Assembly: GCA_017483465.1 (NCBI GenBank)
Contig: JAFUWN010000109.1
Coordinates: 1-48,799 of the forward strand
Length of the DNA stretch: 48,799 bases
Origin: Oscillospiraceae bacterium
GTDB taxonomy: Bacteria; Bacillota; Clostridia; Oscillospirales; Ruminococcaceae
Direction: 5' to 3'
This document shows, piece after piece, positions 1 through 48,799 of the stretch. The notes beneath the pieces are model-generated. The model had not been told where the DNA came from. It ran no database searches and was given only the letters and a program-made list of their open reading frames with translations. The translations under genes and the position numbers were made by a program. Every line of letters begins with the position of its first letter. The first letter of the stretch is position 1.

Positions 1-224
1 ACGGCTTTATATGTGATTCTGGTATTGAAAATTTTATAATGGAAATTACTTGTTTCTGAAAAAGGTCTGACAATTACGGATTGTGAAGTATTCTCAAAAG
101 TAATTCTATACATATCCCGATAGGTTAATTCGGTATTTTGATTACTGTTAATAATATCTTTTATTTTCTGTTTAAGTTCGGGATTATTTCTTGCATGATT
201 TAGCCAATCATAGGTCATTTCCAT
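1..224 (-). CDS. Unknown protein, C-terminus cut by the window edge
   Basis: An open frame starts at an ATG at 222-224, with a GGAG ribosome site about 10 bases upstream, and runs off the left edge without a stop. The visible 74 residues begin MEMTYDWLNHARNN and are polar with no membrane segment or motif I recognise. It follows the methyltransferase-like gene by 23 bases on the same strand, so it is probably the distal gene of the same transcript. A second ATG two codons in (216-218) is possible. Function unknown. Confidence 0.6.
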   Translation of the reverse strand, partial: MEMTYDWLNHARNNPELKQKIKDIINSNQNTELTYRDMYRITFENTSQSVIVRPFSETSNFHYKIFNTRITYKA

Positions 225-247
225 TTCTTACTTTCTCCAAATCCTGA

Positions 248-925
248 TTACCATATAAAAGGAATCAATCTGTATTTTACTTTCTTTTGATATTCCGGAT
301 AGCCTTTGAGACCCTCTGTAAGAATTTTTTCTTCATTGCGGATTCTTCTGACAATAATAACCGGATAACACAGAAAGAGCAGAAACGAAATCCAGGAACC
401 CAGTATCAGCGGAACAGACAGGAACATCAGAATAGTTGCCGTATACATCGGATGACGAATTATGCCATATAATCCGGTATCAATCACTTGCTGATTTTCC
501 TGCACTTCGACCGTTCGGGAGAGATAGGCATTTTCTCTGAGAACTTCTGCATACATCGAATAGCCGAACAGAAACACCAGAGAAAAAATAATCACAAACA
601 AGTCGGGCAGTACTGACCACTGAAAACGGTAATTCAGTCCGGAGAGGACAAAGCCTGCTAAAAACAGCAGACCGCTGAAAGCGACTACTTTTTTCTGTTC
701 GGGTTCAGATTCTCTGGCATTTAAGCGTTTTTGCAGAAGTTCCGGATTTTTCAGAAATAAGATAATTCCCATAAACAGCATAGGGATAAATAAGATTCCG
801 ATAAAAATCCAGCCGTTTTTATAATGCATTGTTCCGGCAGGGAGGAATAATAATCCTGCAATGATGCATAATCCTGCAAGAAATTTTGTAACTGCCTGAA
901 TTAACAATTTCTGCTTTTTAATCAT
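248..925 (-). CDS. Isoprenylcysteine carboxyl methyltransferase (ICMT)-like membrane protein
   Basis: A 225-residue polytopic membrane protein. About five to six hydrophobic segments are visible (near residues 12-30, 38-58, 80-98, 105-122 and 165-190). The motif GLYGIIRHPMYTA at about residue 151 is the SAM-binding RHPxY signature of the ICMT/phospholipid methyltransferase superfamily. In bacteria these proteins are of mostly unknown substrate; a small-molecule or lipid methyltransferase is the family expectation. The ATG lies one base after the stop of the zinc-ribbon gene, so the two are translationally coupled and continue the ATP synthase transcript. Nothing in the sequence ties the activity to ATP synthase itself. 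The fold is fairly sure, the substrate unknown. Confidence 0.8.
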   Translation of the reverse strand: MIKKQKLLIQAVTKFLAGLCIIAGLLFLPAGTMHYKNGWIFIGILFIPMLFMGIILFLKNPELLQKRLNARESEPEQKKVVAFSGLLFLAGFVLSGLNYRFQWSVLPDLFVIIFSLVFLFGYSMYAEVLRENAYLSRTVEVQENQQVIDTGLYGIIRHPMYTATILMFLSVPLILGSWISFLLFLCYPVIIVRRIRNEEKILTEGLKGYPEYQKKVKYRLIPFIW

Positions 926-926
926 T

Positions 927-1154
927 TTAATCTTCTTTCAGAAGCGGCAGTATTATTTTGCAGGCAGAGCAGTGATAAGTTTCTGTCTGCGAACCGGAAA
1001 GAATCATCTTCGAGAAAGATTTTCTCTTGAAAATATTTTTCTGTGCTTCTTCTTCAGAAGTAAAAGTCAGTATCATCTGACCAATACCATCTGTAGAAAT
1101 GAAACCAGCATTTCCGTTTTCCATTTCCTGACCGCATTTCGGGCATAACATCAT
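927..1154 (-). CDS. Small zinc-ribbon protein (DUF6487/PF20097-like)
   Basis: A 75-residue protein with two CxxC knuckles, CPKCGQEM near residue 4 and CSACK near residue 62, enclosing a beta-rich middle. This layout suggests a single structural zinc site and resembles the PF20097 group of small Firmicutes proteins of unknown role. It starts with tandem ATGs at 1154; the AAGGAG ribosome site begins within the atpG stop codon, so it is tightly coupled to the ATP synthase genes. It occupies the place where atpD normally follows atpG. No catalytic residues are evident. Confidence 0.75.
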   Translation of the reverse strand: MMLCPKCGQEMENGNAGFISTDGIGQMILTFTSEEEAQKNIFKRKSFSKMILSGSQTETYHCSACKIILPLLKED

Positions 1155-1163
1155 AAACGCTCC

Positions 1164-2030
1164 TTACTGCTGTGCATTCGCACCGCTGACAATTTCGGTT
1201 AATTCCTGTGTAATAGCACCCTGACGTGCCCGGTTATAGAGCAATGACAGATTATCAATCATTTCAGTCGCATTATCCGTAGCATTTTCCATAGCAGTCC
1301 GGCGGGCGGCCTGTTCGGATGCAAAAGATTCTACAATTGCACCATAGAGCAGACTGGCAACATAGCGGGGAACAAGCTTATCAAAAACTTCTTCCGGAGA
1401 GGGTTCATATTCGACTGCACATCTTCTCGGATGACTGCCGGGCATTTCATCCAATGGGATAACTTCCATTTTCTGAGCGACCTGCATGATCGGGGATACA
1501 TAGTTTGTGAATACGATCTCGACAGTCTGGAGTGATTCATGTCTTTTATAAGTATTCAGAATCAGTTCTGCCATATCCATAGCAAGATAGATATTCATAT
1601 GCTCTGCAATATGATCATAGGCTTTCAGGATTTTGACATCTTTGTTCTCGAAATAATCGACAGCTTTCTGACCGATCGGCATGACAATCGGATTGCCGCC
1701 CTGATTCTTGATCTCGTTGATTCTTGCCTGAGCGATTTTCAGAACATTGGAATTAAATCCGCCTGCTAAGCCTCTGTCTCCGGCGATCACGATCAGCAGA
1801 CAAGCACCTGTGTCAGTACGCTTGCGGACGAACTGCGAATTAAAATACGGATCTTCAGCAGCGATTTCAGACATCAGTTTATAAGTCGCTTCAAAAAAGG
1901 GCTGAGCGGCTTCGGCACGGTCTTTGGCTTTTCTTAATTTAGAAGAAGCAACGAGTTCCATAGCCTTAGTGATCTGCATTGTACTCTGCACGCTGTGCAT
2001 ACGGCGTTTAATATCTTTCAGATTAGCCAT
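1164..2030 (-). CDS. atpG: F-type ATP synthase gamma subunit
   Basis: Central rotor shaft of F1, transmitting rotation of the c ring to the alpha/beta hexamer. The 288 residues match the usual length. The N-terminal helix (NLKDIKRRMHSVQSTMQITKAM) and C-terminal helix (LYNRARQGAITQELTEIVSG) are the highly conserved ends of the family that pair in the coiled-coil shaft. The start ATG at 2030 is preceded by GGTGAT and lies 4 bases after the atpA stop. In most bacteria atpD follows; here a zinc-ribbon gene does. Confidence 0.98.
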   Translation of the reverse strand: MANLKDIKRRMHSVQSTMQITKAMELVASSKLRKAKDRAEAAQPFFEATYKLMSEIAAEDPYFNSQFVRKRTDTGACLLIVIAGDRGLAGGFNSNVLKIAQARINEIKNQGGNPIVMPIGQKAVDYFENKDVKILKAYDHIAEHMNIYLAMDMAELILNTYKRHESLQTVEIVFTNYVSPIMQVAQKMEVIPLDEMPGSHPRRCAVEYEPSPEEVFDKLVPRYVASLLYGAIVESFASEQAARRTAMENATDNATEMIDNLSLLYNRARQGAITQELTEIVSGANAQQ

Positions 2031-2034
2031 AGTA

Positions 2035-3558
<1,524 letters not shown>

Positions 3559-3570
3559 TCATAAAATTAG

Positions 3571-3870
3571 TTATTCAGAATTTTTATCAGAATCCTGATT
3601 TTTATTTTTTTTGATCAAATTGCAGTAAAGTGCATAGGCAATTTCCCAGCAGCCGTAATCGAGCAGGAACAGGAAACAAAGCCATCTGCACGGCGAGATC
3701 AGTCCGGCGATAAACAGGAAGAATCCACCGAATAACGGCACACCGGAAATATGTTTCTTTTCTTTTCTGCTGATAATCAAAGCACCGTAACTCAGAAGCA
3801 CCTGTATCAGACCGATGATACCGATAAAAATACTTGCATACCAACGGACTTTGAGATAATTGGCCTCCAT
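3571..3870 (-). CDS. Small membrane protein inserted between atpH and atpA
   Basis: A 99-residue protein starting MEANYLKVRWYASIFIG at the ATG 3868-3870, one base after the atpH stop. An overlapping upstream extension lies inside atpH and is not needed. No good ribosome site precedes the ATG, so translation probably depends on coupling to atpH. Three hydrophobic segments are visible (about residues 10-32, 44-60 and 62-82), with a basic RKEKK turn after the first and a charged tail of Lys, Asn, Asp and Glu. I do not recognise the family. Its position suggests a role in F1Fo assembly or membrane anchoring, but this is only inference. It is not atpI, which is present at the operon start. Confidence 0.75.
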   Translation of the reverse strand: MEANYLKVRWYASIFIGIIGLIQVLLSYGALIISRKEKKHISGVPLFGGFFLFIAGLISPCRWLCFLFLLDYGCWEIAYALYCNLIKKNKNQDSDKNSE

Positions 3871-3871
3871 A

Positions 3872-4396
3872 TTACTGCTGAGCGAATGCCTGTAATCTGC
3901 CTTTGAGGGAATTATCCATTCTGGTATCGCCATACTGGACGATCATACCGCCCATCAGCGATTTGTCAACAGATTCACGGAGCAGAATATTTTTCTTTAA
4001 TTTCTGCTGTAATTTTTCTTTCAGGGCGGTTCTCTGAGTCTCTTCGAGCGGAACGGCAGAAGTCACAAACACTTCGGCAATCTTGAACGCTTCATAATAT
4101 AATTTATTAAAAGCATTCCGGATTTCAGAAATTCTGTTGATTCTTCGCTTTTCCACCAGCAGGCAGAGAAAATTTTCAGTAATGCCCTGTTCTTCGCCGA
4201 TGATTTTCTGCAGGACAGAAATTCTCTCCGGAAGTTCCAGAGTCGGAACATCCAGGAGCGTAATCAGTTCCGGATATTGTAAAATCAGATCCGTGAACTG
4301 ATTGATTTCTTCATAGATTTTCTGTTCCTGATGTTCTTCCTGTGCGAGCAGAAACAGGGCTTCGGCGTAGACATGTTCTACTGTCTGCTGTGTCAT
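3872..4396 (-). CDS. atpH: F-type ATP synthase delta subunit
   Basis: Peripheral-stalk subunit joining the b subunits to the top of F1. The 174-residue length is normal. The N-terminal helical bundle begins EHVYAEALFLLAQEE, and the conserved C-terminal stretch GGMIVQYGDTRMDNSLKGRL is the OSCP/delta signature. Its ATG overlaps the atpF stop by 4 bases, a coupled arrangement. The downstream neighbour is the inserted membrane-protein gene, not atpA. Confidence 0.95.
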   Translation of the reverse strand: MTQQTVEHVYAEALFLLAQEEHQEQKIYEEINQFTDLILQYPELITLLDVPTLELPERISVLQKIIGEEQGITENFLCLLVEKRRINRISEIRNAFNKLYYEAFKIAEVFVTSAVPLEETQRTALKEKLQQKLKKNILLRESVDKSLMGGMIVQYGDTRMDNSLKGRLQAFAQQ

Positions 4397-4887
4397 GACT
4401 GTTCACCTATATTCTGAATAAAATCATCAATGAGCCGTTCATGATCGGCATTGTTGATTTCTTTTTCCATAATTTTTTCAGCCAGTTCCATAGCCAGATC
4501 AGAGATTTCGCCCTGTAATTCTGTTCTGGCGAGATTCTTTTCACGTTCGGTTTCCAGAGTTGCTTTCTCACGGACGGCCTGAGCTTCATGACGGGCTTTC
4601 TCTAAGATCGAATCGCCTTGTTTCTGAGCGATTTTTTCAGCTCTTCTGATAATAGTTTCAGCTTCTTCTTTTGCTCCGGAAATAGCCTGAGCATATTTTT
4701 CTTTATCAGAATCAGCAGATTTTAAAGCTTGATCAGCCTTTGTATAGACATCTGTGACTTCTTTCTGACGCTGTTCGAGAATCGCATCAATGCGTTTGAA
4801 CAAAATCAGCTTGAATGCTAAGAAAATCAGCCCTGTATTGATCAGCGTGAATAAGATCGTACCGACATCAATTGATAAAAAATCCAA
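4393..4887 (-). CDS. atpF: F-type ATP synthase b subunit
   Basis: Peripheral-stalk b subunit of 164 residues with one N-terminal membrane helix (about residues 8-28, FTLINTGLIFLAFKLILF) followed by a long charged coiled coil that dimerises and contacts delta. The start codon is TTG at 4885-4887, with AGGAGG seven bases upstream; there is no better ATG. The gene overlaps atpH by 4 bases and follows atpE by 20. Confidence 0.95.
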   Translation of the reverse strand: MDFLSIDVGTILFTLINTGLIFLAFKLILFKRIDAILEQRQKEVTDVYTKADQALKSADSDKEKYAQAISGAKEEAETIIRRAEKIAQKQGDSILEKARHEAQAVREKATLETEREKNLARTELQGEISDLAMELAEKIMEKEINNADHERLIDDFIQNIGEQS

Positions 4888-4907
4888 TTTTCTGCCTCCT
4901 GTAGAGT

Positions 4908-5213
<306 letters not shown>

Positions 5214-5232
5214 TTATTTTTTTATAAATTTT

Positions 5233-5985
5233 TTATGTCTCAGCATTGCCGTCCGCATTGGAAATATAGACCATAGTCAGCATGATGAAGATAAATGCCT
5301 GCATGAAGCCGCTGAACAGGTCGAAATACAGGGACATTACTGCCGGGATACCGATAGTCATGAACGCAACGCCGATTTTTGCAGTGAGCACAGAAAGTGC
5401 ATAATATAACAGACTGGTGATTACCATACCGCTTACGACATTGCCGAAGTGACGCAGACTCATTGAAACCGGAGTTGCCACTTCACTCAGGATATTAATC
5501 GGCAGCATGACCGGAACAGGGTCTACATAGCCTTTCAGATAGCCGCCGAAACCGTGTGTCTTGATATTCGTACCGTGAATCAGTACAAACGTAATCAATG
5601 CCCATGTCAGAGGCACGTTGAAATCTGCCGTAACCGACCGCAGACCCAGCATACTGATCAGACTGCCCAGAATCGAGAATGTAAACAGTGCTCCGATATA
5701 GGGTGCAAACCATTGCCAGCGTTTACCCATCGTATCTTCTACGAGTCCGTAGACGGTTTTTACTGCCCATTCGGCAACGGCCTGTTTTTTGGAAATATTT
5801 TTTGTTTTCAGATCGCTGGTCAGCCAGAGCAGCAGAAGCGTGACGGCTAAGATAATCACCCAGCTCAGGACGACTGTTTCTGTCAGATTGATCGTCAGAC
5901 CGCCGAGATCAAACGAACACACGATCTTAGGGCCGCTGACATCCACACCATCGGGAGAACCTCTTAAAAAATCACTGATGCTCAA
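5233..5985 (-). CDS. atpB: F-type ATP synthase a subunit
   Basis: Membrane stator subunit carrying the ion half-channels; 250 residues with five to six membrane helices. The essential Arg facing the c ring is in MSLRHFGNVVSG near residue 180. The start codon is TTG at 5983-5985, nine bases after AGGAGG. The C-terminus FIFIMLTMVYISNA is the conserved last helix. It lies between the atpI-like gene and atpE, the standard order for Fo genes. Confidence 0.96.
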   Translation of the reverse strand: MSISDFLRGSPDGVDVSGPKIVCSFDLGGLTINLTETVVLSWVIILAVTLLLLWLTSDLKTKNISKKQAVAEWAVKTVYGLVEDTMGKRWQWFAPYIGALFTFSILGSLISMLGLRSVTADFNVPLTWALITFVLIHGTNIKTHGFGGYLKGYVDPVPVMLPINILSEVATPVSMSLRHFGNVVSGMVITSLLYYALSVLTAKIGVAFMTIGIPAVMSLYFDLFSGFMQAFIFIMLTMVYISNADGNAET

Positions 5986-6003
5986 GAATAAATCCCTCCT
6001 GCC

Positions 6004-6378
6004 TTAAAATTTTTTGTTTGTTTGCCTGCTGTTCACAGATAAGATACCGAAAATCAGTTTCGGATAGAGAAACGGCAGTACACAGGAAACGGCATCTACG
6101 GATTCCAGGAGCAGTCCGGCGGCAATCACAGCCGAAGCAATCAGCACCCGGAGCAGATAGCCTTTGAAATCTTTTGTTTTCCCGTAATACACAGCGTTCA
6201 GAATACTCCTGCGGAGCAGGAATAAATTACTTATCATGCCGATACTGCCCAGAAGCAGACCAATCAGCACAGCAATCCGGAAATGAAACAGAAACAGAGA
6301 AACAATCCATATCAGCAGATCTAAAACAACTGTTCCGATTATGGCAAACCGGAGTTCTTTTTGCAAATCTTCCTGCAT
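6004..6378 (-). CDS. AtpI-like small membrane protein, first gene of the ATP synthase operon
   Basis: A 124-residue protein with four hydrophobic segments (about residues 10-28, 32-55, 74-92 and 96-112) and little else conserved. Position and topology match AtpI/ATP synthase subunit I, which helps assemble the c ring in some bacteria. Sequence identity to AtpI is not obvious by eye, so the assignment rests mainly on being first in the atp operon. Its ATG is preceded by GAGGTGA, and a strong promoter lies 37-65 bases upstream. Confidence 0.7.
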   Translation of the reverse strand: MQEDLQKELRFAIIGTVVLDLLIWIVSLFLFHFRIAVLIGLLLGSIGMISNLFLLRRSILNAVYYGKTKDFKGYLLRVLIASAVIAAGLLLESVDAVSCVLPFLYPKLIFGILSVNSRQTNKKF

Positions 6379-6414
6379 GGTTTCACCTCATCTCATTCTG
6401 TCCGCACAATATTA

Positions 6415-6443
6415 ATTATACTATGATTTTACAGATATGTCAA
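6415..6443 (-). promoter_or_regulatory. Sigma-A promoter of the ATP synthase operon
   Basis: On the minus strand a perfect TTGACA (6438-6443) and a perfect TATAAT (6415-6420) are separated by 17 bases. The expected start of transcription is around 6408, giving a leader of about 30 bases before the atpI-like ATG at 6378. Confidence 0.9.
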
Positions 6444-6581
6444 GAAAGATGTGAAATAAAATATTTTTTTCTGAAAAAAAAGCTTACTGTAATCTACAGC
6501 CAGCTCCCATATTGTTAATATATTCACTTCCAAGAAAGATTATAGCATATTTTTCCGGATTTGTCAATAGCGGGAAAATAA

Positions 6582-6610
6582 AAATATCCTCTGAAACCAG
6601 AGGATATTTT
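6582..6610 (-). terminator. Terminator after the coiled-coil operon
   Basis: An inverted repeat (AAATATCCTCT paired with AGAGGATATTT, 6-7 base loop) lies about 10 bases beyond the stop of the 1188-residue coiled-coil gene, followed on the minus strand by a T-rich stretch. It separates this unit from the ATP synthase operon. Confidence 0.7.
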
Positions 6611-6619
6611 AGTTATTTT

Positions 6620-9600
6620 TTAAAATTCAATTCTGCCCTTGCGTTTTACATGCAGAGCACGGTCACGGATTTCACCGACAGCAGGATTGAGAGCCTTGAC
6701 CGGATATTTCTGATCATCATCCAGTTCAGCCATTTCAAATACCGGAAGCAGAATTTCAAGCTGTTCTCCGGTTTCGCCCTCGCCTGTCAGAGCAGGATAG
6801 AAATGCGGGTTCGGAATCATGGCACCGTTGCGGAGCAGTGCAATTTCGGCAGTTTTCGGATCACGGGCATGTTCCAGAACCAGATCACCGTTATCAGCAA
6901 AATTGATATGCACAAAGCGTGTACCTTCCTGTTTACTGAGAATTTCGGCACTGGAAGCCGCCTGGAGATAAGCTGCTCCGGCATTTTCACGCTTGGCATT
7001 CATACGGGATTTGAATTCTTCCAGATTCTGACGGAGTTTTTTATTCTCTGTCTGCAAGATATTATACTGCTGTTCTGTCGTATGAATTTTTTCCTGTAAT
7101 TCCGCCTGTTTCTGAGCAGTCTGGATATTCACCCTGTCAAGCTGAGCCTGTAACTGTTCGTTCTGTTCCAGAGCATTTTCCAGTTCAGAACGCAGATCTT
7201 CGTTTTCTTCGGCGGCTTCTTCCAGCTGAGCACGGAGATCACCGAGAGAAGTATCAGCATCATCTTCATCGAATGCATCAAGATCATCACTGGCCGACTG
7301 ATTTTCCAGTTTTTCAAGAAGTTCCTGTTTCTCCTGTTCGGATTCCTGATATTTCGACTGAAGATCTTTCAGCTGATTGGCGGCATTCTGCAAAGCGGTG
7401 CGGAATTCGTCATTCTGCTTGACAGCCGAATCCAGTTCGTTATAGAGAACTTCAAGTTCTTCCTTGTCTTCCTGCTGTTTTTGGAGAGCTTCGGAAAGCT
7501 TGTCAGACAATTCCTGATTTTCCTGGCCGGAAGCCTGGTTCTGTTCCAGAGCAGACTGGAAATTCTGAGCCTGTGTGACAGCGAATTTCAATTGCTCTTC
7601 GAGTTCCTGTTTTTCCTGTTCGAGAGAAGCAAGTTTTTCGGAAATCCTGGAATATTCTGTTTCTTTCTCCTGTTTGGCAGAGATTTCAGTAATCAGGTCA
7701 TTGATCTGCTGGGAGGCATCGGAGAACTGTTCGGCAAGCTCCTGTTTTTCCTGTGAAAGCTTATCATAATCGGCCTGTAAGGAGGCAAGAGCCTGTGTTT
7801 CAGATTCCTGATTTTCCTGAAGTCTGGCTGTAAGGGTTTCCAACTGTTCGGCAAGTTCCTGTTTTTCACGGGATAACTTGATTTTTTCAGATTTCAGAGC
7901 AATTACTTCCTGACTGTCGGAATCCTGTTTCTGAGAGAGTGTTGCAAGAGTTTCTTTCAGCTGTGCGAGTTCCTGAGAAGCAGTTTCAAGCTGTTCGGCA
8001 AGTTCCTGTTTTTCACGGGAAAGCTTGATTTTTTCAGATTTCAGGGCAACAGTTTCCTGTTCGCCGGATTCCTGTTTTTCCTCCAGGGCGGACTGGAAAT
8101 TCTGAGCCTGTGTGACAGCGAATTTGAGTTGTTCTTCAAGTTCCTGCTTTTCCTGCAAGAGCTTGTCATGTTCAGAACGCAGAGCAGATAATTCGGAATT
8201 TCCGGAATTCTGCTGATTGGTTAATTCTGTAATCAGATCATTGATCTGCTGCTGTGTATCAGCGAGCTGTTCTTCGAGTTTTTGTTTTTCGTCAGCAAGT
8301 ATCTGATTTTCTGTACGAAGTGCAGAGACTTCCTGACTGCCGGATTCCTGGGAAGATTCCAGATCTGACTGGAATTTCTGAGCCTGAGATACAGCGAATT
8401 TCAACTGCTCTTCGAGTTCCTGATTTTTCTGAGTCAGAGCAGAAAGTTCATTCTGATCAGAATCCTGTTTTTCTGTAAGCTGCGTATTCAGATCAGTGAT
8501 TTTCTGCAATGCTTCTGCGAGATCGGCTTCTGCCTTTTTCTTCTGACCGAAAAGCTCTTCACGGTGTTTTTCACGGAGTTCAGCCAATTCCTGTTCATGA
8601 TCAGCATGATCTTTAGCAATGTTTGCACGGAGAGCAGCAATTTCTGTCTGAGCTTCTTCGAGAGCAGAATCATCAGAAGTTTTTTTCGGCTGACTGGTTA
8701 ATTCTGTAATCAGATCATTGATCTGCTGTTCAGAATCGGCAAGCTGTTCCTGGAGGGCTGTTTTTTCAGCCTGTAAATCAGCAAGCTGTTTCTGCATTTC
8801 TTCCGGAACAGAATCTGCATTTTTAGCGGCATCCCGTTCGGCACGGAGCTGTTTCACCTGTGCAGCAGCATCTTTTAACTTGCTGAAAAATTCCTGATTC
8901 TGATTCTGAAGCTGTTCGTTTTCAATACGGAGTTCGGCAACTTCTTCATCTACCGGACGGGCAGGAATATCGGCTTTGGATTCCAGCTCGGCACGGAGAT
9001 TTTTAATCTGATTGTTAGCTTTTTCAAGTTCTGCCTGAAGAACGGAAACATCTGCGGAAACTTCCGGAACAGCAGAGAGTTCCGGTCTGATGTTCAGTTC
9101 GTCACGGAGCTGCTGAATCTGTGTTTCTGCATCAGCAAGTTTCTGACGAAGAACAGGAAGTTCCGGATCAGGAATGACGGCATCCGGTGCTTTTTCTTCC
9201 AGAGTGCGGCGGAGTTCTGTCAGCTGAGTCTGATATTCAGAATTCTGTTTTTCGGCAGTTTCCAGAGAAGCACGGAGAATTTTCTTTTCCCGTTCGCTGG
9301 CCTCAAGTTTATCTTCAGCCTCGGAAGCAGGAATTGAATTTTTCTCTGTATCAGAAAGCTTTTCTGCCAAAGCATCTTTTTCAGAACGGAGCGTATCAGC
9401 AAGGGTTTCTGCCTCGGCTAACTTTTCCCGGAAATTCTGATTTTCTTCCAGAACAGAATCCAGTTCTTTCTGGATTTCAGAAGCAGTCTGCTGTTCCTGA
9501 GCAATTTTTTCTTTCTGTTCTTCCCGCAGATCGATGATCTGCCGGGCGGCATCGGCCAGTTTTTCACGGAAAGTCGTATTTTCTTCTGTAAGATTTTCAA

Positions 9601-10186
9601 TCTGTGTCCGGAGTTCTTCATTTTCTTCGCTTTCAGAAATATGAATTTCTCCGCTGCGGCTGAGGCCGTATTCAAGTTCTTCGCATTTTTTTTCGGCTTT
9701 TGTCAGATTTTCCTGAAGCTGTTTGCGTTCGTCACGGAGCTGACCGCAGCTGTGTTCCAGGCGTTCGATCTGTTCATGAAGATTTTTTTCTTTATTGGAA
9801 GAATCCGCCTGTTCTGCTTTGATCTGAACGGTTTCGGCAGCAGCTTTTTCAGCGGCTTCTTTTGCTTCCCGGACTTCTTTCTGCTGAGTCTCCAGATCGC
9901 TTTGCAGTTTTTCGCATTTTGTCTGGAGATTCTGATATTTTTCCTTTAATTCCTCGAACTCTGCGGAATTCCCTTCGGCCGAAACATCTGTCTTGAAATC
10001 AGAACGGCTTTTGAGTTTCGAGCTGAGTTCCTTGTTGCGTGACTCTAAAGCATTGATTCGATTACGGTTTTCCTGTGCGAGCTGTTTCATAGACTGCACA
10101 AACTTCTGGTTTGCCTGGATACTGAGTAGCAGAAAGACGATAATCACCATCAGCAGAGCGACAACAATAATTAAAAATATTTCCAA
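6620..10186 (-). CDS. Giant membrane-anchored coiled-coil protein with C-terminal globular module
   Basis: A 1188-residue protein. One membrane helix at residues 4-23 (IFLIIVVALLMVIIVFLLLS) is followed by over 1000 residues rich in Glu, Gln, Lys and Leu with heptad spacing, so a very long cytoplasmic coiled coil is expected. The middle contains near-exact repeated blocks such as EEQLKFAVTQAQNFQSALE, SEKIKLSREKQELAEQLET and QQINDLITEL. The last 100 residues are not coiled coil and resemble the end of the neighbouring 585-residue protein (shared NPHFY and KGRI/KGKI). The start is TTG at 10184-10186 with AGAGGA seven bases upstream. No enzymatic motif is seen; a structural or scaffold role is inference. 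Confidence 0.88.
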   Translation of the reverse strand: MEIFLIIVVALLMVIIVFLLLSIQANQKFVQSMKQLAQENRNRINALESRNKELSSKLKSRSDFKTDVSAEGNSAEFEELKEKYQNLQTKCEKLQSDLETQQKEVREAKEAAEKAAAETVQIKAEQADSSNKEKNLHEQIERLEHSCGQLRDERKQLQENLTKAEKKCEELEYGLSRSGEIHISESEENEELRTQIENLTEENTTFREKLADAARQIIDLREEQKEKIAQEQQTASEIQKELDSVLEENQNFREKLAEAETLADTLRSEKDALAEKLSDTEKNSIPASEAEDKLEASEREKKILRASLETAEKQNSEYQTQLTELRRTLEEKAPDAVIPDPELPVLRQKLADAETQIQQLRDELNIRPELSAVPEVSADVSVLQAELEKANNQIKNLRAELESKADIPARPVDEEVAELRIENEQLQNQNQEFFSKLKDAAAQVKQLRAERDAAKNADSVPEEMQKQLADLQAEKTALQEQLADSEQQINDLITELTSQPKKTSDDSALEEAQTEIAALRANIAKDHADHEQELAELREKHREELFGQKKKAEADLAEALQKITDLNTQLTEKQDSDQNELSALTQKNQELEEQLKFAVSQAQKFQSDLESSQESGSQEVSALRTENQILADEKQKLEEQLADTQQQINDLITELTNQQNSGNSELSALRSEHDKLLQEKQELEEQLKFAVTQAQNFQSALEEKQESGEQETVALKSEKIKLSREKQELAEQLETASQELAQLKETLATLSQKQDSDSQEVIALKSEKIKLSREKQELAEQLETLTARLQENQESETQALASLQADYDKLSQEKQELAEQFSDASQQINDLITEISAKQEKETEYSRISEKLASLEQEKQELEEQLKFAVTQAQNFQSALEQNQASGQENQELSDKLSEALQKQQEDKEELEVLYNELDSAVKQNDEFRTALQNAANQLKDLQSKYQESEQEKQELLEKLENQSASDDLDAFDEDDADTSLGDLRAQLEEAAEENEDLRSELENALEQNEQLQAQLDRVNIQTAQKQAELQEKIHTTEQQYNILQTENKKLRQNLEEFKSRMNAKRENAGAAYLQAASSAEILSKQEGTRFVHINFADNGDLVLEHARDPKTAEIALLRNGAMIPNPHFYPALTGEGETGEQLEILLPVFEMAELDDDQKYPVKALNPAVGEIRDRALHVKRKGRIEF
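7541..8740 (-). repeat. Imperfect internal repeats within the coiled-coil gene
   Basis: Several blocks recur at DNA level. A block encoding LKFAVTQAQNFQSAL or a close variant lies near 7541-7625, 8075-8155 and 8350-8425. A block encoding INDLITE lies near 7680-7720, 8220-8255 and 8697-8730. A block encoding SEKIKLSREKQELAEQLET lies near 7850-7905 and 7990-8045. The copies are near identical, which points to recent internal duplication and likely length variation between strains. Confidence 0.85.
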
Positions 10187-10219
10187 AATCTGTTCCTCTT
10201 TTCCTGAAAATGAGCGTGA

Positions 10220-11977
10220 TTATTTCATATCCGGCAAAAGAACAATCTTGCCTTTCTTTTCAAGCTGAATGCCGGATTCGTCTGTTTTCATTTCAGCCGG
10301 CTCTATGGATTTGAGGCTGTATTTGATTTTCCAGTCTTCCAGCAAGCCTTCAATATCAAACAGGTTATTCAGGGGGCGTACACTGCTGGTGGTTTCCATG
10401 CCGGAGGTAAAGCCCTTGTAGAAATGCGGGTTCGGATAAGCCTTGTTCTCGATTACAACAATCGGAGCACCCTTGGCAGGCATTTCGGACAAATGCAGTT
10501 TGGTACCGAGCAGCATAACGTTCAGGAATTTGCTGTCTTCATGCTTGTCTACTTCGAGAGGAGAAGTAGAGAGCTTGAACGCTTCGTCTTCCTGGGATTT
10601 CGGTTCTGCGGCCTGAACGGATTGCACAGTCGGGGCAACAGGAACATCAGGCACTTCGGGAACTTCCTGCGGCTGTGCGGAAACCGACGGAACAGAGCCG
10701 CCCTTTGCAAGCTGTTCTTTCAGTTCTTCGATTTCTTTGCGGAGAGCTTCGGTATCCATGTTGGACTGTGCTTCGACCATAGCTTTCTGCTGGATGAGCT
10801 GTTGTTTTTCGATTCTCAGGGAATCCAGTTCATGCTGCATTTCGTCATAGTCCAGACCCATTTTTTCAAACTGTTCCTGAATGGTGGGAGCATCGGTTTT
10901 CTTTTCGGATTTTGCGGCTTTTTCGAGTTCGTCATTTTGTTTCTGAAGCCACTTGTTTTTATTGGACAGTTCGCTGCATTTTTTCTGGAGCAGAACGGCT
11001 TCCTTGCTTTTCTCCTCCATCTGGCTGAGCTGTTCTTTGAGCTGCTTGTTGACATTCTGAAGCTCATCGACTTTATCTTCGAGTTCTTCTTTTTCTTCGA
11101 TCAGTTCTTCCATTTCCTCGTCCATTTCGTCATCATCATCACGGGCAGGACGCTCTCTCTTGGTGACATTCTGATTTTCGAGCATTTCGAGCTGTTCTTT
11201 CAGAAGCTGGCGTTCGTTGCGGAGATTATCGACTTCTTTGAGAAGCTTTTCGTTCTTTTCATGCAGAATCTTGTTGGCTTTGGCCTGTTCGGGCTGTTTC
11301 TGCTGGAGTTCATCCAGCTGAATCTTAAGCTGATGATTTTCTGCATTCAGATCATCGACTTCGACAGAAAGCTTTTCGCCTGTTTTATCCTGGGCAGGAG
11401 AATTCTTGGCTTCTTCCAGTTCGGCCTTGAGTTCTTCAATTTCTTCCTGCAAGTCCTGATTTTCTTCACGGAGCTTGTCATTAGCAGCAGTCTGTTCCTG
11501 CTGCTGAGCGATCAGCTTCTGAATTTTTTCATCACCGGCACCGCCGTTCTGGAGGGCATCCAGCTGTTCCTGCATTCTGGATTTTTCGGTTTCCAGTTTC
11601 TGGACTTCTTCTTTCAGCTTGGACTGTTCCTCGCCGCCTTTTTCCATGGTGGCTTTCTGTTCGTTATAAGCCTGATACCAGCGGTAGGTCTTGCCTTTTT
11701 CGTTCTGGAGTTCGGCAGCAGTAGCATTCAGGCCTTTCTGGAGTTCGGCCATTTTGATTTCGCACTGTTTCACATGCTTTTCGTAAGTACCGGTAAGATT
11801 TTGCCATGTCTGGAGTTCGCCGTAATACTCTCTGGATTTGTTGCTTTCTTTAAACTGGTCAGTATAGAGCTTTACAAGAACATTATACTGGCCTTTTCTG
11901 TCTTGTTTTTCCATGATGTTCAGGCACTGGGCGGCCATAGAATGAATGCGGTTGACTTGGTCCTGTGTCAGTTCCAT
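10220..11977 (-). CDS. Soluble coiled-coil protein sharing its C-terminal module with the downstream giant protein
   Basis: A 585-residue protein with no signal peptide or membrane helix. Residues 1-100 are helical (MELTQDQVNRIHSMAAQ). Residues 100-430 are charged coiled coil with a very acidic patch (RDDDDEMDEEMEEL) near 280. A Pro/Val-rich linker covers about 435-475. The final 100 residues form a non-coiled module containing YPNPHFYKGF and LEKKGKIVLL, which aligns with the end of the 1188-residue protein. It starts at ATG 11977 after GAGGAATTTATT. The gap to the next gene is 33 bases, so the two are probably one operon. Function unknown; cytoskeletal or scaffold partner is inference. Confidence 0.88.
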   Translation of the reverse strand: MELTQDQVNRIHSMAAQCLNIMEKQDRKGQYNVLVKLYTDQFKESNKSREYYGELQTWQNLTGTYEKHVKQCEIKMAELQKGLNATAAELQNEKGKTYRWYQAYNEQKATMEKGGEEQSKLKEEVQKLETEKSRMQEQLDALQNGGAGDEKIQKLIAQQQEQTAANDKLREENQDLQEEIEELKAELEEAKNSPAQDKTGEKLSVEVDDLNAENHQLKIQLDELQQKQPEQAKANKILHEKNEKLLKEVDNLRNERQLLKEQLEMLENQNVTKRERPARDDDDEMDEEMEELIEEKEELEDKVDELQNVNKQLKEQLSQMEEKSKEAVLLQKKCSELSNKNKWLQKQNDELEKAAKSEKKTDAPTIQEQFEKMGLDYDEMQHELDSLRIEKQQLIQQKAMVEAQSNMDTEALRKEIEELKEQLAKGGSVPSVSAQPQEVPEVPDVPVAPTVQSVQAAEPKSQEDEAFKLSTSPLEVDKHEDSKFLNVMLLGTKLHLSEMPAKGAPIVVIENKAYPNPHFYKGFTSGMETTSSVRPLNNLFDIEGLLEDWKIKYSLKSIEPAEMKTDESGIQLEKKGKIVLLPDMK

Positions 11978-12019
11978 AATAAATTCCTCACTTTAATCTC
12001 TTGATATATTGCTGAATGC

Positions 12020-13336
12020 TTACAGCAGATGATGCTTGGCTTTGGCGGTCAGGATTCTTCTGACACTTTCATTGATCTGTTCTTCGGAAAGCTCGCCGGA
12101 TTCTACAGCGGCGGCTACGGTCTCTACTGCATCGGACAGGTCTTCGGGCATCAGAACAACATCGACACCGGCCTGAAATGCGAGGAGAGCAGCTTCTCCG
12201 GAAGAATAATTTGCGGTAATTGTATTCATGTTATGGGCATCTGTGATAATAATACCGGAATAGCCGAGGCCGTTTCTGAGCCAGTCTGTGACTACGACAT
12301 GAGACAGGTCAGAGGGCATGTCATCTCCGGCACAGCTCATAACCTGATGGCCGACCATCACAAATTCTGCACCGGCGGCAATACCGCTCCGGAACGGAAC
12401 AAAATCTACGGCATCCAGATCTTCATAAGTACGGTCAATCAGAGTGGTGTCATCTTCGTGGGTATTTCCGTCTTCTGCACCGAGTCCGGGGAAGTGTTTG
12501 AGTGTGGCACTGACCTGGCCGGAACTTTGCAGACCCTGTACCATAGCAGCAACCATGTCGGAAACAACAGCAGGGTCATCACTGAAAATTCTGTCCTGCA
12601 GCTCGTTGTCAGGATTGATATTGACATCTGCAACAGGAGCAAAATCCAGATTAAAGCCGAATTGGGAAATATCTTCTGCGATCTGTGTACCCATGGTGCG
12701 GACGGCTTCTGTATCGCCTTCTTCGCCGTAGACAGCCATATCATCAAAGAAACGGGTATCCAGGCTGTCAGATACACGGGCAACCGTGCCGCCTTCTTCG
12801 TCCACGGCAATCCACATGCCGACATGATGCACTTCTTTCATATAGTCCTGAGCACCGGAGATCATGTCTTTGGTCTGTTCTTCATCTTCCAGATTCTGGG
12901 AGAAATACACGATACCGCCGACAGGGGATTCGTCAATCGCAGCTTTGGTAAGATCGCCTGTCTGGACAACAGCATGAATATCTTCTCTGTCGACCAGCAC
13001 TTCGGGAGTGACGATGAACATCTGATAGATTTTGTCTTCCAGTGTCATATTCTGCATTGCCTCTTCTGCGAGGAGCAGATTGGGGTCAGAGGCTTCTGTC
13101 ACGGGTTCGGTTTCAGGCACCGGCTGGGCATCGGGGATGACAACAGGGTTCACGCCTGTTTCTTCGGGCCTTTGCGGAATGTTGACTTCTGCGGACTGAC
13201 CGGCCTGCTTTTTCCGCTGTGCATAGAGAGTAAACATTGCTACAATCAGACCTGCACTGATCAGGATGAGGATGACCAGAATCATCAGTTCACGGGTTTG
13301 CTTCTTCTTTTTTTTCTTGGATTTTGCTTTTGCCAT
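12020..13336 (-). CDS. Membrane-anchored GH3 beta-N-acetylhexosaminidase-like protein (NagZ family)
   Basis: A 438-residue protein with a Lys-rich N-terminus, one membrane helix (about 18-38), a Pro/Glu linker and a GH3 domain from about 88. NagZ motifs are clear: AVDEEGG (178), KHFPGLG (280-286) and GIIITDAHNM (361-370), with D366 at the nucleophile position. GH3 NagZ enzymes remove N-acetylglucosamine from muropeptides. The catalytic dyad normally reads Asp-x-His; here it is N291-T292-H293, so the Asp that assists the acid/base His is Asn and activity may be altered. The ATG follows AGGAGG. A promoter lies about 225 bases upstream, leaving a long leader. Confidence 0.9.
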   Translation of the reverse strand: MAKAKSKKKKKKQTRELMILVILILISAGLIVAMFTLYAQRKKQAGQSAEVNIPQRPEETGVNPVVIPDAQPVPETEPVTEASDPNLLLAEEAMQNMTLEDKIYQMFIVTPEVLVDREDIHAVVQTGDLTKAAIDESPVGGIVYFSQNLEDEEQTKDMISGAQDYMKEVHHVGMWIAVDEEGGTVARVSDSLDTRFFDDMAVYGEEGDTEAVRTMGTQIAEDISQFGFNLDFAPVADVNINPDNELQDRIFSDDPAVVSDMVAAMVQGLQSSGQVSATLKHFPGLGAEDGNTHEDDTTLIDRTYEDLDAVDFVPFRSGIAAGAEFVMVGHQVMSCAGDDMPSDLSHVVVTDWLRNGLGYSGIIITDAHNMNTITANYSSGEAALLAFQAGVDVVLMPEDLSDAVETVAAAVESGELSEEQINESVRRILTAKAKHHLL

Positions 13337-13370
13337 GCAGTTAAGAACCTCCTGTTTTTTAGATCATTTT

Positions 13371-13437
13371 AAAAACAAACTGCACAGCTTTGGTGATTTT
13401 ACAAGTACTTTGCAAAACTGAACAAAAGCTGTACAGT
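13371..13437 (-). promoter_or_regulatory. Terminator-like hairpin in the leader of the GH3 gene
   Basis: In the transcript from the promoter at 13561-13589, the segments at 13424-13437 and 13379-13393 can pair over about 13 positions with one G-U (ACTGTACAGCTTT against AAAGCTGTGCAGT), directly followed by TTGTTTTT. This looks like an intrinsic terminator placed before the GH3 start, so the leader may control read-through. Whether an alternative fold exists was not worked out. Confidence 0.45.
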
Positions 13438-13560
13438 GGCATTTTCAGATTTACCCTATTTGTTTGCTTGCAGAATGCATGTGACAGCAGCCGGAACAGG
13501 AAAACTGACGGAAAAGGCCTGCTTTGATTTCCGGTCATTTTCAGAATGTTTTATAAATTA

Positions 13561-13589
13561 AGTATAACACATTCTGATAGATTTGTCAA
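13561..13589 (-). promoter_or_regulatory. Sigma-A promoter of the GH3/coiled-coil operon
   Basis: Minus-strand TTGACA (13584-13589), 17-base spacer, TATACT (13561-13566). It leaves an untranslated leader of roughly 220 bases before the GH3 ATG at 13336. Apart from the hairpin at 13379-13437, the 281-base gap between the two genes contains nothing else I can assign. Confidence 0.8.
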
Positions 13590-13617
13590 TGTTTTTTTAA
13601 ATCCTGAATTGGATTTG

Positions 13618-14055
13618 TCAATTTTCACAAGTTATATTCTGAAAAATTGTTGTTTCTGATATGCGGCTTTCTGCAGGAAGAGAAATTCTGTCCAGTGCCT
13701 GTTTGTGTTTTCTCTGTATCGTGCGGGGGTCATAGAACATGGCATCGGCAATTTGTTCGTTAGTTTCATAGGCAAGATACTTCCGCAGAAGAATGGCTTG
13801 TTCCTGCAAATCCGGCAGAGTGAGAATGATACGGCGGATTTCTTCCCGGATTATGATCAGACTGGTAAGCTGTTCCTGTACCTGAGCAAGCGTATGCTCC
13901 AGCTGCTGATGCAGATCTGAACATTCTTCAAACAGCTCCAGTTCCTGAAGCAGAGATTCGTCACGGCGGCAGACAGTTTTCAGAGCATGCAGATTCTGTT
14001 CGGCTTTTCTGGCACGGGAAAGCCACAGTATTTTTTGGTTCTGTAGTTCGGTCAT
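13618..14055 (-). CDS. Sigma-70 region 4-like DNA-binding protein
   Basis: A 145-residue protein. The first 70 residues are helical and charged. Residues 75-125 (LPDLQEQAILLRKYLAYETNEQIADAM then TIQRKHKQALDRI) match the helix-turn-helix of sigma factor region 4 as found in DUF1492/ArpU-like phage and chromosomal regulators. No region 2 is present, so it cannot be a complete sigma factor. AAAGGAG lies 8 bases before the ATG. It reads leftwards, divergent from the solute-binding protein gene with 157 bases between them. Its target is unknown. Confidence 0.7.
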   Translation of the reverse strand: MTELQNQKILWLSRARKAEQNLHALKTVCRRDESLLQELELFEECSDLHQQLEHTLAQVQEQLTSLIIIREEIRRIILTLPDLQEQAILLRKYLAYETNEQIADAMFYDPRTIQRKHKQALDRISLPAESRISETTIFQNITCEN

Positions 14056-14141
14056 AAAAAAACTCCTTTCATTAACAGCAGGAAAAAAACAGAAATTGTA
14101 TGGTTTTGTACAAGTTTTTGAAAAAATATATCAAAAAAATA

Positions 14142-14170
14142 TTGACTTTGTTGTGGAAAAGTGTTATAAT
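14142..14170 (+). promoter_or_regulatory. Sigma-A promoter of the dockerin solute-binding protein
   Basis: TTGACT (14142-14147), 17-base spacer, TATAAT (14165-14170). The ATG at 14213 follows with AAAGGAGG at 14194-14201. Confidence 0.9.
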
Positions 14171-14212
14171 AATAACATGGAATCTGTATTTTAAAAGGAG
14201 GTTTTTTTATCT

Positions 14213-15712
14213 ATGAAAGTCAGAAAACTACTGGCGGCAGTCATGGCTTTTTCCCTTTGTACAGCCGGCTTGACAGCCCTGACAGGCAGTGCGGAAACAA
14301 CACCGCTGTTCGGGGATATTGACGGCAGCGGCGATATCGATGCAACAGATGCTTCCTGGATTCTGCGGTATGCCGCAGATGTCGGCTCGGGAATTTATGA
14401 CGGTACACTGGAAGAGTATGTCAGGAACGCCGGCAGACCTCAGCCCAAAACAATTACAGACGGCGGCGAAAAACTGACCATTGCTTCCTGGAATGACAAT
14501 GATCTGAAAAATATGATCGAAGTATTCAATCAGGATTATCCGGATATTACAGTAGAATATGTCAACTGCGGTGCAAACAGCGGCGGTGCCGCAAGTGAAA
14601 AATACCGCTCGTTCCTTAACAGCGGCGAAGGTGTCGATATGTTTATTGCAGAATCCGGCTGGATTCTGAATTATATCAATGATGAAGGCTATTCCGTTCC
14701 GCTGTCGGAACTCGGCATTACAGAAGATGATTATACCAATGCTTATGATTATACAGTGGATATCGGCACGGATAACAACGGCGTTCTCAAAGCAGCAAGC
14801 TGGCAGGCAACCCCCGGAGGATACTGCTATAATGCAACACTTGCCGAACAGTATCTCGGCATCAAGACTCCTGAAGAAATGCAGGCAAAAATCAGCGACT
14901 GGGACGGCTTTGCCGCAATGGCTGCAGAACTCAGCGAAGCAACAGACGGTTCTGTGACAGTAGCTGCTTCTCTGGATGATATGTGGCAGTGCTATGCCAC
15001 TTCTACCAATTCTCCGTGGCTGATTGACGGAAAGATCAATACACAGACCGCACGGGAATTTACAGAAATGATTGTGCCCTATGTACAGAATAATTCTATT
15101 GATGTCTCTGTGGCTCAGTGGGGTGAATATGACTGGATGGTGCTCGGCAAGGAAGAAGGCACACTCGGCTATTTCTTCTCGACATGGTGCCTGACTGCCG
15201 GAAATCAGCTGGAACAGATCTGCGGTGCAGAAGGTAACTGGAGACTGGTGCAGGGGCCGCAGGAATATTTCTGGGGCGGTTCATGGCTCTGTGTATCTCC
15301 GAATTGTGATAACAAGACAGAGGCAGCCCGGTTTATTAAATATTTCACATCCGATGCAGAAACTATGGAGAAATATGCATTAGCTTCCGGCGATTTTGTG
15401 AATAACAAAACCGTTATGGAGAAAATTGCAGCAAGTGATTATTCCAATCCGCTGCTCGGCGGTCAGAATCAGTTTGCGATTCTGAAAGATGCAGCTGTCA
15501 ATATCAAGCTGAATGAAACTATCACAGAATATGACGAAGATCTGAAACTGAGTCTCCGTCTGGCTCTGCATTCCCAGCCGATGTATTCGGCAATCTATGA
15601 CGGCAATATCGATGCTGTAGTAGAAAGTTTCCTCGAAGAAGCGAAGAATACCATTCCGGAACTCTTCCCCGAAGAAGAAAGTACGGAAAGCACAGAACAG
15701 GAAGCTTCATAA
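14213..15712 (+). CDS. Secreted extracellular solute-binding protein with an N-terminal dockerin-type repeat
   Basis: A 499-residue protein with a signal peptide (1-27, cleavage near TGSAE) and no lipobox. Residues 34-56 (GDIDGSGDIDATDASWILRYAA) are a classic dockerin calcium loop plus helix, with acidic ligands at D35, D37, D41, D43 and D46; only one repeat is present. From about 80 to 480 it is a family-1 ABC solute-binding protein (LTIASWNDNDLKNMIEVFNQ, GVDMFIAESGW), the type that binds sugars. No permease or ATPase genes are nearby, so it is an orphan binding protein. It may attach to a cohesin or simply use the repeat for calcium-dependent folding. The C-terminus is Glu/Ser rich. Confidence 0.9.
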   Translation: MKVRKLLAAVMAFSLCTAGLTALTGSAETTPLFGDIDGSGDIDATDASWILRYAADVGSGIYDGTLEEYVRNAGRPQPKTITDGGEKLTIASWNDNDLKNMIEVFNQDYPDITVEYVNCGANSGGAASEKYRSFLNSGEGVDMFIAESGWILNYINDEGYSVPLSELGITEDDYTNAYDYTVDIGTDNNGVLKAASWQATPGGYCYNATLAEQYLGIKTPEEMQAKISDWDGFAAMAAELSEATDGSVTVAASLDDMWQCYATSTNSPWLIDGKINTQTAREFTEMIVPYVQNNSIDVSVAQWGEYDWMVLGKEEGTLGYFFSTWCLTAGNQLEQICGAEGNWRLVQGPQEYFWGGSWLCVSPNCDNKTEAARFIKYFTSDAETMEKYALASGDFVNNKTVMEKIAASDYSNPLLGGQNQFAILKDAAVNIKLNETITEYDEDLKLSLRLALHSQPMYSAIYDGNIDAVVESFLEEAKNTIPELFPEEESTESTEQEAS

Positions 15713-15725
15713 ATCAAAAAAATCA

Positions 15726-15757
15726 GCCTGTCCGTCAGAAGCGGACAGGCTTTTTTT
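15726..15757. terminator. Terminator between convergent genes
   Basis: GCCTGTCCG (15726-15734) pairs with CGGACAGGC (15742-15750) and is followed by a run of seven T on the plus strand. A-rich sequence on the other side lets it serve the leftward membrane gene region as well; it lies just before that gene's stop at 15761. Confidence 0.9.
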
Positions 15758-15760
15758 ATT

Positions 15761-17455
15761 TCAGGTTTCCTGCGGAGTTTCCGGCATTTCTTCGGAAACT
15801 TCTTCCGGAATGGGTTCAGATTCAGGTGTGTGTGCCGGAGCTTCCTGTACTTCGACAGGGAAGAATTTCGCAATTTTCGGATAATTCTGCATTTTCTTCG
15901 AGAACAGATCATAGCCGATACAAATGCCGTATGCCGCTATGCCGATCATGAGAATAAAATAAGACATTGCATACTGTGATTTTGCTTCTGCAAGCATATG
16001 ATATAAAATTCCTCCCAGAACTACCAGAGGCATGGAAACAGCCAGGAAATTCCTGTTTTTCAGACAGCCGGCCACTGCCAGCAGACAGCCCCAGAAAATT
16101 AACTGTGCATAGAAATCCATATAAGATTTGACTTTATCTGCACCGTCATAGCATACCCACTGTGAAAGTTTGCCCTTGTCTTTATACTGTTTTCTGACAG
16201 TGTTATTCCAGATGCTCTGATAGCTTGTCTCATTCCACTGGGAAGTAAATTTTCTGTAAAAGAAATCTTTCCGGTACTGCGGATTTTCTTTGAAATACTC
16301 CAGTCTTTCCTGAAGCAGATTTTCAGAGTATGCCCGCATAGCTTCCTGATTCATATCCAGTTCTTCAAATTTCTTTGTGGTATAAGTTCCCCGGTACCAT
16401 CCCGGAGCACGGAAGCCCTCGCACATGCCCATGGCAATCCAGGACACATAAGGCAGAGAATCGCCTAATTCCGCACCGCTTTTCTTTTCATAGTGCGAGA
16501 TCACGCCCGGCAGCATAGACATGCCCATCACACCGGCAAGAATCACATAAACCGCATCTTTCAGCAGCTGTTTTCTCCGGAGCAGCTGAATTACGGCAAT
16601 GATCAGCATCGCAATCATGACAATATAATTATTATTCTTGATCATGACAGCAATGCCCAGACAGATTGCCGAAACAATCGCCATCCAGATTTTATTTTTC
16701 CTGAAATACAGAATCTCCAGACATAATGCCCATACTGAGAATGCAAATGCCGGAATGATTCCGTATGTGAATGAACAGAAAATGACAGGCTGAGCACAGA
16801 CAGAAAATAATAACACTGTCATATGACGGGGACGCTTGTCTTCAAACAATTCATGATTGATCAGAATAATGCCGTCATAGATCAGAGCCAGAAAGATGAC
16901 ATTCATAACCTGAATAAAAATCGTTGTTTCCGGTTCACCGAAATTCGCCGTTGTAATTCTGTATAAAATCTCCGTCAGGAAGATATAGCCTAACTGGAAC
17001 GGATATTCCTGCAAATAAACATCCGACATGCCGGAATAGTCTCCGGAAGCGAATTTCTTTGCATATTCCGTCACATAGGCAGAATCGAAAGTCGGTTCTA
17101 CCATCGAGGAATTGACCCAGATCACACCCCACAGAACCGTCCAGACGGTCATGAAAATCAGTTCTGTCCGGAGCGAGAGCTTCTTCATTTTCGGAAGAAT
17201 CAGAAAACACAGGATGCCGAATACAGCAAGCATGATCAGATTGATCAGAAAATCATCATGATAGAAAATGACAGATTCCTGTGCTTTGAAAATTCTGATG
17301 ACAACGCTGTCTACCTCTTCGCCCTCTTCGATCGTCTGCATACCGGTAGTCGAAAACAGACTGATGATACTGAGCATTCCCATAATATAGATCATCAGAA
17401 TGCTGATGACAATTCTGGAAAAAGATTCCAATTTTTCCGTAAACGTTTTTGACAT
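15761..17455 (-). CDS. Polytopic membrane protein, probable GT-C-type glycosyltransferase
   Basis: A 564-residue protein with about eleven hydrophobic segments spread over residues 14-520 and a Pro/Glu-rich cytoplasmic tail. After the first helices an extracytoplasmic loop holds EPTFDSAYVTEYAKKF and then EYPFQLGYIFLTEILYRI. This layout, with an acidic residue in the first large loop followed by a YPxQLG-like stretch, recalls dolichyl-phosphate-mannose-type (GT39/GT-C) transferases. No sequence signature is decisive. It has its own promoter and is probably monocistronic. The substrate would be a lipid-linked sugar if the assignment holds. Confidence 0.65.
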   Translation of the reverse strand: MSKTFTEKLESFSRIVISILMIYIMGMLSIISLFSTTGMQTIEEGEEVDSVVIRIFKAQESVIFYHDDFLINLIMLAVFGILCFLILPKMKKLSLRTELIFMTVWTVLWGVIWVNSSMVEPTFDSAYVTEYAKKFASGDYSGMSDVYLQEYPFQLGYIFLTEILYRITTANFGEPETTIFIQVMNVIFLALIYDGIILINHELFEDKRPRHMTVLLFSVCAQPVIFCSFTYGIIPAFAFSVWALCLEILYFRKNKIWMAIVSAICLGIAVMIKNNNYIVMIAMLIIAVIQLLRRKQLLKDAVYVILAGVMGMSMLPGVISHYEKKSGAELGDSLPYVSWIAMGMCEGFRAPGWYRGTYTTKKFEELDMNQEAMRAYSENLLQERLEYFKENPQYRKDFFYRKFTSQWNETSYQSIWNNTVRKQYKDKGKLSQWVCYDGADKVKSYMDFYAQLIFWGCLLAVAGCLKNRNFLAVSMPLVVLGGILYHMLAEAKSQYAMSYFILMIGIAAYGICIGYDLFSKKMQNYPKIAKFFPVEVQEAPAHTPESEPIPEEVSEEMPETPQET

Positions 17456-17496
17456 GATAATAAAAGCATCCTTTCCTGAAAAATTCAGACAGTCTT

Positions 17497-17525
17497 ATCA
17501 TAGCACAAATCAGAAAAAAAGTCAA
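17497..17525 (-). promoter_or_regulatory. Promoter of the GT-C-like gene
   Basis: Minus-strand TTGACT (17520-17525), 17-base spacer, TATGAT (17497-17502), about 40 bases before the start codon at 17455. It lies directly after the terminator of the upstream EF-G-like gene. Confidence 0.75.
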
Positions 17526-17552
17526 TATCATGGCATAAATTTACACAAAAAA

Positions 17553-17582
17553 TCAGGACTGCATCTTCTGATACAGTCCTGA
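17553..17582 (-). terminator. Terminator of the EF-G-like gene
   Basis: CAGTCCTGA/TCAGGACTG arms at 17574-17582 and 17553-17561 with a 12-base loop. On the minus strand the hairpin is followed by TTTTTTG, a standard intrinsic terminator. Confidence 0.85.
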
Positions 17583-17588
17583 CGGAAA

Positions 17589-19640
17589 TTATGCTTCATT
17601 GGCAGCAGAAATTTCTGTGATGACCTCGCTCAGCAGATTTGCCGGGAGCGGTTCGTATCTCAGAAATTCGAGTGTGAAACTGCCCATGCCTCTTGTCACC
17701 TGACGGAGATACATAGCGAAATCATGCATTTCACGTGCAGGCACTTCAGCAGTAATGGTAGTTTCGCCTTTTTCAGCCGGATTCATACCCAGCACACGGC
17801 CACGGCGTTTGTTGAGTTCGCCCATAATATCACCGGTATTTTCATCCGGAGCGGTAACATTCAGCGTGCTGATCGGTTCGAGCATAACAGGGTCGGCATT
17901 TCTCATGCCTTCTTTATAGGCGATCGAAGCGGCCATCTTGAAAGCCATTTCAGAAGAATCCACAGGATGATAAGAACCATCGAGCAGAATCGCTTTCAGA
18001 CCGACTACCGGACAGCCGGCAAGTACGCCTTTCTTAACGGCATCCTGCAAGCCCTTTTCGACAGCAGGGAAGTAGTTCTTCGGAACAGAACCGCCGAATA
18101 CTTTTTCTTCAAAGATTAATTCATCACTGACACAGGGTTCAAAAGCGATTTTTACATGTCCGTACTGGCCGTGACCGCCGGACTGTTTTTTATGCTTGCC
18201 TTCGGCTTCGACTTTCTTCCGGATGGTTTCACGATAGGCAACCTGCGGAACAGAAAGTTCTACTTCTGCACCGAATTTATTTTTCAGCTTGGTAACGGCA
18301 ATTTCAAGATGCTGTTCGCCAAGACCGCTGAGAATCATTTCTTTTGTCAGAGGATCCTGTTCATAAGTCAGAGTCGGATCTTCTTCGACCAGTCTCTGCA
18401 TACCGCCGGAGATTTTGCTTTCATCGCCCTGATTCTTGGCCTTGACTGCCATGGAATAGCACGGGTGCGGGAAATCAGGCATCAGAGCTTCGGCAGGATT
18501 GCCGGCAGAATACAAGGTATCGCCTGTAATTGCTGAAATCTTTACAGCGGCGATAATATCACCGGCTTCGGCGGATTTGATTTCTGTCTGCTTCTTGCCG
18601 AGCAGAGTGTAAATCTTGCCGATTTTTTCTTCTGCATTGGTTCTGGAGTTCATGACAGTCATATCCGGGGTGATTTTTCCGGATAAAATTTTCAGATAAG
18701 ACATCTTGCCGACAAACGGGTCAGCAACGGTCTTGCATACTAAAGCCGCAAGCGGTGCGGATGCATCGCATTTTATATCCGAGGGCACTTCATCAGCGGC
18801 CGGAACCAATAATTCAAATTCTTTCAGCAGCATGTCAATGCCGGCCATAGTCGCAGCAGATGTGCAGACAACCGGAGTAATCAGCCCCTGATTCATGGCA
18901 TTGTGAATGCCGTCAGTCAGTTCTTTCTGTGTGAAGGCTTCGCCCTCGAAAAATTTTTCCATCAAGGCTTCATCCGTTTCGGCAACGGCCTCGGAAACGG
19001 CAGCAACAAGGCCTTCCAGACGGTATTCTTTTTCTGCTGTACCGATTTCTGTAATTTCCGATTCTACAGCCTTGCCCTTGGCATCATAAGTGTAAGCTTT
19101 CATTTCGATCAGATTTACATAAGACGTAATCTGAGCATCTTTGATCACCGGAACCACAACCGGACAAACCGTAGGGCCGAACACGGTCTTGAGTTCTGTC
19201 AGGACATTGTAGAAATTTGCATCTTTATCATCTGTTTTGGTAACTGCAAACATTGTCGCTTTGTTCATTGCCTTTGCAGCAGCATAAGCTTTTTTCGTAC
19301 CGACACGAACACCGGATTTTGCAGAAACTGTGATCAGAACCGTATCAGCAGCGGCAATACCGGATAATTCTTCGCCTGCAAAGTCCAGAATGCCAGGGGT
19401 ATCAAGCAGATTCATCCAGTAATCTTCATACTGGAAACCGGCCAGAGCGGTGGACAGAGAAGCTTTACGCTTGATTTCTTCGGGGTCGAAATCGCAGACT
19501 GTAGTACCATCCGCAATTTTTCCGTGACGGTCGGAGGCTCCGGCACAATAGAGCAGAGCTTCGGCTAATGCGGTTTTACCGGAACTGTGATGTCCGGCGA
19601 GGGCAATGTTTTTGATTTTGTTTGCCTGAATCTGGTTCAT
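17589..19640 (-). CDS. Elongation factor G paralogue (EF-G2/FusA2-like translational GTPase)
   Basis: 683 residues from the ATG at 19638-19640 (MNQIQANKIKNIALAGHH), which has AAGGAG 12 bases upstream; an in-frame extension adds 25 unlikely residues. The P-loop is GHHSSGKTALAEALL, G3 is DTPGILDFAGEE, and G4 reads TKTD instead of NKxD. The switch region lacks the RGITI of canonical EF-G. Domains II to V follow, with the conserved HGQYGHVKIAFEP block of domain IV near residue 500. These differences are typical of the EF-G2 group, whose role is not elongation proper and is poorly known. Monocistronic between its own promoter and terminator. Confidence 0.88.
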   Translation of the reverse strand: MNQIQANKIKNIALAGHHSSGKTALAEALLYCAGASDRHGKIADGTTVCDFDPEEIKRKASLSTALAGFQYEDYWMNLLDTPGILDFAGEELSGIAAADTVLITVSAKSGVRVGTKKAYAAAKAMNKATMFAVTKTDDKDANFYNVLTELKTVFGPTVCPVVVPVIKDAQITSYVNLIEMKAYTYDAKGKAVESEITEIGTAEKEYRLEGLVAAVSEAVAETDEALMEKFFEGEAFTQKELTDGIHNAMNQGLITPVVCTSAATMAGIDMLLKEFELLVPAADEVPSDIKCDASAPLAALVCKTVADPFVGKMSYLKILSGKITPDMTVMNSRTNAEEKIGKIYTLLGKKQTEIKSAEAGDIIAAVKISAITGDTLYSAGNPAEALMPDFPHPCYSMAVKAKNQGDESKISGGMQRLVEEDPTLTYEQDPLTKEMILSGLGEQHLEIAVTKLKNKFGAEVELSVPQVAYRETIRKKVEAEGKHKKQSGGHGQYGHVKIAFEPCVSDELIFEEKVFGGSVPKNYFPAVEKGLQDAVKKGVLAGCPVVGLKAILLDGSYHPVDSSEMAFKMAASIAYKEGMRNADPVMLEPISTLNVTAPDENTGDIMGELNKRRGRVLGMNPAEKGETTITAEVPAREMHDFAMYLRQVTRGMGSFTLEFLRYEPLPANLLSEVITEISAANEA

Positions 19641-19727
19641 AAAAAAATAACGCTCCTTTGCTATAGAAAAATATAAAATATAATATGCAGTTTCCTGCTG
19701 ATTTACAGAAATCATAAGCTAATATTT

Positions 19728-19756
19728 ATTATAGCATTAATATCATGCTTTTGCAA
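19728..19756 (-). promoter_or_regulatory. Promoter of the EF-G-like gene
   Basis: Minus-strand TTGCAA (19751-19756), 17-base spacer, TATAAT (19728-19733), with a leader of about 80 bases. The 302-base divergent gap 19641-19942 contains this promoter and the rightward one at 19876-19904, and nothing else I can assign. Confidence 0.75.
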
Positions 19757-19875
19757 TGCACAGAGATGAATTTCTACATAATTTATATATACTGCGTATT
19801 TCTTTTATGCAATCTGCATAATAAAATTGCTAATTTTTGGATTTTCTGCCGTTTGGCAGGGAAACTGTTTTTTTC

Positions 19876-19904
19876 TTGACAAATCCTGATAAATATGTTA
19901 AAAT
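19876..19904 (+). promoter_or_regulatory. Promoter of the LRR operon
   Basis: TTGACA (19876-19881), 17-base spacer, TAAAAT (19899-19904). The first gene's ATG is at 19943. Confidence 0.85.
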
Positions 19905-19942
19905 AAAACATAATAATTATTTTAACTGTGAGGTATATCATT

Positions 19943-20584
19943 ATGAGCGATATGTTTTTTTTGATCAGAAACGGCATAGTCCTCGGCTACAGAGGCTATG
20001 ACACAGAAATTACCGTTCCGGCAGAGGCTGTCAAGATCGGTGACAATGCATTTCAGAATCATCCGCTGATCGAGAGCATAATCATTCCGAAAGGAGTAAA
20101 ACAGATCGGCTTCTATGCATTCAGCGGCTGTAAGAAACTCCGTAAAATCGTCATTCCGGAGAGCGTAAAGAAAATCAATAAACATGCTTTTGACAGCTGC
20201 AAGGCTCTGGAAGAAATTACGTATCACGGTGTAACTGTCAGAATCAATGATAAAATCAAGACAGAATCTGTTTTCCGTCTGATTGATACAAAAGATCTGA
20301 CGATTCTGGAAAACTGGTCTTCTTCGCTGAAATATCAGTATTTATGGGCGATGTTCTCAGCGAATCCGGAAGATAAAGATATTTTATCAGCCATCAAGAA
20401 AAATTTCGTCAAGATGTTCAAATATCTGATTGATGAAAATGATACGCAGACAGCTGAAAAAGTCCTGAAAGAAACCAAGCTTGTCAATAAAAGAAATCTC
20501 GAAAGCATTACAAAATATGCCGATGAAAAACAGGCATCTGAAATTCAGAATCTCCTGAAAGAATCTCAGGAAGAAAAAGAATGA
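19943..20584 (+). CDS. BspA-type leucine-rich repeat protein with C-terminal helical module
   Basis: 213 residues from ATG 19943; an in-frame GTG at 19928 overlaps the GAGG ribosome site and is rejected. Residues 25-95 contain three LRR_5 units (AVKIGDNAFQNHPLIESIIIP, GVKQIGFYAFSGCKKLRKIVIP and so on), the BspA-like fold used for surface or protein binding. There is no signal peptide. The C-terminal 90 residues are helical and end near YADEKQASEIQNLLKESQ, a pattern repeated in two other LRR proteins here. It overlaps the next gene by 4 bases. Function unknown. Confidence 0.82.
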   Translation: MSDMFFLIRNGIVLGYRGYDTEITVPAEAVKIGDNAFQNHPLIESIIIPKGVKQIGFYAFSGCKKLRKIVIPESVKKINKHAFDSCKALEEITYHGVTVRINDKIKTESVFRLIDTKDLTILENWSSSLKYQYLWAMFSANPEDKDILSAIKKNFVKMFKYLIDENDTQTAEKVLKETKLVNKRNLESITKYADEKQASEIQNLLKESQEEKE

Positions 20585-21351
20585 CCGACCGGGAACGACT
20601 GGAAAAATATCGTCAGAATATGCTGGCACATGTTCTGCTGAAAAGAAATCCGGAACAGAAATTTGAAATCTCTCCTGAAAATAAACTCATCAAATATAAT
20701 CATGATGAAGAACATGTTCTGATTCCGGAGGGAATCACCGATATTGATGAGTATGCCTTTGCTTGCAGTCATATGAAAAGCGTTGTGATTCCGGAGGGAG
20801 TCATAAAGATCGGACAATGTGCATTCGCGAACTGTTTGGAACTGGAAAAAATAACGCTTCCGACTACCATCGAATGGGCAGACTCCGGAGCTTTCAGTAA
20901 CTGTGTTTCATTAAAAGAAGTCATCTGTTTTGATATGCATTTCTGTCTCAGAGAAATTTCAGATACCTGCAATATCAATGATATTTTCAGAGTAATTATC
21001 CAGCGGATTCATACCAAATTTATCGACAGAGATCGTTCCGGAAACTGGGAAAAACTTACAGAGCATCTGCTCAGTTGGTATTTTCAGGAAAATAACACTG
21101 CTGTCAGAAATTATCTGATGCAGCATTGTTCAGAATATTTTCTTTATCTGATACAGAAAAAGAAAACCCATTGGGTTCAGAAATTTTTGGATACAGATAT
21201 TTTCACACAAGATTTCAGCTCAAAAAAAGAGATTGATTCCTGTATTCAATTTGCCAATGCCATGCAGGCTTATGAAATTCAGATTCTGCTGATGAATTAC
21301 AGACATCAGCATTTCGGTGATGAAGATATTGCAGAGAAATTAAAGCTGTAA
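20581..21351 (+). CDS. BspA-type leucine-rich repeat protein, second of pair
   Basis: A 256-residue protein whose ATG overlaps the previous stop (ATGA). LRR_5 units occupy about residues 38-110 (GITDIDEYAFACSHMKSVVIP, GVIKIGQCAFANCLELEKITLP). The remaining 140 residues are helical and finish with FANAMQAYEIQILLMNYRH, matching the C-terminal module of its neighbours. There is no signal peptide, so it is probably cytoplasmic. Tight coupling suggests the pair act together. Confidence 0.83.
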   Translation: MTDRERLEKYRQNMLAHVLLKRNPEQKFEISPENKLIKYNHDEEHVLIPEGITDIDEYAFACSHMKSVVIPEGVIKIGQCAFANCLELEKITLPTTIEWADSGAFSNCVSLKEVICFDMHFCLREISDTCNINDIFRVIIQRIHTKFIDRDRSGNWEKLTEHLLSWYFQENNTAVRNYLMQHCSEYFLYLIQKKKTHWVQKFLDTDIFTQDFSSKKEIDSCIQFANAMQAYEIQILLMNYRHQHFGDEDIAEKLKL

Positions 21352-21374
21352 GCTGGGAAAAGGAGCGTTTTGAA

Positions 21375-21887
21375 ATGAAACTTGTTGATCTGGTCTGCAC
21401 AAAATGCAATGCTGCTCTGCAAGTCAATCCGGAACTGACAAGATGTATCTGTCAGTACTGCGGAAATGAAATGCTGATTGATGACGAAATCAAAAAAAGA
21501 CAGGTAGAAATTACCAATGCTTTCGAGTTCGGCTATCAGCAGGAAATGGGCAGACAAAAAGCAATCCAGGACTATCAGGAACAGAAAAACTCACAATTCC
21601 GTGGACTTCAGAAACCTTCATGGGAAGATCAGGCCAGAGTTGTCGCAGAGAAAAAAGCAAAAGAAAATAAAAAACTGGAGAAAGCTGCACTGGTTCTTGC
21701 GATTTTAGGGCTGATTCCTATGCTGTCGATGTTTTTTGTCATGCAGTTCTGTAGTTTTGTCGCATGTCTGCAAGTTTTTATGGAAAGAAAATTATATGAT
21801 TTCAATCGTACTGTAGTGAGAATTACTGCGGTTCTGATTGGCATTGATACTGTGATAGGCGTACTCATGTTCCGTTCGATGTTATAA
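21375..21887 (+). CDS. Zinc-ribbon membrane protein
   Basis: A 170-residue protein. Residues 8-30 hold two knuckles, CTKC and CQYC, forming a zinc ribbon. A charged helical stretch of about 70 residues follows (rich in Gln, Lys and Glu), then two membrane helices near 106-128 and 147-166. AAGGAG is 9 bases before the ATG. It is third in the LRR operon, 23 bases after the second LRR gene. The role is unknown; the layout suggests a cytoplasmic sensing or binding head on a membrane anchor. Confidence 0.78.
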   Translation: MKLVDLVCTKCNAALQVNPELTRCICQYCGNEMLIDDEIKKRQVEITNAFEFGYQQEMGRQKAIQDYQEQKNSQFRGLQKPSWEDQARVVAEKKAKENKKLEKAALVLAILGLIPMLSMFFVMQFCSFVACLQVFMERKLYDFNRTVVRITAVLIGIDTVIGVLMFRSML

Positions 21888-21904
21888 TGCAGATAAAACA
21901 GAAA

Positions 21905-21946
21905 CACAGCGTATCTTGTATGATCAGATATGCTGTGCTTTTTTTA
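21905..21946. terminator. Bidirectional terminator between the LRR operon and prmA
   Basis: A 12-bp stem with one G-U pair (21905-21916 with 21926-21937) is followed by CTTTTTTT on the plus strand. It also lies immediately beyond the prmA stop, and the minus-strand arm is followed by T-rich sequence. Confidence 0.85.
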
Positions 21947-22915
21947 TTATTTTACTTTGAGAAGTGCTGCTGCCCAGCCTTCTTTTTCTTTGACAGTGAT
22001 TTTCTCGAATCCATGGGCTTCAAGTTCGGTCAGAACTTCGTCCGCACGTTCGATAATAATGCCTGATACAATCAGATATCCGTCCGGTTTCAGGAATGTT
22101 CCGAACAATCCGGACATAGCAATCAGGACATCCGCCACGATATTGGCATAGATCAGATCATAGCCGGAGCCGATTTTTTCTCTCAGCTCCTGATCAGAGC
22201 AAATATCTCCGCAGTAAGTATGATATACTTCCGGACTGATATGATTTTTCTCTGCATTTTCGAGAGCCGTCCGGACGGAGTTATCTACAATATCCACAGC
22301 AGCTGCCGAATCCGCACCGAGCAGCATAGCTCCGATCGAGAGAATACCGCTTCCGCAGCCGAGGTCTAAAATCTGATCATGCGGTTTCAGAACTGCTTCT
22401 GATAATTCTAAGCATAATCTTGTTGTATGATGCTGACCGGTGCCGAAACTCGAAGCCGGATCAATTTCTAAAACGGTTCTGTCCGTATTTTCCGGAATTT
22501 CCTCCCATGACGGCTTGATATATAATTTTTCTCCGACAGGGAAGGGTTTGAAATACTGTTTCCAGTTATTTGCCCAGTCATCTTCTTTGACATTATTTTT
22601 AGAAATTTCCAGACTGCCGAAAAATTCCGCATCTTCTCTGCATTTGAGATTTGCAGTCAAATTCCGGATACCGGAGAGCTGTTCTGCACCCTGAGCATCA
22701 TCCGGCAGATAGAATGTCACACTGGTATCACAGTCCGAGAGCTGCATGACATCTTCGTCAATATAATCCCATTTTCCTGTTTTATCATCCAGAAATTCCT
22801 GAAAGCTTTCTTTATCCTGTGTGACAAAGCCTTTCACACCGTAATCCGTCAGCAAAGCACAGAGAATCTCCAGTGCCGGTGTTTCGGTCATAATTTTAAT
22901 TTCCATCCAGTTCAT
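21947..22915 (-). CDS. prmA: Ribosomal protein L11 methyltransferase
   Basis: 322 residues from ATG 22915 (MNWMEIKIMTETPALEIL), the usual PrmA start; the upstream ATG at 22927 touches the AAAGG ribosome site. PrmA trimethylates ribosomal protein L11 using SAM. Motifs seen are ASSFGTGQHHTTRLCLE near residue 165, the SAM loop DLGCGSGILSIGA near 187 and ANIVADVL near 256. It is the last gene after the C39-like peptidase gene, with a hairpin in between, so it may be transcribed partly by read-through. Confidence 0.95.
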   Translation of the reverse strand: MNWMEIKIMTETPALEILCALLTDYGVKGFVTQDKESFQEFLDDKTGKWDYIDEDVMQLSDCDTSVTFYLPDDAQGAEQLSGIRNLTANLKCREDAEFFGSLEISKNNVKEDDWANNWKQYFKPFPVGEKLYIKPSWEEIPENTDRTVLEIDPASSFGTGQHHTTRLCLELSEAVLKPHDQILDLGCGSGILSIGAMLLGADSAAAVDIVDNSVRTALENAEKNHISPEVYHTYCGDICSDQELREKIGSGYDLIYANIVADVLIAMSGLFGTFLKPDGYLIVSGIIIERADEVLTELEAHGFEKITVKEKEGWAAALLKVK

Positions 22916-22942
22916 GAAACATATCATCCTTTCTCATAACAA

Positions 22943-22972
22943 GAACCGCCGTGCAATGCCGGACGGCGGTTC
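22943..22972 (-). terminator. Hairpin between the peptidase gene and prmA
   Basis: GAACCGCCGT (22943-22952) pairs with ACGGCGGTTC (22963-22972), a 10-bp GC-rich stem. On the minus strand the following bases are only moderately T-rich (TTGTT), so it may be a leaky terminator or a processing/stability hairpin. prmA starts 27 bases further on, leaving no room for a separate promoter after it. Confidence 0.6.
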
Positions 22973-22982
22973 CTGATTTTTA

Positions 22983-24353
22983 TTATAATTCTGCGAAATT
23001 GAGGGCAATCCAGCCTTCAAAGCCGTTATAGAGCACTCTGCCCCATTTGAAATCGTCATCTGTTTCAACAACATTCAGAGAAGTATTGGCAGGGATGACT
23101 GTCAGAATTTCAGAATCTGTATTGGTGTCTGCACGAAGATTCAGGTCAGCCTTGACAGTAAATCTGATCGACATGAGAGCATGTTGATCTTTAATTTCAA
23201 TCAGTGTGGCTTCGGCCTGTTCTTCAGGGATATAAAGCGTTTTGGTTTTCCTGATTTCATCAGATTCCGTTTCACCGACCGGAGCAGTTTCAGGGGCATC
23301 CTGTATGATGATTTCAATCTGTCCGGAAACTTCTTCGGCACTGAACGGTTCACCGAGTGTTTCCGACTGGATTTCCACGATAGGTTCAATCATAGTTTCA
23401 GTAGTTACAGGCAGTTCTGTCTGGACGGCTGCTTTGGTAGTAATGACAATTTCTGTAGTTGTCACGGGTTGGGTAGTAACCGGAGCAGCAGTTGTTGTCA
23501 TCACAGTGGTTGTGGTTGTTTCTGTAACAGTTGTCGTTGTAACCGGAGCAGATGTTTCAGGAACAGCCTGTGTTGTGGTTTCACTGATAATATCTTCAAT
23601 AATCACATCCGGCACGGATTCTTCTGTTGCAGAAGTTTCCACAGCAGCCGGAGTGGTTTCCGGTTCAGTCTGTACGGTAGTTTCTGTCACGGTAGTTTCG
23701 GTCGGTTCTGTTTCCGGAATTGTCTCTTCTTCCTCAGAAGAAGCGGAATGCTTGCCGGTGAACAGCCGCACCTGTGTCACAGTGCTGACATCATATTTTT
23801 CAAACAGAGAAGTTGCCGTACTGCCGGGATCCATCATTGTGACTCTCGAACCGTTTACGGAATCAATTGCTACAAAATGTGTATTTTTTCCGCTGCTGAT
23901 ACGAGCCATGACATAATAGCCGGCATCCAGGAAATTTTTAATTTCCTGTGCTTTTTCGGCCTGTGTCGTGCCGTGCAGACTATTGTCTACATTAGTCACA
24001 TACTTGAAATCCGGTGCATAGCCGGATAATGCCCACCAGTTCAGACAGCCGTAAGAATCAAGGCCGCCGTTCTGGTTCAGATATTCTACCATCACACCCG
24101 GGTTGAAATCTTCGCTTGTAACCGAGCCGGAATGCACCATCAGAATGGCTGCGGAAGTGACGGCACAGCCGCTGCTTTTGACGGTATCCGAGCTTGTTCC
24201 CAGAGTCATTGTGCTCCAGCTGCTGCCGTACTGTTTCCATGACTTGTAATCTTCACTGAATCCGTAGATCAGAGAATTTCCCAGCAGGGAGGCACTCATG
24301 ACTACAGAGAGAATTGCACCTGCAACAGCAAGCTTGTGTTTTAGAAAATCCAT
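22983..24353 (-). CDS. Secreted C39-like cysteine peptidase with Thr/Val-rich linker and SH3 domain
   Basis: A 456-residue protein with an N-terminal signal or anchor (about 6-28). Residues 32-200 form a papain-like C39_2 domain: C63 in SSGCAVTSAAI, H159 in NTHFVAID and an Asp nearby are plausible catalytic residues. Residues 205-330 are a low-complexity Thr/Val/Glu/Pro linker. The C-terminus (about 395-456, LRADTNTDSEILTVIPANTSL) is a bacterial SH3 domain, usually a cell-wall binding unit. A cell-wall or peptide hydrolase is likely. It lies 21 bases after the transglutaminase-like gene, same operon, which suggests a linked envelope function. Confidence 0.82.
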   Translation of the reverse strand: MDFLKHKLAVAGAILSVVMSASLLGNSLIYGFSEDYKSWKQYGSSWSTMTLGTSSDTVKSSGCAVTSAAILMVHSGSVTSEDFNPGVMVEYLNQNGGLDSYGCLNWWALSGYAPDFKYVTNVDNSLHGTTQAEKAQEIKNFLDAGYYVMARISSGKNTHFVAIDSVNGSRVTMMDPGSTATSLFEKYDVSTVTQVRLFTGKHSASSEEEETIPETEPTETTVTETTVQTEPETTPAAVETSATEESVPDVIIEDIISETTTQAVPETSAPVTTTTVTETTTTTVMTTTAAPVTTQPVTTTEIVITTKAAVQTELPVTTETMIEPIVEIQSETLGEPFSAEEVSGQIEIIIQDAPETAPVGETESDEIRKTKTLYIPEEQAEATLIEIKDQHALMSIRFTVKADLNLRADTNTDSEILTVIPANTSLNVVETDDDFKWGRVLYNGFEGWIALNFAEL

Positions 24354-24374
24354 TGGAATTCATTTCTCCTTTCG

Positions 24375-26657
24375 TTACGCTTTCTGCGTTTTTTGTTTTT
24401 GACGGTTTAATTTTGCTTCTTGTCTGCGTTGTTTTGCCTGATCTTTCAGGAACTGTATACGATCGTCCTGCCATTTCTGATATTGCAGGGCAATCTGCTG
24501 TGAAGTCATGACAGAAGAATCTGCCTCAGAAACATGACTGTATAACAATACGTCAAGAGCACTGAAAAACTCCGGTTCTGCAAAGAACGGAAGAGAAGCT
24601 TCAGCCAGCTCCCTGACGGTAGTGCTTTCGGGGAGATGCATCACATGACGCATTCTGAGAAATACGGCAGCGGCACTTTCAGCCGGTGACAGGCGGGAAA
24701 TTCTTTTCCGGAACAGCTTTTCCCGGATACGGGGCAGGAAGAAATAGACAATTCCTGCAATCACACCGAATCCCAGCAGAATAAAGCCCCATCTGGTAAC
24801 ATTCTGGTTTTCTGCTGTGCCGGCTTCCGGGAGATCCATACTGGAAACAGTCGGTTCAAAACTGAGCCATCCATAGCCGGAAATATACACTTCCGGAAAT
24901 GCATGGGCATCACGGACTTTAATCAGATAATTGCAGTCACGGTTCCGGAAATTGCCGTCATACATCTGATTTAAATTATAGCCCTGTACATAGCGTGCAG
25001 GCAGGCCGATACTCCGGCAGAGCATAACCATTGCCGTAGCAAATTCATAGCATACACCTGTCTTGCTTTCGGTCAGGAAATATTCTGCATTGGAGCCTGC
25101 CGGCTTCTGATAGGACTGATCATAAACAAAACCTTCTTTTACGAAATAGTTTTCGATTGCCCTGGCTTTGTCAAAATCGGAATCCAGCCCGGCGGTAATC
25201 TGTTCGGCAAGAGTTTTAATCACATCGCTGTCGAAATCCTGAGCATGTACGGTATGCAGATAGGCATATGCTTCCTGATATTCCTGTTGTATTTCCGTCA
25301 GTAAAGCAGATTCTTCCGGAGCAGTTTTTTCAAGAACAGCCTGTGCATCCTGTAAGAGGGTTTCATATTCGGAACCGGATAATCTTTGCAGAACCGGCAG
25401 GACAGTTCCGTATCTTGCATACGTATCGGAATAATACCGGATATCTGTCCAGCCGCTGATACTGCCGCCGAATGTGTTGGTTTCGGAAACTGTCAGACGG
25501 TTTCCGGCCGAAACAGTGGGAGAAACAATTCTTGTCGGGGAAGGAAGTATCTGCGTAGGATAATAAATACAGCACAGAGAAACTGTCTGTAAGTTCTGTT
25601 CCGTCAGTACTGTACCTGCCAGATCGGAAAGCTGATAAGTTTCGGCAAAATCCGTATCCTGAGCAGCGGCATCCAGAATTGCCTGTAAGACATCCTGCGG
25701 CCGGTAAGTCAGCTTACTGCCGGTTTCATAGTCCTGATCCGGATAGTCATATTCACGGATTACCGACCAGCTGTCATCAGACTGATAATAAGAATAGGTC
25801 TGTGTTCTGAGCCGGAGAGCTTCCGGAGAAGCGACATAATAAATTGTTCTGGTATTATTGGAAGTGCTGAAAGAATTATCCGTCGTATCGGTAAACATAC
25901 TGATCGCATTCATGAGCACATCAGACCATGTGCTGTAGGACATGGCATTTTCGATAAATTCACGGTCAGCCGTAAGAGCGGGCTTCGGGATGATCGCCGC
26001 CGTGATCGAAAAAACCAGTACATAGACAGCAATCGACATGCTGCCGTGAAAACTCGGCAGATAGCGGATTTCTTCCGGATTCCGGAGCTGACGGCAGTAA
26101 ACCATCAGCAGGAAAAAGCTTGCCAGTAAAATAATCACCAGTACGGCAGGCATGTGAATTCCTTCTTTGGCATACAAACTGAGCGGAATCAGCATAATCA
26201 GAAACTGCATACTCATCCTGTAGCGGATTTTGGAAAAATAATACACAGCACTGGTCAGGAATCCCAGCATCAGAAAATAAATCGAGATTGTATACCATGC
26301 CGAGAACGTCACAACGCTCTGCGGTGTCAGGAACCAGACCATAAAACTGATCGGATAACCGATCTGTCCGTAATTGGTAATCATACGGACGATTTCCAGT
26401 CCGGCAAACAAATATACGATATAAGTCAGAGGCCCGATCAGTTTATGTTTTGCAACAAAATCATAAAAACGCATCATCAGCCAGCTGATCAGCACGGCAA
26501 AAACCGTATAAAGCCAGGTCATGCCGCTGTGATAGTAATGCATGACGGTTGTTACAAGAAATACTGCATAGAGCTGTACAGGGTCACCGATCAGCTTTTT
26601 GAAAAATCTTGCTGCCGGCTGCTGTGACAGCTCCTGTAATTTATGCCACAACGGCAT
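24375..26657 (-). CDS. Transglutaminase-like (TgpA-type) membrane protein
   Basis: A 760-residue protein. Residues 1-230 carry six to seven membrane helices. A large extracytoplasmic region holds the transglutaminase core near 525-620, with Cys in TGVCYEFATAMVMLC, His in DAHAFPEVY and a following SFEPT. A further membrane helix near 630 and a Lys/Gln-rich cytoplasmic tail follow. Start taken as ATG 26657; a GTG at 26660 is one codon earlier. MoxR, DUF58 and TgpA-like genes commonly occur together in bacteria. The partner proteins and substrate are not known from the sequence. Confidence 0.88.
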   Translation of the reverse strand: MPLWHKLQELSQQPAARFFKKLIGDPVQLYAVFLVTTVMHYYHSGMTWLYTVFAVLISWLMMRFYDFVAKHKLIGPLTYIVYLFAGLEIVRMITNYGQIGYPISFMVWFLTPQSVVTFSAWYTISIYFLMLGFLTSAVYYFSKIRYRMSMQFLIMLIPLSLYAKEGIHMPAVLVIILLASFFLLMVYCRQLRNPEEIRYLPSFHGSMSIAVYVLVFSITAAIIPKPALTADREFIENAMSYSTWSDVLMNAISMFTDTTDNSFSTSNNTRTIYYVASPEALRLRTQTYSYYQSDDSWSVIREYDYPDQDYETGSKLTYRPQDVLQAILDAAAQDTDFAETYQLSDLAGTVLTEQNLQTVSLCCIYYPTQILPSPTRIVSPTVSAGNRLTVSETNTFGGSISGWTDIRYYSDTYARYGTVLPVLQRLSGSEYETLLQDAQAVLEKTAPEESALLTEIQQEYQEAYAYLHTVHAQDFDSDVIKTLAEQITAGLDSDFDKARAIENYFVKEGFVYDQSYQKPAGSNAEYFLTESKTGVCYEFATAMVMLCRSIGLPARYVQGYNLNQMYDGNFRNRDCNYLIKVRDAHAFPEVYISGYGWLSFEPTVSSMDLPEAGTAENQNVTRWGFILLGFGVIAGIVYFFLPRIREKLFRKRISRLSPAESAAAVFLRMRHVMHLPESTTVRELAEASLPFFAEPEFFSALDVLLYSHVSEADSSVMTSQQIALQYQKWQDDRIQFLKDQAKQRRQEAKLNRQKQKTQKA

Positions 26658-26676
26658 CACCCCGTTTCTGAATATT

Positions 26677-27867
26677 TTATTTTTTCAGATTCTGCATTGC
26701 AAAATCTTCACCGATTGTCCAGATGGCATCAAAATTCAGCAGAGCCGTGTTATCGCCTCCGGCCGGACATACGCCGCATACATAGCCGAGATTTTTGAGA
26801 TTCCCTGCTTCGGCGGCGAGAGCTTCATCCGGTCTTGGTGTATAAATCAGATATGCTCCTGCTTTTTCGTGACCGGCACTGAGATCAATTCTGTTTCCGT
26901 CATTGACGAAATCAGCAGCGGCCATTTCTACAGCGGCATTTCTGACATCATCTTCGCTTTCCAGAATCAGCATTTTCCAGTTTCTCTCAGAAGCAAACCG
27001 GATGGTACAGGGGATTCCCTGCCGGACAAGCAGAATCAGAAAGCCGAGAGCACCTTCCATGATGATTTCACGGCGTTTCAGAGCCGTTTCGTTAGTTTCC
27101 GGCTGAAGATCCAGAATCACAGTCGGTCTGACAGTAGCCGCCGCTTCGTCCATACGGACAAGGAGTTTCTGCCGTTTGGCAGACATTTTCCAGTTAATGC
27201 GTTTTAAATTATCTCCGGGAATATATTCCCTGTGAATATAGCCCGGCATGGACTGGGCAGAATATGCCGCCGAGGATTCTTCTTCCTCGTCATCCTGTGT
27301 CAGGACAATATCACTGACAGTATGCAGAATCACATTCGCATTCGTCAGCGAGGGAATTTCCGGAATCACACCGATTTTCACGGCTGCCGGAACCTGCTGC
27401 ACCGGGAATTTGAACCAGCCTAAATAATCATAGACAGCCAGTTCCTGTATGGAAACCGTACCGCATCCGGCATAAGCGGCCGTCATCTGGAAAGGCAGTT
27501 CGAGCGGTTCTTCGGCAGTCATGGCACTTTGTACCGGCCGGGTATCTTCCTGACTGAAATTCAGATCTGAACTCATATGACATCTCAGAAACGGCACAGG
27601 CAGACGGCCGTCTGCTGTAACAGTCAGCTTTGCAGTAAAGCTCCGGCCTTTCGCTAAATAAGCAGGTGCTTCGAGCCGTGCAGAAATCTGTCTTGCGGCT
27701 CTCCAGCTCAGTAAGACAGAAATCAGCGGGGCAAGAATCAGAAAACTCCAGACGACAACACCGATATCACCGTCAAGATAATGCGTAAACAGATAGGCCA
27801 TGCCGAACATTGCCAGCAGACCGAAATAAAATTTTGAGCGTTCGAGCAGAGCAGATATTCTTTTCAT
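26677..27867 (-). CDS. DUF58 domain membrane protein
   Basis: 396 residues starting MKRISALLERSKFYFG at ATG 27867, which has AGGAG six bases upstream; the longer frame reaching 27999 overlaps moxR and is rejected. Two membrane helices at about residues 14-50 are followed by a beta-rich segment. The DUF58 signature RINWKMSAKRQKLLVRMDE is near residue 222, leading into a vWA-like fold. DUF58 proteins work with MoxR ATPases in envelope-linked complexes; the biochemical role is unsettled. It begins 10 bases after moxR and is followed by the TgpA-like gene. Confidence 0.9.
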   Translation of the reverse strand: MKRISALLERSKFYFGLLAMFGMAYLFTHYLDGDIGVVVWSFLILAPLISVLLSWRAARQISARLEAPAYLAKGRSFTAKLTVTADGRLPVPFLRCHMSSDLNFSQEDTRPVQSAMTAEEPLELPFQMTAAYAGCGTVSIQELAVYDYLGWFKFPVQQVPAAVKIGVIPEIPSLTNANVILHTVSDIVLTQDDEEEESSAAYSAQSMPGYIHREYIPGDNLKRINWKMSAKRQKLLVRMDEAAATVRPTVILDLQPETNETALKRREIIMEGALGFLILLVRQGIPCTIRFASERNWKMLILESEDDVRNAAVEMAAADFVNDGNRIDLSAGHEKAGAYLIYTPRPDEALAAEAGNLKNLGYVCGVCPAGGDNTALLNFDAIWTIGEDFAMQNLKK

Positions 27868-27877
27868 GAGAAGCTCC

Positions 27878-28813
27878 TCATGCTTCCGCCGGAACGGGAA
27901 GCGTTTCCAGAATCTGACGGACAAGAGCCTCCGGACTGCCGAGACTGTTCCGGCCTTTCGGAGAAAGCAGGATTCTGTGCGACAATACCGGAACGGCAAG
28001 TTCTTTTACATCATCCGGCGTTGCAAAGCTTCTGCCATGGACGAATGCCGCCGCACGGACGGCTTTATAACAGGCAATACTGCCTCTGGGACTGACACCG
28101 AGTGCAGACAGGTCGCTTTCTCTGGTCGCTCTTACGAGAGCAAGAATATAATTCTTCACCGGGTCGGAAACCTGAACAGTATTGACTTTCTGCTGTAACA
28201 GACTGACCTGATCGGTAGACAGCACAGCTTCTGTGATATTCGTAATCGGATTGCCTTCGCCGTTGCGTTCGAGAATGGCGAGTTCTTCGGAAAGTGTGGG
28301 ATAACCCATGGAAATTTTCATGAAAAATCTGTCCATCTGGGCTTCCGGAAGATGATACGTTCCGTAAGTTTCCACCGGATTCTGAGTAGCAATGACCATG
28401 AACGGAGAGGGCAGAATATGTGTCTGACCGTCAAGGCTGATCTGATGTTCTTCCATGATTTCCAGCAGAGCAGACTGCACTTTCGGAGAAGCACGGTTGA
28501 TTTCGTCAGCCAGCAGGAAATTACAGACAGCCGCACCCGGACGGTATTCCAGAGAACCGTCTTTCCGATTGACGACAGAATAACCGGTAATGTCCGAGGG
28601 CATAATATCAGGGGTAAGCTGAATTCTGTGAAATTCTCCGCCGACGGAACGGGAGAGAGCGGCTGCGAGCTGTGTCTTTCCGACACCAGGGACATCTTCG
28701 AGCAGGACATGACCGCCGCAGAGCATAGCAATCACAGCTTGCAGAACCGTTTCATCCTTGCCGACAATGACTTTGCCGACACTTTGCAGAATGCCTTGTA
28801 CATCTTTTTGCAT
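27878..28813 (-). CDS. MoxR-family AAA+ ATPase
   Basis: A 311-residue chaperone-type ATPase. Walker A is LLEDVPGVGKTQLA near residue 36, Walker B LLADEINRA near 99, sensor 1 VIATQNPVE near 139, and the MoxR-typical YHLPEAQMDRF follows. AAAGGAGG precedes the ATG at 28813. It heads the MoxR-DUF58-TgpA-peptidase operon and probably remodels its partner DUF58 protein. Confidence 0.95.
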   Translation of the reverse strand: MQKDVQGILQSVGKVIVGKDETVLQAVIAMLCGGHVLLEDVPGVGKTQLAAALSRSVGGEFHRIQLTPDIMPSDITGYSVVNRKDGSLEYRPGAAVCNFLLADEINRASPKVQSALLEIMEEHQISLDGQTHILPSPFMVIATQNPVETYGTYHLPEAQMDRFFMKISMGYPTLSEELAILERNGEGNPITNITEAVLSTDQVSLLQQKVNTVQVSDPVKNYILALVRATRESDLSALGVSPRGSIACYKAVRAAAFVHGRSFATPDDVKELAVPVLSHRILLSPKGRNSLGSPEALVRQILETLPVPAEA

Positions 28814-28835
28814 AGAAAATAAAATCCTCCTTTTT

Positions 28836-28864
28836 ATTATAGCATACCAAATTGCATTTGTACA
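28836..28864 (-). promoter_or_regulatory. Probable promoter of the moxR operon
   Basis: A good TATAAT (28836-28841) with a weak TGTACA (28859-28864) at 17 bases spacing on the minus strand. The upstream 28865-28913 is extremely A/T-rich and could act as an UP element or as a weak terminator for the preceding lipoprotein gene. Confidence 0.6.
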
Positions 28865-28913
28865 GTAGTATTTTGAAAAAAAATTTAATTTTTTTTAAAT
28901 TTCTTAAAATTTT

Positions 28914-29798
28914 TTAGATATTTTCCAGAAAAAACCGGACAGCCCATGGCAGACTCTGTTTTTCCCAGACCTGTATAATTTCAGAATCCTGAAATTTCAG
29001 GTCATCTCCGGCAGTCCGGCATAATTTTTTCGCAGGGTCGAGCAATAACACCGCATCACAGCTGAATTTTTTTAAATAAAAATCCGTATCCGGCTCACCT
29101 TCTGCCGGAAACGGCAGAAGTATAACAGCACACTGCAATTCTTTTTCTTTCTGAATCGTCTGGATTTTATCGGAAAATTCCTGTAATTCGGCTTCTGTGA
29201 GGGTTCCTGTCCGGTCACAGACATAAGCAGGAATTTTTTCAAATTCCGGGAGAATTTTCTCCAGAGCATCGGCATAATCGGCTTCTATCAGGTCATAAGT
29301 CGCTCCGGAGAGCAGGACAGCAGCTTGTGTCTGCGGCAGATATGTACTGCATGTTCCGGCTGTGAAGATATAGTCACGATTTGTATCATTATTGATCAGG
29401 ACTAAAAAACCGTCCGGCAGTTCCGGATCTGCAACGGTTTTATAATATTCTGCGGCGAACTGTTCCGGAGAACTGCCGTTCAGATGATCAGTAATCACAA
29501 CAAAAGCATTCATCAGCCGGGAAACAGAAAGCCACTCCAGATAAGCATTATGCAGTTCTGCTTCTTTTTCGGACAGGCCGCCGCATTCGTCAAACAGGTA
29601 CGGATGTTCCGGCACAGAAAAATATTCTGCCCGTTCTTCGATAGAATGCGTTTCCGGTTCGGTTTCGGGTTCCGGTTCTGTCACAGCAGCAGATTCTTTT
29701 ATAATTTCCAGTTTTCCGGAAACAGGGACAGTGTCCTGCTTCTGACAGCCGGTCATCAGAACGGCAGAAATCAGAAACAGGCATAAAAATTTCTGCAT
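28914..29798 (-). CDS. Lipoprotein with two TPM-like domains
   Basis: A 294-residue protein with a lipoprotein signal (LISAVLMTGCQ, Cys at 18) and an acidic linker. The first TPM-like domain spans about residues 68-185 (GLSEKEAELHNAYLEWLSV, DGFLVLINNDTNRDYIFTAG); a second, shorter and more diverged copy spans about 195-285 (TGTLTEAELQEFSDKIQTI). TPM domains occur in envelope proteins, including a photosystem II repair factor and some phosphatases; the activity here is unknown. It ends the rlmB-P-ATPase-like-LCP-lipoprotein gene run, 9 bases after the LCP gene. Confidence 0.7.
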   Translation of the reverse strand: MQKFLCLFLISAVLMTGCQKQDTVPVSGKLEIIKESAAVTEPEPETEPETHSIEERAEYFSVPEHPYLFDECGGLSEKEAELHNAYLEWLSVSRLMNAFVVITDHLNGSSPEQFAAEYYKTVADPELPDGFLVLINNDTNRDYIFTAGTCSTYLPQTQAAVLLSGATYDLIEADYADALEKILPEFEKIPAYVCDRTGTLTEAELQEFSDKIQTIQKEKELQCAVILLPFPAEGEPDTDFYLKKFSCDAVLLLDPAKKLCRTAGDDLKFQDSEIIQVWEKQSLPWAVRFFLENI

Positions 29799-29807
29799 AG
29801 TGCCTCC

Positions 29808-31226
29808 TTACTGCCCGGCAGATGCTTCGGGAGAAGAATAAACGGTGTGTTTGAGTATCTGCATATTGGCATCAAAATCCACCTGAAGCACGGACTGGCC
29901 GTCAATATCGGCAGGGGAATAAGTACCGTCAGCAGGAATTTGCACTTGTGTAATATCATAGCCGACTGACAGCGGCACCCGTAGCGATAATAAATACATT
30001 TCTGTATCAGACATATTAGTCCCGAGATGGGGCATAGCCGAAGTAATCAGTTTCGGCACGGCGGTGACGGCTTTGGTTTTGGCATTTTCCAGAAGCTGGG
30101 TCATCACTTCACGCTGACGGGAAGTGCGTTCAAAATCCGCATTGCCGACATACCGGATTCTGGCATAGGACAGAGCCTGTTTGCCGTTGAGCAGATAAGT
30201 ACCGCCGTTTTCGATAAAATCCGATAACGGGTCATCACCGGCCAGTTCGTTTACTTCGCTCTGGAGAATCACGTTCATAGCCTGGGCTTCTTCGTCAGAA
30301 AGTGTGACATCCACACCGCCGAAGGCATCAATAATACCGGCAAAGCCCATAAAGCCGACAACACAATAATCATCAATGCTGATCTGATAATTCTGTTCCA
30401 GCGTATCCATCAGAAGCTCCGCACCGCCGTAGGAATAGGCCGCATTGAGCTTGTTATAGCCATAACCGGGAATATCTACATACGCATCACGCATGAAAGA
30501 AGTCAGATAAATCTGCTGTGTTCTGGAATTCAGCGAGAACAGCAGCATAGTATCAGAACGGCCTCGTTCCGCACCGACATCACGGGCATCCGTACCGATC
30601 AGCAGAACGCTCCGGACATAACTTCTGTCGAGTGTTCCGGAAGTTACAGAACGCTGACCGTCCGGGAGTTTTTCAAGCTGCCGGATGAGCAGAATGGAAA
30701 TCGCTGAATAAATAATAAAAATTGTCAGACAGAAACTGATCACTTTCCAGATTAATTTCCGGGCTAATTTTTTCAATAAACCGCCTCCGTGAGAATGTTT
30801 GTGAGAAGATGTTTTTTGAGAATGCTTTTCAGAGTCCTGTTTTTTCTGTGATTTTTTATGACTGGATTCTGCTGTTTTTTTAGGCTTTTTATTTTTTTTC
30901 TTATGATTCTGTGAAGAGGTTTTCTGAGCAACATGATCATATTTTTCATAGGCACCATAACTGAAATCATTGTCAGGTGCTTCATTCTGAAAATTCGCAT
31001 ACACATCCGGCTGAGGGGGAATTTCCAGTTTCTGCGTGCGGAAAGAATCGGAATTTTCAGGCTGTTTCGGAATCCTGAATTCCTGTGTATGAATGGGAGC
31101 AGTATGGCCGGCATTTTTATACTGCAAAGAGGGAAGTTCTTCCGGCTGCTGATAGATGTCATAGAATGTATCCGTCCGTGGACGGGGAAGATCGGCATTA
31201 TCTGACCGTTCAGGCGTATTGTTCAT
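29808..31226 (-). CDS. LytR-CpsA-Psr (LCP) family cell-wall glycopolymer ligase
   Basis: A 472-residue protein. A long disordered cytoplasmic segment (1-155) ends in a Lys/His/Ser-rich stretch. One membrane helix at about 162-182 precedes the extracellular LCP domain from about 205. Typical motifs are SVLLIGTDARD, RGRSDTMLLFSL, SFMRDAYVDIPGYG, KLNAAYSYGG and YARIRYVGNADFERTSRQR; the conserved Arg and Asp residues that bind polyprenyl pyrophosphate are present. LCP enzymes attach wall teichoic acid or capsule chains to peptidoglycan. The cytoplasmic extension is much longer than usual and may be regulatory. Confidence 0.93.
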   Translation of the reverse strand: MNNTPERSDNADLPRPRTDTFYDIYQQPEELPSLQYKNAGHTAPIHTQEFRIPKQPENSDSFRTQKLEIPPQPDVYANFQNEAPDNDFSYGAYEKYDHVAQKTSSQNHKKKNKKPKKTAESSHKKSQKKQDSEKHSQKTSSHKHSHGGGLLKKLARKLIWKVISFCLTIFIIYSAISILLIRQLEKLPDGQRSVTSGTLDRSYVRSVLLIGTDARDVGAERGRSDTMLLFSLNSRTQQIYLTSFMRDAYVDIPGYGYNKLNAAYSYGGAELLMDTLEQNYQISIDDYCVVGFMGFAGIIDAFGGVDVTLSDEEAQAMNVILQSEVNELAGDDPLSDFIENGGTYLLNGKQALSYARIRYVGNADFERTSRQREVMTQLLENAKTKAVTAVPKLITSAMPHLGTNMSDTEMYLLSLRVPLSVGYDITQVQIPADGTYSPADIDGQSVLQVDFDANMQILKHTVYSSPEASAGQ

Positions 31227-31241
31227 AAAAACAGCCCCCTC

Positions 31242-33587
31242 TCAGAATAAGCGTCGGATATTCACGCACAGGACAGTGACTAGAGAAACAGCACATTGCA
31301 GAATCAGCATCCAGGCAGGTGTGACACCTACATGCAGAAGCGATTCCATCACAACAAGCACAAGTCCGATCAGAATCCCGACAGCCTGTAAGAAAATTCC
31401 CGCAGTCGCCGCATTTTTCACGACTTTGGAGCAGGCAATCAACCGCATGATATTGCTGAAACTGTTCGTACAGGCCATAGAAGCACTCATTTCCTTGACA
31501 GGTGCGGTTTCTGCCCGGTAGATTTCTGACATCTTAGCCGGAATAATTTTAACCATTTCGGCAGGAATATCAAATAAATCGGAGAGCTTTTCTTTTGTGA
31601 TAATCGGGTCAACACTGTGAATGATCAGCGAAAGATTGCGTTTGACGGCCTGCTGTACCCAGAAATTTACATTTTTGTCGGACTGGAGTTCAATCACAAA
31701 TAAAGCAGACAGATTGCCGGAAATGGAGAGATAAACGGCTTCACGGTCATCTCCGGTGAGTTCGGCTTCTTTGGTTTTCGAGGGAATGCCTTCGATTCTG
31801 TGACTGAGCATCATCTCACGGGTACCCAGTAAAATCCGCTGATTGTGAATCCAGCCGCATAAGCCGAGCGTATCTTCATAGACAAAATTTTCAATCGGAT
31901 AGAGCATCTGTTCTTTGCCGTGCAGGACTTCATTGAAAACCCGGCTGAAAGCACTTCCGGCATAACGGGAGAGACTGGCAGCAGCCAGCAGAGTTTCTTC
32001 CGTCTTGACATTTGAGTACATCTTGACACCCCGGAGCTGGACAGAACCTTCCGGAAACAGAGAAGAAGCATCGATCATGATAGAATTGGTATCATAGAAA
32101 TCATCTACACTCTGATAGCCGAGCAGTAATGCACCGTGACTGGTCAGCTTTTTGGAAGCCTTGAACAGCGGCAAATTTACGACAAATGTAATCGCCGCAC
32201 AGCCGGAGGCAACGGCAAACATGGAAAATAATCCCAGTGCATAGCCAATGCCGCCTCCTGTCACAAGTGCCAGAATCAGTGCCGCAAGCAGAGAAAATGC
32301 ACAGCTTGCCGGTGCAGCATAGCGGCAGAACTGATCGGCAAGATCGGCCGAATAGGTATATTTGCGGAAATCTTTCAGAGAATCTGTTTTTCTCATGGCC
32401 GCTGTTACAGGGAAATCATCCACGGCTCCTCTTGCAAGGGATTCCGCATGGGCTTCATCATCAATAATATGCAGACCATAGCAGTCGAATCTGTCAGAAG
32501 CGGTTTTCAGATTATTTTCTTCACGGTCGATAATAAATAATTTTCCTATTGTATGCAGAAGCAGAATGAAAATTGCACACGGCATGAAATGACTTGCCAG
32601 TCCGTTGTGCTGCATACCGAAAATGCCGAAAAAAGAATCCAGCATACAGGCAAGCCAGGCAATCGCCGCAGGAGTGTCCGTATCCGCACGGAACTGCACC
32701 AGACGGCTCAGACCGTTCTTCAGAGCCGGCACACAGACCGATGCCGAGGCAAAGCCAAGCAGAAGCTGCATCAGACAGATCAGATTTTCCGGAATGCTGT
32801 TCAGCCAGGGAAAGTCAAACGCATACCGGAGAGAAAGGTACATACTGACCACTGCCGCAAGCATCAGACCTCCGGCACGGAATGCCACAGCACTCCGCAG
32901 TTCCTGAATATCGGTGCGGATGTCGGCAGTTTTCTCCAGTTTCATCATATCAGAGATATGCTGACGGCGTCTGGTTTCAGCGGCGGCTTCTTCCGGTGTT
33001 CTCCGGATGGTGACATCAAGGGAATCTGCCGTGAGCGTGCTGCGTTCGGAAGCACTCAGATTCATGCTGGTTCGCTGGGCACGGGGGGCAGGGCTGACAT
33101 CCACGGGCTTGACAGGCTCCTGCTGCGGAACTGCTACCGGAACAATATCACGCAAATCGAGCTGAAGCGTTTCCGAGGCCATTGCCGTGACATCATCCGG
33201 ACGGGAAAAGCGTTTCTTTTTCTTGTTTTTGTTATATTTTTTGGCATCATGAATCTCTGTATAAGCATATTCGCCGTCAGGACGTTCTTTCTCGTAAGTA
33301 TAATTTTCTTCTGTTTTCTGATGACGGCGGTTTCTCTGGGCTTCTCTGGCACGGGTAGAATCGCTCATCCGGCGGATTTTGGAAGAAGTATCATAAACCG
33401 GTTCGGAAGAAGCTGTGCCGGAGGGATTGTCGTTTTTTCCGCTGTCACGGGACGGCGAGCCGGATTCGATGAAAGAAACCGTAGTGCGGCTGCTTTCCAG
33501 TTCATGCCGGGCACCTGGCTTCCGGAAAACCAGGTTTTCGTTGACAGGTTGTTCTGTTGTTTCTGTATGCTCTCTTTCTTTTTTCAT
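31242..33587 (-). CDS. Degenerate P1B-type ATPase-like membrane protein, probably catalytically dead
   Basis: A 781-residue protein. Residues 1-225 are charged and disordered. From about 235 it follows the heavy-metal P-type ATPase layout: membrane helices, a cytoplasmic loop, two more helices, then SHGALLLGYQSVDDFYDTNS matching the approach to the phosphorylation site. At that site DKTGTLT reads D506-A-S-S-L-F-P. The CPC metal site is SGC (461-463), the HP motif is not recognisable, and the GDGxND hinge is missing although IIPAKMSEIYR matches the segment before it. It therefore looks like a pseudo-enzyme conserved for structure. It lies 13 bases after rlmB and 15 before the LCP gene. Confidence 0.8.
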   Translation of the reverse strand: MKKEREHTETTEQPVNENLVFRKPGARHELESSRTTVSFIESGSPSRDSGKNDNPSGTASSEPVYDTSSKIRRMSDSTRAREAQRNRRHQKTEENYTYEKERPDGEYAYTEIHDAKKYNKNKKKKRFSRPDDVTAMASETLQLDLRDIVPVAVPQQEPVKPVDVSPAPRAQRTSMNLSASERSTLTADSLDVTIRRTPEEAAAETRRRQHISDMMKLEKTADIRTDIQELRSAVAFRAGGLMLAAVVSMYLSLRYAFDFPWLNSIPENLICLMQLLLGFASASVCVPALKNGLSRLVQFRADTDTPAAIAWLACMLDSFFGIFGMQHNGLASHFMPCAIFILLLHTIGKLFIIDREENNLKTASDRFDCYGLHIIDDEAHAESLARGAVDDFPVTAAMRKTDSLKDFRKYTYSADLADQFCRYAAPASCAFSLLAALILALVTGGGIGYALGLFSMFAVASGCAAITFVVNLPLFKASKKLTSHGALLLGYQSVDDFYDTNSIMIDASSLFPEGSVQLRGVKMYSNVKTEETLLAAASLSRYAGSAFSRVFNEVLHGKEQMLYPIENFVYEDTLGLCGWIHNQRILLGTREMMLSHRIEGIPSKTKEAELTGDDREAVYLSISGNLSALFVIELQSDKNVNFWVQQAVKRNLSLIIHSVDPIITKEKLSDLFDIPAEMVKIIPAKMSEIYRAETAPVKEMSASMACTNSFSNIMRLIACSKVVKNAATAGIFLQAVGILIGLVLVVMESLLHVGVTPAWMLILQCAVSLVTVLCVNIRRLF

Positions 33588-33600
33588 GTATGGGGGTCTC

Positions 33601-34344
33601 CTATCTGTTGAAATTTGTTCTTTGTCTTACAATTTCATACATAAAAATGCCGGCGGCGACAGATGCGTTCAGTGAAGTGATTTTCCCCAGCATCGGCAGC
33701 TTTACAAGAAAATCACATTTTTCACGGACAAGGCGGCTCATGCCGTTTCCCTCCGAGCCGATGACCAGTGCCGCCGCACCGTCAAACGAAGTTTCCGTAT
33801 AGAGTGTGCCGTTCATATCCGTGCCGTAAATCCAGATGCCATGCTGTTTGAGTTTGTCAATCGCAGCGGCGATATTCGGCACACGGGCAACAGGCACATA
33901 GCTTGCCGCACCGGCGGAAGTTTTATAAACTGTCGGTGAAAGTGCTGCACTCCGCCGTTTGGGGATGATTATGCCGTCTGCTCCGGCAGTTTCGGCAGTA
34001 CGGATGATCGCACCCAGATTATGCGGGTCTTCGATCTCGTCACAGATAATCAGAAACGGCTTAGAGCCTTTCTGTTCCGAAACGGCGAGCAGATCTTCCA
34101 GGCTGACATAAGAAGCACAGGCACCAAAGGCAACAACCCCCTGATGCACACCGCCTTCGGCAAGCTGGTTAAGTTTCTGTTCATTAGCAGTTTTGACAAC
34201 CGCACCGTTCTGCCGGGCGAGTTCACGGATTTCTCCGAGACTTCCGCCGCTTCCGCTGAGGTAGACGGTATCAATCGTCTGGCCGCTGCGGAGTGCTTCA
34301 CGCACAGGATTGCGGCCGATGATCATATTTTCTTTTTCGGGCAT
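33601..34344 (-). CDS. rlmB: 23S rRNA 2'-O-ribose methyltransferase, TrmH/RlmB family
   Basis: 247 residues from ATG 34344, six bases after AAAGGTG; a GTG at 34353 lies inside the ribosome site. The N-terminal substrate-binding part begins MIIGRNPVREALRSG. SPOUT knot motifs are CDEIEDPHNLGAIIRTAETAGADG near residue 105, LVIGSEGNGMSRLVRE near 196 and LNASVAAGIFMYE near 228. RlmB methylates G2251-equivalent of 23S rRNA; related TrmH enzymes act on tRNA, and the exact target is inferred. Confidence 0.92.
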   Translation of the reverse strand: MPEKENMIIGRNPVREALRSGQTIDTVYLSGSGGSLGEIRELARQNGAVVKTANEQKLNQLAEGGVHQGVVAFGACASYVSLEDLLAVSEQKGSKPFLIICDEIEDPHNLGAIIRTAETAGADGIIIPKRRSAALSPTVYKTSAGAASYVPVARVPNIAAAIDKLKQHGIWIYGTDMNGTLYTETSFDGAAALVIGSEGNGMSRLVREKCDFLVKLPMLGKITSLNASVAAGIFMYEIVRQRTNFNR

Positions 34345-34390
34345 AGCATTCACCTTTCTGTAGACGGGAATTTTTTTTGCAGTTATTATT

Positions 34391-34419
34391 ATTATAGCAT
34401 GGTTACAGAAAAATTACAA
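34391..34419 (-). promoter_or_regulatory. Promoter of the rlmB operon
   Basis: Minus-strand TTGTAA (34414-34419), 17-base spacer, TATAAT (34391-34396). It should drive rlmB, the P-ATPase-like gene, the LCP gene and the TPM lipoprotein. Confidence 0.8.
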
Positions 34420-34447
34420 GTACTTTTTGGCGGTTCCTGCAAAAAAA

Positions 34448-34699
34448 TTATAGTTTCATGACAGTCAGGTACAGCCAGATGCTTCCGCTGCCTGCGGCCA
34501 TACCCAGCAGGAACAGCAGCCAGCCGGGGAGAGTTTTTTTCTGTTTCTGACCGGCCGGAAAATAATCCAGTGTTTCCATCTGAGCGGCCTGCAGTGGGAC
34601 TTCTTTAATATCCGGCTTGAGATAGAGCACCGCTCTTTCAAAATAGGCACTGTCCGGGCGGTTGATTTCAATTACTTTCTTGTTTACGCCTTTGATCAT
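34448..34699 (-). CDS. Small single-pass membrane protein
   Basis: 83 residues from ATG 34699 (MIKGVNKKVIEINRPDSAYF), with AAAGGCAGG upstream; an in-frame extension to 34738 is not favoured. The N-terminal 50 residues are soluble and include FERAVLYLKPD; one membrane helix spans about 58-78 (GWLLFLLGMAAGSGSIWLYL). I do not recognise the family. It stands between a bidirectional terminator and rlmB. Confidence 0.7.
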   Translation of the reverse strand: MIKGVNKKVIEINRPDSAYFERAVLYLKPDIKEVPLQAAQMETLDYFPAGQKQKKTLPGWLLFLLGMAAGSGSIWLYLTVMKL

Positions 34700-34763
34700 A
34701 AAAAATAGCCTGCCTTTCTTTTCTGATACAGTCAGCATGGGCAGAAATCCGGCAGTTATACAG

Positions 34764-34793
34764 AAAAAGCCGGTAACAGATTACCGGCTTTTT
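34764..34793. terminator. Terminator after the first pilin-like gene
   Basis: A 13-bp stem (34764-34776 with 34781-34793, loop of four) ending in A-run/T-run on both sides, so it can work in either direction. It follows the stop of the 202-residue pilin-like gene. Confidence 0.88.
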
Positions 34794-34820
34794 GAATCAA
34801 GCAACACTGAATTATAAAAA

Positions 34821-35429
34821 TTAATACTGACTGGCAACCTCAGTAAGAGAATCAATCAGGCTGTCATCACTGCCGGCACCGAGCCAGCTGGAATAAGGTG
34901 TTTTAGTACGTTCCGAAGCGGAAGTTTTTCTGGCAGAATAATAGCCGACATAATTCGTAGTAACGGAATCAGCGGTAATGCTGCCCTGTACGATATAATT
35001 ATTGATATAAACAGCCCAGCACTTATTTTCCGCACCGGAAACGGTTCTGTTGACTTCTCTCACGATTCTTGCCACAGCAGCTTCCGTCACATCGCCGCTG
35101 TGATCGGCACTCAAGGCAATATTGGGGGATGGCAGGGAATCTACTGTTGGAATATAAGAAAACCTGCCGTTCTCATAAGCAATCTGAACAATTCCCTCTA
35201 AACCGCTCTTATCACTGGCTACACGATCGATAGAAATGCATTTTTGTGCGGATGTCTGTGCGGCATTATAGACCATTTTCGCATCAGAATTTGAAGATTT
35301 AATACGGGACTTCCAATAATAAGTTGACATAGTAGGTGCAAGGATTGCCGCTAAAATGCCGATGATTGCAATTACTACAATCATTTCAGTCAGAGTAAAA
35401 CCTTTTACTCTCCGAAGTTTATTTTTCAT
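34821..35429 (-). CDS. Type IV pilin-like protein
   Basis: A 202-residue prepilin-like protein. The short basic leader MKNKLRRVKG is followed by FTLTEMIVVIAIIGILAAI, the N-methylation/cleavage site and hydrophobic helix of type IV pilins and pseudopilins, with the conserved Glu at +5. A variable globular C-terminal part follows. GAGGTG precedes the ATG. It has its own promoter and terminator and no assembly ATPase or prepilin peptidase nearby. It could build a pilus (possibly adhesive to cellulose, as in ruminococci) or a pseudopilus. Confidence 0.9.
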   Translation of the reverse strand: MKNKLRRVKGFTLTEMIVVIAIIGILAAILAPTMSTYYWKSRIKSSNSDAKMVYNAAQTSAQKCISIDRVASDKSGLEGIVQIAYENGRFSYIPTVDSLPSPNIALSADHSGDVTEAAVARIVREVNRTVSGAENKCWAVYINNYIVQGSITADSVTTNYVGYYSARKTSASERTKTPYSSWLGAGSDDSLIDSLTEVASQY

Positions 35430-35492
35430 GTTTACACACCTCTTAATCAGAAAAATTTTTATTTCATATTCCGTTCATGAATTTATAATTTA

Positions 35493-35521
35493 ATTATAAC
35501 ATTTATTCTAAAAAAAGTCAA
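35493..35521 (-). promoter_or_regulatory. Promoter of the 202-residue pilin-like gene
   Basis: Minus-strand TTGACT (35516-35521), 17-base spacer, TATAAT (35493-35498). Confidence 0.88.
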
Positions 35522-35586
35522 CATATTATCTGTATTTTTTTTTGCCGCAATATCAACAAAAATACAATCCTGTTTTTGGTGATATT

Positions 35587-36093
35587 TTAAGACCATGTGC
35601 CGGTTTCGGCAAAAGCGATAGCATTGGCAATGGTATTATTCGTGTCATGCTTTGTGTTATTAGGCATAGGATATGTGCCGAAATATACGTCTGAAGTGGA
35701 TTTTCTCCAGCAGGTGGCAATTACAGCATCATCCTTGATCTTGACAGCCCAGTCCTTATCTACCAGATTATCGTGATACTGATAAATATATCTTGCAATG
35801 ACAGGATCATAGACAAGAGAATTTTCATCAGTCGGTTCTGCCGGGTTTGAGGAATTTCCTGTGTAGATTCCGGCAGGAATCGGGTGTACAATATCCTGTT
35901 CACGGCAGGCAACCATGCCGGCATTGAACAAAGTTTTGGCGGTAGAATTTGCCGAAGAAAATTTTGCTTTTGATACATAACCAAGCATACTCGGAACAAG
36001 AATTGCTGCTAAAACACCGATAATGGCAATGACAACAATCAGTTCCACCAAAGTGAAGCCTTTCGGATTTGTGAATATTTTCTCTCTTTTCAT
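35587..36093 (-). CDS. Type IV pilin-like protein, second copy
   Basis: 168 residues from ATG 36093 (MKREKIFTNPKG), eight bases after a G-rich ribosome site; the in-frame TTG at 36099 is less likely. The cleavage motif and helix read GFTLVELIVVIAIIGVLAAI, a textbook prepilin with Glu at +5. The C-terminal domain differs from the neighbouring pilin. It is transcribed from its own strong promoter, divergent from the oligopeptide-binding protein gene. The two pilins share only the N-terminal helix. Confidence 0.92.
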   Translation of the reverse strand: MKREKIFTNPKGFTLVELIVVIAIIGVLAAILVPSMLGYVSKAKFSSANSTAKTLFNAGMVACREQDIVHPIPAGIYTGNSSNPAEPTDENSLVYDPVIARYIYQYHDNLVDKDWAVKIKDDAVIATCWRKSTSDVYFGTYPMPNNTKHDTNNTIANAIAFAETGTWS

Positions 36094-36152
36094 CTTCAAC
36101 GCCCCCTTAAACAGTGAGTATAAAACTTGAACAGATACTTGTTTTATAATAC

Positions 36153-36181
36153 ATTATAGCATGTAGTTCACAATTTGTCAA
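36153..36181 (-). promoter_or_regulatory. Promoter of the 168-residue pilin-like gene
   Basis: Minus-strand TTGACA (36176-36181), 17-base spacer, TATAAT (36153-36158): a consensus sigma-A promoter. Confidence 0.9.
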
Positions 36182-36223
36182 TAGTTTTTTTAAAAAAAAT
36201 CAAAAAAATAATTTAAAAAACAG

Positions 36224-36252
36224 TTGCAGATTCTGTGCAGGAATGCTATAAT
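36224..36252 (+). promoter_or_regulatory. Promoter of the oligopeptide-binding lipoprotein gene
   Basis: TTGCAG (36224-36229), 17-base spacer, TATAAT (36247-36252). It lies back to back with the pilin promoter, 43 bases between the two -35 elements. Confidence 0.85.
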
Positions 36253-36285
36253 TAATATCAGATAGAAAGAGAAGGAGATAACAAC

Positions 36286-37935
36286 ATGCTGAAAAAATTA
36301 TTTTGCCGGCTGGTCAGCATCTTGCTGACCACAGCTTTTCTGTGCGGAATATTCTCCGGATGTTCCCGGGAAAAAGACGACGGTACGGGCTATCTGTTTA
36401 CCTGCACCATTCCCGGCAATCCCGGATGTATCGACCCGCAGTACACGGAAAACCAAAACGCTCAGATTGTAATAGAAACAATCATGGAAGGCCTGCTCCG
36501 GCTGGATGAAACCGGTGCTGTTGTGCCGGCAGGAGCGGAAAGTTATCAGATTTCTGATGACGGACTGCTGTATGAATTCAAACTCCGGAATGACTGTACC
36601 TGGATCAGTGCCGGAACCGAGGAAAAAGATGCCAAGCCTGTCACTTCGCTGGATTATGTCTTTGCGTTCCAGAGACTGCTGAATCCTGAAACCCATGCTC
36701 CCCATGCAGAAGAATATCTCTGCCTGAAAAATGCCGGGGCTATCCTGAACGGGCAGGAAAAACCGGAAAAATTAGGTGTTTCCGCTCCGGACGGCGGTAC
36801 GGTCATCTTTCAGCTGGAATATCCCGAAGCAGATTTTTTATATCTTCTGACACAGAACTGTGCCGTGCCGTGCAATCAGGATTTCTTTCTTTCCACAAAC
36901 GGCAGATACGGCCTTGATGATCAGACGATTCTGTGCAACGGTGCATTCTGCCTGACAAAATGGGCCTATGATGACTACGGCAGCGGAAATTTTCTGACGT
37001 TCCGAAAAAATACTCTATATCATGATGCCGGAACTATTTCCCCCTCGAATCTGCAATTTACAATCATGCGTTCCCGGAAAGAAGCAGATGAAGATTTTGC
37101 TCAGGGCAATTCTGACTGTATTCTGACAAATACCTATCCGGCAAAATATCTGAATTCCAAAAACTATACTGTCAGAAACAGCTGTACCAAAACCATCGGC
37201 CTGATTTTCAATCCGGATGACGAAATACTGAAAAATCAGAAACTCCGGCAGGCTCTTGCCTATGGCATTGACCGAAACGGCTATGCCGACAGGCTCAGCG
37301 GTAATTTACAGCCGGCCAGCGGTCTGATTCCTCCGGCTGTTCAGTTTCTCGGCAGGTCTTACCGGGAATTATATGCAGACGAACCGCTTGTTTTGCCGTA
37401 TGCTCCGGAAGAGGCCATGCAATGCTTTGATGAAGCCTTTCAATCTGTAACGGCAAACGAAATCAGCAATCTGAAAATCCTGATTCCGGATTCGTTCAGT
37501 GATACGCAGGCTGTTTTATCCATCTGTCAGGAATGGCAGGATTTATCAGGCCGGTATATCGGCATTGAACTGGTTTCCCCTTCGGAATACCAGAGCCGTC
37601 TGGATTCCGGTGATTATACAATTGCACTCTATATTTTTGAAACACCCCGCAACAGCTGTTATGCTTCTCTGCAAAGTTTTCTGAGCAATGCCGAAACATT
37701 CGGCTTCGACAGCAAAAATGCAGATATGCTTCTGAATGCTCTTTCCGGAGAGAGTCAGCTTTCCGATCAGGTTGCTCTGTACGGCCAGACAGAAAAAGCC
37801 ATTCTCGAAACCAACTGTTTTCTGCCGTTATTCTATCAGAATCTGTATTTAATCTATACTTCTGATAATACCGATATTTTCCCTAAACCCTTTACAAATT
37901 CGATTGATTTCCGGAAAGCAAAGCATTTTAAATAA
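36286..37935 (+). CDS. Oligopeptide-type ABC solute-binding lipoprotein (SBP_bac_5 family)
   Basis: A 549-residue protein with a lipoprotein signal (LCGIFSGCSRE, Cys at 26). Family-5 features follow: CIDPQYTENQNAQIVIETIMEGL near residue 48, TSLDYVFAFQRLLNPETHA near 120 and RQALAYGIDRNGYADRL near 322. These receptors deliver peptides or similar solutes to an ABC importer. No permease or ATPase genes are adjacent, so it is an orphan receptor. GAAGGAG precedes the ATG. Confidence 0.92.
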   Translation: MLKKLFCRLVSILLTTAFLCGIFSGCSREKDDGTGYLFTCTIPGNPGCIDPQYTENQNAQIVIETIMEGLLRLDETGAVVPAGAESYQISDDGLLYEFKLRNDCTWISAGTEEKDAKPVTSLDYVFAFQRLLNPETHAPHAEEYLCLKNAGAILNGQEKPEKLGVSAPDGGTVIFQLEYPEADFLYLLTQNCAVPCNQDFFLSTNGRYGLDDQTILCNGAFCLTKWAYDDYGSGNFLTFRKNTLYHDAGTISPSNLQFTIMRSRKEADEDFAQGNSDCILTNTYPAKYLNSKNYTVRNSCTKTIGLIFNPDDEILKNQKLRQALAYGIDRNGYADRLSGNLQPASGLIPPAVQFLGRSYRELYADEPLVLPYAPEEAMQCFDEAFQSVTANEISNLKILIPDSFSDTQAVLSICQEWQDLSGRYIGIELVSPSEYQSRLDSGDYTIALYIFETPRNSCYASLQSFLSNAETFGFDSKNADMLLNALSGESQLSDQVALYGQTEKAILETNCFLPLFYQNLYLIYTSDNTDIFPKPFTNSIDFRKAKHFK

Positions 37936-37983
37936 AAATACTGTCCTATATTTGTATAATTCAGATAAATTTATAAATTCCTC

Positions 37984-38012
37984 TTGATTTTTATTCTGAT
38001 CTATAGTATAAT
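37984..38012 (+). promoter_or_regulatory. Promoter of the DUF1292 gene
   Basis: TTGATT (37984-37989), 17-base spacer, TATAAT (38007-38012), about 30 bases before the ATG. Confidence 0.82.
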
Positions 38013-38043
38013 ATAAAAAACAGATTCAGGAAGGAGAAATATC

Positions 38044-38376
38044 ATGGACGAAAAAGAATATAATCCAGAAATTTTCACCCTTACGGATGAAAAAGGCGTT
38101 GATCAGGAATTTGAGCTTATGGACATCATGGAAGAAAACGGAACAATTTACTATGCACTTGTTCCCTATAGCGAAGATCCTGATGCTGTGATCGAAGACG
38201 ATACCGAGCTTGTCGTTCTGAAAGTCGCTGAGGAAAACGGTGAAGAATTCCTCTCTACGATTGATGATGACGAAGAATATGAACGCATTGGCAATATCTT
38301 CATCCAGCGGATCAGCGAAATGCTCGAAGCCAGCGACGAAGCAGCAGCTGAAGCCGAAGCCGAAGCGGAAGCCTAA
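38044..38376 (+). CDS. DUF1292 (YrzB-like) acidic protein
   Basis: A 110-residue, strongly acidic protein of the DUF1292 family, with the typical pattern FTLTDEKGVDQEFELMDIM, YYALVPY and VVLKVAEENGEEFLSTIDDDEEYERI. The last 15 residues are a low-complexity Ala/Glu repeat added beyond the family core. Function of the family is unknown. AAGGAG precedes the ATG. It is not next to the Holliday-junction resolvase gene that accompanies it in many Firmicutes. Confidence 0.9.
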   Translation: MDEKEYNPEIFTLTDEKGVDQEFELMDIMEENGTIYYALVPYSEDPDAVIEDDTELVVLKVAEENGEEFLSTIDDDEEYERIGNIFIQRISEMLEASDEAAAEAEAEAEA

Positions 38377-38398
38377 TTTAATTTAATAATTTACTGCC

Positions 38399-38426
38399 TT
38401 GTACGGGTAAATATAGCTATTATAAT
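38399..38426 (+). promoter_or_regulatory. Promoter of the candidate ncRNA
   Basis: TTGTAC (38399-38404), 16-base spacer, TATAAT (38421-38426), located after the DUF1292 stop and before a non-coding stretch that ends in a terminator. Confidence 0.75.
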
Positions 38427-38432
38427 CCAACA

Positions 38433-38632
38433 CTTATATTACGGGAATCTTATGCTCTGACTTAGGATTGCAGACCTCCTGACCAAACTGTATACAGTTT
38501 GTGCGGACGTTGGGAGCGAGAGAATTTCAGGCGGGTACCCACCTTGCGGAGACGCTTGGTTTTATTCTCTATATGACGGCAAGGCGGTTTATTTTTATCA
38601 AAATCAAGACCGGCATTTCTGCCGGTTTTTGT
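38433..38632 (+). ncRNA. Structured non-coding RNA of about 200 nt, possibly 6S RNA
   Basis: The stretch is bounded by a good promoter and an intrinsic terminator and has no convincing reading frame. Visible structure: a self-complementary hairpin AAACTGTATACAGTTT near 38485-38500; AGAGAAT (38519-38525) can pair with ATTCTCT (38563-38569), extended by CGT/ACG, enclosing a near-palindromic AGGCGGGTACCCACCT (38529-38544). Length, isolated transcription and a long interrupted helix with an internal GC-rich element fit 6S RNA, and the GGCGGGTACCCACC block resembles what I remember of clostridial 6S. The 6S identity is tentative; that this is a structured RNA is more secure. Confidence 0.55.
38609..38630 (+). 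terminator. Terminator of the candidate ncRNA
   Basis: ACCGGCA (38609-38615) pairs with TGCCGGT (38620-38626), loop of four, followed by a T-run. The following gene's start is 30 bases away. Confidence 0.85.
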
Positions 38633-38660
38633 TTTTCTGTCAGGAATCAGAGGTGATGAC

Positions 38661-38876
38661 ATGGCTTTTATCAGTATGATTTTTGTATATTTCATAGGCT
38701 TCTGTATTCTGCTGGGACTCGGAATCGCTCCCATTATTGCCGGAACAATTTTATATCATAAGACAGAACGGAAAAAACTCGGCATCGCCCTGAGAATCTT
38801 AGGCTATGTGATGCTGATTCCTATGCTGATTTTTGGTCTTGCCGTACTGACTGCGATATTTTGGAGGGTTTCATGA
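38661..38876 (+). CDS. Small two-helix membrane protein
   Basis: A 71-residue protein with two membrane helices (about 4-29 and 42-66) separated by a basic HKTERKKLG loop. GAGGTGATGAC precedes the ATG at 38661. Its stop overlaps the start of the LRR protein (ATGA), so the pair are coupled. Family unknown. Confidence 0.72.
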   Translation: MAFISMIFVYFIGFCILLGLGIAPIIAGTILYHKTERKKLGIALRILGYVMLIPMLIFGLAVLTAIFWRVS

Positions 38877-40423
38877 ATTTACAGTTTGATGAATCAATGG
38901 AATATATCACACGCTATCTGACCGCTCAGGACGAAACAGAACTGACACTTCCGGAGGGAGTGAAGCTGATTAATTCAGAAGCATTTGTCAATTCTAAGAA
39001 TCTGGTTTCTGTCAGACTGCCCTCAACGCTGGAAGAACTTCACTGGGGAGCTTTCAAGGGCTGTATGGCTCTGAAAGAAGTCTCCCTGCCGGATAACGAA
39101 TGCTTTATTGATGAAAATGCTTTTGCAGATACTGCTGTCGAAACGCTGTATCTTCCGGAGTATTTTGTGACAATGCTTCCCGTTATGAAACGTCCGCTGA
39201 CAGAACAGGAAGAGTATTTCCGGAATCTTCCTCCGGAAGTGCTTTTTCAATTGATAGACCTGCCGGACAGTTACTACCGATATGAGGAAACCTATGACTA
39301 TGATGACGAAGCACTGGATGAAGCATTCGACCCCTATTTTTTTGATCGTCTGGATAGGGAAGATGCATGGTGGGAAGTCGAAAACGCAGGCTTTTATGAA
39401 TGCATTTACGGAATACAGCCCCGGCAGGATCCCGTTTTGTGGCCAGTGCATCCGGCTCCTTATACAGGATTAGGCTTTATCTGTCATATGCCGAATCTGA
39501 AAGATATTTGTCTTGATCAGAATAATCCGTATTATACTGTTTTTGATCATGCATTATATAATAAATCCCGCTGGAGACTGCTTGCGGTCTGCGGAGGAAG
39601 AGAAACGATCCGGATTGCAATTTCATGTAAAGCACTCCCTATGTGCATATGGGAAGATAATTATGATGATGAGGAGGATACTGCAATTCATCCGGACAGA
39701 CTCGGAAGCTATTCCCTGAAAGAAATTTCTGTCGAACAGGGAAATACTTGTTATTCAGCCTATGACGGAGCTTTATATGATAAAGACAAGCAGTCATTAA
39801 TTGCCGTTCCTGTCATGAAAGAGAAAATTCAGTTTCCGGAGACAATCCGCAGAATTGAAGCTCATGCATTTCAGAATACTGTCATGAAAGAAGTCACCAT
39901 TCCGGAAACAGTGGAATTTGTCGGTGAAATCAGCTGTCAGAAAGAACTGCTGATTAAAATTCAGTGTCATGACAGAGTCTTTCATTGTAATATTGAGAGA
40001 ATCAAGAAGGATTATGGCACACAGTTATGCTGGCCTTCCGATGAAGACGGTAACTGGTTCATTCTGAAAACAGTCCGGGCACAAGACCCTGCACAGAGCT
40101 TTTCTTTATTTGAGGAACTGATACAGGAATATCAGCAGGAATTAATCATGGATTTCTGTGAACGCTATCCCGGAAATCAGGCATTCTATGAAGCATTGCT
40201 CCGGCTGGGAAAAGAAATGACAATGAAATTTATGCAGTATCATTGCTTTTCTGAAATGAAACATCTGCTGGCTCTGAAAGGCCTTTCTGACTCCGATGCA
40301 AAAGAACTGCTGACAATTGCCAATCAGAAAAAATGCTATGAAATGCAGATGCTCCTGATGAAATATATTTCCGGTTTGTCGCAGAATCCCTTTGATGAGA
40401 TTACCGATAAATATTCACTCTGA
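38873..40423 (+). CDS. Large BspA-type leucine-rich repeat protein
   Basis: 516 residues from ATG 38873, which overlaps the previous stop; an in-frame TTG at 38861 coincides with the ribosome site. LRR_5 units appear at about residues 20-90 (GVKLINSEAFVNSKNLVSVRLP, STLEELHWGAFKGCMALKEVSLP) and again near 285-350 (RIEAHAFQNTVMKEVTIPETV), separated by a 130-residue acidic insert. The C-terminal 140 residues are helical and end near NQKKCYEMQMLLMKYISG, matching the tail of the two LRR proteins at 19943-21351. There is no signal peptide. Function unknown. Confidence 0.82.
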   Translation: MNLQFDESMEYITRYLTAQDETELTLPEGVKLINSEAFVNSKNLVSVRLPSTLEELHWGAFKGCMALKEVSLPDNECFIDENAFADTAVETLYLPEYFVTMLPVMKRPLTEQEEYFRNLPPEVLFQLIDLPDSYYRYEETYDYDDEALDEAFDPYFFDRLDREDAWWEVENAGFYECIYGIQPRQDPVLWPVHPAPYTGLGFICHMPNLKDICLDQNNPYYTVFDHALYNKSRWRLLAVCGGRETIRIAISCKALPMCIWEDNYDDEEDTAIHPDRLGSYSLKEISVEQGNTCYSAYDGALYDKDKQSLIAVPVMKEKIQFPETIRRIEAHAFQNTVMKEVTIPETVEFVGEISCQKELLIKIQCHDRVFHCNIERIKKDYGTQLCWPSDEDGNWFILKTVRAQDPAQSFSLFEELIQEYQQELIMDFCERYPGNQAFYEALLRLGKEMTMKFMQYHCFSEMKHLLALKGLSDSDAKELLTIANQKKCYEMQMLLMKYISGLSQNPFDEITDKYSL

Positions 40424-40428
40424 AAAAA

Positions 40429-40456
40429 ACAGTACAGGTTTTGATACCCGTACTGT
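40429..40456. terminator. Terminator between convergent genes
   Basis: ACAGTAC (40429-40435) pairs with GTACTGT (40450-40456), with further pairing inside. A T-run follows on both strands (ATTTTTT on plus, TTTTTTTC on minus), so it serves the LRR gene and the TM2-protein gene. Confidence 0.85.
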
Positions 40457-40462
40457 CATTTT

Positions 40463-40873
40463 TTATTTCAGAAGATTTCCGTCTTTATCATAGAAAGCAT
40501 TGGTTAAGATCATAATCAGATCTATCAGTGTTCCCAGTCCGAACAGTCCTCCGGTCAGAAGCCATAACAGACCTGTTCCGAACTTTCCGGAATAGAATCT
40601 GTGCAGACCCCCAAGGCCGATAAAGCCCAGCAGACACATCAGCAGAGCTGGTTTCTTATGACGGGGTACGGCTGCCGCCGGTGAAAAACTGCCCTGTACA
40701 TTCATCTGATAATTTTTGAGATAATCCGGATATTGTTTCTTTTGTACTGTCGGCACCTGCGGCTGCTGAAAATTCTGTATCTGTACCGGCTGAGGTTCTT
40801 CGACCTCACAGCGGCAGTAAGAGCAGATTTTCTCGTTTGGGGTCAGATTTGCACCACAGTGATTGCATATCAT
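40463..40873 (-). CDS. Zinc-ribbon and TM2 domain protein
   Basis: A 136-residue protein. Residues 3-21 form a zinc ribbon (CNHCGA, CSYCRC). A Gln/Pro-rich linker follows. Residues 72-122 are a TM2 domain ([25 protein letters not shown] then two helices with DLIMIL), including the GxHRFY signature. TM2 proteins are small membrane proteins of mostly unknown role. AAGGAGG precedes the ATG, and it begins 12 bases after the GTPase-NYN gene, so it is in its operon. Confidence 0.88.
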
Positions 40874-40885
40874 AAAAATACCTCC

Positions 40886-43456
40886 TTATCCGTTTTGATT
40901 CAGATATTCCTGAATATAATGTTCGGCATTCAGAACCTCCTGTCTCAGTTCTTCGGCAGACATGCGATAAGCACCGTTTCCGAGAATGATCATCTGCTCG
41001 GTTCCGTCCGAAGTAGCCACCCTGACTCTGTGTTCTTTGGTCAGATCATGGGAAATACGTTCAATATACGTATCAGCCGTTTCAGCTTCTTTCGTATAGA
41101 CAACATGGATATTCCTGCTGATTTCCTCGATACTGCCGGGATTTCCCTTGACTTTATAGGCATCGAAAACAATAATCATTCTGCACCGGCGGATTCCCTG
41201 ATAATTGCTTAATTTATGAATCAGTTCCGCACGGGCGGCCTCGAGGCTTTCGGCAGCGATCTGTGAAAGCGTTTCCCAGGAAAAGATAATATTATAGCCG
41301 TCTACCAGTAAATATTCCTCGCCTTTAGGGACAGGCTTTGCCTTATATTTCACCTGTTTTTCCGTATGCATGACATGAGCATCATCCCGTTCGTCATGCT
41401 GAATTTTTCCGTAAGTCTGCTCAAAAATTTTCATTAATTCCGCATCCTGTGCATAGCTTCCGGTATAGGCCTGACGGACAGATTTATGAACTTGTTCCGG
41501 CTGAGTCTGAGTTTCCGGTTTCAGACAGCTTTCTGTATGCATATAATTCTGCACTTCATTCCATTTGACGAGAACGCCGGCACCGTGAGAGCAGAAAACA
41601 GAATCCGGTGAATGTTCGGGATCGGCTTCCGGATGATAATCAAATTTCTGAATCACTTCTTCCGGATTGGCACAGGGGGCATATCCGGCAGGCAGACAGG
41701 AGAGCACGCCTCTGCCTCTGGTGTATTCCATGACATTTGTCCGATATGTCATCATAACCGCAGCCGGAGCTTTTCCCTCGATGACGGAAAATTCTCCGAA
41801 CGTCTGAGGCGGTTCGAGCTTTGCCCCCTTCATCTGCAAATCCGTGACGGCTCTGCCGAGAGATCCTGCCGGAAGTTTCAGCGTAAACTGATAATACGGC
41901 TCCAGCAGAACAGATTCTGCCTGCATTAGCCCCTGCCGGACGGCTCTGTAAGTTGCCTGTCGGAAGTCGCCGCCTTCGGTATGTTTTTTATGGGCTTTTC
42001 CGGCCGTAAGTGTAATTTTCATATCTGTGATCGGAGAACCGGTCAGAACACCGAGGTGCTGTCGTTCTGCTAGATGCGATAAAATCAGTCTCTGCCAGTT
42101 TCTGTCGAGCTGATCTTCCCGGCAGGTGCTGGAGAAAATCAGTCCGGAACCGGCCGGAGCAGGTTCCAGTAACAGTCTGACTTCGGCATAATGCCGGAGC
42201 GGTTCATAATGCCCCATACCCTCGACTGTATTTTTGATACTCTCTTTATAGGCAACCCCGGCGGCCTGAAATTCAGCCGGAATATCAAATCTTTCTTTCA
42301 GAATATGCTGAATCACAGCAAGCTGAATCTCGCCCATCAACAGCACATGAATTTCCTGTAACTGTTTCGAGAAGCTGACATGCAGAAGCGGATCTTCCTG
42401 CTCCAGTTTCCGGAAAGCCATCAGAGCCGTATGTATCTGAACCGTTTCCGGCAGAATCACAGAATATTGCAGAATCGGTTCCAGCAGGGGAGTATCTGTA
42501 TTTTTCTCGATTCCGAGGCCCTCGCCTGCGTAAGTATGGGATAATCCGGTGACGGCACAGGTCATGCCATGAAAGACTTTATCCGCAGGCTGGAATTTCG
42601 CACCGGAATATAATCTGATCTGATTAATTTTCTCCTGCCATTTTGTGCCGTCAGGAGCAGTATCTTCGAGAATATCGCGGACATGCAGTTCACCGCCGGT
42701 AATTTTCAGATGCGTCAGCCGTTTTCCCTGTTCATCTTCGGTAATTTTATAGACTTTTGCTCCGAATTCCGGACACTCCGGAAGCGGAAGCGTATAAGCA
42801 GCAAGCAGATTCAGAAATGCTTCTGTACCCTGCAATTTCAGACCCGAACCGAATACGCACGGAAATACATGTCTTTGCAGAATCGCCTGTGAAATCGCTG
42901 AAATATCAGCTGTTCCGGAATCAAGTATCTGATTCATGAGTGTTTCATCACAGGTAGCAAGAGAATCATAGAACTCCTGATTCTGTTCGGAAAAATCAAC
43001 ACAGTTTTTATGCAGATGTATCTGAAGCTCCTGCATGAGTTCAGTTCTGGATTTCAGCGACAAATCCATTTTATTGATAAAAATAAACACCGGAACATGA
43101 CTGTGATGCAGAAGTTTCCAGAGGGTTTCCGTGTGGCTCTGAATGCCCTCCGAACCGCTGATGACTAAAACAGCATAATCCATAACATGCAGAGCACGTT
43201 CCATTTCGGCAGAAAAATCGACATGTCCGGGGGTATCGAGCAGAGTAAAATCCGCATCGGGAAGTGTCAGGCGAGCCTGTTTCGAGAAGATTGTAATTCC
43301 CCGTTCCCGTTCGAGTGTCTCGGTATCTAAAAAAGCATCTTTATGATCGACACGGCCTGTTTTTTTCAGTACACCGGCATGATAGAGCAAGGCTTCGGAA
43401 AGTGTAGTCTTTCCGGAATCGACATGTGCCAGAATTCCGACAGTAAGATATTTCAA
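40886..43456 (-). CDS. TetM-like translational GTPase fused to a YacP/Rae1-type NYN nuclease domain
   Basis: About 856 residues. A TetM/EF-G-type factor occupies 1-640: P-loop AHVDSGKTTLSEALL, G2 RGITIF, G3 DTPGHVDF, G4 NKMD, and domain IV features near 540-640. A linker of about 70 residues leads to an NYN domain (from about residue 713) with acidic residues in VDGYNIIF, VFDAY, TADTYIE and TSDGTEQ. Rae1 of Bacillus is a ribosome-associated mRNA nuclease of this family that works in the A site. Fusion to a ribosome-binding GTPase suggests GTPase-guided ribosome-associated RNA cleavage. Start: TTG 43456, eight bases after AGGAGG, fits better than ATG 43462. Confidence 0.92.
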   Translation of the reverse strand: MKYLTVGILAHVDSGKTTLSEALLYHAGVLKKTGRVDHKDAFLDTETLERERGITIFSKQARLTLPDADFTLLDTPGHVDFSAEMERALHVMDYAVLVISGSEGIQSHTETLWKLLHHSHVPVFIFINKMDLSLKSRTELMQELQIHLHKNCVDFSEQNQEFYDSLATCDETLMNQILDSGTADISAISQAILQRHVFPCVFGSGLKLQGTEAFLNLLAAYTLPLPECPEFGAKVYKITEDEQGKRLTHLKITGGELHVRDILEDTAPDGTKWQEKINQIRLYSGAKFQPADKVFHGMTCAVTGLSHTYAGEGLGIEKNTDTPLLEPILQYSVILPETVQIHTALMAFRKLEQEDPLLHVSFSKQLQEIHVLLMGEIQLAVIQHILKERFDIPAEFQAAGVAYKESIKNTVEGMGHYEPLRHYAEVRLLLEPAPAGSGLIFSSTCREDQLDRNWQRLILSHLAERQHLGVLTGSPITDMKITLTAGKAHKKHTEGGDFRQATYRAVRQGLMQAESVLLEPYYQFTLKLPAGSLGRAVTDLQMKGAKLEPPQTFGEFSVIEGKAPAAVMMTYRTNVMEYTRGRGVLSCLPAGYAPCANPEEVIQKFDYHPEADPEHSPDSVFCSHGAGVLVKWNEVQNYMHTESCLKPETQTQPEQVHKSVRQAYTGSYAQDAELMKIFEQTYGKIQHDERDDAHVMHTEKQVKYKAKPVPKGEEYLLVDGYNIIFSWETLSQIAAESLEAARAELIHKLSNYQGIRRCRMIIVFDAYKVKGNPGSIEEISRNIHVVYTKEAETADTYIERISHDLTKEHRVRVATSDGTEQMIILGNGAYRMSAEELRQEVLNAEHYIQEYLNQNG

Positions 43457-43485
43457 AAGCATTCCCTCCTTTCTTTATTAGCTTT

Positions 43486-43514
43486 ATTATAGCACAGAAT
43501 CTTCCGGAATGCAA
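43486..43514 (-). promoter_or_regulatory. Promoter of the GTPase-NYN operon
   Basis: Minus-strand TTGCAT (43509-43514), 17-base spacer, TATAAT (43486-43491). The leader is only about 25 bases, so there is no room for a tet-type attenuator peptide. Confidence 0.83.
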
Positions 43515-43518
43515 GAGG

Positions 43519-44364
43519 TTATTCCGGAAACTGTACATGTCCTGTCTGAATTTCATCCGGAGTCAGAGGAATATCATAATCAATGATCACATCACCGTAA
43601 ATATCTGTAATCCGGAATGTAAAAGGCCCTGCACCGAGGTTCATGCTCTCGAAATAATTATAATTTCTTCTGGGAAGTTCAATAAAATTGCCGTCAGAAT
43701 CAAGATATTCGAGTTTCGTAATCGGGTATCTATGATTTCTGACCTGCACACCGCACCAGAATTCCGTACTGCCTTCTTTATACTTATAAGAAACAGGAGC
43801 ATCGGCGGCACTGTCGAGCGGAATAATTTTCCAGGTCACGGGTACACGGCCTTTCTCAACAGGAGCGATTAACGGGAATGCTTCGGTATACAAATCCAGA
43901 TCGCCTTTTTTGCCTTCGGGGAGTAAATCCGTCACAAGCACATGAATCGTACCGGATTCGCCTGTGACTTCCAGATAGGCTCCGGCGAGCTGAGCCGTGT
44001 TATAATCTTCCAGATTCATAGCTGTAATCCAGTAATCGTCTTTAGAAATCGGGTCGAGCATGGCACAGCCGCCCTCATAGCCGCCGCCGTAGAAAGTTGC
44101 ATCGCCGGAATGTACAGTATTTTTAGGTTCGAGAACATCTTCTTCCGAGGGCAGACCTCTGCGTTTGAGCAGAATCCAGTCATAAATATTGACCTGATTG
44201 TCATGATTCAGATCATAGGCAGGAGAAACCGGCTCGGAACGCTGTAACAGACTGTCCTGAAGCGTTCTGACCGAAAGCTGTTCCGCACCGGCCGGAATAC
44301 TTCCGGCAAGCAGCAGAAAACCGCAGAATAATCCGGTAATTCTGATTATTTTTTTCATCATCAT
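43519..44364 (-). CDS. Secreted expansin (EXLX1/YoaJ type) with an N-terminal dockerin repeat
   Basis: 281 residues from ATG 44364, eight bases after AAAGGG; the longer frame runs through a hairpin and is rejected. A signal peptide (1-28) is followed by one dockerin unit (YDLNHDNQVNIYDWILLKRRGL, about 51-72). The expansin part starts near SGDATFYGGG: a double-psi barrel with VTDLLPEGKKGDLDLYTEAF carrying the key Asp, then a CBM63-like domain (FWCGVQVRNHRYPITKLEY) ending GHVQFPE, as in Bacillus EXLX1. One of the two adjacent Trp of the binding surface is Phe here. Expansins loosen cellulose without hydrolysis; the dockerin suggests cellulosome attachment. Confidence 0.93.
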   Translation of the reverse strand: MMMKKIIRITGLFCGFLLLAGSIPAGAEQLSVRTLQDSLLQRSEPVSPAYDLNHDNQVNIYDWILLKRRGLPSEEDVLEPKNTVHSGDATFYGGGYEGGCAMLDPISKDDYWITAMNLEDYNTAQLAGAYLEVTGESGTIHVLVTDLLPEGKKGDLDLYTEAFPLIAPVEKGRVPVTWKIIPLDSAADAPVSYKYKEGSTEFWCGVQVRNHRYPITKLEYLDSDGNFIELPRRNYNYFESMNLGAGPFTFRITDIYGDVIIDYDIPLTPDEIQTGHVQFPE

Positions 44365-44387
44365 AATAAATTCCCTTTCTGATACTG

Positions 44388-44415
44388 AAAAAGCTGCCGC
44401 AACTGCGGCAGCTTT
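44388..44415 (-). terminator. Terminator-like hairpin upstream of the expansin gene
   Basis: A near-perfect inverted repeat (44390-44401 with 44404-44415) followed by T-rich sequence on the minus strand. It lies after the stop of the deaminase-fold gene and ends only about 24 bases before the expansin ATG, with no promoter in between. Confidence 0.85.
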
Positions 44416-44430
44416 CTGAACAGGCATTGT

Positions 44431-45723
44431 TTATTTTTTTCTCTTGAAAGCATTGTCAAGCCTTGCCATTTTCTTTTTTTCCTTTGCCTGCCGCATCATA
44501 TCGGCATCGGCAGAATTATCCGCACCGGAAGAGGAAGCAGTATCATCAGGATCATCCATGAAGTTGGCAAGACGGTTTTTAAAAGTCGAACCGTCACTTT
44601 TGGCCGGAACAGTACCTGTCTGAGAATAATAATTCGACTGCTGATAAGCAGAAACCTGCTGACTGTGTGCGGCCGGCTGGCTGACATACATACTCTGCGG
44701 CTGATTGGGCTGCATATACATGCTCTGCGGCTGGTTCGGCTGCATGTACATACTCTGCGGCTGGTTGGGCTGCATATACATGCTCTGCGGCTGATTGGGC
44801 TGCATGTACATACTCTGCGGCTGATTGGGCTGCATGTACATACTCTGCGGCTGATTGGACTGCTGCTGCATATATACGCTCTGCTGAGCACGCTGTGCAT
44901 AGCCGTACTGCTGAGCATAGCCATACTGCGGCTGCTGCTGTGCATAACCGTACTGCGGCTGCTGATAGCCATACGGCTGCTGCTGCGGATAAGGCTGAGC
45001 CATTGTCTGCGGAGCAGCATTCGGAGCAGCTCCCTGCTGATAAAAAGGATTGCCCTGATCGGTAGCGGCCGGCTGAGCCTGCGGCTGTTCTTCTTCTTCG
45101 GGTTCTTCAGGAGCTTCGGCGGCCTCAAAACCGAAATCACCGTCTGCGGAGAAACCGGTGAAATCATTGGCAGAAGCTAAAGGATTCTTCGGGGCTTTAT
45201 TCATTGCCGGAGGCGGTGCAGCAGCAGCAGATTCGGCTGCAAATCCTTCTTTCGGAGCTTCGGACTGTGCTGCCGGTTCTTCAGGAGCTGGTGTACCGGC
45301 CATCGGGATAGGAGCGGCTTCTGCTTCCGCATTGGGAGCGAAGAGTTCCGAAGCCTTGACGGTCTGATCCGGAGCAGTAAAGATTTCTGCATTCTGGTTG
45401 CCCGGGTTTGCACGATACAGCAGACGGAAGCATTCTTCACAAGGCTGCTTGATTTCCAGCGTACTGAACGAAACAGTTACTAATTTTTCAATCAGAGTTT
45501 CTCCGGAAGGAATCATTGACATGATTGCATTATACTCCGGACAGGAACGCATAACTTTTCCTGCACTGACTTTTACGCTTGTCACACCGGCATAGACTGC
45601 CTGTTTTTCGGATGTCACAAGCACACAAAGTTCGGAATCGCTGCCGGAAACCAGCTGCGGTTCAATATTCTTGATATCCTCGGTCAGTTTCACAGCAAGA
45701 TTATAAAATTCCTGAGATTCCAT
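44431..45723 (-). CDS. Cytidine-deaminase-fold protein with Q/P-rich tail and tandem decapeptide repeat
   Basis: A 430-residue protein. Residues 1-125 fit the cytidine deaminase fold: VLVTSEKQAVYAGV, then C61-P-E63 (compare CAE) and P94-C-E-E-C98 (compare PCxxC). The 34-residue spacing between the first two Cys equals that in human cytidine deaminase, so zinc ligands and catalytic Glu are intact. The nucleoside-binding NxE motif is not obvious. Residues 125-230 are Ala/Pro/Glu rich, and 230-345 Gln/Pro/Tyr rich with copies of MYMQPNQPQS. The basic C-terminus ends FKRKK. No signal peptide. Substrate and role unknown. Confidence 0.75.
   Translation of the reverse strand: MESQEFYNLAVKLTEDIKNIEPQLVSGSDSELCVLVTSEKQAVYAGVTSVKVSAGKVMRSCPEYNAIMSMIPSGETLIEKLVTVSFSTLEIKQPCEECFRLLYRANPGNQNAEIFTAPDQTVKASELFAPNAEAEAAPIPMAGTPAPEEPAAQSEAPKEGFAAESAAAAPPPAMNKAPKNPLASANDFTGFSADGDFGFEAAEAPEEPEEEEQPQAQPAATDQGNPFYQQGAAPNAAPQTMAQPYPQQQPYGYQQPQYGYAQQQPQYGYAQQYGYAQRAQQSVYMQQQSNQPQSMYMQPNQPQSMYMQPNQPQSMYMQPNQPQSMYMQPNQPQSMYMQPNQPQSMYVSQPAAHSQQVSAYQQSNYYSQTGTVPAKSDGSTFKNRLANFMDDPDDTASSSGADNSADADMMRQAKEKKKMARLDNAFKRKK
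44691..44860 (-). repeat. Tandem 30-bp repeat encoding a decapeptide
   Basis: Five full 30-bp units starting at 44691, 44721, 44751, 44781 and 44811, plus a partial sixth, differing at only a few positions. Each encodes MYMQPNQPQS in the deaminase-fold protein. The high identity suggests recent expansion and probable copy-number variation. It is coding and in frame, so not a CRISPR array. Confidence 0.95.
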
Positions 45724-45754
45724 GAAATTACCTGCCTTTCCTTAAAATATTGGA

Positions 45755-46663
45755 TTATGCCTGACTGAAGAAGCAAGGTCTGTCCTTGCCGTTGGCCTTG
45801 GCATTGTAAACGGCCATGATGGCACTGTCAAGCAAAGTTTCAGAAGTTCTGCCGTCACGGGGATGGACGACAATGCCATAGCTGGCAGTCAAAGAGAGAT
45901 TGGCACCCTGTACGCTGACAGGTTCACCGAACAGGCGGCGGAGCTGTTCGATTGTGTTCAGGACATCGGCTTCGGTCTGTTCGCCGCTCATCAGCACACC
46001 AAATTCGTCACTGGTTCTGGCAGAGATGTATTTATTGCCGCAGTAACCGGAAATACGTTCAGCGAAAACTTTCATTGCGGCATCGCCGGTCTTGGGGCCG
46101 AACGTGTCGTTAATGCCCTTGAAGTTATCAATATCAATATAGATAATCGTAAAAGGCACCTGATTTTTAACAGCTTCGTCAATCTGTTCACGGAAATAAT
46201 GCATATTATTCATACCGCTCTGGCGGTCATGATACGCAAGTGTTCTGAGGGCTTCATCTTTTTCCTGAAGCAGACGGTTCGCATCCATGATCTGTTCATA
46301 CTGTTTGGAAAGCTCTGCACGCTGGGTTTCGCTTCTGTCCAGAAAGTAATAGATGAAATACAGCATCAGGATGGAAATGACATCAATAGCAACGCCCTGC
46401 AAAGCCGTGGTCTGACCGTTTATATAGGCCATCAGAGCCATTAAAGTAGCGAAAACGTTCAGAACACAGCCGGCAATAAAGCCTCTTTTCCCGTTGGTGA
46501 CAACCAGTGCAGTAGAAATGGCAATTTCCACCACAGAACCGATGCCCACATAAGGCCGCAGCGAATCCGGCAGAAGAGGCCCCATAAGGAGATACATGAT
46601 GATGTATAAAATAATGCAGATTACCATTATGATAATATGTCGGGTTTTGTTTTTTTCTTCCAT
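45755..46663 (-). CDS. Membrane GGDEF protein with degenerate active site
   Basis: 302 residues from ATG 46663 (MEEKNKTRHIIIMVI), with AAAGGATTTGAGG upstream. Four to five membrane helices fill residues 9-118, followed by a short coiled coil and a GGDEF domain from about 140. The signature loop reads ARTSDEFG, so both Gly of GGDEF are replaced (T-S). Diguanylate cyclase activity is doubtful; it may bind c-di-GMP or regulate its paralogue. There is no RxxD inhibitory site next to the loop. It is a tandem duplicate of the next upstream gene, about 60 percent alike over the GGDEF domain by eye. Confidence 0.88.
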   Translation of the reverse strand: MEEKNKTRHIIIMVICIILYIIMYLLMGPLLPDSLRPYVGIGSVVEIAISTALVVTNGKRGFIAGCVLNVFATLMALMAYINGQTTALQGVAIDVISILMLYFIYYFLDRSETQRAELSKQYEQIMDANRLLQEKDEALRTLAYHDRQSGMNNMHYFREQIDEAVKNQVPFTIIYIDIDNFKGINDTFGPKTGDAAMKVFAERISGYCGNKYISARTSDEFGVLMSGEQTEADVLNTIEQLRRLFGEPVSVQGANLSLTASYGIVVHPRDGRTSETLLDSAIMAVYNAKANGKDRPCFFSQA

Positions 46664-46692
46664 AATTACCTCAAATCCTTTTTTTGATTCAG

Positions 46693-46731
46693 CCCCTGTG
46701 CTGTCAGCCGGAAAGACCGGCAGCACAGGGG
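46693..46731 (-). other. Intercistronic hairpin between the two GGDEF genes
   Basis: CCCCTGTGCTG (46693-46703) pairs with CAGCACAGGGG (46721-46731), with a second inner CCGG stem. On the minus strand no T-run follows, so it is more likely an RNA stability or processing element than a terminator. Confidence 0.65.
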
Positions 46732-46743
46732 AAATTTATAGTG

Positions 46744-47661
46744 TTAGCTAAAGAAGCATGGTCTGTCTTTTCCGTTTGCCTTGGCATTGTAAACAGCCAT
46801 GATAGCATGGTCAAGCAGGATTTCCGCATCGTTGCCGTCTTTGGGGCAGGAGACGATGCCGAAGCTTGCTGTGACGCTGAGTGTTGTCATCTGAGCGGTA
46901 ATCTGTTTGCCGAAAATAGAGCGGAGCTGTTCGACAATATTAAGAACATCTGCTTCTGTCTGTTCACCTGTCAGGATAATGCCGAATTCGTCGCCGCTGA
47001 CACGGGCACACACATAGCGGCGGCCGCAGTAAGCAGTTACACGCTCGGCGTAGATCTTCAGTGCGGCATCACCGGTCTTGGGACCGAATGTATCATTGAT
47101 GCTCTTGAAGTTATCAATATCTACATAAAGAATGCTGAACGGCATTTTCAAATTGATGGCTTCATCAACCTTTTCACGGAAATACCGCATGTTATACATG
47201 CCTGTCAGGGCATCGGTATAGGCGATGGCACGGATGGCCTCGTCTTTTTCCTGCATGACACGGTTGACATCCATGATTTTTTCATACTGCTCTTTCAGTT
47301 CCTCACTTTGTTTGGCACTGGTATTCAGATATGTCAGAATAATGGACATTGTGATAATATTCACGATTGGCGTGAAAATACCCGGCAGACCGGTAGCCGA
47401 ATGTGAACGAAGCACAGAAATCGCCGCACTCATGATACTCATAGAAGATAAAATGCAGGCAACAATAAAGCCTCTTTTACGGTTTGTTACAACCATGATC
47501 GTATTCAGCACAACCAGCAGAGAAGAAAGCACACCCATATACGCTGAAACTGCCTCAAGCTTCAACGGTCCCATAATGGCCCACAAAATCAAATAGAAAA
47601 GACTACAGATCACCAGAACCACAATATGCATGGTTTTATTTTTTTCTTGATTTTCATTCAT
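46744..47661 (-). CDS. Membrane diguanylate cyclase-like protein (SGDEF)
   Basis: A 305-residue protein with four to five N-terminal membrane helices (about 9-118), a coiled linker (KQSEELKEQYEKIMDVNRVM) and a GGDEF domain from about 140. The loop reads ARVSGDEFG; SGDEF variants are often active, and the substrate segment DIDNFKSINDTFGPKTGD is intact. It should make cyclic di-GMP. No RxxD product-inhibition site is visible. It precedes its degenerate paralogue and follows the PP2C gene by 48 bases, probably in one operon. Confidence 0.92.
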   Translation of the reverse strand: MNENQEKNKTMHIVVLVICSLFYLILWAIMGPLKLEAVSAYMGVLSSLLVVLNTIMVVTNRKRGFIVACILSSMSIMSAAISVLRSHSATGLPGIFTPIVNIITMSIILTYLNTSAKQSEELKEQYEKIMDVNRVMQEKDEAIRAIAYTDALTGMYNMRYFREKVDEAINLKMPFSILYVDIDNFKSINDTFGPKTGDAALKIYAERVTAYCGRRYVCARVSGDEFGIILTGEQTEADVLNIVEQLRSIFGKQITAQMTTLSVTASFGIVSCPKDGNDAEILLDHAIMAVYNAKANGKDRPCFFS

Positions 47662-47709
47662 AAAAATACCTCATCCTCTCATTTCGCCCTATAACGCAGA
47701 GCAGTGCTT

Positions 47710-48666
47710 TTATTCCTCCACGGCAAGATTCGGATTCCGGCGGAGCTTGTTTTTCAGACGCTGCTTTGCAAGTTTTGCCTGCTGTTCTGCTTTCCGCATT
47801 TCGGCACGAGCCTTGTTCTTCTCTACCTGTCTCTTAAGTGACTCGGCGCCGTCCTTGACAAGCTGCTTGTCAAAAATACAGGACAGTGAAATATCGTCCT
47901 GTGTACCGAAATTGGTACGCTTTGTCAGGTTGCGGACTACGATCTTGTCAAAATCGGGCATATGCTCCAGATGGCTGGCAATAATCGTATGATAATCCAG
48001 AAAGTCCTCACTGCTCCGGAACGATGTGAACAGACCGTCGGTCGATACAAATACCGCCATCGGAATTTCCATCATATAGAAACAGTTGAACATATCAATT
48101 GCATTGGAGTTACTCATAGAAGCCGTCATATTGGCCGGTGCGGATTCGTCGTCCACGATCGGCATTTCTGCTTCTCCGTCCTCGTCCAGAACAACCAGGC
48201 TTCCGTCACCGATCTGAATGCCGAAGACATAATCCTTTGCCATGACGACAGCAATCAGAGTCGTACCATAGATGGATTCCATCTTGATGGCCTCAAGCTG
48301 GTCATCCGTAAACGGAGCACGCTCTTCATCGGTCACAGGATTTTTCCTGTAGTGCTTGGAAACCTCACGATTCCATCTGGAAATAATCTGCTTCTCGATC
48401 TTCCGGATGACATCCTTCGGATTTTCCATGAAGCTTTCTTCAAATTCTTCCGGGTCTCTGTAGAAATTTCTTACCGTTCGCAGAGTTGCCCTGACTGCGA
48501 GTCGTGAACCGACATCGCTTCTGAAATGTTTTTTGCTGCCGTGACCGTCAGCAACAACGGCGATGGAATATGCCTCTGTTGACTGAAAATTTGAGAAGTC
48601 CTGGCAGACTGTACCTTTCGCTACGTGGCTTGCGCCAATGACGGAATGACAAAATCCCTCATACAT
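47710..48666 (-). CDS. PP2C-family serine/threonine phosphatase
   Basis: 318 residues from ATG 48666 (MYEGFCHSVIGASHVAKG), seven bases after AGGAGGTG; the in-frame GTG at 48675 is inside the ribosome site. Metal-binding motifs are CQDFSNF near 23, VVADGHGSKKH near 40, GDGSLVVLDEDGE near 180 and STDGLF near 225, the layout of the PP2C_2 family, which often pairs with vWA and kinase genes. The last 50 residues are a basic helix. It should remove phosphate from Ser/Thr of partner proteins. Confidence 0.93.
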   Translation of the reverse strand: MYEGFCHSVIGASHVAKGTVCQDFSNFQSTEAYSIAVVADGHGSKKHFRSDVGSRLAVRATLRTVRNFYRDPEEFEESFMENPKDVIRKIEKQIISRWNREVSKHYRKNPVTDEERAPFTDDQLEAIKMESIYGTTLIAVVMAKDYVFGIQIGDGSLVVLDEDGEAEMPIVDDESAPANMTASMSNSNAIDMFNCFYMMEIPMAVFVSTDGLFTSFRSSEDFLDYHTIIASHLEHMPDFDKIVVRNLTKRTNFGTQDDISLSCIFDKQLVKDGAESLKRQVEKNKARAEMRKAEQQAKLAKQRLKNKLRRNPNLAVEE

Positions 48667-48704
48667 AGCGAACACCTCCTTTCCCTTTCGTTACCATCTG
48701 CATC

Positions 48705-48799
48705 TTACCATCCGGCATCAAAGGGAACATTGTCGCCATAGCCTTCGGATTTGATGATTTCCTGAATCTGCTGACCCAGCATTTTCTGCTTGGTTTCAA
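48705..48799 (-). CDS. C-terminal end of an unidentified protein, cut by the window edge
   Basis: The frame enters from the right edge and stops at TAA 48705-48707. The visible 31 residues (ETKQKMLGQQIQEIIKSEG then YGDNVPFDAGW) are helical and then polar. Its position just upstream of a PP2C_2 gene, 38 bases away, would fit a vWA-domain (TerY-like) protein, but the fragment alone cannot prove this. Confidence 0.65.
   Translation of the reverse strand, partial: ETKQKMLGQQIQEIIKSEGYGDNVPFDAGW

Follow-up and report, generated by a model that had tools for sequence, protein, structure and literature searches.

A Tet/EF-G-type translational GTPase fused to a predicted Rae1-type nuclease is widespread in Clostridia and appears to take the place of free Rae1

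Rae1 (YacP) is a ribosome-dependent endonuclease that cleaves mRNA in the A site, and A-site cleavage can precede tmRNA, according to the available sections of two articles (PMC12320835, PMC6613710). Pro509 of TetM makes contact with C1054 from within the tetracycline site, as given in the accessible part of PMC8161019. The available portion of Atkinson 2015 (PMC4342817) reports Tet proteins of ten clostridial species with a YacP-like NYN domain and suggests for them a resistance mechanism with (rRNA) RNase activity. Besides that report, no description of the fusion was found in the literature searched, a 2018 paper on Rae1 distribution lying outside the search, and no NYN passage was found in the accessible part of PMC8547433. 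The architecture has therefore been in print since 2015, and the fusion is real, widespread and apparently uncharacterised; what is new here is the replacement of free Rae1, the tip of domain IV, the distribution and the functional reading.

The window, that is, the whole stretch of 48,799 nucleotides analysed here, contains an open reading frame that encodes 858 amino acids when read from the ATG at 43462. An alternative start at 43456 lies two codons inside that ATG, and alignments to many relatives begin at residue 3; either start is possible. As judged from sequence and predicted structure, the gene joins an EF-G/Tet-type translational GTPase, a disordered linker and a Rae1/YacP NYN nuclease. 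Its parts, and the nearby elements that bear on it, are as follows.

40886 to 43462, minus strand: whole fused gene, 858 aa (open reading frame and Pfam)
42794 to 43450, minus strand: G domain, residues 5-223, with AHVDSGKTT, RGITI, DTPGH and NKMD (Pfam)
42257 to 42793, minus strand: domains II and III, residues 224-402 (Pfam EFG_III; EF-G fold)
41918 to 42256, minus strand: domain IV, residues 403-515 (Pfam EFG_IV)
41960 to 42001, minus strand: domain IV tip loop, residues 488-501, GKAHKKHTEGGDFR, compared with GLYYSPVSTPADFR in TetM/TetO (alignments)
41663 to 41917, minus strand: domain V, residues 516-600 (Pfam EFG_C)
41528 to 41662, minus strand: C-terminal extension of the GTPase, residues 601-645, FCSHGAG..VKW..V..YMH (common to NYN-less relatives)
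41321 to 41527, minus strand: disordered linker, residues 646-714 (pLDDT and identity)
40889 to 41320, minus strand: Rae1/YacP-type NYN nuclease domain, residues 715-858 (Pfam, PDB by sequence, Foldseek)
41300 to 41302, minus strand: predicted active-site Asp D721 (167/167 fused ORFs; 37/37 free Rae1)
41162 to 41164, minus strand: predicted active-site Asp D767 (167/167 fused ORFs; 37/37 free Rae1)
41072 to 41074, minus strand: predicted active-site Asp D797 (166/167 fused ORFs; 37/37 free Rae1)
41006 to 41008, minus strand: predicted active-site Asp D819 (166/167 fused ORFs; 37/37 free Rae1)
40463 to 40873, minus strand: TM2-domain membrane protein, 12 bp downstream of the fusion on the same strand (Pfam TM2)
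40428 to 40457, minus strand: terminator-like hairpin after the TM2 gene (hairpin scan)
33601 to 34353, minus strand: rlmB, which usually lies next to free rae1 on its upstream side (locus comparison)

The complete set of GTPase motifs and EF-G-like domains described in the initial annotation is borne out by Pfam, with GTP_EFTU on residues 5-223 at 165.8 bits and with EFG_III (348-398), EFG_IV (403-515) and EFG_C (518-599) all above cut-off. The nearest solved structures by sequence to residues 4-598 are TetO/TetM, the best Foldseek matches of the GTPase half are EF-G, and the best PHROGs match is a translation elongation factor family. The AlphaFold2 model, made from 59 aligned full-length fusions, has a mean pLDDT of 86.3, with blocks of 42-51 over about residues 651-710 in the linker, and is uninformative on the place of the NYN domain relative to the ribosome.

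The NYN domain has the 144 residues claimed for it. Pfam NYN_YacP matches residues 718-855 with 163.8 bits against a cut-off of 24.6 (E 4.5e-48), over positions 1-139 only of the 166 in the profile, and the nearest solved structure by sequence to residues 717-852 is B. subtilis Rae1 (5mq8/5mq9). Structure prediction, proposed earlier as a check on the fold, returns it: the part modelled alone (pLDDT 90.5) matches Rae1 with a Foldseek TM of 0.81-0.83 (0.82-0.83 for 5mq9, E 6.7e-12) and 41-42% identity in structural alignment. A chance or mis-framed origin of the fusion is ruled out, both halves scoring far above their Pfam cut-offs.

The four acidic residues first picked out in VDGYN, VFDAY, TADTY and TSDGTEQ correspond to D721, D767, D797 and D819. 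Loss of these residues in homologues had been named as evidence against a nuclease; all four are kept wherever the fetched fused ORFs reach them, down to about 35% identity, the 167th ORF stopping at a contig end before D797 and D819. Each of the 167 ORFs holds both parts, some genes having been fetched twice, and the interrupted frames seen at four loci (L118, L120, L243, L280) are maybe assembly errors. An alignment of 111 fused proteins was also made, comprising the window's own, 33 others, 58 from a set of 80 loci that holds 69 complete fusions, and 19 of 20 further loci; the remaining complete fusions were excluded to limit the size of the alignment and entered the 167-ORF count. D721, N724, D767, D797 and D819 are kept in all 111. 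In the GTPase half, every one of the 110 proteins that have the region (one of the 111 is without it) retains K18 and H80, and 109 of the 110 retain T57, with Ser in the other.

The nuclease appears to be under constraint equal to that of the GTPase, since the two have similar pairwise identity and dN/dS. Mean pairwise identity over 34 fusions is 0.563 for NYN and 0.51-0.62 for the GTPase domains, and falls to 0.206 for the linker, whose length ranges from 61 to 127. Among seven same-genus pairs, dN/dS is 0.050-0.090 for NYN, 0.076-0.093 for residues 224-645 of the GTPase and 0.114-0.218 for the linker (computable in six of the seven), ratios that are rough because dS, at about 0.8 to 2.6, is near or beyond saturation.

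The search for the same architecture in other genomes, suggested at the outset, found it widely in Clostridia, gut species included. The single YacP domain of the window's own genome is the fusion. Across 61 genomes (its own and 60 relatives), 35 have a YacP match, one each. The frame that holds it is 855-1229 aa long in 32 cases and 283-600 aa long in three; none of the 35 is in a frame of free-Rae1 size. In 393 genomes of the class, YacP occurs in 250 and the GTPase (E 1e-40) in 164, with both in 157 and neither in 136. Rae1 does not need the GTPase, because 93 of the 250 YacP-bearing genomes are without it at that threshold, and the GTPase has some use without YacP, because no YacP was matched in 7 of the 164 genomes that carry it.

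A GTPase frame of at least 780 aa is found in 124 of the 149 genomes listed (164 in total), all 124 with YacP, the presence of both parts in one ORF having been read in the 111 aligned proteins and the 167 ORFs and not in all 124 genomes. None of the 65 free-Rae1 genomes among the matches listed belongs to those 124. In 20 of the 65, again among the matches listed, the same GTPase is a separate gene, and in seven the GTPase frame lies outside those matches. In non-fused genomes the separate GTPase and free Rae1 are associated (Fisher p 0.0005 for 22/7/93/136 with one genome, G246, moved; 0.0003 with G246, whose gene holds an NYN part, taken as short), on hand-derived counts in which cut-off frames are taken as fused and with related species, so that the association is weak. 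In a phylum sample the GTPase (E 1e-60) is present in 37 of 398 genomes, and fused-length frames occur also outside the window's class.

The initial annotation had read the fusion as a ribosome rescue or mRNA surveillance factor. Mostly it is not an additional factor: by these counts the fusion is normally the only Rae1 of its genome, in place of the free protein. This exclusivity is not universal. More than one YacP match is found in five genomes of the class, three of the second matches being below the Pfam cut-off. One genome (G340) has the fusion together with an intact free copy in the order rlmB-rae1-sigH; another (G426) has the fusion and, between rlmB and sigH, two rae1 fragments that form a broken remnant; and a third (G265), the other exception besides G340, has a separate GTPase and a free Rae1 whose NYN domain groups among the fused ones.

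The position normally occupied by free rae1 was compared around rlmB in 20 genomes and the window's own, with about 1.5 kb on each side and one locus cut at a contig end. The order rlmB-rae1-sigH is found in four of six free-Rae1 genomes; in the other two, rae1 lies away from rlmB, at about 13 kb (G107) or on another contig (G265). Among the fused genomes that lack a free copy, 13 in number with the window's own, none has a rae1 match beside rlmB, and sigH still lies beyond rlmB in three of them. The 3.7 kb locus around rlmB in the window's genome contains no rae1 match, and in that genome and the 12 others the fusion lies outside the mrnC-rlmB-rae1-sigH gene order. Takeover by the fusion and loss of the free gene would be expected to leave such an empty slot and a remnant like that of G426, although the empty slot alone proves little, because rae1 is also away from rlmB in those two free-Rae1 genomes.

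The trees are consistent with a single change of architecture. When the tree is built from the GTPase part, a single change (98/95) is enough to divide 34 fused rows from 21 NYN-less ones, and all 55 branch separately from five Tet/OtrA-like rows, identified by their database labels (100/98, with a long-branch warning at the join). Independent fusions were considered and set aside, one change sufficing even when 18 divergent fused members and one short row are added by a quick method. On the tree used, the NYN-less rows have no fused protein among them. In the NYN tree the fused domains form a group that takes in a single free Rae1, from G265, a genome whose GTPase groups with the short ones and whose rae1 is outside the old slot; this free Rae1 may be a re-separated copy. 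With the root between fused and short forms unsure, the fusion may instead be ancestral, with later loss of NYN.

Downstream of the fusion, the gene proposed earlier as a zinc-ribbon/TM2 operon partner was upheld in part. It is 12 bp away on the same strand, its TM2 domain is above the Pfam cut-off, and it is probably cotranscribed with the fusion in the window; its zinc ribbon is below cut-off (19.8 against 25 bits). The hairpin that follows it is weak as a terminator signal (4 such sites against 3.3 expected), and a promoter scan gave chance-level results. The TM2 protein was rejected as a component of the system: 12 of the 143 loci have it as a neighbour, and these 12 belong to one genus, that of the window, many of the loci being too short to show it. 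No conserved neighbourhood was found, the commonest neighbour family occurring in 12 of up to 113 fused loci with its strand unfixed, and PADLOC gave no match for the fusion. Phage or mobile cargo was likewise rejected: the two viral-contig relatives match residues 3-644 only, with NYN outside the match.

A Rae1-type nuclease whose predicted active site is intact, carried by a Tet/EF-G-type GTPase, agrees with what had first been proposed. The reading favored here, with a probability of roughly 0.55, is that the fusion would be the cell's Rae1, tethered to a GTPase and cutting the mRNA of ribosomes whose A site is open. A rae1 once encoded after rlmB would now be tethered to an EF-G-like translational GTPase, which would concentrate the nuclease locally and may also determine which ribosome state is chosen. 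Gene-fusion logic supports this reading, the same GTPase being separate in those 20 of 65 free-Rae1 genomes. Against it can be set the independence of Rae1 from the GTPase in 93 of 250 YacP-bearing genomes, the lack of a conserved neighbourhood that would back a pathway, and an altered tip, with the nuclease intact, in one fused protein (L273) and in three others of one family (L277-L279).

Domain IV and Rae1 would compete, judging from their published positions, for the same A-site space. Because the two should not fit together, either a hand-over of the A site or action of the NYN domain at the mRNA entry side would be required. Under this reading the fusion, when bound to GTP, would dock in the manner of EF-G-type factors at the factor site of a ribosome whose A site is open, and the HxKHTxGGDFR tip would probe the decoding centre; on GTP hydrolysis domain IV would withdraw and the tethered NYN domain would enter the A site and cut the mRNA. 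The truncated message would then be dealt with by tmRNA, which is present in the window's genome (182.7 bits), and by exonucleases. Delivery of the nuclease would thereby be gated by GTP. This fuller proposal, in which the GTPase reads the ribosome state through its tip, a new decoding-centre loop, and hands the A site to Rae1, readying ribosomes for tmRNA, is tentative and the odds lie somewhat against it, and the same caution applies to its corollary that one such protein could carry out mRNA surveillance in a large share of Clostridia. To our knowledge, no described bacterial factor combines GTPase sensing of the ribosome state and mRNA cleavage in one chain.

A simpler account would dispense with gated delivery: the GTPase would have a remodelling job of its own, like that of EF4 or EF-G2, and the NYN domain would be an ordinary Rae1, the fusion giving co-expression or local concentration. 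The genomes with either partner alone (7/164 and 93/250) are in keeping with this account, as is a linker that is long, disordered and variable in length. However, one fusion state is held in over 120 sampled species, both halves are under strong constraint, and the tree used places no fused protein among the NYN-less ones, so that tethering of this kind seems unlikely as the whole explanation. Less probable still is a nuclease that acts on rRNA or tRNA, in maturation or in the destruction of faulty ribosomes, with the GTPase targeting it to subunits or faulty ribosomes. The rRNA RNase activity suggested in the available portion of Atkinson 2015 (PMC4342817) speaks for such a target, as does the fact that free rae1 adjoins mrnC and rlmB, which are 23S rRNA maturation and modification genes; yet the solved relative at 41-42% identity, Rae1, cuts mRNA in the A site, by the partly available sources cited at the outset.

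The tip of domain IV bears on the remaining alternative, tetracycline protection. In the fused family it reads AHxKHTxGGDFR, with T495 in all 111 proteins, D499 in 109, H494 and F500 in 108 each and K493 in 104. The corresponding loop is YYSPVSTPADFR in TetM, TetO and TetS, with related forms in tet36-like and otrA-like proteins, and YHEVDSSEMAF in C. difficile EF-G (7 fused, 21 short and 7 reference rows are shown in the comparison). K493 aligns with TetM Pro509, a position that is Lys in 104 of the 111 fused proteins and Pro in none, and SPxSTP is absent from all 111 fused and all 20 short proteins. The tetracycline label is thus probably wrong for the fused family. Two fused relatives carry annotations, which read TetM/TetW/TetO/TetS family in one case and translation factor GTPase family in the other. 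The NYN query also matched 23 plasmid records; annotated fused genes occur in two of these, which are large and typed as non-mobilizable.

Tetracycline protection, perhaps by way of the nuclease as proposed in the available portion of Atkinson 2015 (PMC4342817), would accord with TetO and TetM as best solved relatives by sequence and with that one label, but is very improbable given the tip, an NCBIfam tet_protect score of 376.1 against a cut-off of 775 bits, the separate branch on the tree and the non-mobilizable records. The earlier proposal that the function is not classical tetracycline protection is accordingly supported, and its "TetM-like" description holds for the Tet/EF-G type of the GTPase and fails for the functional tip and the branch, which lies apart from the Tet proteins.

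If the fusion is indeed a tethered Rae1, it points to a partner for Rae1's choice of ribosomes to cut: it would be a single-protein system, and the separate GTPase a candidate trans-acting partner of free Rae1. A common clostridial gene is also probably mislabelled as tetracycline resistance in some records, which could distort resistance-gene counts.

Compared with known systems, the fusion shares with Rae1/YacP (5mq8, 5mq9), usually present in one copy per genome, the NYN fold and the four acidic residues; Rae1 is a free protein, whereas here it makes up the C-terminus of a GTPase fusion of 858 aa, encoded outside the rlmB-rae1-sigH slot. With TetM/TetO it shares the EF-G domain order, about 27-30% identity and the DFR that follows the tip, but the tip itself is HxKHTxGG rather than YYSPVSTPA, the FCSHGAG C-terminal extension is added, the score is below the family cut-off and the branch is separate. 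EF-G and EF-G2 have the same fold, providing the best Foldseek matches, and the same GTPase motifs; the fusion differs from them in its tip loop and in the added NYN domain, with 19-24% identity in the structural alignments shown. Its nearest tree relatives are NYN-less proteins of about 650 aa from other Clostridia, annotated as "translation factor GTPase" and with relatives also in Paenibacillus and Ligilactobacillus. The aligned clostridial rows of these proteins have the tip and the C-terminal extension of the fusion, but end after the extension, and their Rae1, if any, is encoded elsewhere. Finally, the clostridial Tet-NYN fusions of Atkinson 2015 (PMC4342817, available in part) have the same architecture with no known difference, the comparison being one of architecture and not of accessions.

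Directly upstream of the gene for the fused GTPase and NYN nuclease lies a gene for a secreted-looking protein, and the same strand of the window carries a repeat-bearing ORF and two pairs of neighbouring genes, the latter read in translation:

34821-35429 and 35587-36099, minus strand, two neighbouring genes
43519-44427, minus strand, secreted-looking protein, 56 bp upstream of the fusion
44431..45723, minus strand, Gln/Pro-rich protein with a tandem repeat at 44679-44863
45755-46726 and 46744-47661, minus strand, adjacent paralogous membrane proteins

The secreted-looking product contains a segment, DLNHDNQVNIYDWILLKRRG, that we take to be dockerin-like, and it has a close relative at one other locus, L108. 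The repeat in the neighbouring ORF comprises 6.2 copies of a 30-bp unit (91% matches), which translates as repeats of NQPQSMYMQP. Pfam searches of these two products returned no match. The paired membrane proteins are presumably GGDEF-like; their translations read ARVSGDEF in one and ARTSDEF in the other at the signature, such that one of the two looks degenerate there. The genes at 34821-35429 and 35587-36099, in whose translations GFTLTEMIVVIAIIG and GFTLVELIVVIAIIG are read, are assumed here to be prepilin-like.

Elsewhere, one fused protein (L089) reaches 1153 aa, with ~300 additional residues ahead of the G domain. At L280, in the single-contig genome G246, the similarity of the fused gene extends in one frame over 6-854, whereas its open frame encodes just 618 aa, and the gene thus seems to be interrupted in its first part. 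Genome G426 carries both a fusion and, between rlmB and sigH (L255), the remnant of a free rae1 gene, broken into two pieces.

Free rae1 also occurs in plasmid-collection records (L106, L235 and L103). A 97-kb C. difficile record and a 129-kb B. subtilis “plasmid” each contain cysS-mrnC-rlmB-rae1-sigH together with nusG and ribosomal protein genes, and both therefore resemble pieces of chromosome that were deposited under a plasmid label. The search gave the same kind of match for a further 11 C. difficile records in the collection. Finally, a gene on Ligilactobacillus salivarius UCC118 pMP118 (L236) is annotated as TetM/TetW/TetO/TetS resistance. Because its product is 41.6% identical to L200, a short non-Tet GTPase lacking the NYN domain, the resistance label may be wrong there too.
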